Shown here: in pieces, positions 1 through 42,424 of the stretch
How the letters are laid out: the number at the start of each line of letters is the position of its first letter
Position numbering within the stretch: position 1 is the first letter of the stretch
Assembly: GCA_030655755.1 (NCBI GenBank)
Contig: JAUSOQ010000033.1
Span: forward strand, 1-42,424
DNA: 42,424 nt
Source: Coriobacteriia bacterium
GTDB lineage: Bacteria > Actinomycetota > Coriobacteriia > Anaerosomatales > Anaerosomataceae
Direction: 5' to 3'
The notes under the pieces: model-generated
Databases searched by the model: none
Told to the model about the DNA's origin: nothing
Seen by the model: only the letters and a program-made list of their open reading frames with translations
Position numbers and translations under genes: made by a program

Positions 1-1989
<1,989 letters not shown>

Positions 1990-2061
1990 TTACAATTCTT
2001 TTACGACAGAATTTATCTACTTTTCAAAGATCTCTTGAGCTAAAGCTACAAGTTTTTAGAA

Positions 2062-2139
<78 letters not shown>

Positions 2140-2230
2140 TAAATACAAAAGACAAAAAAGTCTTTCAAAACTGAATATGATGAGTATATTTGGAAATTTT
2201 AGATACTTTTACGTATCTGCCTTTCTCCTT

Positions 2231-3750
<1,520 letters not shown>

Positions 3751-3981
3751 AAGATGTCACAGGGCAAGCCCTGTGTTCTACAGAAGAATCGGACCTGGAA
3801 GATCCGGAGTGATCCACCTACACCGGTAAGGAGGCCGATGTGGTTTGAATCGTTACGATCGCGTCGGATTGACCTGTTGACCGGTCCTCTCGACACGACG
3901 GGTTCATATGGTCTGTTTTTGCAGACCTTACTGGCTTCATCACAGTATCCAGTTTTCAAGGTTCAGGCGCAGCGAGGGGAT
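3751..3981 (-). other. rRNA operon leader (transcribed spacer upstream of 16S)
   Basis: This non-coding stretch lies between the rRNA promoter and 16S. On the complement it carries the leader-like CCTTGAAAACTGGATA (about 3944-3961), a common feature just upstream of 16S in Gram-positive bacteria. It also has two clean hairpins: GGTCTG/CAGACC around a T-rich loop (3910-3927) and CACAGGGC/GCCCTGTG with a 2-nt loop (3758-3775). These probably belong to antitermination and RNase III processing. Composition matches the high-GC flank rather than the 16S, so it is probably the host's own leader. ORFs drawn across it have no protein character. Confidence 0.6.
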
Positions 3982-4010
3982 ACGTTACGTGTCTTCCCTC
4001 TCGCTGTCAA
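3982..4010 (-). promoter_or_regulatory. sigma-70-type promoter of the rRNA operon
   Basis: On the complement a perfect -35 TTGACA (4005-4010) is followed by a 17-base spacer and -10 TAACGT (3982-3987). It points toward the 16S gene and sits about 230 bases upstream of it, directly before the leader with the CTTGAAAACTGGAT motif. Spacing and -35 are near ideal, as expected for a strong stable-RNA promoter. No start site was measured. Confidence 0.7.
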
Positions 4011-4076
4011 CGGCTTCTCCAGACGTTCTTCAACGTTGTTTGCGACTCGAAACCAGCAACCACTCATCCAGGCATT

Positions 4077-4109
4077 GAAAACGCCCCCGGATTCGCGTCT
4101 CGGAGGCGT
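4077..4109 (-). terminator. intrinsic terminator downstream of tyrS
   Basis: On the complement the arm ACGCCTCCG pairs with CGGGGGCGT (one G-T pair) around a loop of roughly a dozen bases, and TTTTC follows immediately. It lies about 225 bases after the tyrS stop and just before the rRNA promoter, so it insulates the two units. A second hairpin without a T-tract (GCCATC/GATGGC, 4127-4142) lies just upstream of it. Confidence 0.65.
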
Positions 4110-4229
4110 CAGGCGGACTCACGGCCGCCATCTTTAGATGGCCCGTTACCCTATCCGATTGACCCCACCGAAATGTGCTTTTTCAAAATCGCGCTCCACT
4201 CGTTGAAACGCTCTGGAAGCAGCTTGAAT

Positions 4230-4258
4230 ACTCTAGCACTCGCCTTACACCTGCGCAA
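4230..4258 (-). promoter_or_regulatory. candidate promoter between tyrS and the rRNA terminator
   Basis: On the complement TTGCGC (4253-4258), a 17-base spacer ending in TGC, and TAGAGT (4230-4235) form an extended -10 promoter-like element. It lies downstream of the tyrS stop and upstream of the terminator at 4077-4109. Transcription from here would make an RNA of roughly 150 nt ending at that terminator, or act as a distal rRNA promoter if the terminator is read through. The prediction is by eye only. Confidence 0.35.
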
Positions 4259-4333
4259 GCACATCCGGATACCTTTCCGGCAGATTGTTCCTTCCCTGTC
4301 CGGCGAGGCGCAAAACCACCGCTCAGAGCTGCT

Positions 4334-5539
4334 TCAGAGCTGCTTGGGACGGGCAAATCGACGCCTTCCGACCTGCAACACACGACCGTTGACAACGTCT
4401 TGGGCAACGTCATACAGCCCAGCGGTGAGTACCGCTCCATCGATGCGCACGGCACCCTGGTCGATCATACGACGTCCCTCAGAGTTGGAAGAGACCAGCC
4501 CGAGCGAAGTAAGCAGCGCCGGCAGATGCACGGTATCCGCAAGTTCAACTTCGACTTCCGTAACATCTTCTGGCACGTCGTGTTGCTTGAACACACGATC
4601 GAAGGATGCCTCGGCCATCTCGGCCATCTCGGTGGAGTTGTACAGCGTCACGATCTCGCGCGCCAATCTGCGCTTCATGGTATTGGGGTGCAGTGAACCT
4701 TCGGCAAGCCCTGATTCGATCCCGTCGATCTCGTCCACCGGAAGTGCGGTGCACAGTCTGTAGTACTTGATCATCAGCCCGTCGGGTATCGACATGACCT
4801 TGCCGAACAGGTCGTCAGGTGCGTCTGTGAGCCCGATGTAGTTCCCGTAGCTCTTGCTCATCTTCTGGATACCGTCGGTGCCCTCGAGCAAGGGCAGGGT
4901 CAGGCAGACCTGCGGTTCAAGGTCCATCTTCTCCATCAGTTCACGCCCGGCGAGAAGATTGAAGAGCTGATCGGTACCCCCGAGCTCGACATCGGCCCCG
5001 ATGACGACCGAGTCATACGCTTGGGCCACCGGATACAGGAGTTCGTGCAGCGAGATACCGATGCCTTCTCGGTATCGCTTGGAAAAATCATCACGCTCAA
5101 GAATGCGCGCAACAGTGAACCGACTCGTCAGTCTGAGAAGTTCCTCAAAACCCAGCGGGCCGAGCCATTCGGAATTCCTACGCATCTCGGTACGTTCCGG
5201 GTCCAGGATCTTGTACGCCTGCTCTATATAGGTAGTAGCGTTCGCTTCCACCTGCTCGGGCGTAAGGGGCGGGCGAGTCGCACTGCGACCAGACGGATCG
5301 CCTATCAGCGCAGTGAAATCTCCGATGATGAGGACGACGCGATGACCAAGGTCCTGGAACTGACGCAGCTTGCGCAACGGAACCGCATGGCCGAGGTGAA
5401 GATCGGGCGCGGTGGGGTCGACGCCGAGTTTGATAGTCAGTGGACGCCCAGTGTCCAGTTTCTTGACGAGATCTTGTTCGGGCACCAGACCGGCGATGCC
5501 GCTCTTGACGACGCGGAGCTGCTCGAGGGAGCTTGCCAC
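4334..5539 (-). CDS. tyrS: tyrosyl-tRNA synthetase (TyrRS)
   Basis: Class I aminoacyl-tRNA synthetase that charges tRNA-Tyr with tyrosine in the cytoplasm. The protein shows the HIGH-type motif HLGH in the Rossmann fold, GGTDQ in the middle, the KMSKS motif exactly, and a C-terminal S4 RNA-binding domain over about the last 60 residues. From the GTG at 5539 the length is 401 residues, normal for the family. I chose this start because AGGAGG (5551-5556) lies 11 bases upstream. An ATG at 5581 would add 14 residues (MHAAGVHKEEVRPH) but has no ribosome site. It is a single-gene unit ending at the terminator 4077-4109 and divergent from the PBP gene to its right. Function is certain; only the start is open. 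Confidence 0.96.
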   Translation of the reverse strand: MASSLEQLRVVKSGIAGLVPEQDLVKKLDTGRPLTIKLGVDPTAPDLHLGHAVPLRKLRQFQDLGHRVVLIIGDFTALIGDPSGRSATRPPLTPEQVEANATTYIEQAYKILDPERTEMRRNSEWLGPLGFEELLRLTSRFTVARILERDDFSKRYREGIGISLHELLYPVAQAYDSVVIGADVELGGTDQLFNLLAGRELMEKMDLEPQVCLTLPLLEGTDGIQKMSKSYGNYIGLTDAPDDLFGKVMSIPDGLMIKYYRLCTALPVDEIDGIESGLAEGSLHPNTMKRRLAREIVTLYNSTEMAEMAEASFDRVFKQHDVPEDVTEVEVELADTVHLPALLTSLGLVSSNSEGRRMIDQGAVRIDGAVLTAGLYDVAQDVVNGRVLQVGRRRFARPKQL

Positions 5540-5639
5540 GTGGGGTCGTACCTCCTCTTTGTGCACCCCCGCCGCGTGCATCCGGCCCGTTACCGAACCG
5601 TGACCGCCACGCAGGTGCTTAGCTCATCGTTTGCAGGTC

Positions 5640-5645
5640 ATACTA
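5640..5645 (-). promoter_or_regulatory. possible extended -10 for tyrS
   Basis: The complement reads TGCTAGTAT, an extended -10 (TGn plus TAGTAT), about 100 bases before the preferred tyrS start. No good -35 is visible. No T-box motif was found in the leader, in contrast to pheS. Confidence 0.25.
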
Positions 5646-5763
5646 GCACGAAGAACGGCGCCGTCCTCGGCCATCAGGTACAGTATTGCCGGGAGCGTGA
5701 GCCGTTTCTTGGTGCAGAAGACCACGGCCTCCCCGAGTCGTAGAGGACGGACACCGGATACCC

Positions 5764-8433
5764 ATGGATGACTTCGACCGCAATGCACGTCGTACGCCCT
5801 CATCGGGTGGCGACCGCAAAAACCCCAAACTCCGACCGCGTCCGCGTTCCGGCGCGCAGCCGACTCAACGCAAGCGGACAGCACAGCCAGCGCAACGCAA
5901 GCGGACGTCCACTGGTCAGAGCGGTTCGCGTATTGCGCCCCAACGCCGATCAGGCGCAGGCCAGCGCCGACCTTCCAGCGCGAAGACTGCCGGCCGCAAA
6001 CCTAAACCTCCTCGTAGCCGCTGGCGCAAGGTGTTGCGCATCATGCTGATCGCCGCGGCGCTTGGACTCGTGGGCGGACTCATCGCAGTCGGCATCGTGT
6101 ACGCCTCCGTGACCAAAGACCTCCCGGACCTCCAGAACCCCACCAAGGGACGCGACCAGACAAGCGTCGTCTACGCCCGCGACGGCGCAGTGATCACAGA
6201 GTTGTTCGCCGAACAGAACCGTACCGACGTCACCTTCGTTCAGATCCCCGTCCAACTGCGCCAGGCGGTCATCTCCACCGAGGACCAGCGCTTCTACGAG
6301 CACAACGGTGTGGACCCACTCGGCATCGCCCGCGCACTGTGGGTCGACGTCACGCAGGGCAAACGACACGGCGGCTCGACCATCACGCAGCAGTACGTCG
6401 TCAACACCTTCGTCGAGCGCGAGAGCACTGTGACGCGCAAGCTCAAGGAAGCGATACTCGCGTATCGACTGGAGAAGGAGTACTCGAAAGACGAGATATT
6501 GACGATGTACCTGAACACCATCTACTTCGGCCATGGAGCGTATGGCGTGCAGTCCGCCGCAGAGACCTACTTCGGCAAGAATGTAGAAGACCTCACGCTG
6601 GCTGAATGCGCCATGATCGGTGGCGTCATCAAGGCACCCGGACGCTACTCCCCGCGAATCGATCCTGACGCCGCCAAGGTGCGCCGGGACACCGTGCTCG
6701 GCCAGATGCTTGAAGAAGCCTATGTCGACCAGGCCGAACACGACGCGGCAGTCGCCGAGGAGTTCACTCTCGCGCAGCCGAAAGTCGACACGGTCACACC
6801 CGCGCCCTACTTCGTGGAGTGGGTGAAGCAGACCCTCATCGATGAGTACGGGCCCGACATGGTCTTCAAGGGCGGCCTGCACATCACGACCACGATCGAC
6901 CTTCGTATGCAGCAAGCTGCCGAGGACGCCATCGCCGCCGAGCTTGACCGTGAGGACGACCCATCGGCGTCCTTGGTGGCTATCGATCCGAGCACCGGCG
7001 AAGTACTCGCGATGGTGGGCGGGCGCGACTTCGCGATACAGCAATACAACGTCGCAGTGCAGGGTCACCGGCAGCCGGGCTCATCGTTCAAGCCATTCGT
7101 TCTCGTGACCGGTCTTGAGAACGGCGTACTCCCCGAACAGACCTACGAGTCCGGACCCGCCAGACTAGACATCCCCGGCGGGCAGGTATGGAAGGTCACC
7201 GGCACCTCGGCCGGCGGACTGATGCGATTGCGCCAGGCCACGGAGAAGTCGGTGAACTCGGTCTTCGCGCAACTCATTCTCGAAGTGGGCGCCGACACCG
7301 TGGTCGAAACGGCACACCGTCTCGGCATCACGAGCGAAGTGGAGGCCGTGCCGGCGATCGCGCTTGGCGGACTGAGGACAGGTGTGACGCCGCTCGAGAT
7401 GGCATCAGCGTATGGGACTCTGGCCAACCAAGGGACACACATCCCGCCATACGGCATCCTCGAAGTGAAAGACGCTACGGGGGAGATCTTGGAGACTGCG
7501 GACGCTGAAGGCACGGAGGCCATCTCCCCCGCTGTCGCATACCTCACCACGGACATGCTGGAGGGAGTCATCACAAAGGGTACGGGCACGGCGGCCAAGA
7601 TCGGTCGGCCCGCTGTCGGCAAGACCGGGACCACGCAGAAGTACCGCGACGCATGGTTCTGCGGCTACACGCCCCAGATCACCGCATCAGTGTGGGTCGG
7701 CTACGTCGAAGGTCAGATCGAGATGAGCGACGTGCATGGTCGCAAAGTGACCGGCGGTTCCTTCCCCGCCGAGATCTGGGCCCGCTTCATGAAGGCCGCC
7801 TTGGACGGCCAGCCGAAGGAAGACTTCGAACGGCCGAAGGGGCTCACCTCGGTCAGCATCTGCCTCGAATCGGGGCAGCTGGCCACCGAGTTCTGTGAGA
7901 AGACCGGCTCCGCGCTGTTCCTCGTCGGACACACTCCTGTCGAATGCGAGCTGCATACAGGTCCGACGCAAGTCGAACTCCCCAACTTCATCGGCATGAC
8001 AAAGGAGGCCGCGATCGCACTCCTGAACAACCTCATGCTGTTGTTCAAAGTGGAGGAGCAGGAGATGGCGGGTGTACCCGCCGGAATCGTTGGTGACCAG
8101 GATCCGCGATATCCCAGCACCGTGACGACAAACACCGTCATCACGCTGTATGTATCGAAGGGAGCACCGGCTGCCCTGCCGCCTGTCGCGTCGTTCGTCT
8201 ACGCACCCCAAGCACCTAAGCCTAACGACCAGATCACCTTCGATGCTTCGGAGTCCGAAGACGACGGCGAGATCATAAAATACGCGTGGGAGTTCGACGA
8301 CTCATCACCACTTGCCGAAGGAGTCATCGTGAAGCACTCTTTCACTGCCGCTGGCAAGTACACTGTCACTCTATGGGTGACCGACAATAGCGGTCAGGTC
8401 TCCAGCCTGCCTGTGGTCATCGAGGTCGAGTAG
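5764..8433 (+). CDS. class A penicillin-binding protein with PASTA and PKD domains
   Basis: Bifunctional peptidoglycan glycosyltransferase/transpeptidase, 889 residues, anchored in the cytoplasmic membrane. In order: a basic, Pro/Gln-rich cytoplasmic tail (1-88) with an imperfect QRKRT repeat; one membrane span (about 90-114); a GT51 domain with EDQRFYEH (catalytic Glu about 173) and GGSTITQQ (203-210); a transpeptidase domain with SSFK (440-443), SVN (496-498) and KTGTT (620-624); a PASTA domain (about 735-800); and a PKD-like Ig fold (about 806-889) with FDASESEDDGEI and the typical YAWEFDD and HSFTAAGKYTVTLWV. All catalytic motifs are intact. A C-terminal PKD domain is unusual in this family. 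It ends 2 bases before the convergent U32 gene. No strong ribosome site precedes the ATG, so the start is moderately sure. Confidence 0.95.
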   Translation: MDDFDRNARRTPSSGGDRKNPKLRPRPRSGAQPTQRKRTAQPAQRKRTSTGQSGSRIAPQRRSGAGQRRPSSAKTAGRKPKPPRSRWRKVLRIMLIAAALGLVGGLIAVGIVYASVTKDLPDLQNPTKGRDQTSVVYARDGAVITELFAEQNRTDVTFVQIPVQLRQAVISTEDQRFYEHNGVDPLGIARALWVDVTQGKRHGGSTITQQYVVNTFVERESTVTRKLKEAILAYRLEKEYSKDEILTMYLNTIYFGHGAYGVQSAAETYFGKNVEDLTLAECAMIGGVIKAPGRYSPRIDPDAAKVRRDTVLGQMLEEAYVDQAEHDAAVAEEFTLAQPKVDTVTPAPYFVEWVKQTLIDEYGPDMVFKGGLHITTTIDLRMQQAAEDAIAAELDREDDPSASLVAIDPSTGEVLAMVGGRDFAIQQYNVAVQGHRQPGSSFKPFVLVTGLENGVLPEQTYESGPARLDIPGGQVWKVTGTSAGGLMRLRQATEKSVNSVFAQLILEVGADTVVETAHRLGITSEVEAVPAIALGGLRTGVTPLEMASAYGTLANQGTHIPPYGILEVKDATGEILETADAEGTEAISPAVAYLTTDMLEGVITKGTGTAAKIGRPAVGKTGTTQKYRDAWFCGYTPQITASVWVGYVEGQIEMSDVHGRKVTGGSFPAEIWARFMKAALDGQPKEDFERPKGLTSVSICLESGQLATEFCEKTGSALFLVGHTPVECELHTGPTQVELPNFIGMTKEAAIALLNNLMLLFKVEEQEMAGVPAGIVGDQDPRYPSTVTTNTVITLYVSKGAPAALPPVASFVYAPQAPKPNDQITFDASESEDDGEIIKYAWEFDDSSPLAEGVIVKHSFTAAGKYTVTLWVTDNSGQVSSLPVVIEVE

Positions 8434-8435
8434 AC

Positions 8436-10859
8436 TCAACGCACCCCGCGGAAGAAGTGTCCGCTCGTCGCCGGCGCCACAATCGGCTCGGCGACGGATG
8501 CACCCCCTGCGAGAGCCACGTCAAGCATAGCGCGATATGCGGAAACGATACGTGCGTGCTCGGCGGCATCCTCGATGGTGAAGTCGAGCCGCACTGCGGA
8601 CACGCCGGTCGCAAGCACATCACCGAGCGCGCGAGCCAGATCGAGCGTGACCGCATTGTACACATGGCTGCGACCGGTGATATCTGTAAGGACCGGGAAC
8701 TCATAGCCCTTCTCATCACGCAGAACCCATGCATGTATCCGGTGCTCACAAGAGTCGCACTTACGGGTACAACCGCCTGCGTTCTGCAACACACACCGCT
8801 CGGCCACCATGAGTTCCACTCGACCGTACACAACGACACCGACCGGTACTGGCGACCCGACACATAGGGCGGTCAACTGCGAGGCGGTCAGCTCGTGAGA
8901 CGCCCAGAGCGACGCCGCTCCCAAAGCATCGACTGCTTCCGCGGCCCATGGGTTCACGATGTTGAGTGGCCAGTCGGCCGACACGCGAGTATCTCGGACG
9001 ACTGCTTCACGCATGACGCCGAGATTGCCAGCCACGGCCGGAGCGTCTTGAGTGCAGAAGGACAAGAGTGCAGCGACATCTTCCTCGTGTGCGACCCTCG
9101 GCAGTAGTGGTGTCACGGCTACTGGCAGCAACGACGCATCGTCGGCTGATGTCACTCGTAGAAGGACCCTGTCTGCACCGGCATCCAGGCATGCCTGGGC
9201 CATTGCGACGTCTCCCACACACGCGACCAATTCGACGCCCGGACGCGAGTCCATCCTCGGTCCCGTCGTTGGCACGGTGATAGACTCCCGCTTCTCGCGA
9301 TCCGTCCACGGGACGAGTCGCTCACGGTCCAGTGATCCAAGCGCCTCACGACGAACTGCATGCAGAGTCGAATAGCCGATGCCAGCACCATGCTCCAGAT
9401 CGACGTCGCACTCCTCGACGACATAGCCGGAACCACCGACACGGCCTACATGCTCCGCTACCTCCTCGGCAGACACCGCTTTCGTGCGAGCGGGCTCAAT
9501 GACAGGCCCGAACGCCTCCACGATGACGGCTCCGGCCGTTGCGGTGAGCCTGAGCGGTTCCCCTAGGTGTATGCGCACACCAAGCCGCACCGGCGTTGCA
9601 CGATATTCTATGGCCTCGCGACCCTCGAAGGACCGGCGGGCAAATTGAAGCATGGCGGCGTTTGCCACACGGAACACGCGGTCACCAGCGGAAGTGACTC
9701 CCTCAAGCACGACGCCCACATGAGCACCGGACAGCACGTTCGTACACGCCTCGCCTCGCACCTGCAGCTCCCCTGCCCGTTGTGCGAAACGTCCCCTTCC
9801 CGTCCAGAACTCGATCGTATCGGCCGCATCAAGCGCGCGGTCCAGAGCTATCTCGGCAACGCCACCACTCACCCGCGCAACGCGACCGATGGGAACGCCA
9901 CGGTTGTTCGGCCGGCCGATGTTCATCATGCGTTCGTCGCTGATACCGGCAAGATACGCCTCGCTGAAGCCGCGATTGAACGCCTCCTCGAGTAGTTCCC
10001 ATTCATCATCAGATACTGTGAAGCGATCGGGATCCGCAGCAGCCCGGTCGAGCGCCGCACGGTATACACCGACAACGACCGCGACGTATTCGGGCCCCTT
10101 CATGCGTCCTTCGATCTTGAGCGCTGCGACCCCACTGCGCACCAGAGCGGGAAGTTGGCTGATGCCCGCGAGATCCTTGGGACTGAGAAGGTACCGACCA
10201 TTCGTGTCGATCTCCTCGGCGCCATCACGGACGAGCGTATATGGCAACCGGCACGGTTGAGCGCAGAGTCCGCGATTCGCCGAGCGCCCACCGATGACCG
10301 AAGACATCAAACACTGGCCTGAGTAGCAGTAGCAAAGGGACCCATGGATGAACGACTCGACCTCGACATCAGTCGACCGAGCGATCGTCGAGATCTCGGC
10401 GACCGAAAGCTCGCGCGCAAGCGTGACACGCGAACAACCGAGCTCGGCGAGCATGCGGACCGAAGCGACGTTATGAGCGTCTATCTGCGTCGATGCATGC
10501 AGGCGCACGTTAGGCAGCACGATGCGTAGTACGCGGAGCAGACCGAGATCCTGCACGATCACCGCATCTACGCCGGCCGCCCAGGCGCTGTCGATCAGAT
10601 CGACAGCGTGCCGCATCTCGTCGGGCAGGATCACAACGTTCGCGGTCAGATACACCCTTGCGCCTCGCAAGTGCGCGAACCGCGTGCCTTCGGCAAGCGT
10701 TTCAAGGTCGAAATTCTCCGCACCCCGGCGCGCATTCAGATCACTGAGACCAAGGTAGACGGCATCAGCACCGTTGTTGACTGCGGCGATGAGCGCGCTC
10801 GGTGCACCGGCGGGTGCGAGAAGCTCGGGTACACCTCTTACGGGGTGGGTCTCATGCAT
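8436..10859 (-). CDS. U32 peptidase-family protein (RlhA/YdcP type)
   Basis: An 807-residue, two-part U32 protein. The N-terminal half starts PELLAPAGAP and carries the U32 signature around residues 168-187 (ESFIHGSLCYCYSGQCLMSS), with cysteines at about 176, 178, 183, 199 and 203. The C-terminal half has a second cluster, C689, C697, C701 and C704 (CTRKCDSC). Known relatives with this architecture are collagenase-like U32 proteins; the E. coli member RlhA hydroxylates 23S rRNA and TrhP acts on tRNA U34. An RNA-hydroxylation role is therefore more likely than proteolysis, but this is inferred from the family. GAAGG precedes the ATG. A -10-like TATACT on the complement (10911-10916) with a poor -35 may drive it. 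It is convergent with the first PBP and divergent from the second. Confidence 0.9.
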   Translation of the reverse strand: MHETHPVRGVPELLAPAGAPSALIAAVNNGADAVYLGLSDLNARRGAENFDLETLAEGTRFAHLRGARVYLTANVVILPDEMRHAVDLIDSAWAAGVDAVIVQDLGLLRVLRIVLPNVRLHASTQIDAHNVASVRMLAELGCSRVTLARELSVAEISTIARSTDVEVESFIHGSLCYCYSGQCLMSSVIGGRSANRGLCAQPCRLPYTLVRDGAEEIDTNGRYLLSPKDLAGISQLPALVRSGVAALKIEGRMKGPEYVAVVVGVYRAALDRAAADPDRFTVSDDEWELLEEAFNRGFSEAYLAGISDERMMNIGRPNNRGVPIGRVARVSGGVAEIALDRALDAADTIEFWTGRGRFAQRAGELQVRGEACTNVLSGAHVGVVLEGVTSAGDRVFRVANAAMLQFARRSFEGREAIEYRATPVRLGVRIHLGEPLRLTATAGAVIVEAFGPVIEPARTKAVSAEEVAEHVGRVGGSGYVVEECDVDLEHGAGIGYSTLHAVRREALGSLDRERLVPWTDREKRESITVPTTGPRMDSRPGVELVACVGDVAMAQACLDAGADRVLLRVTSADDASLLPVAVTPLLPRVAHEEDVAALLSFCTQDAPAVAGNLGVMREAVVRDTRVSADWPLNIVNPWAAEAVDALGAASLWASHELTASQLTALCVGSPVPVGVVVYGRVELMVAERCVLQNAGGCTRKCDSCEHRIHAWVLRDEKGYEFPVLTDITGRSHVYNAVTLDLARALGDVLATGVSAVRLDFTIEDAAEHARIVSAYRAMLDVALAGGASVAEPIVAPATSGHFFRGVR

Positions 10860-11001
10860 GACGGTTCGCCTTCAGTAGAGTGAGTGACACACGGCGTCGC
10901 GCCGAACACGAGTATACAATGCCTAGACGACACTTAACGCCGCGACCTGGCATCACGAGGCACAAGCCGCCATAATGGGTCGTCGGACGAAGGGAAGCCT
11001 G

Positions 11002-13209
11002 ATGTCAAGGCGCACGCGGCTCCGCCGCATGAAGAAACCACATATTGCGGTCCGCGTCATCATGGCCGGCATAGCACTTTCGCTTGCTGTCACAGTGCTC
11101 TTCACGGGCATCGGTATAGCTGGAGCGTTCGCGATGGTCTCCGGCTGGCTGACGGATCTTCCAAGCCTCGACGACCCCAACGCCTTCAAAGTCGCGCAGA
11201 CCACGAAGGTATACTCGGCAGATAACAAGCTCATCGCCAACCTGTACCTGGAGAACCGACAAGTAGTCGAACTCGAGGAGATCTCACCGCACCTGCAGCA
11301 CGCGCTGGTCTCGGTCGAGGACGAACGCTTCTATACACACAACGGCTTCGACGCTGTGGGCATCGCTCGCGCTTTCGTCACAAACCTGGCGAAGGGCGGC
11401 GTAGCGGAAGGCGCTTCGACCATCACCCAGCAATACATCCGCAACACGATCCTTACAGACGAACGCTACGACATCTCGTACCGCCGCAAAGCGCGCGAAG
11501 CGTATCTCGCCTACCAACTCGAACAACGCATGTCCAAAGACGAAGTCCTCAGCGTGTACCTCAATACGGTCTACTTCGGCGAGGGTGCGTATGGTGCAGA
11601 GTCGGCGGCACTCACCTTCTTCAACAAGCATGCTTCCGACCTGACCATCGCCGAAGCGGCACTCCTGGCCGGTCTTCCTCAATCCCCAAGTCGGCTCTCG
11701 CCCTACGAGAACGCCGAAGGCGCTGTCTCGCGCCGACAGTGGGTTCTAAGCAAGATGCATGAGCAGGGCTACATCACCGACGGTGAGTACGAGGCGGCCA
11801 AGATCGAGGAGCTACACCTCGAACGCGCGCCACAGCTCGACGAACAGGGTGTTTACTCGGCGCCCTACTTCGTCGCTCACGTGAAGAAGCTCCTGCAGGA
11901 TGAGTACGGTACGGGCCTCGTGTTCCAGGGCGGCTTGACCGTCTACACGACGCTCGATACCACCATGCAAGATCAGGCCGAGAAGGCCTGTCGCAAGATC
12001 ATGGACCGTGACACAGACCCGGACTACGCACTTGTGGCGATCGAGCCCGAGACCGGCAAGATCAAGGCTCTCGTTGGCGGCAAGGACTGGGACACCAACA
12101 AGTTCAACTTCGCCACACAGGCCAAACGACAGCCCGGCTCGTCGTTCAAGATGTTCACACTGGTCACCGCGCTCAAGCAGGGCATGCCGCCGACGCGCAA
12201 GATCGACTCCTCCTCACCAGCGATCATCGCGACCGGGGGCAAGCCCTGGCGCGTTACTGGCGGCGGCAAGGGCTACATCACACTCCAGCAAGCGACCGTG
12301 GGCTCAGTCAACGCCGCCTTCGCACGGCTCATCGCAGAGATAGGCGCGGAGCCGGTCGTCGAGACCGCCCACGATATGGGCATCACGACCGACATCCAGC
12401 CGTATCTGTCGATCACACTCGGCAGCCAGGAAGTGACCCCTCTTGAGATGACCGCGTCGTTCGCAACACTCGCCAATCAAGGAACACACATCCCCCCCGT
12501 GGCGATCGAGAAGGTCCTCGACGCGAGCGGCGAGACCATCTACGAAGCTGATCATAAAGGGACCGAAGCGATCAGCCCTTCGATCGCCTACGCGGCGACG
12601 CAGATCCTCAAGGGCGTCATCAGTGGCGGGACGGCGACTCGGGCCAACATCGGGCGTCCTGCGGCCGGCAAGACCGGCACCACACAAGACTACCGGGACG
12701 CATGGTTCTGCGGCTTCACGCCGCAGCTTTCATGTGCGGTGTGGATGGGCTACACGCCGGAGAAACCGATGCGGAACGTACACGGCATCACGGTGTTCGG
12801 TGGAACGTTCCCGGCGATGATCTGGGCCGAGTTCATGAAGAACGCCCTCGCAAATGAGCCGAAGCTTGATTTCAAGAGCGCCCCGGCGCCGGCATACACC
12901 TGGAAGAAAAAGTGGGACGTCCCGGATATCGCCATCCCCAATGTCACCGGCATGACGCAGGCCGCTGCCGAGAAGGCTCTCACCGACGCCAAACTCGAGG
13001 CCACGGCCTCTCAGGCGTACAGCCCGACCGTTGCCGCAGGCTACGTGATCAGCCAGACTCCGGCCGCAGGATCCAAGGCGAAGCCCGCGGACGCTGTCAT
13101 CATCATCGTGTCCAAGGGTCCGGATCCAGCCACGCCACCTCCCCCGGTGACCCCGCCGCCGCCACCCCCAACGAGCACTCCACTCCCAACGAGCACTCCT
13201 ACCCCATAA
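11002..13209 (+). CDS. class A penicillin-binding protein with PASTA domain
   Basis: A second bifunctional glycosyltransferase/transpeptidase. I chose the ATG at 11002 (735 residues) because GAAGGGA lies 6 bases before it; the ATG at 10975 adds 9 residues without a ribosome site. Numbered from the longer form: basic N-terminus, membrane span about 24-55, GT51 with EDERFYTHNG (Glu about 115) and ASTITQQ, transpeptidase SSFK (389-392), SVN (444-446), KTGTT (566-570), one PASTA domain (about 654-716), then a Pro/Thr/Ser tail (718-744) encoded partly by a short direct repeat. All active-site residues are present. It lacks the PKD domain of the neighbouring PBP, so the two are diverged paralogues around the U32 gene. 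Confidence 0.95.
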   Translation: MSRRTRLRRMKKPHIAVRVIMAGIALSLAVTVLFTGIGIAGAFAMVSGWLTDLPSLDDPNAFKVAQTTKVYSADNKLIANLYLENRQVVELEEISPHLQHALVSVEDERFYTHNGFDAVGIARAFVTNLAKGGVAEGASTITQQYIRNTILTDERYDISYRRKAREAYLAYQLEQRMSKDEVLSVYLNTVYFGEGAYGAESAALTFFNKHASDLTIAEAALLAGLPQSPSRLSPYENAEGAVSRRQWVLSKMHEQGYITDGEYEAAKIEELHLERAPQLDEQGVYSAPYFVAHVKKLLQDEYGTGLVFQGGLTVYTTLDTTMQDQAEKACRKIMDRDTDPDYALVAIEPETGKIKALVGGKDWDTNKFNFATQAKRQPGSSFKMFTLVTALKQGMPPTRKIDSSSPAIIATGGKPWRVTGGGKGYITLQQATVGSVNAAFARLIAEIGAEPVVETAHDMGITTDIQPYLSITLGSQEVTPLEMTASFATLANQGTHIPPVAIEKVLDASGETIYEADHKGTEAISPSIAYAATQILKGVISGGTATRANIGRPAAGKTGTTQDYRDAWFCGFTPQLSCAVWMGYTPEKPMRNVHGITVFGGTFPAMIWAEFMKNALANEPKLDFKSAPAPAYTWKKKWDVPDIAIPNVTGMTQAAAEKALTDAKLEATASQAYSPTVAAGYVISQTPAAGSKAKPADAVIIIVSKGPDPATPPPPVTPPPPPPTSTPLPTSTPTP

Positions 13210-13214
13210 AAACA

Positions 13215-13250
13215 ACAACGCCTGGTCATAGAATCCCGACCAGACGTTGT
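13215..13250. terminator. bidirectional terminator between PBP and NIF3-like genes
   Basis: Thirteen-base arms ACAACGCCTGGTC and GACCAGACGTTGT pair with one mismatch around a 10-base loop. On the complement the hairpin is followed by TGTTTTTATG, a reasonable T-tract, so it best serves the minus-strand NIF3/mpg/polX unit. It also closes the plus-strand PBP gene, whose stop is 5 bases away. Confidence 0.7.
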
Positions 13251-13268
13251 CATTAAGATGCAGGCAGC

Positions 13269-14130
13269 CTAACGGCGGACTCGCACCATACCGGAGATAC
13301 AGTGCACCTCGACACCCTGTTTCTCGATCTCATCGAGCACTAGATTCATACCGAGCGTGTCGGATGAGATGTGGCCTGCGATCACGAGGTTGAGCTTGAG
13401 CTCCTCCGCATGTTTGCGATGCTCCTCGGAGTAGTGCATCCCTACAAGCGTGTCCACCCCGGCAGTCGACAAACGGTCGAGCGCATCGGCGGGGCCCTCC
13501 GTACCGCCCGTCATGTCGACGAGCATCTTGCCGCAGCGCGCACTGCCCCTGCCCTGGACGAGCGCGGGGCCGTAGCCCTTCTTGGCGGCGTCAGCGTACT
13601 CAGGAATAGTCCGAAGCATCTTGACGAGCTCGTCGAGTGTGCGGGGCGCAGCCTCTTCGATCGCGTCCTGCACGAAGCGGTTGACCGAATTGTCAGCCGG
13701 GGTGTGACACGACATCAGCGCGAAATCCAGCACACGTGCCGCATCGATCGCACGGTAATGGTTCATCGGCATGATCTTGCGTCTGATCTCCTCAGCGCGG
13801 GGTGCTATGAGCGCATCCGCAAGACCGATGCCGACTCCCTGCGCCGCCCAAAGATCCGCCTGCATGTACATCACACGGTGAAGGTTCGCATAACCGGGAC
13901 CCTCCGGGTACGAGACCGCGCACTTCAAGGTCCTGATCACCCGTGCAGATGCGCGTGTCATCGTACGGGTTAGTCAGACGCTCGATATCGAAGAATGCCT
14001 TGTCGTCTTCATCGAGCTTGTCATAAGCAACCTTCACTGCGGCAAGCTGACGGTCTATCTCCTCGGCGGAGCGGCCATCGTTCGACCTGCCTTTAGCGAT
14101 GGCCGTCCGGTAGATCTCGCTGAGTCTCAT
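13269..14130 (-). pseudogene. NIF3-family (NGG1p-interacting factor 3-like) gene, broken by deletion/frameshift
   Basis: Two adjacent frames together spell one NIF3-like protein. The first (from 14130) reads MRLSEIYRTAIAKGRSNDG through FFDIERLTNPYDDTRICTGDQ. The second (ending 13269) reads YPEGPGYANLHRVMYMQ through NHYRAIDAARVLDFALMSC, DMTGGTEG, GMHYSEEHRKHAEE and VIAGHISSDTLGMN, all typical of this family. Between them, at about 13910-13935, intact relatives have roughly 30 more residues (GIDIEVGE...DRL...HHPEG); here these are missing and the frame changes. The metal-binding His-His before PEG is lost (SYPEG). The start overlaps the mpg stop (TGATG), so the gene was translationally coupled. 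It is either a real pseudogene or an assembly/sequencing deletion. Confidence 0.8.
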
Positions 14131-14774
14131 CAGTTCGTCCTTCCTTTGCCGCGCCCGTGGCTTAAGGCCGGTCCGGTCTTCGCCTTCGAAACGTGTACGT
14201 TCCCGTTCACGTAGAAACGCAACGGCAGCTCGTGCCCGAAAGAAAGTCCGATCCTGCCACTCCGCCCTATCGAGAAGTCTGACGCACGTCCCGCGTAGAT
14301 GGCGAGCCGTCCTTCACCGAGTACGGTCCCGTTGTCTGTGAGATCGATCCCGAACGCCTGCGCTAACTTCCCGGGCCCATCGGTAAGTGACGTCTCTTTG
14401 CCGCGCCGCTCGGCCATGACCGCAGTGTTTACCATCGGCTCTACCGCTCTTATCAACACTGCACCCGCGACACCCTCGGATTCGGTCACGACGTTGAGCA
14501 TGTGATGGTTCCCGTATGTGAAGTACACGTAGGCTCGGCCGGGCGGCCCGTACATCACACGGTTACGCTTCGTGATACCTTTCGTCGCGGCATGCGACCC
14601 GAGATCATCAGCGCCCAGGTATGCCTCAGTCTCGACGATGCGGCCCGCCGTGATCATCCCGCCCGCCATACTGACAAGCACGTGACCGAGCAGCTCGCGC
14701 GCAACGGTGACGGTGTCGCGCGCAAAGAACTGCTCCTCGAGGAGCGCCGCATCAACGATATCGAAGCTTTCCAT
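14130..14774 (-). CDS. mpg: 3-methyladenine DNA glycosylase (AAG/Mpg family)
   Basis: A monofunctional base-excision repair glycosylase that removes alkylated purines from DNA. The 214-residue protein matches the AAG fold throughout: ELLGHVL, GRIVETEAYLG (catalytic Glu in VETEAY), DLGSHAATKGITKRN, the intercalation region YVYFTYGNHHMLNVV, GAVLIRAVEP, LTDGPGKLAQAFGI. Length is normal. It follows polX by 38 bases and its stop codon overlaps the start of the NIF3-like gene, so polX-mpg-NIF3 are probably one transcript, possibly continuing from the arg operon. With PolX next to it, this makes a small DNA repair pair. Confidence 0.94.
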   Translation of the reverse strand: MESFDIVDAALLEEQFFARDTVTVARELLGHVLVSMAGGMITAGRIVETEAYLGADDLGSHAATKGITKRNRVMYGPPGRAYVYFTYGNHHMLNVVTESEGVAGAVLIRAVEPMVNTAVMAERRGKETSLTDGPGKLAQAFGIDLTDNGTVLGEGRLAIYAGRASDFSIGRSGRIGLSFGHELPLRFYVNGNVHVSKAKTGPALSHGRGKGRTN

Positions 14775-14812
14775 AAACAGTGATTGTATGCGAAACGACC
14801 CGAACGCATGCG

Positions 14813-16549
14813 TTAGAGCACACGTGCTCGCTTCAGCCGAGCGCGCAGCCCTTCGAGCGGGAGGGTGTTGAGCACATCGCCCGGCTCGATCCAGCCCCTG
14901 CGCGCCTGCCCGACCCCGTACGTCATGTACCCCAGTTGCGTCGCCTCGTGCGAGTCGGTGCCAAGCGTGATGACCACCCCGGCATGTTTCGCCATACGCA
15001 GATGAGTGTCATCCAGGTCGAGCCGGTCGGGATAGCAGTTGAGTTCGAGCGCCGTGGCGGTCTCGGCGGCTTTCGCCATCACCGCTTCGATATCGAGATC
15101 GATGGGGTCTCGGCGACGCAGAACGCGGCCGGTCAGGTGTGAGATAACATCGACCAGCGGGTTCTCCATCGCACGAAGCACACGTCGCGTCGCGACATCA
15201 CGGGGTTGTCCCCAACCCGAGTGCAGGGACGCGAGCGCGATGTCGAACCGCGCCAACACATCTTCGCTATAGTCGACTTCCCCATCATCATCGATGTTCA
15301 ACTCGATGCCCTTCAGTATATGTGGCCCGTTACCGTGGGCATTGAGCTCATCGATCGACTCCCACTGCCGCTCGAGTGCATCGAGATCCAGCCCGCCCAC
15401 CATCCTGAGATTGACGGCGTGATCCGTTATGGCGATGTACTCATAGCCGAGCTCTGCCGCCTTCGCGCGGTTCTGCTCGGCGGTGGACTTCCCGTCGGTC
15501 GCGGTCGTGTGCATATGAAGATCCCCGCGTATGTCGCCGAGTTTAAGAAGTCGCGGCAGTCTGTCCTCTTGCGCGGCCTGGATCTCGCCGGTGTTCTCGC
15601 GGAGTTCCGGCGGCGGCGTCACCATCCCGAGCGCCGCGTAGACCTCGTCCTCGGACGCTCCTGCCACCCGGACGTCATCGTGGACACGAAAGACACCGTA
15701 TTCGTTGACCCTCAGCCCGCGGCTCTTGGCGAGTTCGCGCAGCCTGACGTTGTGCTCCGCAGAACCGGTGAAGTACTGCATCGCTGCACCGTACTGAGAG
15801 GGCGCCACAACGCGGACGTCCACTTGAAGGCCACCTGTGGTGACGATGCTCGTCTTCGTCTCCCCGCTCGCAAGGACACGCTCAGTGCGCGGGAGCTGCC
15901 GGGTGGCCTCCATGACTGCAGCCGGTCGTTCTGACGCGACCACGATATCGATGTCGCCCACTGTCTCACATCGGCGTCGAAGGCTACCTGCGTAGGACGC
16001 ATCCGCCACACCGTCGACCTCACGCATCGCCGACACGATCCTTTCGGCGAACGGAAGTACATCGGCGATGAGCGCACGCTGGCGGTGCCGACGGAACGCG
16101 TCGATGCCAACAGAGAGATTCTCGATGGTCTTCGTGCCGAAGCCCGCAAGTCCCGCAAGCTTCCCCGCCTCGATAGCCGACTCGAGTCCGTCGACGGAGA
16201 CGATGCCGAGTCGCTCGAAAAGGACCTTCACCTTCTTGGGTCCGAGACCGGGAACCTCAACAAGCTCCACAAGCGTCCCGGGGAGTTCGGAGGTGATCGC
16301 CTCGAACTCGGGGAACGTGCCCGACTGCACGAGTGTGACGATCGAGGCAGCGAGCTTCTTCCCGATGCCGGGAACATCGGTAAGCCGACCGTCGGCAGCA
16401 AGCGTCATCACGTCTTCGGGGAAGGCTCGCAGTGCATGGGCTGCCTTGTGGTAGCTAAGGAAGCGGAACTTGTCGGCCCCGGATATCTCGAGCAGGTCAC
16501 CGACGGTGTCAAGTATGTCCGCCACCGAAGGGTTATCGAAATCGGGCAT
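14813..16549 (-). CDS. polX: DNA polymerase/3'-5' exonuclease PolX (pol beta-like + PHP)
   Basis: Bacterial family X polymerase, a gap-filling base-excision repair enzyme. With the ATG at 16549 it has 578 residues, the usual size. Order: an N-terminal 8-kDa/helix-hairpin-helix region ([18 protein letters not shown]); a nucleotidyltransferase with GSLRRR and the metal aspartates in DIDIVV and VDVRVV; and a C-terminal PHP phosphoesterase with [37 protein letters not shown] and GTDSHEA. I chose 16549 because CGGAG lies 7 bases before it and the protein then begins [13 protein letters not shown] as relatives do; the ATG at 16603 has no ribosome site. It lies 93 bases beyond argH, with no visible terminator between, so it may be expressed with the arg genes. 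Confidence 0.95.
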
Positions 16550-16642
16550 GCGACTGCTCCGTCCACTCGCGCGATCCATGTCAAGGATGATACCCGAGCT
16601 CATCGGCGCTCAGAGCGAGCAGTGACACGCACGTCGAGCGTC

Positions 16643-18061
16643 CTACTCGGCCAATCGCTCGACCAACCAGGCAGCGTCAGTCTCAAGCGCTTCACGAGCT
16701 TGCGTAAGCTGCTCGGCAACCCGCTCGTGCCCGGTGCCGCCCGCTGTCACGCGCCGCGCCACGATGGCGTCCAGGTCGACCGACGTCAGCGCGTCCTCAC
16801 CGAAGACCGGCGAAGCGGCCTTGAGTTCTTCGAGTGTGAGCTGCTGCAACGTGCGGCCTTCACGCTCGCACGCGAGAACGAGCTTGCCGACGACCCCATG
16901 GGCCTCCCGGAACGGCATGCCGTGAGCCGCAAGATAGTCCGCCAGGTCGGTGGCCGCCATGAACCCACCGGCTGCCCCGACACGCATCGCATCGACGTTC
17001 ACGCGCATCGTCGAGACCATACCCTCGACCGCGCGCAACGAGTCCGCAAGCGTGCCAATGGCATCGAACGCGGGCTCTTTGTCCTCCTGCATGTCCTTGT
17101 TGTACGCAAGCGGCAGGCCCTTGAACGTCACGAGCAGCGACGTGAGGTCGCCGACCACGCGGCCCGTCTTGCCCCGAACGAGTTCGGCGAAGTCGGGGTT
17201 CTTCTTCTGCGGCATGATACTCGAGCCCGTTGACCACGCGTCATCCACCGTGATGAAGCCGAACTCCTCGGTCGACCAGAGTATGAGCTCCTCACACAGG
17301 CGCGACAGATGCACCTGGGCGACCGCGCATGCGTACGTGATATCGAGCAGGAAGTCCCGGTCGCTCACGCTGTCCATCGAGTTCGCCGACACCGCCGAGA
17401 AGCCAAGGGCGTCGGCGACGGCCTGACGGTCAAGCGGGAACGTCGTCCCGGCCAGAGCCGCACTACCGAGCGGCAGCACGTCCGCAGCATCGAACGCATG
17501 GCGGACCCGCATCATGTCGCGAGAAAGCATCCATGAGTACGCCAGCATGTGATGGCTGAACAGCACCGGCTGCGCCTTTTGGAGGTGCGTGTAGCCCGGC
17601 ATCACGACGCCGAGATGCTCCTGCGCGCGCGCTATCAGCGTCGAGCGCAGCGCGTTGACCGCCTCGGCCAGCCGCAGCGCAGCGTCCTTCGCATACAGAC
17701 GGGCATCCAGTGCGACCTGATCGTTACGTGAGCGTGCGGTATGCAGCTTGCCGCCCACGGAACCGACGATGTCGATCAACCGACGTTCGACCGCCATATG
17801 GATGTCCTCATCGGCGATGTCGAAGCAGAAAGAGCCGTCGGCGATCTCACGATGGACCTGCGAAAGCCCCTCAACGATCGCCTCGGCATCCACGACAGGG
17901 ATGATGTCTTGAGCCGCCAGCATCCTGGCATGCGCGATCGAGCCGCGTATGTCTTGCTCAGCCATGCGCTTGTCAACAGGCAGAGACGCACCGAACTGTT
18001 CGGTGAACGCATCCACCGAATGCTCGAAACGGCCGCCCCAGGGCTTGCTCGTTGCGCTCAC
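16643..18061 (-). CDS. argH: argininosuccinate lyase
   Basis: Last step of arginine synthesis: cleaves argininosuccinate to arginine and fumarate. The 472-residue protein belongs to the fumarase/aspartase superfamily, with WGGRFE at the N-terminus, HTARSRNDQVALD, GYTHLQKAQP and the signature GSSIMPQKKNPD. Length is normal. It starts with GTG at 18061, 3 bases after the argG stop. It is the last gene of the argCJBDFRGH cluster. Confidence 0.97.
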   Translation of the reverse strand: MSATSKPWGGRFEHSVDAFTEQFGASLPVDKRMAEQDIRGSIAHARMLAAQDIIPVVDAEAIVEGLSQVHREIADGSFCFDIADEDIHMAVERRLIDIVGSVGGKLHTARSRNDQVALDARLYAKDAALRLAEAVNALRSTLIARAQEHLGVVMPGYTHLQKAQPVLFSHHMLAYSWMLSRDMMRVRHAFDAADVLPLGSAALAGTTFPLDRQAVADALGFSAVSANSMDSVSDRDFLLDITYACAVAQVHLSRLCEELILWSTEEFGFITVDDAWSTGSSIMPQKKNPDFAELVRGKTGRVVGDLTSLLVTFKGLPLAYNKDMQEDKEPAFDAIGTLADSLRAVEGMVSTMRVNVDAMRVGAAGGFMAATDLADYLAAHGMPFREAHGVVGKLVLACEREGRTLQQLTLEELKAASPVFGEDALTSVDLDAIVARRVTAGGTGHERVAEQLTQAREALETDAAWLVERLAE

Positions 18062-18064
18062 GAC

Positions 18065-19291
18065 CTACACTTCCCCTTCCTTGCCGACCTTGCGGCGCTG
18101 GCGGGCCCAGACTTTCGTGGGCAGGCCGTGGAGATCGATGAAGCCCTTGGCGGCTTTGTGGTCGAAGCTGTCAGCCTCATCGTAGGTTGCCAGGTTGTAG
18201 TCGTAGAGCGAATACGGCGAACGGCGACCGACGGTCACGCAACTGCCCTTGAAGAAGCGCAGGCGCACGTCACCGGTGACGAGCTGCTGGGTCGTCTCGA
18301 TGAAGCCGTCGAGCGCTTCTTTCAGCGGCGAGAACCACATGCCGTTGTAGATGAGTTCGGCCCACTTCTGCTCGACGCCGAGCTTGTAGTGCAGGACCTC
18401 ACGTTCGAGGCAGAGGTCTTCGATCGCCTTGTGCGCCGTGATAAGGGTCAGCGCACCGGGAACCTCGTAGATCTCGCGACTCTTCACGCCGATCAAGCGG
18501 TTCTCGATCATGTCTATCCGGCCGAAACCATGCCTGCCGGCCATATCGTTCATACGCTCGATGATCGCCTGGAAACTCATGACCTCGCTGTCGAGCGCTA
18601 TCGGCAGGCCCTGCTCGAAGGTGATCTCGACGTACTCCGGCTCGCTGCAGCTGTCGCCGCGGAGATCGCCGGTGAGCGTGTAGATATCGGCGGGCGGTTC
18701 AACCCACGGGTCCTCGAGCACGCCACACTCGATCGCACGTCCCCAGAGGTTATCGTCGATCGAATAGGGGCTCTTCTTCGTGGTCGGGACCGGGATGCCA
18801 CGCTCTTTGGCATAGTCCATCTCCTGCTCCCGCGTCTTCAGGTCCCATTCACGCACCGGAGCAAGCACCTGGATATCCGGATCGAGTGCGGCGATACCCA
18901 CCTCGAAGCGGACCTGGTCGTTGCCTTTACCCGTACAGCCGTGCCCGATGTAGCGCGCCTGATGTTTGTGCGCCTCCTCAACGAGATGTTTCACGATGAT
19001 CGGCCGACTCATCGCCGAGACGAGCGGGTACTTGTTCTCATACAGCGCGTTCGCCTTGAGCGCTTTGGCGATGAACTCCTCCACGTACTCCTCGCGGACG
19101 TCTTTGACGATGGACTCGATCGCACCGATGCCGAGCGCCTTTTGTCGGACCACTTCGAGATCCTGGCGTTCCTGCCCCACGTCGATGGCCAGAGCGATGA
19201 CGTCGACGTTCTTCTCGTCCATCAGCCAACGGATGGCGACAGACGTGTCAAGACCACCGGAATATGCGAGTACGACCTTCTCCTTCGCCAC
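18065..19291 (-). CDS. argG: argininosuccinate synthase
   Basis: ATP-dependent joining of citrulline and aspartate to argininosuccinate. The 408-residue protein opens with the PP-loop ATP motif VLAYSGGLDTSVAI and carries GHGCTGKGNDQVRFE and GRIDMIENRLIGVKSREIYE, all family hallmarks. Start is GTG (VAKEKVV) with GAGGAAA a few bases before. It lies 30 bases after argR and is followed immediately by argH. Confidence 0.97.
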   Translation of the reverse strand: MAKEKVVLAYSGGLDTSVAIRWLMDEKNVDVIALAIDVGQERQDLEVVRQKALGIGAIESIVKDVREEYVEEFIAKALKANALYENKYPLVSAMSRPIIVKHLVEEAHKHQARYIGHGCTGKGNDQVRFEVGIAALDPDIQVLAPVREWDLKTREQEMDYAKERGIPVPTTKKSPYSIDDNLWGRAIECGVLEDPWVEPPADIYTLTGDLRGDSCSEPEYVEITFEQGLPIALDSEVMSFQAIIERMNDMAGRHGFGRIDMIENRLIGVKSREIYEVPGALTLITAHKAIEDLCLEREVLHYKLGVEQKWAELIYNGMWFSPLKEALDGFIETTQQLVTGDVRLRFFKGSCVTVGRRSPYSLYDYNLATYDEADSFDHKAAKGFIDLHGLPTKVWARQRRKVGKEGEV

Positions 19292-19321
19292 TGTGTGTTT
19301 CCTCTCTGCAACGGGTAGGGC

Positions 19322-19753
19322 TTAGAGCTGACCCCGAAACTTGTTGATACTGCCGACGACCTGTTCGGCGTCGGACTCGCTGCGCGCGATGACGAGAATG
19401 GTATCGTCTCCAGCGATCGACCCGAGGACTTCATCGAGCTCAGCCGCGTCCATCGCGGCTGCTACGCCCTGCCCGGCACCCGCAGTCGTCTTGATGAGGA
19501 CGAGCTGCCCGGACCTGACGACACTTCCCACGAGCTCGGAGATCATACGCTGCAGATGCAGATCCTCGGCCAGTACGTAGACACCCTCAGGGAGCTTGCG
19601 CAGGCCCATGTCGGCGATATCACGGGAGACTGTCGCCTGCGTACACTCGTAGCCGTGTTGCTTGAGCCGGTCCACGAGTTCACGCTGGGTGCGCACGCGC
19701 TCTCGTCGGACGATCTTGCGTATCGCTTCCTGACGTTCGATTCGCTTTCTCAT
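19322..19753 (-). CDS. argR: arginine repressor ArgR
   Basis: Arginine-responsive transcription repressor of 143 residues. The N-terminal winged helix covers about 1-70 (QRELVDRLKQHGY, then CTQATVSRDIADMGL as recognition helix). The C-terminal trimerisation and arginine-binding domain includes EVLGSIAGDDTILVIAR, with the GDD that contacts arginine. It sits inside the operon it is expected to control, between argF (29 bases upstream) and argG (30 bases downstream). Its likely operator is the palindrome in the argC promoter at 25161-25173. Confidence 0.96.
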   Translation of the reverse strand: MRKRIERQEAIRKIVRRERVRTQRELVDRLKQHGYECTQATVSRDIADMGLRKLPEGVYVLAEDLHLQRMISELVGSVVRSGQLVLIKTTAGAGQGVAAAMDAAELDEVLGSIAGDDTILVIARSESDAEQVVGSINKFRGQL

Positions 19754-19781
19754 AGCTCCATCCAGTGGTCGCCTTCGGTCT

Positions 19782-20714
19782 TCACAGTATGAGAGACAGC
19801 AACGCGCGCTGTGCGTGCAGTCGATTCTCGGCTTCGTCGAACACTACCGAGTACGGGGCATCGATCACCTCGTCGACCACTTCCTCACCGCGGTGCGCGG
19901 GCAGGCAGTGCATGAAGATAGCCCGAGAGTCGGCACGTTGCATGAGCGGCGTGTCGATCGTGTACGTCTCAAAAGCGCGAACCCGTGCCGCATGCTCGGC
20001 CTCCTGGCCCATCGAAGCCCACGTGTCCGACACGACGACATCCGCAGACGCAACAGCGTCCTTCGGGTCGTTGTACAGTGTGACGCTCGCACCGGTTCCG
20101 TAGGTAGCGGCGATCTCACGAGCACGCGCAACAACGTCCGCACGCGGCTCATAGCCAACGGGCGTAGCGACAGCCACCTGCATGCCAACGAGCGCCCCGC
20201 CGAGCATAAGCGAATGCGTCATGTTGTTCCCATCTCCCACGTACGCCAGCTTCACCCCCTGGAGCGCCCCCTTGTGCTCCTTGATCGTGAGCAGATCAGC
20301 CAACACCTGGCAGGGATGATAGTCGTCAGTGAGAGCATTCACCACAGGGATCGAGGCGTGCTCGGCCACCTCCTCGATGTGCGAGTGAGCGAATGTCCGA
20401 AGCACGATCAACTGAACGTAGCGCTCCAACACCTTCACCGTGTCGTGAACGGTCTCGTTGCGGGAGAACGCGTCCTGCGGTCCCATGACGATGGGGTGAA
20501 CGCCCAGATCGCGACACGCCAGTTCGAATGACGCGCGCGTGCGCAGCGACGGCTTCATGAATATCAACGCCGCAGACTGGCCGGTAGCCACCGGGGCCTT
20601 GTTGGCGTTACGGTGCGCGAGCTTCTGCGCCTTCGCTCGTATGAGCACCGCTTGCAGTTCTTCGGGCGTCAGGTCGCCGAGTGTGAGCAGATCACGCCCT
20701 ATCAGATTTTGCAT
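19782..20714 (-). CDS. argF: ornithine carbamoyltransferase
   Basis: Makes citrulline from ornithine and carbamoyl phosphate. The 310-residue protein has the carbamoyl phosphate site MKPSLRTRASFE, the HPCQVLADLLTI segment and the ornithine-site motif HCLPAHRGEEV. Length is typical of the anabolic enzyme. Its start codon overlaps the argD stop as TGATG, implying translational coupling. Confidence 0.96.
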   Translation of the reverse strand: MQNLIGRDLLTLGDLTPEELQAVLIRAKAQKLAHRNANKAPVATGQSAALIFMKPSLRTRASFELACRDLGVHPIVMGPQDAFSRNETVHDTVKVLERYVQLIVLRTFAHSHIEEVAEHASIPVVNALTDDYHPCQVLADLLTIKEHKGALQGVKLAYVGDGNNMTHSLMLGGALVGMQVAVATPVGYEPRADVVARAREIAATYGTGASVTLYNDPKDAVASADVVVSDTWASMGQEAEHAARVRAFETYTIDTPLMQRADSRAIFMHCLPAHRGEEVVDEVIDAPYSVVFDEAENRLHAQRALLSLIL

Positions 20715-21916
20715 CAGACCTCCCCGAATACAGCTTCAAGTGTTCCTAGAAGTGTATCAATCTCCGCCTCTTTGCATACCAGCGGTGGCAAGAAGCGTAT
20801 CACCGAATCTCCGATGTTGTTCAGCACGATGCCTGCTCCAAGCGCTCTCTCGGCCACGAGTGTGGCGACCGGCCTGGTCAGCTGCACCGCCACCATGAGA
20901 CCGAGCCCGCGCACGTCGGTGATCTCACCGGTCTTCTCGGCAAGCTCGACAAGGCGTTGCTTCAGATACGCGCCCACCACGATCGCTCGGTCGCCGAGAC
21001 GCTCCTCGCCCAGCGCGTGGATGGTAGCGAGCGCAGCGGCGCAGACAACGGGACCGCCGCCGAACGTGGAGCCGTGGTCACCGGGCTTGAACGCCGCCGC
21101 GACCTCATCGGTGGCCACGACCGCACCGATCGGCAAGCCGTTGGCCATCGACTTCGCGAGCGTCATGATGTCGGCCTCGATGCCGAACGACTGGTGTGCG
21201 AACGCGGGCCCGGTGCGGAAGAAGCCCGTTTGGATCTCGTCCAGCACAAGGAGCACGCCTCGCTCATCGCACAGTCGGCGCACGGCGGTCAGGTACCCGG
21301 GGGTACACGGGTGGACCCCACCCTCGCCTTGGACGACCTCCAGCATCACGGCACACACAGTATCATCGACGATGGCCTCAAGGGCGGACAGATCGTTTAA
21401 GGGTACGTGCAAGAAGCCAGGCAACAGCGGGACGAACGCCTCCTGCTTCGAGGGTTGTGCCGTTGCGCTCAGAGCGCCCAACGTCCGACCGTGGAAGCTG
21501 CGCTGGGCGGTCACGATCCGGTAGCAGTCCTCGCCCTTGCCGAGTTTGCCCCAACGACGAGCGAGTTTGATCGCACCTTCGACCGACTCGGTACCGGAGT
21601 TCGCGAAGAACACCTTGCGGCCACCGCCAGCCAGCGTCGCCACCACTTCAGCAAGGTGCGCCCGGTGCTCGACGTGGAACAGGTTGGAGACGTGTACCAG
21701 CTTCGCCGACTGCTCGGCGATGGCTGCTGCTACCGCAGGATGCGCGTGACCGAGATTCACCGCGCCTATGCCGGACACGAAATCGAGATACTCGCGACCA
21801 TCGTCGTCGTAGAGCCGCACACCGTCACCACGTACGAACATGACCGGCTTCCTCGCGTAGATCGCCATGTGGTATGCGGCATCCAGGGCTGCGGTGTTGT
21901 GGAGGAGTTCGCCCAT
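20714..21916 (-). CDS. argD: acetylornithine aminotransferase
   Basis: PLP-dependent class III aminotransferase that forms N-acetylornithine from the semialdehyde with glutamate as donor. The 400-residue protein shows FANSGTESVEGAIKLAR, FHGRTLGALSAT, LVLDEIQTGFFRTG and the Schiff-base lysine in MTLAKSMANGLPIGA. The start ATG abuts the argB stop (no gap), and the stop overlaps argF. It probably also serves in lysine synthesis, as in many bacteria, but nothing here shows that. Confidence 0.95.
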   Translation of the reverse strand: MGELLHNTAALDAAYHMAIYARKPVMFVRGDGVRLYDDDGREYLDFVSGIGAVNLGHAHPAVAAAIAEQSAKLVHVSNLFHVEHRAHLAEVVATLAGGGRKVFFANSGTESVEGAIKLARRWGKLGKGEDCYRIVTAQRSFHGRTLGALSATAQPSKQEAFVPLLPGFLHVPLNDLSALEAIVDDTVCAVMLEVVQGEGGVHPCTPGYLTAVRRLCDERGVLLVLDEIQTGFFRTGPAFAHQSFGIEADIMTLAKSMANGLPIGAVVATDEVAAAFKPGDHGSTFGGGPVVCAAALATIHALGEERLGDRAIVVGAYLKQRLVELAEKTGEITDVRGLGLMVAVQLTRPVATLVAERALGAGIVLNNIGDSVIRFLPPLVCKEAEIDTLLGTLEAVFGEV

Positions 21917-22846
21917 CTAGAGCGTCACCTCCCCTTCGTACGCGATGCACACGTCATCGTCCGGAAGGCCAAGACTACCGTCGCGCGTGATCATCGTGCC
22001 GATACCGGCGTCTGTGTAGACCTCGAGAAGCAGCGCGTGGGGCGTGATGCCATTCAGTATGTGCGCACGCCCGACCCCCGCATCAAGCGCGTGGATGCAG
22101 GCACCGACCTTGGGGATCATGCCGCGCGATAACTCATCGTTCGCGACCATGCCTTCCGCTTCCTCAAGAGAGAGCGCGCTGATGAGGGACTCCTTGTCGG
22201 CGAAATCGGCATACAACCCGTCCACATCGGTCAGGAAGATGACCTTCTCGGCATCGAGGGCGGCTGCGATCTCACCTGCTACAAGATCGGCGTTGATGTT
22301 GTAGCTACCTCCGTCGTCGCCGGCCGCGACAGACGCTATCACGGGGATGAAGCCGTCTTCGATGAGATTCTTGACGACAGTGGTGTCTATGCAGGTGACC
22401 TCACCGACACGGCCAAGTCGCTCGTCAAGCTGCTTCGCCTTGATGAGATTGCCGTCGTCGCCGGCGATCCCCACGGCAAGGCGCCCATGCTGGTTGATGG
22501 CCGAGACGAGCTCTTTGTTGACCTTTCCCACCAGCACCATCTTCACGACCTCCATGGCGGCGTCATCGGTGATCCGCAAGCCCCGATGGAACTTGACGGG
22601 CATCCCGAGTCGCTCCATGTACGCAGTGATCTCAGGGCCTCCGCCGTGCACGATGACAGGGTTGATCCCCACGAGCTTCATCAGCACGATGTCAGCGGCG
22701 ACCGAGTCGCGGAGCAGCGCATCGGTCATCGCTGCGCCACCGTACTTGATCACCACGGTCCCGCCCCACGTACGCTTGATCCACGGCAATGCCTCCATGA
22801 GGGTGCCGGCTTTGGCGAGCAGTTCTGCCATCACTTCAGGTTTCAT
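21917..22846 (-). CDS. argB: acetylglutamate kinase
   Basis: Phosphorylates N-acetylglutamate, usually the arginine-feedback step. Motifs: VVIKYGGAAM near the N-terminus, NPVIVHGGGPEI, and VIASVAAGDDGGSYNINAD in the ATP site. I set the start at ATG 22846 (309 residues, MKPEVMAELL) because it overlaps the argJ stop codon as ATGA; a longer reading from 22894 would run 48 bases into argJ. Tight overlap with argJ and direct contact with argD show one translational unit. Confidence 0.96.
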   Translation of the reverse strand: MKPEVMAELLAKAGTLMEALPWIKRTWGGTVVIKYGGAAMTDALLRDSVAADIVLMKLVGINPVIVHGGGPEITAYMERLGMPVKFHRGLRITDDAAMEVVKMVLVGKVNKELVSAINQHGRLAVGIAGDDGNLIKAKQLDERLGRVGEVTCIDTTVVKNLIEDGFIPVIASVAAGDDGGSYNINADLVAGEIAAALDAEKVIFLTDVDGLYADFADKESLISALSLEEAEGMVANDELSRGMIPKVGACIHALDAGVGRAHILNGITPHALLLEVYTDAGIGTMITRDGSLGLPDDDVCIAYEGEVTL

Positions 22847-24069
22847 GAACGATACTCTCCGTTTATCCGCACATACTCGTAGCTGAGGTCGCACGTCCAG
22901 ACAGTCGCGGTCCCCTCGCCGATGTGAAGATCCACCACGACCTCGATCTCACTCGCCGCAAGCGCTGTGGCGGCGGCATCCTCATCGAATGGCACCGCTG
23001 TACCGTTCTCACACGTCGTGATCCCGGCGAACACGACTTCAAGCGCGTCGGGATCCACCGTGGCCGAGGACTTGCCCACCGCCATCGCGACGCGACCCCA
23101 ATTGGCGTCTGCGCCAAAGATCGCCGTCTTGAACAGTGGCGAGTTCGCGATAGACATGGCGGCCTCACGCGCGTCATCATCATCGGCCGCACCGCGCACG
23201 GTCACCTCGATGAACTTGGTGGCGCCCTCGCCATCTCGCACGATCATCCGTGCAAGCTCCCCGCAGACCGCATGGATCGCTGCGGAAACGACGCTGAAGC
23301 GGTCGTCACTCACCTCGATCGGACCGCCTCCGGCCGCGCCACTCGCCATGAGTAGACACGTATCGTTGGTCGAGGTGTCGCTGTCCACGGTCACGCGATT
23401 GAAGGTCCCGTCTACCGCCGAGCGGAGCGCCCTATCGCACGCCTCACTCGTGAGTGGCGCATCGGTCGTGACGAACGCCAGCATCGTCGCCATGTTGGGC
23501 ATGATCATCCCGCTGCCCTTGGTCATGCCACCCACCGTGTAGCGCAGACCATCCACGTCGACTGTTACCGCGACCTCTTTCAGGAATGTGTCCGTCGTCA
23601 TGATGGCTTCGGCCGCATCCGTCCCGGCAGTACTGTCAAGCACAGATGCGGCTTCGATAATACCGGCGAGCACGAGATCCATCGGCATCGGCGACCCGAT
23701 GACACCGGTGGAAGCGACCGCGACCTCGGTGACACCGCAGCCGATCGCCTCGGCGGTGACCTCAGCCATCGCACGTGCGTCCACCATGCCCTGAGGACCG
23801 GTGCATGCGTTCGCATTGCCGGAGTTCACAACCACCGCTCGCGCCACACCCGACGCGAGATGTTCGCGCGTCAAACGGACCGGTGGCGCAGCCATCGTGT
23901 TCAGCGTGTAGACAGCCGCAGAGGGGCATGTCGCCTCCGCCACCACAAGCGCAACGTCACGCTTGCCCGACTTCTTGATGCCCGCGCTCACTCCGGCAGC
24001 AAGAAAGCCGAGTGGAGCCGTGACGCCACCCTCGGCATAAGCAAAACCCGTCTTGGTACTCGTCTCCAT
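22843..24069 (-). CDS. argJ: glutamate N-acetyltransferase (ArgJ, ornithine acetyltransferase)
   Basis: Recycles the acetyl group from N-acetylornithine to glutamate, making the pathway cyclic. The 408-residue precursor is expected to cleave itself into two chains at a conserved Thr; the site is visible in KGSGMIMPNMATMLAFVTTD. GNANACTGPQG and GADANWGRVAMAVGKS are also typical. No argA-like N-acetylglutamate synthase is in the window, so ArgJ may be bifunctional. It begins 12 bases after argC and overlaps argB by 4. Confidence 0.96.
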   Translation of the reverse strand: METSTKTGFAYAEGGVTAPLGFLAAGVSAGIKKSGKRDVALVVAEATCPSAAVYTLNTMAAPPVRLTREHLASGVARAVVVNSGNANACTGPQGMVDARAMAEVTAEAIGCGVTEVAVASTGVIGSPMPMDLVLAGIIEAASVLDSTAGTDAAEAIMTTDTFLKEVAVTVDVDGLRYTVGGMTKGSGMIMPNMATMLAFVTTDAPLTSEACDRALRSAVDGTFNRVTVDSDTSTNDTCLLMASGAAGGGPIEVSDDRFSVVSAAIHAVCGELARMIVRDGEGATKFIEVTVRGAADDDDAREAAMSIANSPLFKTAIFGADANWGRVAMAVGKSSATVDPDALEVVFAGITTCENGTAVPFDEDAAATALAASEIEVVVDLHIGEGTATVWTCDLSYEYVRINGEYRS

Positions 24070-24081
24070 GACGTCCCGTCC

Positions 24082-25125
24082 CTAGAAGACCGGCGCAAAC
24101 CGGTCGAGTCCTGTGGTCTCTTCGTACCCCAGCGCCAGATTGGCGCACTGGACCGCCTGGCCCGCTGTGCCCTTCACGAGATTGTCGATGGCCGCCGAGA
24201 CGATCAATGTCCCGGTGCCGTCGGTCGCCACGCCGATGTGCGCGCGATTCGAGCCGCGGACTTCGGAAGTGGATGGCATGACGCCGGGTGCGTGAACCGT
24301 CACGAAGGGTTCACCTGCATAGTGAGCGGCATAGACCGCATGTGCGTCCCCCACTGACAGACCTGGATCGACTTCCAGGTAGACCGTCGAAAGCAGACCC
24401 CGTGACATCGGCACGAGATGAGGTGAGAACGTCACGCGCACGTCGGTCAGACCGAGATCCCCCAGTCCCTGCGTGATCTCGGGAGTATGCCGGTGGGAGC
24501 CGACCTTGTACGCGGTGATAGACTCAGCCGCCGACACATAGTTGGTGGCGGCCGACGGTGTCCGGCCCGCCCCCGACACGCCTGATTTCGCATCGACGAC
24601 GACACGCCCGGAGATGACGAGACCGGCTCGAATGGCGGGCGCAGCTGCAAGCAGCGTCGCCGTTGGGTAGCATCCAGGACACGCGACCAGTCGCGCACCG
24701 GGGAGAGCCTCACGCCACAGCTCGGGCAGTCCGTACACAGCGTCAGACAACAGGTCCGGGCACACGTGCTCGACCCCATACCACCTCGAGAATACTTTGG
24801 GATCCCGAAGTCGAAAGTCAGCACTCGCGTCGATGACCGTCAAACCGGCCTCAAGTAACCCCGGCGTGATGGCCATCGCTGCCGTGTGAGGGACCGCGAG
24901 AAACGCCAATTCCACCGCCTCGGCAATCGCTGCCTCATCGTGGGGCACATAGACAAGGTCACATCCCGCAAGCGCGGGATAGAGTTCCGACACTCGTCGC
25001 CCCGCGTCCGCCGATGATGTCACCGTGACAAGATCCATCAGAGGATGCCCGAGAACGAGTCTGGTCAGCTCGGCGCCCGCATAACCTGCGGCGCCCACGA
25101 TCGCGACGGAAACCACTGTGATCAC
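24082..25125 (-). CDS. argC: N-acetyl-gamma-glutamyl-phosphate reductase
   Basis: NADPH-dependent reduction of acetylglutamyl phosphate to the semialdehyde. The protein (347 residues) has the Rossmann motif VAIVGAAGYAGAEL and the catalytic cysteine in ACPGCYPTATLL. It is the first gene of the arg cluster. The start at 25125 is GTG; a second GTG at 25116 is better spaced behind GGGGTGA and would remove three residues, so the exact start is open. The promoter lies about 30 bases upstream (25153-25182). Confidence 0.96.
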   Translation of the reverse strand: MITVVSVAIVGAAGYAGAELTRLVLGHPLMDLVTVTSSADAGRRVSELYPALAGCDLVYVPHDEAAIAEAVELAFLAVPHTAAMAITPGLLEAGLTVIDASADFRLRDPKVFSRWYGVEHVCPDLLSDAVYGLPELWREALPGARLVACPGCYPTATLLAAAPAIRAGLVISGRVVVDAKSGVSGAGRTPSAATNYVSAAESITAYKVGSHRHTPEITQGLGDLGLTDVRVTFSPHLVPMSRGLLSTVYLEVDPGLSVGDAHAVYAAHYAGEPFVTVHAPGVMPSTSEVRGSNRAHIGVATDGTGTLIVSAAIDNLVKGTAGQAVQCANLALGYEETTGLDRFAPVF

Positions 25126-25152
25126 CCCGAAGTCGAATGACGGTCCGGGATC

Positions 25153-25182
25153 ATTCTATGATGCATAATGCATACACGTCAA
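25153..25182 (-). promoter_or_regulatory. arg operon promoter with embedded ARG-box palindrome
   Basis: On the complement -35 TTGACG (25177-25182), an 18-base spacer, and -10 TAGAAT (25153-25158) point at argC. The spacer contains the perfect palindrome ATGCATTATGCAT (25161-25173), similar in half-site to actinobacterial ARG boxes with ATGCAT/TGCATA halves. Bound ArgR would cover both promoter elements, giving direct repression by arginine. A second, looser AT-rich match (TATGCAGAATATTTG on the plus strand, 25187-25201) next to it may be a weaker box. Confidence 0.7.
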
Positions 25183-25249
25183 TATATATGCAGAATATTT
25201 GAATCACTTTGCGAATGACTATGCGTATGTTCTGTTTCTCAAGCGCTCT

Positions 25250-27688
25250 CTATCCGCGTATCTCTCCCCCGGTCGCTCGGCAAACCTTCACCACGAGCTT
25301 CTCATGGACTGGGCGTACGTCCTCATCGGTGAGCGTTCGTTCGTTCGAGCGGTATGACAGCGAGAATGCCAGGCTCTTCTTGCCGACCGGCAGTCGGCGT
25401 TGCTCGGCAGACGCGTCGTCGGGATCACGATAGACGTCGAAGAGCCGTACATCGTCCAGTAGCTTCCCCCCCGCAGACGCCATAGCCTGCATGAGCTGCC
25501 CTGCGGTGACCGATTCTTCAACGACAAGCGCGATGTCGAGGTTGACTGCCGGATAACGTGGTATCTCGGCATAACCACGCTCGACGTTCCCGGCCTTACC
25601 GAGCGGCTTCACGCCGAGTTCGAACAACGTGACCGGACCCGTAGCTCCGTAGGCATCGAGGACCTGCGGCGCCACCTCTCCGATCCAGCCCACAACGTCG
25701 CCGCGTACGATCACGTCCGCACTGCGACCGGACTGCAACCAGGGATGCTCGCTTGCCCGAAACGTGACCTTGTCGAGGCCGAGTTCGGCGAAGAGCACCT
25801 CGACCGCACCCTTGCCGTCGAAGAAATCGAGGGGTCGCGCCGATTCGTTCCACGCGGGACGTTGCCATGCACCCGTGAGTACGCCACCGGCCATCAACCG
25901 CTCCTTGGGCTGCTTGCGACCAGCTGCCGTCACGAACACGTTGCCTAGTTCGTAGATGTGCACATCACTGACACCGCGTCGCTGGTTGTGTGACACGACG
26001 CGCAACAGTCCGGCGGCGAGCGTCCACCGCATGACCGCCTGCTCCTCTGACATCGGGTTGATGAGCTCGACCGGCACTTCATCGGGACCGAGTTCCCAAC
26101 CGAGTCGCTCCATGTCGCGAGGATCGGCGAACGCATAACCTATATGCTCATCAAGCCCTGCTGCGCGCAGAGCACGACCGACCACTAAGTCGCGACGCTG
26201 CGCGATAGTGAGAGCGCCAACGCGCTCGCGACCGCCGGGGAACGTGGACGGAACGCGTTCCATCCCCCACACGCGTACGACCTCCTCGATGAGATCGATC
26301 TCACGCTCCACGTCCGGGCGGAAGGTCGGGACAGTCACATCAAAACCGTCCTCGGCTGGGACAAGCCCCATCCCGAGGGCAGACAGGATAGTTGCCGCTT
26401 CGTCGTCTGCGATCTGAGCACCGACGATCTCGCGCAAGCGGTCACCACGCAGGCGAAGCACGAGCGGCACAGGCGGCGCAGGGTACACATCCACGATACC
26501 CGGCGCCACGGTGCCGCCACTGACCTCGGCCAACAGCTGAGCGGCTCGGTCAGCGGCTCGAGTCGCAAGCTCCGGGTCGACCCCACGCTCGAAGCGAAGT
26601 GAGGCCTCGGAGATCAGACCGAGTCGTCTGCTCGTGCGGCTCGTCGTCGAGGTGTCGAAACATGCGGACTCCAGCAAGACGTCGACCGTCTTCTCGGAGA
26701 CCTCCGTCGCTTCACCCCCCATGACACCTGCAAGCGCAACGGGGCCGTCGGGGTCGGCGATGACCAGCGTATCAGTCGCCAGAACGCGCTCCTGACCATC
26801 AAGCGTTGTAAGGCGCTCGCCCTCCCGCGCCGTGCGAACGATGATGGCGCTCTTCCCCTCGGCCATGCCGACCGTGGCAAGATCGAAGGCATGCAGCGGC
26901 TGGCCGAGTTCGTAGAGGATGTAGTTCGTGACGTCGACGACGTTGTTGATCGGACGAGCTCCCGCTGCGGTGATGCGCTGTACCAGCCACTCGGGAGACG
27001 GACCGACCTTCACGCCGCGAATGATGCGGGCGGTATAGCGCAAACACAGGGCTGGATCTTCGATCCGTACCGACACGAGATCGGCAGCCGGCGTACCATC
27101 TTCATCAGGAACCGAGGCAGGAGTGCGGAACGGCCTGCCGGTCACCGCACCGATCTCACGAGCCACACCGGCCATGGAAAGACAGTCAGGGCGATTGGGT
27201 GTGACCTCGAGCTCGATAATGGTGTCCGAGAGCCCGTAGTATGAACCGAACGGGACTCCTACAGGCGCGTCCCCGGGCAGGATGAGCAGCCCTGACGCAT
27301 CACCGCCGACAGCGAGCTCAGTAGGAGAACACATCATGCCAACGGAAACCAGGCCTCGCAACTTGACTCGCTTGATCGTCATACCGTTTGGCAGCGTCGC
27401 ACCGATCAGCGCAACGGGGATCTTATCCCCGGCCTTGAAGTTCGATGCGCCACACACGATGCTACACGGCTCATCGGTTCCCACATCGACCGTGCAATAG
27501 GACAGCTTGTCCGCCTCGGGGTGCGGTTCTTTGACAAGCACCTGTCCGACAACGACGCCATCGAGCGCTGCACCGGTCGCATGCACTGCTTCGACTTTCG
27601 TGCCCGTCATGTCAAGGCGGTCACACAGGGCTGCCACGTTCAAATCGACGTCGATCAACTCGGACAGCCACTTGAGCGATACACGCAT
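25250..27688 (-). CDS. pheT: phenylalanyl-tRNA synthetase beta subunit
   Basis: Large subunit of the alpha2beta2 PheRS. The 812-residue chain has an N-terminal tRNA-binding (EMAP-like) domain at about 40-150 (VVVGQVLVKEPHPEADKL, SIVCGASNFKAGDKIPVA), the B3/B4 editing domain (RPINNVVDVTNYILYELG), the B5 domain, a catalytic-like core (NPMSEEQAVMRW) and a C-terminal FDX-ACB anticodon-binding domain (RYPAVNLDIALVVEE to the end). Length is normal. It follows pheS by 47 bases and ends 124 bases before the arg promoter region; no clear terminator is seen between them. Confidence 0.97.
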   Translation of the reverse strand: MRVSLKWLSELIDVDLNVAALCDRLDMTGTKVEAVHATGAALDGVVVGQVLVKEPHPEADKLSYCTVDVGTDEPCSIVCGASNFKAGDKIPVALIGATLPNGMTIKRVKLRGLVSVGMMCSPTELAVGGDASGLLILPGDAPVGVPFGSYYGLSDTIIELEVTPNRPDCLSMAGVAREIGAVTGRPFRTPASVPDEDGTPAADLVSVRIEDPALCLRYTARIIRGVKVGPSPEWLVQRITAAGARPINNVVDVTNYILYELGQPLHAFDLATVGMAEGKSAIIVRTAREGERLTTLDGQERVLATDTLVIADPDGPVALAGVMGGEATEVSEKTVDVLLESACFDTSTTSRTSRRLGLISEASLRFERGVDPELATRAADRAAQLLAEVSGGTVAPGIVDVYPAPPVPLVLRLRGDRLREIVGAQIADDEAATILSALGMGLVPAEDGFDVTVPTFRPDVEREIDLIEEVVRVWGMERVPSTFPGGRERVGALTIAQRRDLVVGRALRAAGLDEHIGYAFADPRDMERLGWELGPDEVPVELINPMSEEQAVMRWTLAAGLLRVVSHNQRRGVSDVHIYELGNVFVTAAGRKQPKERLMAGGVLTGAWQRPAWNESARPLDFFDGKGAVEVLFAELGLDKVTFRASEHPWLQSGRSADVIVRGDVVGWIGEVAPQVLDAYGATGPVTLFELGVKPLGKAGNVERGYAEIPRYPAVNLDIALVVEESVTAGQLMQAMASAGGKLLDDVRLFDVYRDPDDASAEQRRLPVGKKSLAFSLSYRSNERTLTDEDVRPVHEKLVVKVCRATGGEIRG

Positions 27689-27735
27689 CGCGGGTCCTTC
27701 CTCTCACGCCCGTGCGGGCGGAACGTCTCGGCGGA

Positions 27736-28797
27736 TCAGAACTGGTGCAGGAAGCGCGTGTCACCCTCGATGAACAGACGCAGATCGGGAATGCCGTACT
27801 TCAGTGCGGCGATGCGCTCCGCTCCCATGCCGAATGCAAACCCGGTATAGCGTTCCGGATCGATGCCGACATGGCCGAAGACCTTGGGATCGACCATGCC
27901 GCATCCCAGTATCTCGAGCCACCCTTCGCCGCCACACGAACGGCATCCTTCTCCGCCGCAGATCCCACAAGACACGTCGACTTCCGCCGACGGCTCTGTG
28001 AACGGGAAGAAGTGAGGACGCAGGCGCACACGACGATCCTCGCCGAACATGCGCTTCACAAAATGTTCCAGCGTACCCTTGAGGTCACCGAACGTGATGC
28101 CCTCGTCGACGACAAGGCCCTCGATCTGGGTGAACTGAGGGAGATGACTGGGGTCAGCAACGTCACGACGGAACACCTTGCCGGGTGCAAGAACGTAGAT
28201 CGGCGGCTTCTGGGTCTCCATGATGTGTACCTGCACGGGACTCGTGTGCGTGCGCAGCAACACATCTGATTCACCCTCGACCACCGCCCGCTCGCCGGAG
28301 AGGTCGCGCACATAGAATGTGTCCTGCAGCGCCCGCGCCGGATGGTCCGGCGGGTGATTGAGCGCGGTGAAGTTGTAGTAGTCGAGCTCCACTTCGGGGC
28401 CCTCGGCCACCTGGTATCCAAGTCCCACGAAGGTCTCGACGATCTCGTCGACGACCTGGTGGATCACGTGACTCTTCCCCGGCATCCGAACACGACCCGG
28501 TAGCGTCACGTCCACGACCTCCGCCGCGATACGCGAGGCTCGTGCGGTCGCCTGCAGCGACCGACGTTTGTCTGCAAGCGCCGCCTCGACCGTCGCGCGC
28601 ACTTCGTTGGACAGCTGCCCGACCACGGGGCGCTCCTCGGCCGACAGTGCCCCGAGCCCACGCAACACCGCGGTCAGCGATCCCTTCTTGCCGAGATACG
28701 CGATCCGCACCGACTCGAGCGTGTCGAGACTGTCTGCCATCTCGACTGCCGCCAACGCCTTACTGCGCAGTGCCGAGAGTTCCTCTGCGATGCCCAT
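27736..28797 (-). CDS. pheS: phenylalanyl-tRNA synthetase alpha subunit
   Basis: Catalytic subunit of PheRS, class II. The 353-residue protein has the N-terminal coiled coil (1-90), motif 2 HTSPVQVHIME and VFRRDVADPSHLPQFTQIEG, and motif 3 GFAFGMGAERIAALKYGI. A cysteine cluster CGICGGEGCRSCGGEGW sits before motif 3; such Zn-finger-like insertions occur in some bacterial PheS. The ATG at 28797 has GAGGGA just upstream. Expression is controlled by the T-box leader at 28826-29095. Confidence 0.97.
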   Translation of the reverse strand: MGIAEELSALRSKALAAVEMADSLDTLESVRIAYLGKKGSLTAVLRGLGALSAEERPVVGQLSNEVRATVEAALADKRRSLQATARASRIAAEVVDVTLPGRVRMPGKSHVIHQVVDEIVETFVGLGYQVAEGPEVELDYYNFTALNHPPDHPARALQDTFYVRDLSGERAVVEGESDVLLRTHTSPVQVHIMETQKPPIYVLAPGKVFRRDVADPSHLPQFTQIEGLVVDEGITFGDLKGTLEHFVKRMFGEDRRVRLRPHFFPFTEPSAEVDVSCGICGGEGCRSCGGEGWLEILGCGMVDPKVFGHVGIDPERYTGFAFGMGAERIAALKYGIPDLRLFIEGDTRFLHQF

Positions 28798-28825
28798 GCA
28801 TCCCTCACTTCACGTCCGACAACGA

Positions 28826-29095
28826 ACAGAAGCCGCCCTGTCCCAGGAAGGATCCAAGGACGGGGGCGGCTCCCGCGGTACCACCTCGGTTGGCGCCTCA
28901 GCGCCCACTCGTGTGCCGGGTCCGACCCAGCTTTCCCGGTATCGGCGGGGCACCGGCTTCCCTACTCGGCCATCAACGGCTGTTCAGGTCACAGCTGATA
29001 GAGTGAACCGTCCGGCGCATCCCCGGAGCCCTTGCAGTCGATGGGACCCCATCCCTGGCGAAACGCGTATGCCGTACGCCTCTCCGTCATCGCTT
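28826..29095 (-). promoter_or_regulatory. T-box riboswitch leader of pheST
   Basis: The complement carries the T-box core GGTGGTACCGCG (28874-28885, preceded by AACCGA). Next comes a strong stem AGCCGCCC/GGGCGGCT extended by GTCC/GGAC (28831-28871) and a T-containing stretch, which fits the terminator of the T-box switch. The upstream part has stem-I features: GACTGCAAGGGCTCC near the distal loop and, on the returning side, GGTTCAC with TTC (29005-29007) as a likely phenylalanine specifier followed by A. Uncharged tRNA-Phe would bind and allow pheST expression. An extended -10 (TGCTACACT, 29118-29126) overlapping the 3' end of the upstream gene may be the promoter. This element fills the 310-base gap between pheS and the signal peptidase gene. 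Confidence 0.85.
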
Positions 29096-29107
29096 CTTAT
29101 CATGCGA

Positions 29108-29524
29108 TTAGTAGCTGAGTGTAGCACAATCACGAACCCCGCTTCGCATCGCTCCCCACGTCTTACCGAGCGGCAGAACGGCCACGACGACACCCCTTAC
29201 GTACGTACGATCTACGTACTCCCGATCCGGTACGTCGTTCGCATCGCCGCAGGTCCGCAGCGACCCATCGGGTTCAAGACAGACAACGCGGTGAAGGACG
29301 CCACCAGGCCAGCCTTCCTTGTCGAAGAAGACGATGTCGCCCTCGCCCGCGCCGCGACCCCCCCGCCTGTATACGACGAGGTCACCCGGAGCCAGAGTCG
29401 GCTGCATCGAACCACCACCGACACACGTCACACCGAAACAGAAGCACCACAATCCGATAGTCGCGATAAGTCCCACTGAGCACAGGCGACGAAGTCCCGC
29501 GAATCTGACATCCGGACCCGGCAT
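29108..29524 (-). CDS. signal peptidase I, SipW/ER-type
   Basis: Membrane-bound signal peptidase of 138 residues. One N-terminal membrane span (about 12-33), then GGSMQPTLAPGDLVVYRR with nucleophile Ser39, GDIVFF, and LHRVV with His78 in place of the usual bacterial lysine, then GDANDVPD (93-100). The Ser-His arrangement marks the SipW/archaeal/eukaryotic-ER class rather than LepB. It lacks a long C-terminal extension. Its ATG overlaps the stop of the TasA-like gene (TGATG), so the pair is co-translated and this enzyme probably processes that partner. Confidence 0.85.
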   Translation of the reverse strand: MPGPDVRFAGLRRLCSVGLIATIGLWCFCFGVTCVGGGSMQPTLAPGDLVVYRRGGRGAGEGDIVFFDKEGWPGGVLHRVVCLEPDGSLRTCGDANDVPDREYVDRTYVRGVVVAVLPLGKTWGAMRSGVRDCATLSY

Positions 29525-30006
29525 CAGTGAGCCTGCTCGGCGTCCACATAGAGTGTCATGCGCACGTAGTCACCCGCGAGATCGTTACCTGCACTCGCGG
29601 GGAGTCCAACCGCACAGTCAAGATCAGCCTTCGCGGCAGGTTCGATCCGCAGAGGTGTGGTCGTCAATGCGCTCATCGGACCTTCGTAAAGAAGAACGCC
29701 ATCACACGTGACTCGACACGTGAGCGCATTATAGAAGTCGGTGATGCCCATCTTCTTCGCTCCGGTCACGATAACATCCTCGGCCAACTGACCATCGTTC
29801 ACCACGACGAGCGTCCGCTGAACGGTCTCCCCGGGCGCCAGCGCGTCGATCGACAGCGCAGCCGACGTGGGCTCAGTGGAGACCGAGACGATGCCGGCAC
29901 GCACGACATTGTCGGGTACATCCGCCCTATCGGTGAAGTATGCTCCCGCACCACACGACGACCATACGACCACCAGACCAGCAAACACCCACAGCAGTCT
30001 CTTCAT
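29524..30006 (-). CDS. TasA/CalY-like SipW-dependent exported protein
   Basis: Small exported protein, 160 residues from the ATG at 30006 (GAGGGGGAG lies right before it; the ATG at 30021 would add five residues). It begins MKRLLWVFAGLVVVWSSCG and continues AYFTDRADVPDNVVRAG, the pattern of SipW-dependent signal peptides (AYFTD near the cleavage site, then N..AG). The rest is beta-rich with LAPGETVQRTLVVVNDG, as in TasA/camelysin-type fibre or surface proteins. Its neighbour is a SipW-type signal peptidase with overlapping stop and start codons, so a two-gene secretion unit is likely. Whether it forms fibres is unknown. Confidence 0.75.
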   Translation of the reverse strand: MKRLLWVFAGLVVVWSSCGAGAYFTDRADVPDNVVRAGIVSVSTEPTSAALSIDALAPGETVQRTLVVVNDGQLAEDVIVTGAKKMGITDFYNALTCRVTCDGVLLYEGPMSALTTTPLRIEPAAKADLDCAVGLPASAGNDLAGDYVRMTLYVDAEQAH

Positions 30007-30140
30007 CGCTCCCCCTCTCATGTGTGCCGCGAGGGGAAGCGGCGCATACCTGACCGGTTATCCGGTTCCAAGCGATGTTCTCATGCACTCGCTAACTCGA
30101 ACCGACCGGAGACTGAACGAAATCGAATCCGACACCGAAC

Positions 30141-30170
30141 GCAACAAAGCCCCGCACGCTCACGGGGCTT
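30141..30170 (-). terminator. terminator of infC-rpmI-rplT
   Basis: On the complement AAGCCCCG and CGGGGCTT (30147-30170) form a stem with an 8-base loop, followed by TGTTGCG. It lies 24 bases beyond the rplT stop and upstream of the TasA-like gene, separating the two units. Confidence 0.65.
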
Positions 30171-30193
30171 CGACGGTTGCGATACGCACGATC

Positions 30194-30553
30194 CTACGCG
30201 CTTACCTTCTCCTTCACCTGCTCGACCAAAGCGGCAAAACCGGCAGGGTCGTTGACGGCCATATCCGACAGGACCTTACGGTCCAGCGTGATCTCGGCCT
30301 TCTTCAGCGCGTTCATGAACGTTGAGTAGGACATCCCACTCAGACGCGCCGCAGCGTTGATGCGAACGATCCACAAGCGGCGGATCACGCGCTTTTTGTT
30401 GCGGCGGTCACGATACTCATACTGCAGCGAGTGCTGCACCTGCTCTTTGGCGGCCTTGTAGGTGCGGCTCTTCGCGCCATAATATCCCTTCGCACGCGTA
30501 AGAACGGTGCGGCGCTTCTTCCTCGCTGTGACTCCACGTTTGACTCTAGGCAT
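30194..30553 (-). CDS. rplT: 50S ribosomal protein L20
   Basis: 119 residues, the normal size. [57 protein letters not shown] and the C-terminal [17 protein letters not shown] are diagnostic. It binds 23S rRNA early in assembly and in many bacteria represses its own operon. Third gene of infC-rpmI-rplT, 33 bases after rpmI. Confidence 0.98.
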
Positions 30554-30586
30554 CTTCGATCACTCCTCGAGACTGACAGGCCCGGC

Positions 30587-30784
30587 CTAGCCGACGCCCA
30601 GGTTCTTTTTGATGACGTTCTCGTCGGACTTGTGGACCAATGAGTCCGCAGCGAAGCCACGCTTGCGCTTCGGGCTCTTCTTCTCAAGGATGTGGCTCTT
30701 GAACGCGTTGGCGCGCTTGATCTTGCCGGTCCCCGTGAGCTTGAACCGCTTGGCGGTTCCTTTGTGCGTCTTCATCTTCGGCAT
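30587..30784 (-). CDS. rpmI: 50S ribosomal protein L35
   Basis: 65 residues, [20 protein letters not shown] and [20 protein letters not shown], an exact family profile. Between infC and rplT in the universal order, 29 bases after infC. Confidence 0.98.
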
Positions 30785-30813
30785 GTGTTGCTCCTTCTTA
30801 GTGCAGCGCGCCT

Positions 30814-31407
<594 letters not shown>

Positions 31408-31452
31408 GGGCAGCTCACCTCCACTATCGGCGGTCGTGATGACCGCTCCTCC

Positions 31453-31486
31453 AAAAAGAAGAACCCGCCGGCGCAATGCCGTCGGG
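31453..31486 (-). terminator. leader terminator (attenuator) of infC-rpmI-rplT
   Basis: On the complement CCCG-A-CGGC and GCCG-G-CGGG pair around ATTGC, followed by TTCTTCTTTTT. This is a clean intrinsic terminator lying between the promoter (31624-31652) and the infC start, so it can only act as an attenuator of the operon. L20-controlled leader terminators are known before infC in other Gram-positive bacteria; L20 control here is inferred. Confidence 0.75.
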
Positions 31487-31623
31487 TACGTCATCAAAGC
31501 AGATCCTCTTTCAGATCCGCTCTTCAGGTGACCAGACGGCTGCCTCTTGCGCCGTAAGGTGGGGACCACTCGACACTGTCCGGCCAGGGTCCCGCTTGTT
31601 CTCTATGCGATTGTAGCTTCGCG

Positions 31624-31652
31624 AGTATACCCGCGCTGCTCTCGCTTGTCCA
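31624..31652 (-). promoter_or_regulatory. promoter of infC-rpmI-rplT
   Basis: On the complement -35 TGGACA (31647-31652), a 17-base spacer, and -10 TATACT (31624-31629), pointing at infC. The leader from here to the infC start is about 210 bases long and contains the attenuator. Confidence 0.7.
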
Positions 31653-31660
31653 TCGCACCT

Positions 31661-31680
31661 ATGACACCCGCGGGTGTCAT
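31661..31680. repeat. perfect 20-base palindrome after thrS
   Basis: ATGACACCCG followed by its exact complement CGGGTGTCAT. It lies 6 bases beyond the thrS stop and 8 bases upstream of the infC -35. There is no T-tract, so it may be a Rho-assisted or weak terminator of thrS or an operator for the infC promoter. Confidence 0.55.
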
Positions 31681-31686
31681 AGAAGA

Positions 31687-33618
31687 CTACGCCTGTCGAA
31701 CCTGGACGGACTCGCTCTTCACCTGATCGATGAAGTCCTGCACGCTCACTGCCCCGATGTCGCCCGCGATACGCTCTCGGACCGCAACGGCGTCAGACTC
31801 CACTTCCTTGTCGCCGATCACGAGCATATACGGAACCTTCTGCTGTTGCGCCTTGGCTATCTTGACGCGCATCGGTTCCTGCTCGGCGTATACCTCAACG
31901 CGCACTCCTTCAGCCTCAAGTCGCTGCTTGACCGATGCGACGTGATCGAGATGGCGATCGGCGATCGGGATGATGACCGCCTGCACGGGCGCGAGCCACG
32001 ACGGAAACGCGCCGGCGTAGTGCTCGATGAGGATACCGAAGAAGCGCTCCATGCTGCCGAGGATGGTGCGGTGCAACATGTAGGGCTGCGCCTCGGAGTT
32101 GTCGGCGGTCCGATACGTCAGACCGAAACGCTGCGGCAGGTTGAAGTCGACCTGGATGGTCGAGCACTGCCACGTGCGGCCGATGGCGTCACGCAGCTTG
32201 ATGTCGATCTTGGGGCCGTAGAACGCCCCATCACCTTCGTTGATCTCGTACTCCAGACCGCGGGCCTCACACGCGCCCATCAAAGACTTGGTCGCGACAT
32301 CCCAGAACCTCTCGTCACCGATGGACTTCTCAGGACGAGTGGAGATCTCAGCGGAGTACTCAAAACCGAAGACCTCGCGCATCACATAGTCCACCAAGTC
32401 GAGCATGCTCACGACCTCGTCGTGCACCTGCTCGGCGGTACAGAAGATGTGCGCATCATCTTGCGTGAAGCCGCGGGCGCGCATAAGACCGTGCACGACA
32501 CCGGACATCTCGTGACGGTAGACGGTGCCGAACTCGAACATGCGGATCGGCAGGTCGCGGTAGCTGCGTAGGTCGTTGCCGTAGATCATGAGGTGACCGG
32601 GACAGTTCATCGGCTTGATGCCGTACTCGTTTACTTTGCCGTCGCCCTCATCGATCTCGAAGAAGTACATGTTCTCGCGGTAGTTCTCGTAGTGACCCGA
32701 GATCTTCCACACGTCCGCCTTGTATATATGCGGGGTGATCACTTCGACGTAGCCACGGCGGTAGAGCTCGGCACGCAACCACTCCTGCAGCAGGCGCAAC
32801 ACCCGGGCACCCTTGGGGTGATAGAGCGGCAGCCCTGCGCCGGCTTCCTCGTGGAAACTGAACAGGTCGAGTTCCTTGCCGAGCTTACGATGATCGCGGC
32901 GCTCGGCCTCTTCGATGCGCTCCAGATAGGCGTCGAGGTCCTTGACCGAGAACCACGCCGTGCCGTAGATGCGCTGCAGCATGGTGCGCTGCGAGTCGCC
33001 ACGCCAGTACGCGCCAGCGATCTTCATGAGCTTGAACGCTTTGAGGTAGCCAGTGTGCGGGATATGCGGTCCACGGCACAGGTCCGTGAACGCACCCTGC
33101 GTGTATGTAGAGATGATCTCGCCCTCAGGCAGTTCCTCGATGAGCTCGCGCTTGTACGGCTGACCGTCGAACGCATCCCGCGCCTCGAGTTTGTCGAGTA
33201 CGCTTCGGTCGAACTGTTTCTCCTCCGCCACTATCTGGAGCATCCGAGCTTCTATCGCCTTCAGGTCCTCCGGCGTGAACGGACGCTCGACATCGAAGTC
33301 GTAGTAGAAACCATCTTCGATGGAGGGACCGATGCCGAACTTCGCCGTCGGGAAGAGGTCTTTGACCGCCTCGGCCATGATGTGTGCAGCCGAGTGACGC
33401 AGGATGTGCAGTGCTTCGGGGTCCCGCTCGGTGATAAGGCGTACCTCGTCACCGTCCGAAACGACCGTGTGTACGTCGGTGAGCTTGCCGTTGACCGAGC
33501 CCGCGATGGCGGCCTGCGCCAGACGCGGACCGATCGCGGCGGCGACATCACGTACGGTGGCGCCTTCGGGCACTGCTTTCTCGCTGCCGTCAGGGAGCAA
33601 CACTCTGATGTCGGACAT
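31687..33618 (-). CDS. thrS: threonyl-tRNA synthetase
   Basis: Class II synthetase charging tRNA-Thr, 643 residues, full length. Order: TGS domain (1-62), editing domain with HSAAHIMAEAV (His pair for zinc), LCRGPHIPHTG, the catalytic core with MNCPGHLMIY (zinc cysteine), RMFEFGTVYRHEMSGVVHGL and GAFYGPKIDI, then the anticodon-binding domain from about 535 (VIIPIADRHLDHV). GAGGAG lies 7 bases before the ATG. It starts 53 bases downstream of the zinc-ribbon gene and no T-box motif is seen upstream. Confidence 0.97.
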   Translation of the reverse strand: MSDIRVLLPDGSEKAVPEGATVRDVAAAIGPRLAQAAIAGSVNGKLTDVHTVVSDGDEVRLITERDPEALHILRHSAAHIMAEAVKDLFPTAKFGIGPSIEDGFYYDFDVERPFTPEDLKAIEARMLQIVAEEKQFDRSVLDKLEARDAFDGQPYKRELIEELPEGEIISTYTQGAFTDLCRGPHIPHTGYLKAFKLMKIAGAYWRGDSQRTMLQRIYGTAWFSVKDLDAYLERIEEAERRDHRKLGKELDLFSFHEEAGAGLPLYHPKGARVLRLLQEWLRAELYRRGYVEVITPHIYKADVWKISGHYENYRENMYFFEIDEGDGKVNEYGIKPMNCPGHLMIYGNDLRSYRDLPIRMFEFGTVYRHEMSGVVHGLMRARGFTQDDAHIFCTAEQVHDEVVSMLDLVDYVMREVFGFEYSAEISTRPEKSIGDERFWDVATKSLMGACEARGLEYEINEGDGAFYGPKIDIKLRDAIGRTWQCSTIQVDFNLPQRFGLTYRTADNSEAQPYMLHRTILGSMERFFGILIEHYAGAFPSWLAPVQAVIIPIADRHLDHVASVKQRLEAEGVRVEVYAEQEPMRVKIAKAQQQKVPYMLVIGDKEVESDAVAVRERIAGDIGAVSVQDFIDQVKSESVQVRQA

Positions 33619-33641
33619 GGTCTCACTCCTCGGAGAAGGTG

Positions 33642-33663
33642 AGGCCCGCCTGATGGCGGGCCT
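33642..33663. repeat. intergenic hairpin before thrS
   Basis: Perfect nine-base arms AGGCCCGCC and GGCGGGCCT with a 4-base loop, in the 53-base gap between the zinc-ribbon gene stop and thrS. No T-tract follows on the minus strand, so it could be a partial terminator or an RNA stabiliser separating the two genes. Confidence 0.5.
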
Positions 33664-33671
33664 GCCGTTAG

Positions 33672-34115
33672 CTACTGCTTCGTCCTGCAGTACGGGCAGA
33701 CGCCCCAGTCCAGTTTCAGGGGCCGCTCACAGTTCGTGCAGGGTTTCTTGAGTTGCTTCATACACGACGGGCAGATCAGGTATTCCGGATCCACCGGCGT
33801 GAAACACGCCGGGCACACCGGGTTGCGTTGCAGCTCCGCTTCACGCGCTCTGATCTCGAGGTCACGCTCGTGAGCGTCCTCGGCCAGTTCGGGCGGACGC
33901 ACGACCATATAGATCGCCCACCCCGCAAGGTTGAACAGGAGCACCACGAGCGCCCAGAACCAGGCCATGCTTCCACGACGCTGCGCATCGCGCCACGTCC
34001 AGAAGATGAGGGCACACGTGAATACGACGAAGAAGAGTACGCACAACTGCCGTGCGAGGGTGACAGCAGGATTCGACAGGATCGGATCGAGTAGTTCTCC
34101 CACCATATCGTTCAT
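33672..34115 (-). CDS. membrane protein with double zinc ribbon, function unknown
   Basis: 147 residues. Two membrane spans (about 20-40 and 50-72), a charged linker, then two zinc ribbons: C101PAC104/C115PSC118 and C126TNC129/C140PYC143. This is a two-span anchor with a cytosolic double zinc-ribbon tail. Such proteins are widespread in Gram-positive bacteria, and their role is not known. AAGGGGA lies before the ATG. Upstream is an extended -10 (TGCTATCAT at 34184-34192); it may head a unit with thrS. Confidence 0.8.
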   Translation of the reverse strand: MNDMVGELLDPILSNPAVTLARQLCVLFFVVFTCALIFWTWRDAQRRGSMAWFWALVVLLFNLAGWAIYMVVRPPELAEDAHERDLEIRAREAELQRNPVCPACFTPVDPEYLICPSCMKQLKKPCTNCERPLKLDWGVCPYCRTKQ

Positions 34116-34183
34116 TGTGTCCCCTTCCGGCCCTAATGGGCGCGCACGAACGGCAGTGAACCGCTCGAGAAACGACTAACGGG

Positions 34184-34206
34184 ATGATAGCAGAACGGAG
34201 CCGTTC
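34184..34206 (-). promoter_or_regulatory. extended -10 promoter with overlapping palindrome
   Basis: The complement reads TGCTATCAT (extended -10, 34184-34192) upstream of the zinc-ribbon gene. The 14-base palindrome GAACGGAGCCGTTC (34193-34206) abuts it within the would-be spacer and could be an operator. No good -35 is seen. Confidence 0.35.
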
Positions 34207-34236
34207 GTCGGAAAAGGATACTGCGACCACCGAAGC

Positions 34237-36012
34237 CTAGGCCCTCAGTAATGCCTCGACCACTGTAGGGTCGAACTGCGTTCCTTTGCATCTACGGAGC
34301 TCATCTAAGGCCTGCTCGGTGGACATGGCCCCGCGATAGGGTCTGTCGGAGGTCATGGCGTCGAAAGCGTCGGCCACCTTGATGATGCTCGCTCCGAGAG
34401 GGATCTCCCCCTCTGACATGCCGTTCGGGTACCCTTCGCCATCGGGACGCTCATGATGGGCGAGAACACAGACAACAACGTCGGACGCGAAGCCCACCGG
34501 CTCCAATATCTTGGCGCTTATCGTGGGGTGCTCTTTGACTACCTTCCATTCCTCATCGGTCAACGGGCCTGATTTTCCCAGTATCCGTTCGCTCACCCCT
34601 ATCTTCCCCACGTCATGAAGGCGGGCCGCAATATCGATCTCCGCTATCTGCGTCTCGGACAGGCTCAGCTCTCTGGCGATGGTCAGACTGTATTCCGCAA
34701 CCCTGTCCGAATGACCTCGCGTGTAGGGGTCCTTGGCGTCGACCGCCACAGCCAATGCCTCGACCGTGTTGAGCAGGCCCTCCCTCGCGTTCTGATAGAG
34801 TCGCGCATTCTCGATAGCAACCCCGACCTGGGAGGCCAGTACGGAGAACATCTCCACGTCGCCTGTGGAGAAGATCCCTTCTCTCTTGCTGTCCACGTTG
34901 AAGACGCCGATCACCTCGCCAACAGTTTTGATGGGGACGGATATGGCGTCTGTTATCCCCCGCACTCTCTCGTGCTTCTCAAAGCGAGCGTCTTCCATAC
35001 CCTCTCTCAGAAGGAGCGGCTGCGCCGTCTTAGCCACGTGACCCGCTATCCCCTCTCCCACCCTCTCCCGGGCTTCTGTGAACTCCTCGCTCAGGCCGGA
35101 AGCGACCGCGACCGACAAGAACTCCTTCTTCTCATCCAGAAGCATGATCGATCCGGCCTTCGCGCCGAGCAGCTCCAGGGCGCCGTCCAGGGCCGACTGG
35201 AGAACGCTGTCGGGATCCAGAGTAGCGGAGACATCCGCACACGTGCGACGAAGGCTGGCGCATTGGACGCACTTCTTCCCGAGGTCCTCTTTCGCCTTGT
35301 TGCGCTCGGTCACGTCTTTGAAGTCCTCGACGATGCCGACCAGACTGCCGCCAGCCCCCCTGAAAGGAGTCGCCACGAGAATGCACGAGACCTTGGTCCC
35401 ATCCATGCGTTCCTTCTCCACATCACATTCGACGCGCTCTTCGCCACCGAAGATCTTATCCATCGGACAATCGGGAGTGTGGCACATAGGGCCCCGGAAT
35501 ACCTCGTAACACTTCATGCCCACCGCTTGATCCTGGCTTACCTGCGCCAGGTCCAGGAATGTCTTGTTGACTCGAAAGACGTTATGGTCCTTGTCGATCA
35601 ACCGCATCCCGTCAGCCGCAGTCTGGAATACCTGAACGAGTTCTTTGTTGGCAAGTTGGTATGCGCCTTCTGCCCGCCTGAGCTGATCGCTGACTGTCGC
35701 AACCACGAAGCCGAGGACGACGAACATGGAACCTCTCAACAAGACGGACGTCAGATCGTTCATCAGAAGGTGGGGAACGACAAACAACAGGATCAGGAAC
35801 GAGCTCACGAGAAGCTCACCCTTAAGACCCCACCAGAAGGCAGATAGGACGATGGGGATGTAGAACAGATCGATGTAGAACTCGTGTATGTCAAGAGCGA
35901 AGTGGAAGAGGTACTCGAGCCAGACACAGACGAGGAGTAGCATTCCTATCACAAGAAGGCGCGGCCGATCCAGCTCTCTGACACTGGTCTGCCACTCTTG
36001 AGCACCACGCAT
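34237..36012 (-). CDS. membrane PAS-GAF-HD-GYP protein (cyclic-di-GMP phosphodiesterase)
   Basis: Signalling enzyme expected to hydrolyse c-di-GMP. With the ATG at 36012 (GGAG 6 bases before it; ATG 36018 lies too close to that site) it has 591 residues. Numbered from 36018: several membrane spans (20-108), a PAS domain (about 122-238) with a cysteine pattern C170..C179..C184 (PMCHTPDCPM), a further C250xxC253 and C260 in the linker, a GAF domain (about 265-405), and HD-GYP (about 412-593) with HDVGKIG (468-474), HHERPDGEGYPNG (521-533) and DAFDAMTSDRPYR. The catalytic HD and GYP elements are intact. The PAS cysteines could bind a metal or haem or sense redox. It stands alone between folC and the zinc-ribbon gene. 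Confidence 0.93.
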   Translation of the reverse strand: MRGAQEWQTSVRELDRPRLLVIGMLLLVCVWLEYLFHFALDIHEFYIDLFYIPIVLSAFWWGLKGELLVSSFLILLFVVPHLLMNDLTSVLLRGSMFVVLGFVVATVSDQLRRAEGAYQLANKELVQVFQTAADGMRLIDKDHNVFRVNKTFLDLAQVSQDQAVGMKCYEVFRGPMCHTPDCPMDKIFGGEERVECDVEKERMDGTKVSCILVATPFRGAGGSLVGIVEDFKDVTERNKAKEDLGKKCVQCASLRRTCADVSATLDPDSVLQSALDGALELLGAKAGSIMLLDEKKEFLSVAVASGLSEEFTEARERVGEGIAGHVAKTAQPLLLREGMEDARFEKHERVRGITDAISVPIKTVGEVIGVFNVDSKREGIFSTGDVEMFSVLASQVGVAIENARLYQNAREGLLNTVEALAVAVDAKDPYTRGHSDRVAEYSLTIARELSLSETQIAEIDIAARLHDVGKIGVSERILGKSGPLTDEEWKVVKEHPTISAKILEPVGFASDVVVCVLAHHERPDGEGYPNGMSEGEIPLGASIIKVADAFDAMTSDRPYRGAMSTEQALDELRRCKGTQFDPTVVEALLRA

Positions 36013-36139
36013 GGCCATCTCCAGACGGCACAGACAGGAACGCTGTCTTCTTGGTAAACGTCAGGAGCCCCGGACGCGGTACGCATCTACCCCTGCCGAG
36101 ACCCTGCAACCTCAGTACTCAACCAGCCATGCACGGAAC

Positions 36140-37492
36140 CTAGCGGTTCCCGATGCCCGCAGCGAGCAACTCTCCAGCAACATAGATACTACCCGCAACA
36201 ACGACACCTTGAAAAGAACTCTCCTCGGCCGCAGCGACCGCCCCGACGACGCCGGGAGAGGTGCCCAGCACCTCAGCACCCTCACTGCGCACGACATCAG
36301 CGAGCACATCTACCGGCAGCGCCCGGTCCGAGCGGCTCGCGGTGCATACGAATCCGCGTGCGACAGGCGCCAGTGTCCGTACGATACCGGCAGCGTCCTT
36401 GTCGCCCATGACGCCAAGGACGAAGACCGGACGGATGCTGCCAAAAGCCTCCCGCACCGCATCCGCGAGCACGAGCGCGGCCTCCGGGTTGTGCGCACCA
36501 TCGACAATGAGTGGCGGTTTCTGCCGAATCACCTGAAAGCGTCCCGGGAAGCACATGCCCCGCAACGCAGATGCCAGCGCATCTCGATCGAGCACACGGC
36601 CGAGCGCCACCTCGACGGCTGCGATCGCCGTCGCTACGTTGGGCACCTGGTATGACGGCGCGCGGACCGCAAGGTCCACGTACGAGTCGAACACGCCATC
36701 CACCGTGAGCCGCGTTATACCGCCGGGAACATCGGGGACACCGACATCCCGCCATGTCACGTCTGCCGCAGTCTGTCCAACGCGCACGACAGGAGCGCCA
36801 ACGGCACATGAGCGATCGAGAAGCACCTGCTCGACACCCGTACAACCCGGTCCGATGACGGCAATGGAACCGGGCTTGATGATGTGCGCTTTGTCGGCGG
36901 CGATCTCTTCCCGTGTGACGCCGAGACGGTCGGTATGGTCCAGCCCGACGCCGGTGACCACGGCCACCTGGGGCGAGACGACACTCGTCGCATCCCAGCG
37001 CCCACCCATGCCGACCTCGAGACACGCCCAGCTGCACGCACGCTCGCGAAAGAACCACAGGGCGGCGGCCGTGAGCAACTCGAACTCCGTGAAGGCGATA
37101 TCGAGAGAATCCGAGCCGACACCAAGCGTCTCGGCATGACCGGCGATCGTGTCCTCAACGACCGCCGCAACCGTCGAAAGCGCGGCTGCGAACTCATCTT
37201 CGGCCATCGGTACACCATCGATAGCCATACGCTCGGTGTAGGAGACGAGGTGTGGGCTCGTGTACGTTCCCGTGCGCTCACCGTGCGCCGAGAGCAACGC
37301 GGAGATGATGCGCGTGACCGACGTCTTACCATTGGTGCCGGTCACCTGTATCGAGCGGAACGCCTCCTGTGGCCTGGCAAGCGCCGCAGTCAGGGTGCGG
37401 ATGCCGTCCAAGGACGGATTGATGCCGAAGGTCAGCGCGCTCTCAAGCAGACCAAGCGCCTCGGAGTACGTGAGCGCGCGGACCGGAGCCAT
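36140..37492 (-). CDS. folC: folylpolyglutamate synthase / dihydrofolate synthase
   Basis: Mur-ligase-family enzyme that adds glutamate to folates (and probably to dihydropteroate). 450 residues with the P-loop QVTGTNGKTSVTRIISALL, YTSPHLVSYTERM, CLEVGMGGRWDATSV, GVGLDHTDRLG and IVDGAHNPEAA. Length is normal. It follows valS by 6 bases; valS-folC is a common pair in Gram-positive bacteria. Confidence 0.96.
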   Translation of the reverse strand: MAPVRALTYSEALGLLESALTFGINPSLDGIRTLTAALARPQEAFRSIQVTGTNGKTSVTRIISALLSAHGERTGTYTSPHLVSYTERMAIDGVPMAEDEFAAALSTVAAVVEDTIAGHAETLGVGSDSLDIAFTEFELLTAAALWFFRERACSWACLEVGMGGRWDATSVVSPQVAVVTGVGLDHTDRLGVTREEIAADKAHIIKPGSIAVIGPGCTGVEQVLLDRSCAVGAPVVRVGQTAADVTWRDVGVPDVPGGITRLTVDGVFDSYVDLAVRAPSYQVPNVATAIAAVEVALGRVLDRDALASALRGMCFPGRFQVIRQKPPLIVDGAHNPEAALVLADAVREAFGSIRPVFVLGVMGDKDAAGIVRTLAPVARGFVCTASRSDRALPVDVLADVVRSEGAEVLGTSPGVVGAVAAAEESSFQGVVVAGSIYVAGELLAAGIGNR

Positions 37493-37498
37493 GGCGGG

Positions 37499-40150
37499 CT
37501 AGTCGGCGAGCTCGGAGAGCTGCGTGGTGAGCCTGGTGACCGTGTCGACCAGCTCTGCCGCCTTGGCGCGCTCCTTCTCGATGACCTCCACGGCCGCTTT
37601 GGCTAAGAAGCCCTCATTGGCAAGCTTCCCGTTCACGCGTTTGAGTTCGGCCTCGACCTTCTCCAGCTCCTTGGCGATACGCTGTCGCTCGAGTACGAAG
37701 TCCACCAGGCCCTCGAGAGGAACGAATACTTCCATGTCACCCGCGACAAAGGCCGCCGAATGCGCCGGCTTCGTCGCATCCACACCGGCCGAGAAATGGC
37801 TCACACCTGCGAGACGCTCCATGAGACCGAACTCCTGCTTGACCCAGACCATGTCTGAGTCTCCGGTAGTCCTGAACACGACACGAAGACCCTGTTTCGG
37901 CGGGATAGTGTAGCGTGCACGCACGGCTCTGACACCCACTGCGAGTTCGATGAGTCGTCCGATCGATCGCTCGGCGTCTTCGTCGCGAAAACCCTCCAGA
38001 CCCGTCGGCCATGCTGCGATCATCAGCGACTCGGCGCGATCCTGCTCGGCCAGAGGCAGGCTTCGCCAGATCTCCTCGGTCACGAACGGCATCATAGGGT
38101 GCAGCAGACGCAAGGCCTTGTCGAGCACGAAGACAAGGTTGCGCTGAACCGTGAGCCGTGCATCGTTGCCCTGTGCAAGGCGAGGCTTGGCCAGCTCGAT
38201 GTACCAGTCACAGAACTCGCTCCAGAAAAAGTCGTAGAGAGCGCGAGCTGTCTCGCCGAACTCGAACGTGTCGAGTCCCTCATCCACACGCGCGGCAAGA
38301 TCGGCCAGGCGTGAGAGTATCCACGCATCGGCGACCGTCTCAGCCTTGGGCTCACCGGGCGTGTAGCCTTCGGCCACGTTCATCATCACGAACCGGCTCG
38401 CGTTCCAGATCTTGTTGGCGAAGTTGCGACTCGAAAGCAGCTTCTCCTCGGCAAACTTGATGTCCTGGTTGCCGGTCACCTGCAGCATGAGGCCGAAGCG
38501 CATGCCGTCGGCACCGTAGTGTTCCATCAAGTCGAGCGGATCAACGCCCGTACCGAGCGACTTGGACATGCGTTTGCCTTCGGCGTTGAAGACGGTGGGG
38601 TGGATGATGACGTCGGTGAAGGGGACCTTACCATTGTTGAAGTACATGCCACTCATGACCATGCGGGCGACCCAGAGAAACAGGATATCGCGCGCCGTCG
38701 AGAGCACGCTGGTGGGGTAGAAGAAGCCCAGTTCCGGCGTGTGCTCGGGCCAGCCGAGCGTGGCGAACGGCCACAGTTGCGAAGAGAACCATGTGTCGAG
38801 TACGTCCTCGTCCTGTCGCATCGCGCCACCACACTTGGCGCACTCGGTGAGGTCGGTCTCACTCGCGACCTGCTCACCACAGGCATCGCAGTAGAAGACC
38901 GGGATCTGGTGTCCCCACCAGAGCTGGCGTGAGACACACCAATCGCGAATGTTCTCCATCCAGTGGTAGTAGACGTTCTCCCATCGCCGGGGATGGAACT
39001 CTACGCGCCCGTCGCGTACAGCCTTGATGGCCGGCTTGGCTAACGGCTTCATGTCGACGAACCACTGGTCGGAGAGCCAGGGCTCGATGACCGTATGGCA
39101 GCGATAGCAGTGACCGACTGAGTGAACGTGGTCCTCGGTAGCCACGAGCAGCCCTTGCCCGTCCAGGTCGGCGATCACGCGTTTGCGCGCCTCGTAGCGG
39201 TCAAGACCGGCGTAGGGGCCACCTTCCGCTGTGATGGTCGCATCCGCGTTCATGATGTTGATCTTGGCGCAATCGTGGCGTTCACCGATCTCGAAGTCGT
39301 TGGGGTCGTGCGCCGGTGTGACCTTCACGACACCGGTACCGAAACTCGGGTCCACATAGCTGTCAGCGACGATCGGGATCTCGCGACCGAGCAATGGAAG
39401 GACCACGGTGGCGCCCACGACCGCCGCGTACCGCTCGTCTTCGGGATGCACGGCCACGCAGGTATCACCAAGCATCGTCTCGGGACGCGTTGTCGCGACG
39501 ATCACGTGGTCGACGCCGCCGACCGGCTCTTTGAGCAGGTAGCGGATGTGCCACAGATGGCTGTCCAGTTCCTCGTGCTCGACCTCGATGTCGGAAAGCG
39601 CGGTCGCGCAACGCGGACACCAGTTGATGATGCGCTTGCCGCGGTAGATGAGCCCGGCGTTGTACCAGTCCACGAAGACTTTGCGTACCGCAGACTGGTA
39701 GCTCGAGTCCATCGTGAAATGCTCGTCAGAGTAGTCGCAGCTGCAGCCCATCGCCTTGAGCTGCTGGATGATGGTGGAACCGTGCTCTACACGCCACTCC
39801 CAACAGAGCTCGACGAATCGCTCGCGACCGACGTCATGACGCGAGAACCCCTGGGCCGCGAGCATCTGCTCGACCTTGTTCTGCGTCGCGATCCCGGCGT
39901 GGTCGGTACCAACGACCCAGCGGGTGGGCCGACCGGTCATCCTGTGACGCCTGATGACGACATCCTGGATGGTGTTGTTCAGCGCATGCCCCATGTGCAG
40001 GGAGCCGGTGACGTTGGGCGGCGGGATAACGATCGTGAACGGGTGCTCGCCCTCAGTAATCTCCTGCTCGAAGTAGCGGCCTGCGGTCCAGGCATCGAAG
40101 ATGGGCCCTTCGACGGCCTTTGGATCGTACGCTTTTGCCATTTCGCTCAT
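37499..40150 (-). CDS. valS: valyl-tRNA synthetase
   Basis: Class I synthetase charging tRNA-Val, with an editing domain. I set the start at ATG 40150 (883 residues, MSEMAKAYDPKAVEGPIFDAW) because relatives begin here; the reading from 40258 adds 36 residues without homology-like sequence. Motifs: PPNVTGSLHMGHALNN (HIGH), the editing domain with TTRPETMLGDTCVAVHPED, a zinc ribbon CDACGEQ...CAKCGG, RMSKSLGTGVDP (KMSKS), and a C-terminal coiled coil (ERQRIAKELEKVEAELKRV). No T-box was found upstream. GGAAGGG lies about 12 bases before the ATG. Confidence 0.96.
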   Translation of the reverse strand: MSEMAKAYDPKAVEGPIFDAWTAGRYFEQEITEGEHPFTIVIPPPNVTGSLHMGHALNNTIQDVVIRRHRMTGRPTRWVVGTDHAGIATQNKVEQMLAAQGFSRHDVGRERFVELCWEWRVEHGSTIIQQLKAMGCSCDYSDEHFTMDSSYQSAVRKVFVDWYNAGLIYRGKRIINWCPRCATALSDIEVEHEELDSHLWHIRYLLKEPVGGVDHVIVATTRPETMLGDTCVAVHPEDERYAAVVGATVVLPLLGREIPIVADSYVDPSFGTGVVKVTPAHDPNDFEIGERHDCAKINIMNADATITAEGGPYAGLDRYEARKRVIADLDGQGLLVATEDHVHSVGHCYRCHTVIEPWLSDQWFVDMKPLAKPAIKAVRDGRVEFHPRRWENVYYHWMENIRDWCVSRQLWWGHQIPVFYCDACGEQVASETDLTECAKCGGAMRQDEDVLDTWFSSQLWPFATLGWPEHTPELGFFYPTSVLSTARDILFLWVARMVMSGMYFNNGKVPFTDVIIHPTVFNAEGKRMSKSLGTGVDPLDLMEHYGADGMRFGLMLQVTGNQDIKFAEEKLLSSRNFANKIWNASRFVMMNVAEGYTPGEPKAETVADAWILSRLADLAARVDEGLDTFEFGETARALYDFFWSEFCDWYIELAKPRLAQGNDARLTVQRNLVFVLDKALRLLHPMMPFVTEEIWRSLPLAEQDRAESLMIAAWPTGLEGFRDEDAERSIGRLIELAVGVRAVRARYTIPPKQGLRVVFRTTGDSDMVWVKQEFGLMERLAGVSHFSAGVDATKPAHSAAFVAGDMEVFVPLEGLVDFVLERQRIAKELEKVEAELKRVNGKLANEGFLAKAAVEVIEKERAKAAELVDTVTRLTTQLSELAD

Positions 40151-40484
40151 AGGAGACGCAGCCCTTCCATCGCCCGCTCGATGACAGACGATTCTACGCG
40201 AAAAGCTGTCCCCAAGCGACCCACAGAAGATGGGGCGAAGGCATCCAGACTCGGACATTCACCAAACAGGCGGACTCTTCCTTCAGTGAGGTTTTCAGAA
40301 TCGAACAGAGGAGAAGAACCGAGACCACCGGACAACTCTACTGAGCCAGATGCGGCGCATCATTGGCCACAACGAACAGAGTATGTTCTGAATATCCAGA
40401 ACATACTCTGATGGGTCACATCTTCAAGTGAAGTCTACCTTGACTCTCCCGAAGCTGGTATGCGAAGTCAAACAAGTGTGGTGC
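40151..40484 (-). other. 334-base intergenic region upstream of valS
   Basis: No coding sequence is supported here; the drawn ORFs lack ribosome sites and protein character. It holds a -10-like TAGAAT on the complement (40191-40196) some 40 bases before valS, with no good -35, and the long inverted repeat at 40377-40410. I see no T-box core. Confidence 0.5.
40377..40410. repeat. perfect 14-base inverted repeat with 6-base loop
   Basis: CAGAGTATGTTCTG and CAGAACATACTCTG are exact complements around AATATC. It lies 75 bases past the stop of the exported-protein gene at 40485. On the minus strand TTCGTTGTGG follows, so it is a plausible terminator of that cluster; the AT-rich, symmetric core could also be an operator. 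Confidence 0.7.
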
Positions 40485-40949
40485 TTACTCCTCAACGATA
40501 AGCACACTCTCTAAGATGTCATCCCCCATATCCACATGCGTGATCTCAACACGTCTTGGCATCTCCCTCCACGGTCCGCTCACTTCAACGGAACCGTCAT
40601 CGAAGTAGACCCACAGCTCAAGTGTCCCCTCATTTGCGCCCTGCTCAAAGACGTCGCCTACGAGTTCGGCATCCATGCTGAAATCTGCCTTGCGCATTTC
40701 CTTCTTCACAATGCGCTTCGCATCACAGCTAATCCCAGTGGCTCCCTTGTCACCGACAAGGCCACTGTACTGCTTCTCAATTTCACCCTGCCATTTGGCC
40801 TGCGAGGCTTCCCGCGCTTCTGCGCTCTTCCTGGTCTCTCTAGCAGCCCCGTTCCCGTCCATACCTGAACCCAAGGCGATACCGGACCCGGCCACAAGTG
40901 CCAATGCCATGACACAACATGACAGTACGATACGCTTTCTCTTACCCAT
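40485..40949 (-). CDS. exported protein of unknown function (154 aa)
   Basis: I do not recognise the family. The ATG at 40949 has a long G-rich ribosome site (GAGGGGGGGGCAACG) and starts MGKRKRIVLSCCVMALALVA, a good signal peptide; the longer reading from 41069 runs into the upstream gene and is rejected. The mature part has a charged Lys/Glu-rich stretch (about 35-62), then SCDAKRIVKKEMRKADF, and a compact acidic C-terminal half with ELWVYFDDGSVEV. One cysteine remains after the signal. It follows the aromatic-rich exported protein by 13 bases and is co-transcribed with it. Codon use is less GC-rich than in the neighbouring core genes. Confidence 0.7.
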   Translation of the reverse strand: MGKRKRIVLSCCVMALALVAGSGIALGSGMDGNGAARETRKSAEAREASQAKWQGEIEKQYSGLVGDKGATGISCDAKRIVKKEMRKADFSMDAELVGDVFEQGANEGTLELWVYFDDGSVEVSGPWREMPRRVEITHVDMGDDILESVLIVEE

Positions 40950-40962
40950 CGTTGCCCCCCCC

Positions 40963-41445
40963 TCACCAAATGGACAGATACATTGTCTTATAACTACTAT
41001 CGTAGCAATGGCCAAAGAGCCAACCAGCCGTACCCCAAAGTTGTTGATGACTGGAATTGCGATAGCCATAGGTGCTCACCTTGTAGGCTCCGTTGCCCCA
41101 CATATTGTAGGCCGACCATGACCTTCTGGGAGACGCATGGACACCACTATCGACTGATGCGTAGCTCCTCCAGTACTTGCCGAACACGTACGCCCCATTC
41201 CTATAGAACTGTTGTCTGTCGTACACATAGCACCAAGGTGCGCCCCAGGCCTGCTGAGTAGAACTGGTGAACACCCCGCCGGGATATGTGAACGACGTGT
41301 CGTGTGCAACAATTACAATTGAGAGATAATTCGTTCCCGCACAGTGCGCATAGGCCCCCTGCGGAACCGCCGCAAACAGAATACCCATACTCAGAAACAC
41401 GATTATGATGCGCCTCCGAAGTAGAGACTCTCTTCGTTGATGCAC
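40963..41445 (-). CDS. exported aromatic-rich protein of unknown function (160 aa)
   Basis: Not recognised. The start is GTG at 41445 with AGGGGGG 5 bases upstream. A clear signal peptide (basic RRESLLRRR, hydrophobic IIIVFLSMGILFAAV, cleavage after QGAYA at about residue 33) leaves a mature protein of about 127 residues. By eye count it has 8 tryptophans and 15 tyrosines, three cysteines (35, 72, 147) and Gly/Ser/Asn-rich turns (AYNMWGNGAYKVSTYGYRN). That composition suggests a small secreted beta-sheet protein, for example a wall- or carbohydrate-binding protein or a bacteriocin-like protein; no motif decides this. It lies 39 bases after the membrane peptide gene and 13 before the next exported protein. 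Confidence 0.7.
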   Translation of the reverse strand: MHQRRESLLRRRIIIVFLSMGILFAAVPQGAYAHCAGTNYLSIVIVAHDTSFTYPGGVFTSSTQQAWGAPWCYVYDRQQFYRNGAYVFGKYWRSYASVDSGVHASPRRSWSAYNMWGNGAYKVSTYGYRNSSHQQLWGTAGWLFGHCYDSSYKTMYLSIW

Positions 41446-41484
41446 GTCAACCCCCCTCGTACCTGTCTGCGCCCCCGCACAGTA

Positions 41485-41613
41485 CTACCACCAGACACTT
41501 TCTCCTGAAAATACGTCGAAACCAATGAAGTAGAGGATTGCGACGATCACGCAGATGACGACGAGCGCGATCACAATGCGCGTCGTCATTCTCAGATTCG
41601 GTTTCTCGGACAC
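41485..41613 (-). CDS. 42-residue single-span membrane peptide
   Basis: A small gene. GTG at 41613 is preceded by the strong ribosome site GGAGGGGAG with 5 bases spacing. The peptide starts VSEKPNLRMTTR, continues with a membrane span IVIALVVICVIVAILYFIGF, and ends FSGESVWW. It is the first gene of a three-gene minus-strand cluster with two exported proteins. Small membrane peptides in such places act as holins, immunity or leader peptides, but nothing here proves a role. An 85-residue reading in another frame over the same DNA has no ribosome site and is rejected. Confidence 0.55.
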   Translation of the reverse strand: MSEKPNLRMTTRIVIALVVICVIVAILYFIGFDVFSGESVWW

Positions 41614-42007
41614 TACTGCTCCCCTCCTCCCGCACACAATCGCCCCCTACAATCACATGAATGTACACTACTTCATGTGAAATCTGTGCCAATAGCGACA
41701 CCACTCAGGATCACAGGGAAGGTCCATTGCGAGTATCGTGTCGCCAGCTATTGCACATCGCGACAAGCTTAGTCCGCCCACGAATGTGTGCTTCCCAGAA
41801 GGTCAGGATCTCCTCAAGAACAAGGAGACCCGAAGTGTAGAACAAACCAGGCTCGCCACAGCACAGACCGTCGACATTTCAACCCAAGTAGTTATGATCC
41901 CGAGTGCAAACGACTGTCCTGATCCCGGGATACGAACGCCGCCGGTTGTTCCACACACGGGAGCCTCGGTACCGTATATTCACAGCAACATCAAGGGGGA
42001 ATCCGTC
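41614..42007. other. 394-base divergent intergenic region
   Basis: It separates the minus-strand small-gene cluster from the plus-strand lipoprotein gene. It contains an inverted repeat TCACATGAA/TTCATGTGA with a 10-base loop (41653-41680), about 40 bases upstream of the membrane peptide start. I see no convincing -35/-10 pair and no protein-like reading. The long plus-strand ORF beginning at 41738 is coding-like only from about 42008. Confidence 0.5.
41653..41680. promoter_or_regulatory. inverted repeat, candidate operator of the small-gene cluster
   Basis: Perfect 9-base arms TCACATGAA (41653-41661) and TTCATGTGA (41672-41680) around a 10-base centre, just upstream of the membrane peptide gene. 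Arm length and position suit a dimeric regulator site. No regulator gene is adjacent. Confidence 0.4.
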
Positions 42008-42361
42008 TTGTGTGAATTCGATCAATCTCGTCATCTTATCCACTGTGTGCAGCACTATCGGCATGTACTCAATTGCCTGATAGCGCTGGCTGCTGCGCTC
42101 CTGATGGTCGTGTCGTTGCAGGGCTGTGCAGAACAAATCACTGACGCACAACCGGCTACCGAAGCATCTGGCCATCTGACCGTAGATGCCACGGAGTATG
42201 ATTTTGGATCCATAACACAGACTCGAACGGTTACCGCAACGTTTCAACTAACGAACACTGGTGATGGAACCTTGCGGATACTCAATCTAGCGCGAGTTTC
42301 CTGGCTCGCATCCCCAAGGGCCACTGATGGGAAGATGATCTCCCCGCTTCTGGTTCGCTGA
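42008..42361 (+). pseudogene. DUF1573-like lipoprotein gene, C-terminus disrupted
   Basis: I place the start at TTG 42008, where AAGGGGGA lies 7 bases upstream. The protein then has a signal peptide with hydrophobic ALAAALLMVVSLQGC, a lipobox (LQGC), a short linker, and ATEYDFGSITQTRTVTATFQLTNTGDGTLRILN, the opening strands of a DUF1573/ASPM-SPD2-Hydin-type Ig domain. Relatives continue with a segment such as SCGC, but here the reading turns into LARVSWLASPRATDG and stops at 42361. The break falls at about 42288, about 135 bases before the window end, so the gene is probably interrupted by an insertion or a misjoin. An annotator may call the longer ORF from 41738; that part does not look coding. 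Confidence 0.6.
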
Positions 42362-42424
42362 CCTGCACTCCCTCGTTTCCTGTGCTTGCGTTCTTGCACG
42401 AGATGTGGTATTACCTAAAAGCAT
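42289..42424. other. unassigned terminal sequence after the lipoprotein break
   Basis: From about 42289 to the end the sequence no longer fits the DUF1573 domain. It may be the edge of a mobile element, which would also explain why the contig ends here. No terminal inverted repeat or transposase can be seen in the 136 bases available. Confidence 0.3.

Follow-up and report, generated by a model that had tools for sequence, protein, structure and literature searches.

The best described relatives of the gene pair reported here are the TasA/SipW systems, and the literature found on them, among the matches listed, concerns Firmicutes. In Bacillus subtilis three genes stand in the order tapA-sipW-tasA (excerpts of PMC9674648), and TasA, which has Phe at P2' of its cleavage site, is cut by SipW (PMC10269814, in part). 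The same part of PMC10269814 describes a TasA-MBP fusion on which E. coli LepB acts with very low efficiency, and it finds the Trp at P2 of TasA decisive for this poor cleavage. The donor strand of TasA consists of residues 28-38, and F29, I32 and F39 are engaged in hydrophobic contacts (PMC9674648, in part). The sipW-bsaA system of Clostridium perfringens also combines a peptidase with a filament protein. According to excerpts of PMC7395162, its operon needs a two-component system, BsaA polymerises in E. coli without partner genes, and in a peptidase mutant BsaA stays in the cell fraction. Fibres of TasA-like beta-sandwiches are found in archaea as well, in the bundling pili AbpA / AbpX (7ueg; 9sj2, 9rhp), and the Ser-His pair of catalytic residues is shared with SEC11 and the archaeal-type signal peptidase I. 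Is there any system of this kind in the Actinobacteria? No published account of a TasA-like/peptidase pair in Coriobacteriia, Actinobacteria or Anaerosomatales was among the matches listed, from which subscription literature was mostly absent. As far as these searches reach, a reduced and fixed form of the system that extends over a whole order is new, and so is the candidate regulatory leader in front of it.

The window, i.e. the whole stretch of 42,424 nucleotides that was analysed, comes from a Coriobacteriia bacterium of the order Anaerosomatales. On its minus strand, a TasA-like gene for 160 amino acids (29524..30006) is followed by a gene for a SipW/SEC11-type (Ser-His) signal peptidase of 138 amino acids (29108..29524), so that the two overlap by one base, the common A in TGATG. 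An alternative in-frame ATG at 30021 would give a TasA-like protein of 165 residues instead of the 160 that begin with the ATG at 30006. We count both open reading frames as genes because of the family evidence given below, not because of their length. Upstream of the pair and on the same strand lies rplT (30194-30553), and downstream lies pheS (27736-28797) with its T-box leader (28853..29099, minus strand), which matches RF00230 with E 6e-6 and 35.8 bits, under the gathering score of 93, and by eye has a UUC specifier. The T-box leader starts eight bases after the peptidase stop codon. Among the window's open reading frames there is no third gene between rplT and pheS, and no tapA gene in that interval. 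The preliminary description, which had placed an overlapping pair at 29108-30006 and had it stand alone between rplT and the pheS T-box, thus agrees with both the reading frames and the RF00230 match. The T-box model also matches, again below the gathering score, between the peptidase and pheS in seven of eight stretches from relatives; the eighth, L165, gave no match. It should be noticed that an Rfam search at the gathering threshold misses this T-box leader (35.8 bits against 93). Another small feature is a G+C hairpin after rplT (about 30140-30170) with a weak T tract only, which the terminator scan did not score.

The 160-residue protein belongs, by profile search and structure model, to the TasA/camelysin family and is predicted to be secreted. 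The camelysin profile PF12389 (Peptidase_M73) matches it with 27.7 bits against a cut-off of 22.5, which bears out the family that had been proposed for it. The same profile matches, at E <= 0.1, all 38 members of a protein alignment of TasA-like proteins, picked from 60 for genus spread and clear starts. In a genome-wide search it is over the cut-off in 54 of 61 genomes and has no match at E <= 0.01 in 6 of the 61. The equivalog model of Bacillus TasA, NF046066, gives the protein 16 bits, far under its cut-off of 450. The BsaA model TIGR04090 matches 29 of the 38 members at E <= 0.1 and gives no match for the window protein itself. Profile matches to TasA chains 5of1 and 8aur have E 6e-4, while those to AbpX are not significant (E 0.23-0.36).

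Does the fold agree with this assignment? An AlphaFold2 model of the mature protein, built from a 44-row alignment of mature sequences (the window and 43 of 45 loci of relatives, L130 and L134 omitted), is a beta-sandwich of moderate confidence, with pLDDT 73.6 and pTM 0.70, and with pLDDT under 50 in mature residues 1-18. In Foldseek, the model matches first the TasA fibre 8aur (E 6.5e-5) and then the archaeal bundling pilus 7ueg of Pyrobaculum. By VIA-align the best match is again 8aur (Z 8.7, rmsd 2.8 over 123 residues, from model residue 15), and 5of1 follows with Z 8.5. Hexosaminidase domains reach Z 8.1-8.2, little under the TasA fibre, so the structure match would be weak if taken alone; it points, however, to the same two TasA entries, 8aur and 5of1, as the profile matches do. 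The TasA-type fold expected of this protein is therefore what the model and the profiles jointly support. The mature part is highly conserved: the 44 sequences show no internal gap and a mean column identity of 70%; in the other alignment, of 38 mature sequences, L063 is one residue short and a few end one residue later.

The precursor carries a signal peptide in residues 1-22 (29941..30006, minus strand), and cleavage would fall after A22 (AxA|YF). In all 38 aligned proteins A20, A22 and F24 are conserved, and residue 23 is Y in 36 and F in 2. The feature of SipW substrates, AxA followed by an aromatic residue and Phe (Phe at P2'), is thus present in 38/38. The general model of SipW-type signals, TIGR04088, matches 22 of the 38 members at E <= 0.1 and gives the window protein 13.3 bits, below the cut-off of 19. 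There is also a difference from TasA, in that P2 is not Trp here. Behind the cut, mature residues 1-14 (29899..29940, minus strand) make up the proposed donor strand, which is disordered in the model and has conserved hydrophobic residues: F24 in 38/38, V, I, M or L at residue 34, and I (34 sequences) or V (4 sequences) at residue 35. The mature N-terminus thus keeps hydrophobic residues that match those of the TasA donor strand, and these features are consistent with donor-strand exchange into fibres.

The second gene product matches the Peptidase_S26 profile PF10502 with 23.3 bits against a cut-off of 22.9, and the SEC11C profile with E 1.2e-15. It comes closest to TIGR02228, the model of archaeal-type signal peptidases, with 44.3 bits, under the cut-off of 51.85, and scores 19.5 bits with the equivalog model of Bacillus SipW, NF046067, under 190. 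TIGR02228 is over its cut-off somewhere in 45 of 61 genomes, not all at the rplT-pheS locus. Ser39 (GGSM), His78 (HR), Asp94 (GDAN) and Asp100 are invariant in 28 aligned peptidases, picked from 58 for genus spread and clear starts; starts were chosen by a simple rule, so gap lengths at the gene junctions are approximate. Since Ser39 and His78 are invariant in these 28, the Ser-His assignment (SipW/ER class) made earlier is right. Could the enzyme be the ordinary signal peptidase of the genome? This is ruled out by three bacterial-type signal peptidases over the TIGR02227 cut-off elsewhere in the window genome. These three genes lie inside 5.6 kb on another contig (G000:C21:282915-288470). The window genome has a single TIGR02228 match, at the pair locus, and a single PF12389 match; no other SipW-type signal is over the TIGR04088 cut-off of 19 in it, the window protein itself being below with 13.3. 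With one such enzyme and one evident substrate in the genome, the peptidase appears to be dedicated to the TasA-like protein. G011, G029, G031 and G058 each have, elsewhere, another PF12389 match and another strong peptidase.

How widely is the pair kept? Among 61 genomes searched, of an order that was taken to be Anaerosomatales (Coriobacteriia), the TasA-like gene is present in 60, one copy each; the exception, G024, has a completeness of 77%. In a class-wide draw of 197 genomes, the TasA-like protein was found, among the matches listed, in 66 of 69 order members; the three others are 74-85% complete. Weak TasA-like matches occur in 7 genomes of the draw outside the order. In 58 of the 60 genomes with the TasA-like gene, the peptidase follows, so the pair is conserved together in relatives. 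A chance overlap of reading frames or a lineage oddity is ruled out by the same conservation. The neighbours are nearly as constant: pheS lies downstream in 59/60 (not seen in G034), and rplT lies upstream on the same strand in 57/60, the contig ending within 2.4 kb upstream in the other three. In some relatives 0.75-3.6 kb separate rplT from the pair. Thus a near-universal, single-copy pair is fixed beside ribosomal-protein and tRNA-synthetase genes in an order of Actinobacteriota with subsurface members. In G028 and G043, two genomes of one genus (loci L077 and L078), no peptidase is detectable beside the TasA-like gene. Because both retain the TasA-like gene, the peptidase is not strictly required. 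This genus offers a natural test of peptidase dependence.

Compared with tapA-sipW-tasA, the locus shares the beta-sandwich fold, the P2' Phe signal, the free N-terminal strand and a Ser-His signal peptidase in the same operon. It differs in that the mature protein, with 138 residues, is shorter than the 8aur chain with its 234, there is no TapA gene at the locus, and the peptidase gene follows rather than precedes. Its place between rplT and pheS is fixed, and its upstream region is different. The C. perfringens operon is larger, with bsaBCRSD, whereas no regulator lies beside the genes here. The archaeal pili differ in being archaeal. Unlike SEC11, the enzyme here is short, has one evident substrate and is accompanied in the genome by three bacterial-type paralogues.

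The pair is probably a secretion and assembly unit of two genes, in which a TasA-like fibre or surface protein of minimal form is served by a peptidase of its own and expression looks regulated. The precursor of 160 residues would be made with a signal peptide ending in AxA|(Y/F)F, a type of site that the ordinary bacterial signal peptidase may handle badly, as it does in the one case studied. The Ser-His peptidase from the overlapping gene would cut it and release a beta-sandwich of 138 residues, whose disordered N-terminal stretch would most probably insert into the open sheet of the following subunit by donor-strand exchange, as in TasA. A fibre or surface coat would result, with no TapA-like starter gene at the locus. 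Then could the protein be secreted, released by its own peptidase and kept as a monomeric surface or cell-wall protein that forms no fibres? PF12389 is named for the camelysin metallo-endopeptidase, the sequence-level match to TasA is confined to profile positions 31-80, and the high column identity would suit a binding or structural surface protein equally; the two best Foldseek matches, however, are both fibre subunits, one TasA and the other an archaeal pilus, and the free stretch at the N-terminus agrees with a donor strand. We consider the monomeric protein unlikely and infer, with good reason, that the TasA-like protein forms fibres. The pair is a convenient natural example in which to ask whether TasA-type subunits can assemble when neither a chaperone nor a starter gene adjoins.

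There is a further question, whether such fibres have already been seen. Two cultured members of the order, Es71-Z0120 and M08DHB, bear pili-like appendages over the whole cell, and those of Es71-Z0120 (Parvivirga hydrogeniphila) appear only with ferrihydrite, not with soluble Fe(III)-citrate, its cells later forming a dense matrix (PMC9686372, in part). No gene for the appendages is named in the parts of PMC9686372 on pili and Fe(III) reduction. For the appendages of these first cultured Anaerosomatales one candidate is the TasA-like gene, on the grounds that it is almost universal in the order, seems to be exported and seems to be regulated. Type IV pili, the main rival, could supply the appendages just as well, because pilus-type ATPases are found in all the genomes searched: PF00437 (type IV pilus / type II secretion ATPases) matches in 61 of 61 genomes, 3 to 10 times each. 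On that reading the appendages are type IV pili and the TasA-like protein is an accessory or minor component of the matrix; against it, the pair is a free-standing unit in the window, and we regard this reading as rather doubtful.

Expression of the two-gene unit may be controlled in the leader of the TasA-like gene. In most relatives a hairpin with a C-rich loop lies ahead of the start codon. In the window it is P2 (30026..30043, minus strand), GCCGC-TTCCCCTC-GCGGC, whose loop and part of whose 5' arm form a putative anti-Shine-Dalgarno strand (30031..30041, minus strand). This strand can make an 11-bp pairing with the Shine-Dalgarno strand of the TasA-like gene, GAGGGGGAGCG (30007..30017, minus strand), through 11 contiguous pairs of CGCTTCCCCTC with GAGGGGGAGCG. 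The sister species has 10 contiguous pairs, GTTTCCCCTC with GAGGGGGAAC, and one outer pair is changed on both sides. P2 and the extended pairing would compete, because some bases are common to both. The fold of the window leader has -32 kcal/mol (z -2.55) and includes a 5'-proximal hairpin, ACCGG-ATAA-CCGGT (30053..30066, minus strand). By eye, inverted repeats like this proximal hairpin are seen in relatives. The mRNA leader would thus pair with its own Shine-Dalgarno sequence, and translation would probably be held down until the leader refolds.

Is the hairpin kept for this purpose, or is it a mere stabiliser of the mRNA, or a by-product of the C-rich DNA that precedes a G-rich ribosome-binding site? 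In 47 of 59 leaders, a set selected for the hairpin so that the figures hold for such leaders, the P2 stem has standard pairs in 76.5% of cells against 59.5 +/- 1.9 in shuffled controls, and a covariation score of 0.495 against 0.234 +/- 0.023 in shuffled and at most 0.231 in slid controls, which argues against the stabiliser or by-product. The set omits L014, L027, L071, L084 and L091, whose genera are already represented, L012, L024, L077, L078 and L090, which have no clear stem, as well as L087 and L088, where no hairpin with a C-rich loop could be found. Here L077 and L078, without a clear hairpin, belong to the same genus without the peptidase (G028 and G043). The seven P2 pairs changed on both sides do not stand out, being matched by 72 of 500 shuffles, and this favours the stabiliser or by-product. 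Over 51 leaders (L010 was also omitted), with controls that disregard relatedness, the mean energy of pairing with the Shine-Dalgarno strand of the own tail is -14.0 against -12.8 +/- 0.29 kcal/mol with permuted tails, reached by 0 of 5000 permutations, and the contiguous-pair score is reached by 7 of 5000. With one leader per genus (37 genera) the mean z is -2.7, the median p 0.005 and the largest p 0.016, again against a by-product. Yet only 20 leaders have their own tail in the best quarter of the 51 tails, 31 have it in the best half, and in clades with an AGGAGG site the loop often pairs over only 4-6 bases, as a by-product would. Predicted accessibility of the Shine-Dalgarno site, over 52 leaders (L010 again omitted) and with the same disregard of relatedness, is 0.255 with the native upstream sequence against 0.378 with base-shuffled sequence, and lower in 41 of 52. 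Taken together, the stabiliser or by-product is a serious possibility that we hold to be somewhat less than even, and the leader is a candidate translational switch, a candidate regulatory RNA open to a reporter test.

At E <= 1, the leader drew no match to any Rfam 15 family, either in the window or in eight stretches from relatives; the sole exception was in L018, where a fragment of RsmY (27 bases, 20.5 bits, E 0.38) lies upstream of the hairpin. A leader model, R1, matches directly before the TasA-like gene in 51 of 61 genomes at E <= 0.05, a recovery that is circular, since R1 was trained on 47 of the 51 and the remaining four come from genera represented in the training set. Ten genomes gave no match at that place; among them are G024, where the gene was not found, and G036, where the contig begins inside the gene; G028, G032, G041, G043, G045, G050, G054 and G058 have degenerate or different leaders. 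A wider set of genes with the leader was also sought, to no effect: under strict filters, with at most 102 first-look candidates scored per genome so that weaker copies are possible, one place elsewhere was over 26 bits (G006:C16:270047, 33.3 bits), probably by chance. By eye, this match precedes a putative lipoprotein gene.

A second layer of control may lie further upstream. Three direct repeats 11 bases apart (GTTCAG, GGTCGG and GTTAGC; 30091..30118, minus strand) are followed by a -10-like CATGAG (30080-30085, minus strand), and relatives have, in their upstream regions, repeats of the type GTTCAG/GGTAAG before a -10-like CATGAT. Over the relatives, base identity upstream of the leaders is raised at lag 11 (z 6.4) and lag 22 (z 6.9) against base shuffles, the next highest lag in 6-33 being 18 with z 3.2. 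Sites of the OmpR/PhoB family typically show direct repeats of 11 bases. The repeats thus suggest a regulator of the OmpR/PhoB type, which would act on them upstream of the promoter. No sigma-70-like promoter was found here by scan. It is tempting to join all these elements, with a translational switch of a new class that precedes a single gene throughout most of the order and controls a minimal TasA-like fibre, which assembles by itself and constitutes the ferrihydrite appendage of Parvivirga hydrogeniphila; we consider this combination quite improbable. If true, contact with the mineral would be tied to production of the fibre by the switch or by the upstream repeats.

The pattern of the repeats, with at most 2 mismatches, occurs 42 times in 8 genomes against 4 times for a reversed control, some overlapping sites being counted twice. 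Of the 8 genomes, 5 have it ahead of the TasA-like gene; the window genome does not, its repeats being too divergent. No regulon could be named from the genes downstream of 24 sites, which are mixed (by eye integrase-like, secreted cysteine-peptidase-like and ComEA-like). In two genera a secreted cysteine-peptidase-like gene, recognised by eye, lies behind 11-base repeats (L198 in G008:C6 and L209 in G006:C16), and leader-model matches of 21.2 and 33.3 bits, respectively, fall in or near these two loci.

Follow-up and report, generated by a model that had tools for sequence, protein, structure and literature searches.

What do three small genes lying beside valS at the end of a contig encode, and how did they come to be there? 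We addressed this question in a window, i.e., the whole stretch of DNA analysed, which comprises an entire contig (42,424 bases) from a draft assembly totalling 2.13 Mb and split into 81 contigs. The genes, here called A, B and C, are listed below together with the surrounding elements; homologues of B and C are present in an actinobacterial genome of another class (G204).

37499-40150, minus strand: valS, the immediate 3′ neighbour of the A-B-C cluster.
40377-40410: loopless palindrome of 34 bp, with 17-nt arms and one mismatch, 74 bases past the stop codon of C.
40485-40949, minus strand: gene C, 154 aa, with a signal peptide; homologue in G204.
40963-41445, minus strand: gene B, 160 aa, GTG start, with a signal peptide ending in AYA, rich in Tyr and Trp; homologue in G204.
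40966-41346, minus strand: predicted mature B, 127 aa, beginning with HCAG after AYA.
41485-41613, minus strand: gene A, 42 aa, GTG start, with a single membrane segment.
41653-41680: perfect inverted repeat TCACATGAA-N10-TTCATGTGA, with 9-bp arms and a 10-bp spacer, 39 bases upstream of the start codon of A; candidate operator.

Genes A and B are separated by 39 bases and B and C by 13 bases, and a purine-rich stretch resembling a ribosome-binding site (RBS) is found ahead of each of the three start codons. The tight spacing and the ribosome sites described in an earlier, sequence-only reading of this DNA are correct, as are the export signals that it assigned to two of the genes, namely B and C. 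The description of A-B-C as an operon-like cluster is supported. The evidence that A is a coding gene consists of its RBS, a GC3 of 0.70 and the membrane segment; no homologue of A was found, and the peptide may be an accessory restricted to this lineage. Upstream of the cluster, a divergent ORF on the plus strand (41738-42361) carries a lipoprotein-type signal and matches DUF1573 in part (37 of 98 profile positions, E = 1.5e-6); it stops early near the contig end and looks truncated or frameshifted. Elsewhere in the window, two genes that we named by eye as similar to class-A penicillin-binding proteins are located on the plus strand about 2.5 kb apart (5764-8433 and 10975-13209).

The cluster is flanked by two symmetrical elements, which had been anticipated as a candidate operator upstream and a hairpin downstream. 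The inverted repeat at 41653-41680 is indeed perfect, is unique in the window, and was encountered in none of 100 shuffles with three mismatches allowed. The palindrome at 40377-40410 is the sole near-perfect one with arms of at least 13 in the 42 kb, and the RNA of this stretch folds as a strong hairpin (z -3.3). Since it is not accompanied by a T-run, its role as a terminator is unproven. A dispersed repeat is ruled out, because a search of 27 genomes of the family revealed no further copy of the palindrome. Searches of Rfam gave no match upstream or downstream of the cluster.

Profile searches of A, B, C and the two G204 homologues against Pfam, NCBIfam, PHROGs and PADLOC gave no significant match, in agreement with the initial impression that none of the products could be recognised; weak profile matches of A were set aside as reflecting the composition of its membrane segment. 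Likewise, no match was obtained with PDB sequence profiles, and no relative was found in phage and plasmid collections or in viral contigs, the latter being searched by protein, profile and motif pattern. The motif-pattern matches in viral contigs were rejected as chance frames. B and C were each also compared with 84,980 species genomes in a scan that finds close relatives only, and none was returned; 69 genomes of the same order contained no convincing relative of either protein.

Among 396 sampled genomes of the phylum, a single one, G204, was found to contain relatives of both B (E = 1e-6) and C (E = 8e-12). The two genes are found on contig C40 (locus L024, 6507-7453), also at a contig end, and resemble the pair described here in their adjacency, order and strand, being 26 bases apart, as well as in the signal peptide carried by each product. 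Identity is 28% for B and about 34% for C, and the mature parts alone score higher than any of 2000 shuffles (B, z about 7; C, z about 24). Co-occurrence of all three genes in other genomes, proposed earlier as a check, was therefore borne out for B and C; the trio as a unit is unsupported, since the 260 nt that the contig retains upstream of the G204 B gene yielded no A peptide. Profiles identified no third B-C pair in overlapping samples of 396 genomes of the class, 36 genomes of the class of G204 and 396 genomes of the phylum. Besides G204, weak genome matches (e.g., in G051, G353, G122 and G532) were discarded, being short and mostly located in long unrelated frames or across stops. We take B and C as real, linked genes on account of their syntenic homologues in a distant genome; judged by sequence comparison, both are coding and conserved, and the pair is rare.

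A long palindrome after C is a further trait common to the two loci. That of G204 is a perfect 32-bp palindrome (L024 6432-6463), located 43 bases after the C gene and the sole one in the 7.7-kb locus. Its sequence is unrelated to that of 40377-40410; it likewise lacks a T-run, and both palindromes fold as strong hairpins. Based on n = 2 loci, the resemblance points at most to a shared type of operon end. The loci also differ in what follows, as in G204 the pair precedes three small hypothetical ORFs for membrane or secreted proteins on the same strand (L024 6009-6287, 5561-5980 and 5085-5366), for which no significant Pfam match was found.

As to the origin of the cluster, the GC content drops from about 62% to 51-55% at about position 40,200 and stays at this level up to the contig end. 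In the sister species G015, clpX is located about 140 bases before valS (L035 1-1359), and a short stretch preceding valS is common to this genome, G015 and G007, with divergence beyond it. Since the GC-poor segment (52-54% GC) begins close before valS, at the place that clpX occupies in the sister species, it was likely acquired horizontally, and the simplest interpretation is that it entered between these two genes; the absence of convincing relatives from the 69 genomes of the order was counted in favour of acquisition. The acquisition previously suspected from composition is thus reinforced by the position at valS. Alternatively, the contig end could be a chimera, in which contaminant genes were joined to valS in error during assembly. 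This explanation could draw on the location of the segment at a contig end of a draft genome in 81 contigs with 1.93% contamination, on the GC shift, on the G204 copy being also at a contig end, and on the missing clpX, no copy of which was found in the assembly despite its completeness rating of 100%. However, the sequence is continuous with valS and with its conserved upstream region, and the presence of the same gene pair in a second assembly implies that the module is real whichever host it belongs to. We consider a chimera very improbable. Overall, the B-C pair is more than a chance association and consists of undescribed exported families encoded in a rare, probably acquired operon, though it is not demonstrably a new kind of system.

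Mature B contains 11.8% Tyr and 6.3% Trp, which substantiates the richness in these residues pointed out by the sequence-only reading, and aromatic residues account for 22% of mature B and for 22-23% across B and its G204 homologue. The strongest signal in B, which that reading had missed, is the HCAG motif at the predicted mature N-terminus. Indeed, the best conserved block between the two B sequences, AYA-HCAG, consists of seven identical residues straddling the predicted cleavage site, which was placed between AYA and HCAG using the A-X-A rule and conservation; a second conserved block, WGAPxCxVxD, follows. The two B sequences match at His1, Cys2, Trp34, Cys39, Asp43 and His100 whichever of the alignment settings tried was applied, whereas the pairing of His70 and His113 varies with the settings. 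A His is therefore found at predicted mature position 1 in both proteins. Reading the HC dipeptide as the mark of a lipoprotein was rejected, because the Cys is preceded by His and not by Gly, Ala or Ser; mature B has no lipobox. AlphaFold models built on two-row alignments were unusable (pLDDT 35 and 39).

Our favoured reading, a tentative one, sees the locus as a horizontally gained operon that encodes a module of two exported proteins: B would carry a metal site formed with its N-terminal His, and C would be its partner. B would be made with a Sec signal peptide, cut between AYA and HCAG, and would fold outside the membrane into a small, aromatic-rich protein, probably of beta structure and stabilised by a Cys2-Cys39 disulfide. 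The exposed N-terminal His, together with at least one conserved internal His (most robustly His100), would then chelate a transition metal, for instance copper or nickel, while C, exported beside B, might serve as chaperone, anchor or metal acceptor. Within this reading, the exported B-C module is well supported, and the cleavage site, the disulfide and the partnership between B and C are fairly probable; metal binding by B and its use are a guess, possible but with the chances against it.

His occupies the mature N-terminus of only 2.6% of secreted proteins, and searching for proteins in which signal cleavage leaves a conserved His at the N-terminus, combined with further His residues, led to four bacterial classes with tested metal binding (PMC12537917). 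We favour an extracellular metal site on B because its conserved His, predicted to be exposed by cleavage, matches this search rule. On the other hand, as only two B sequences are known, the conservation of HCAG may reflect the disulfide and the fold, and not a metal. The second His ligand is uncertain as well, given that His70 and His113 shift with the alignment settings. Genes for metal transport or metal regulation were not seen beside the cluster. B shares the predicted mature His1 with the known secreted binders of this kind (DUF4198, DUF6702 and the anglerases Ang-1 and Ang-2, as well as the histidine-brace LPMOs and CopC), which also have further conserved His residues; His100 is the candidate counterpart in B. 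Unlike them, B is smaller, has a conserved Cys after the His, is encoded alongside an exported partner, and shows no sequence match to any of these families, Pfam searches with B and its G204 homologue having returned neither LPMO, CopC, DUF4198 nor DUF6702; its metal binding is putative. The stronger proposal that B is the founder of a new family of small secreted metalloproteins, with a metal site formed by the cleavage-exposed His-Cys N-terminus and an obligatory exported partner C, is rather unlikely.

The main rival explanation, for which we see a limited chance, is that B is a Sec-secreted antibacterial protein acting like lactococcin 972, i.e., a small beta-sandwich targeting the cell wall via lipid II, with C, perhaps together with A, as an exported immunity protein or inhibitor. 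Lactococcin 972-type bacteriocins are Sec-secreted, adopt a beta-sandwich and are encoded in three-gene operons (PMC11796350). Such a function would be consistent with a small, aromatic-rich secreted protein whose gene precedes that of another exported protein, in an acquired segment of sporadic distribution, and B is similar to the members of this group (e.g., streptococcin B) in being a small Sec-secreted protein from a short operon that includes further genes for exported or membrane proteins. However, its mature part is longer (127 aa) and its partner genes are of another type and order. In the lactococcin 972 type, predicted immunity and transport genes come second and third, after the bacteriocin, whereas here the membrane peptide comes first and B is followed by one soluble exported protein and then by valS. 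Furthermore, conservation is higher in C than in B, and no match to Lactococcin_972 (PF09683) was obtained with B and its homologue at E up to 10 or with the genome at E up to 1. The lack of a profile match is compatible with a similar action of B, whose antibacterial activity is putative.

The abundance of aromatic residues in B and its homologue, both secreted and with few conserved charges, could also be explained if B were located at the cell surface or in a matrix and used its Trp and Tyr residues to bind cell wall or glycans, with C anchoring or folding it. We regard this as unlikely: only 2-3 of the 8 Trp residues are robustly conserved (W34 and W59), although a binding site should retain them, and no match to a known binding module was found.

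B and C define a linked pair of exported families undescribed in the libraries searched. If B acts on other bacteria, it would be a bacteriocin of a new type, originating from an actinobacterial lineage that has been little studied. If the favoured metal-site reading is true, the extracellular metalloproteins with an N-terminal His would gain a small class that depends on a partner. This reading makes a concrete and cheap prediction, namely His-Cys at the start of mature B and the binding of a transition metal by this protein.
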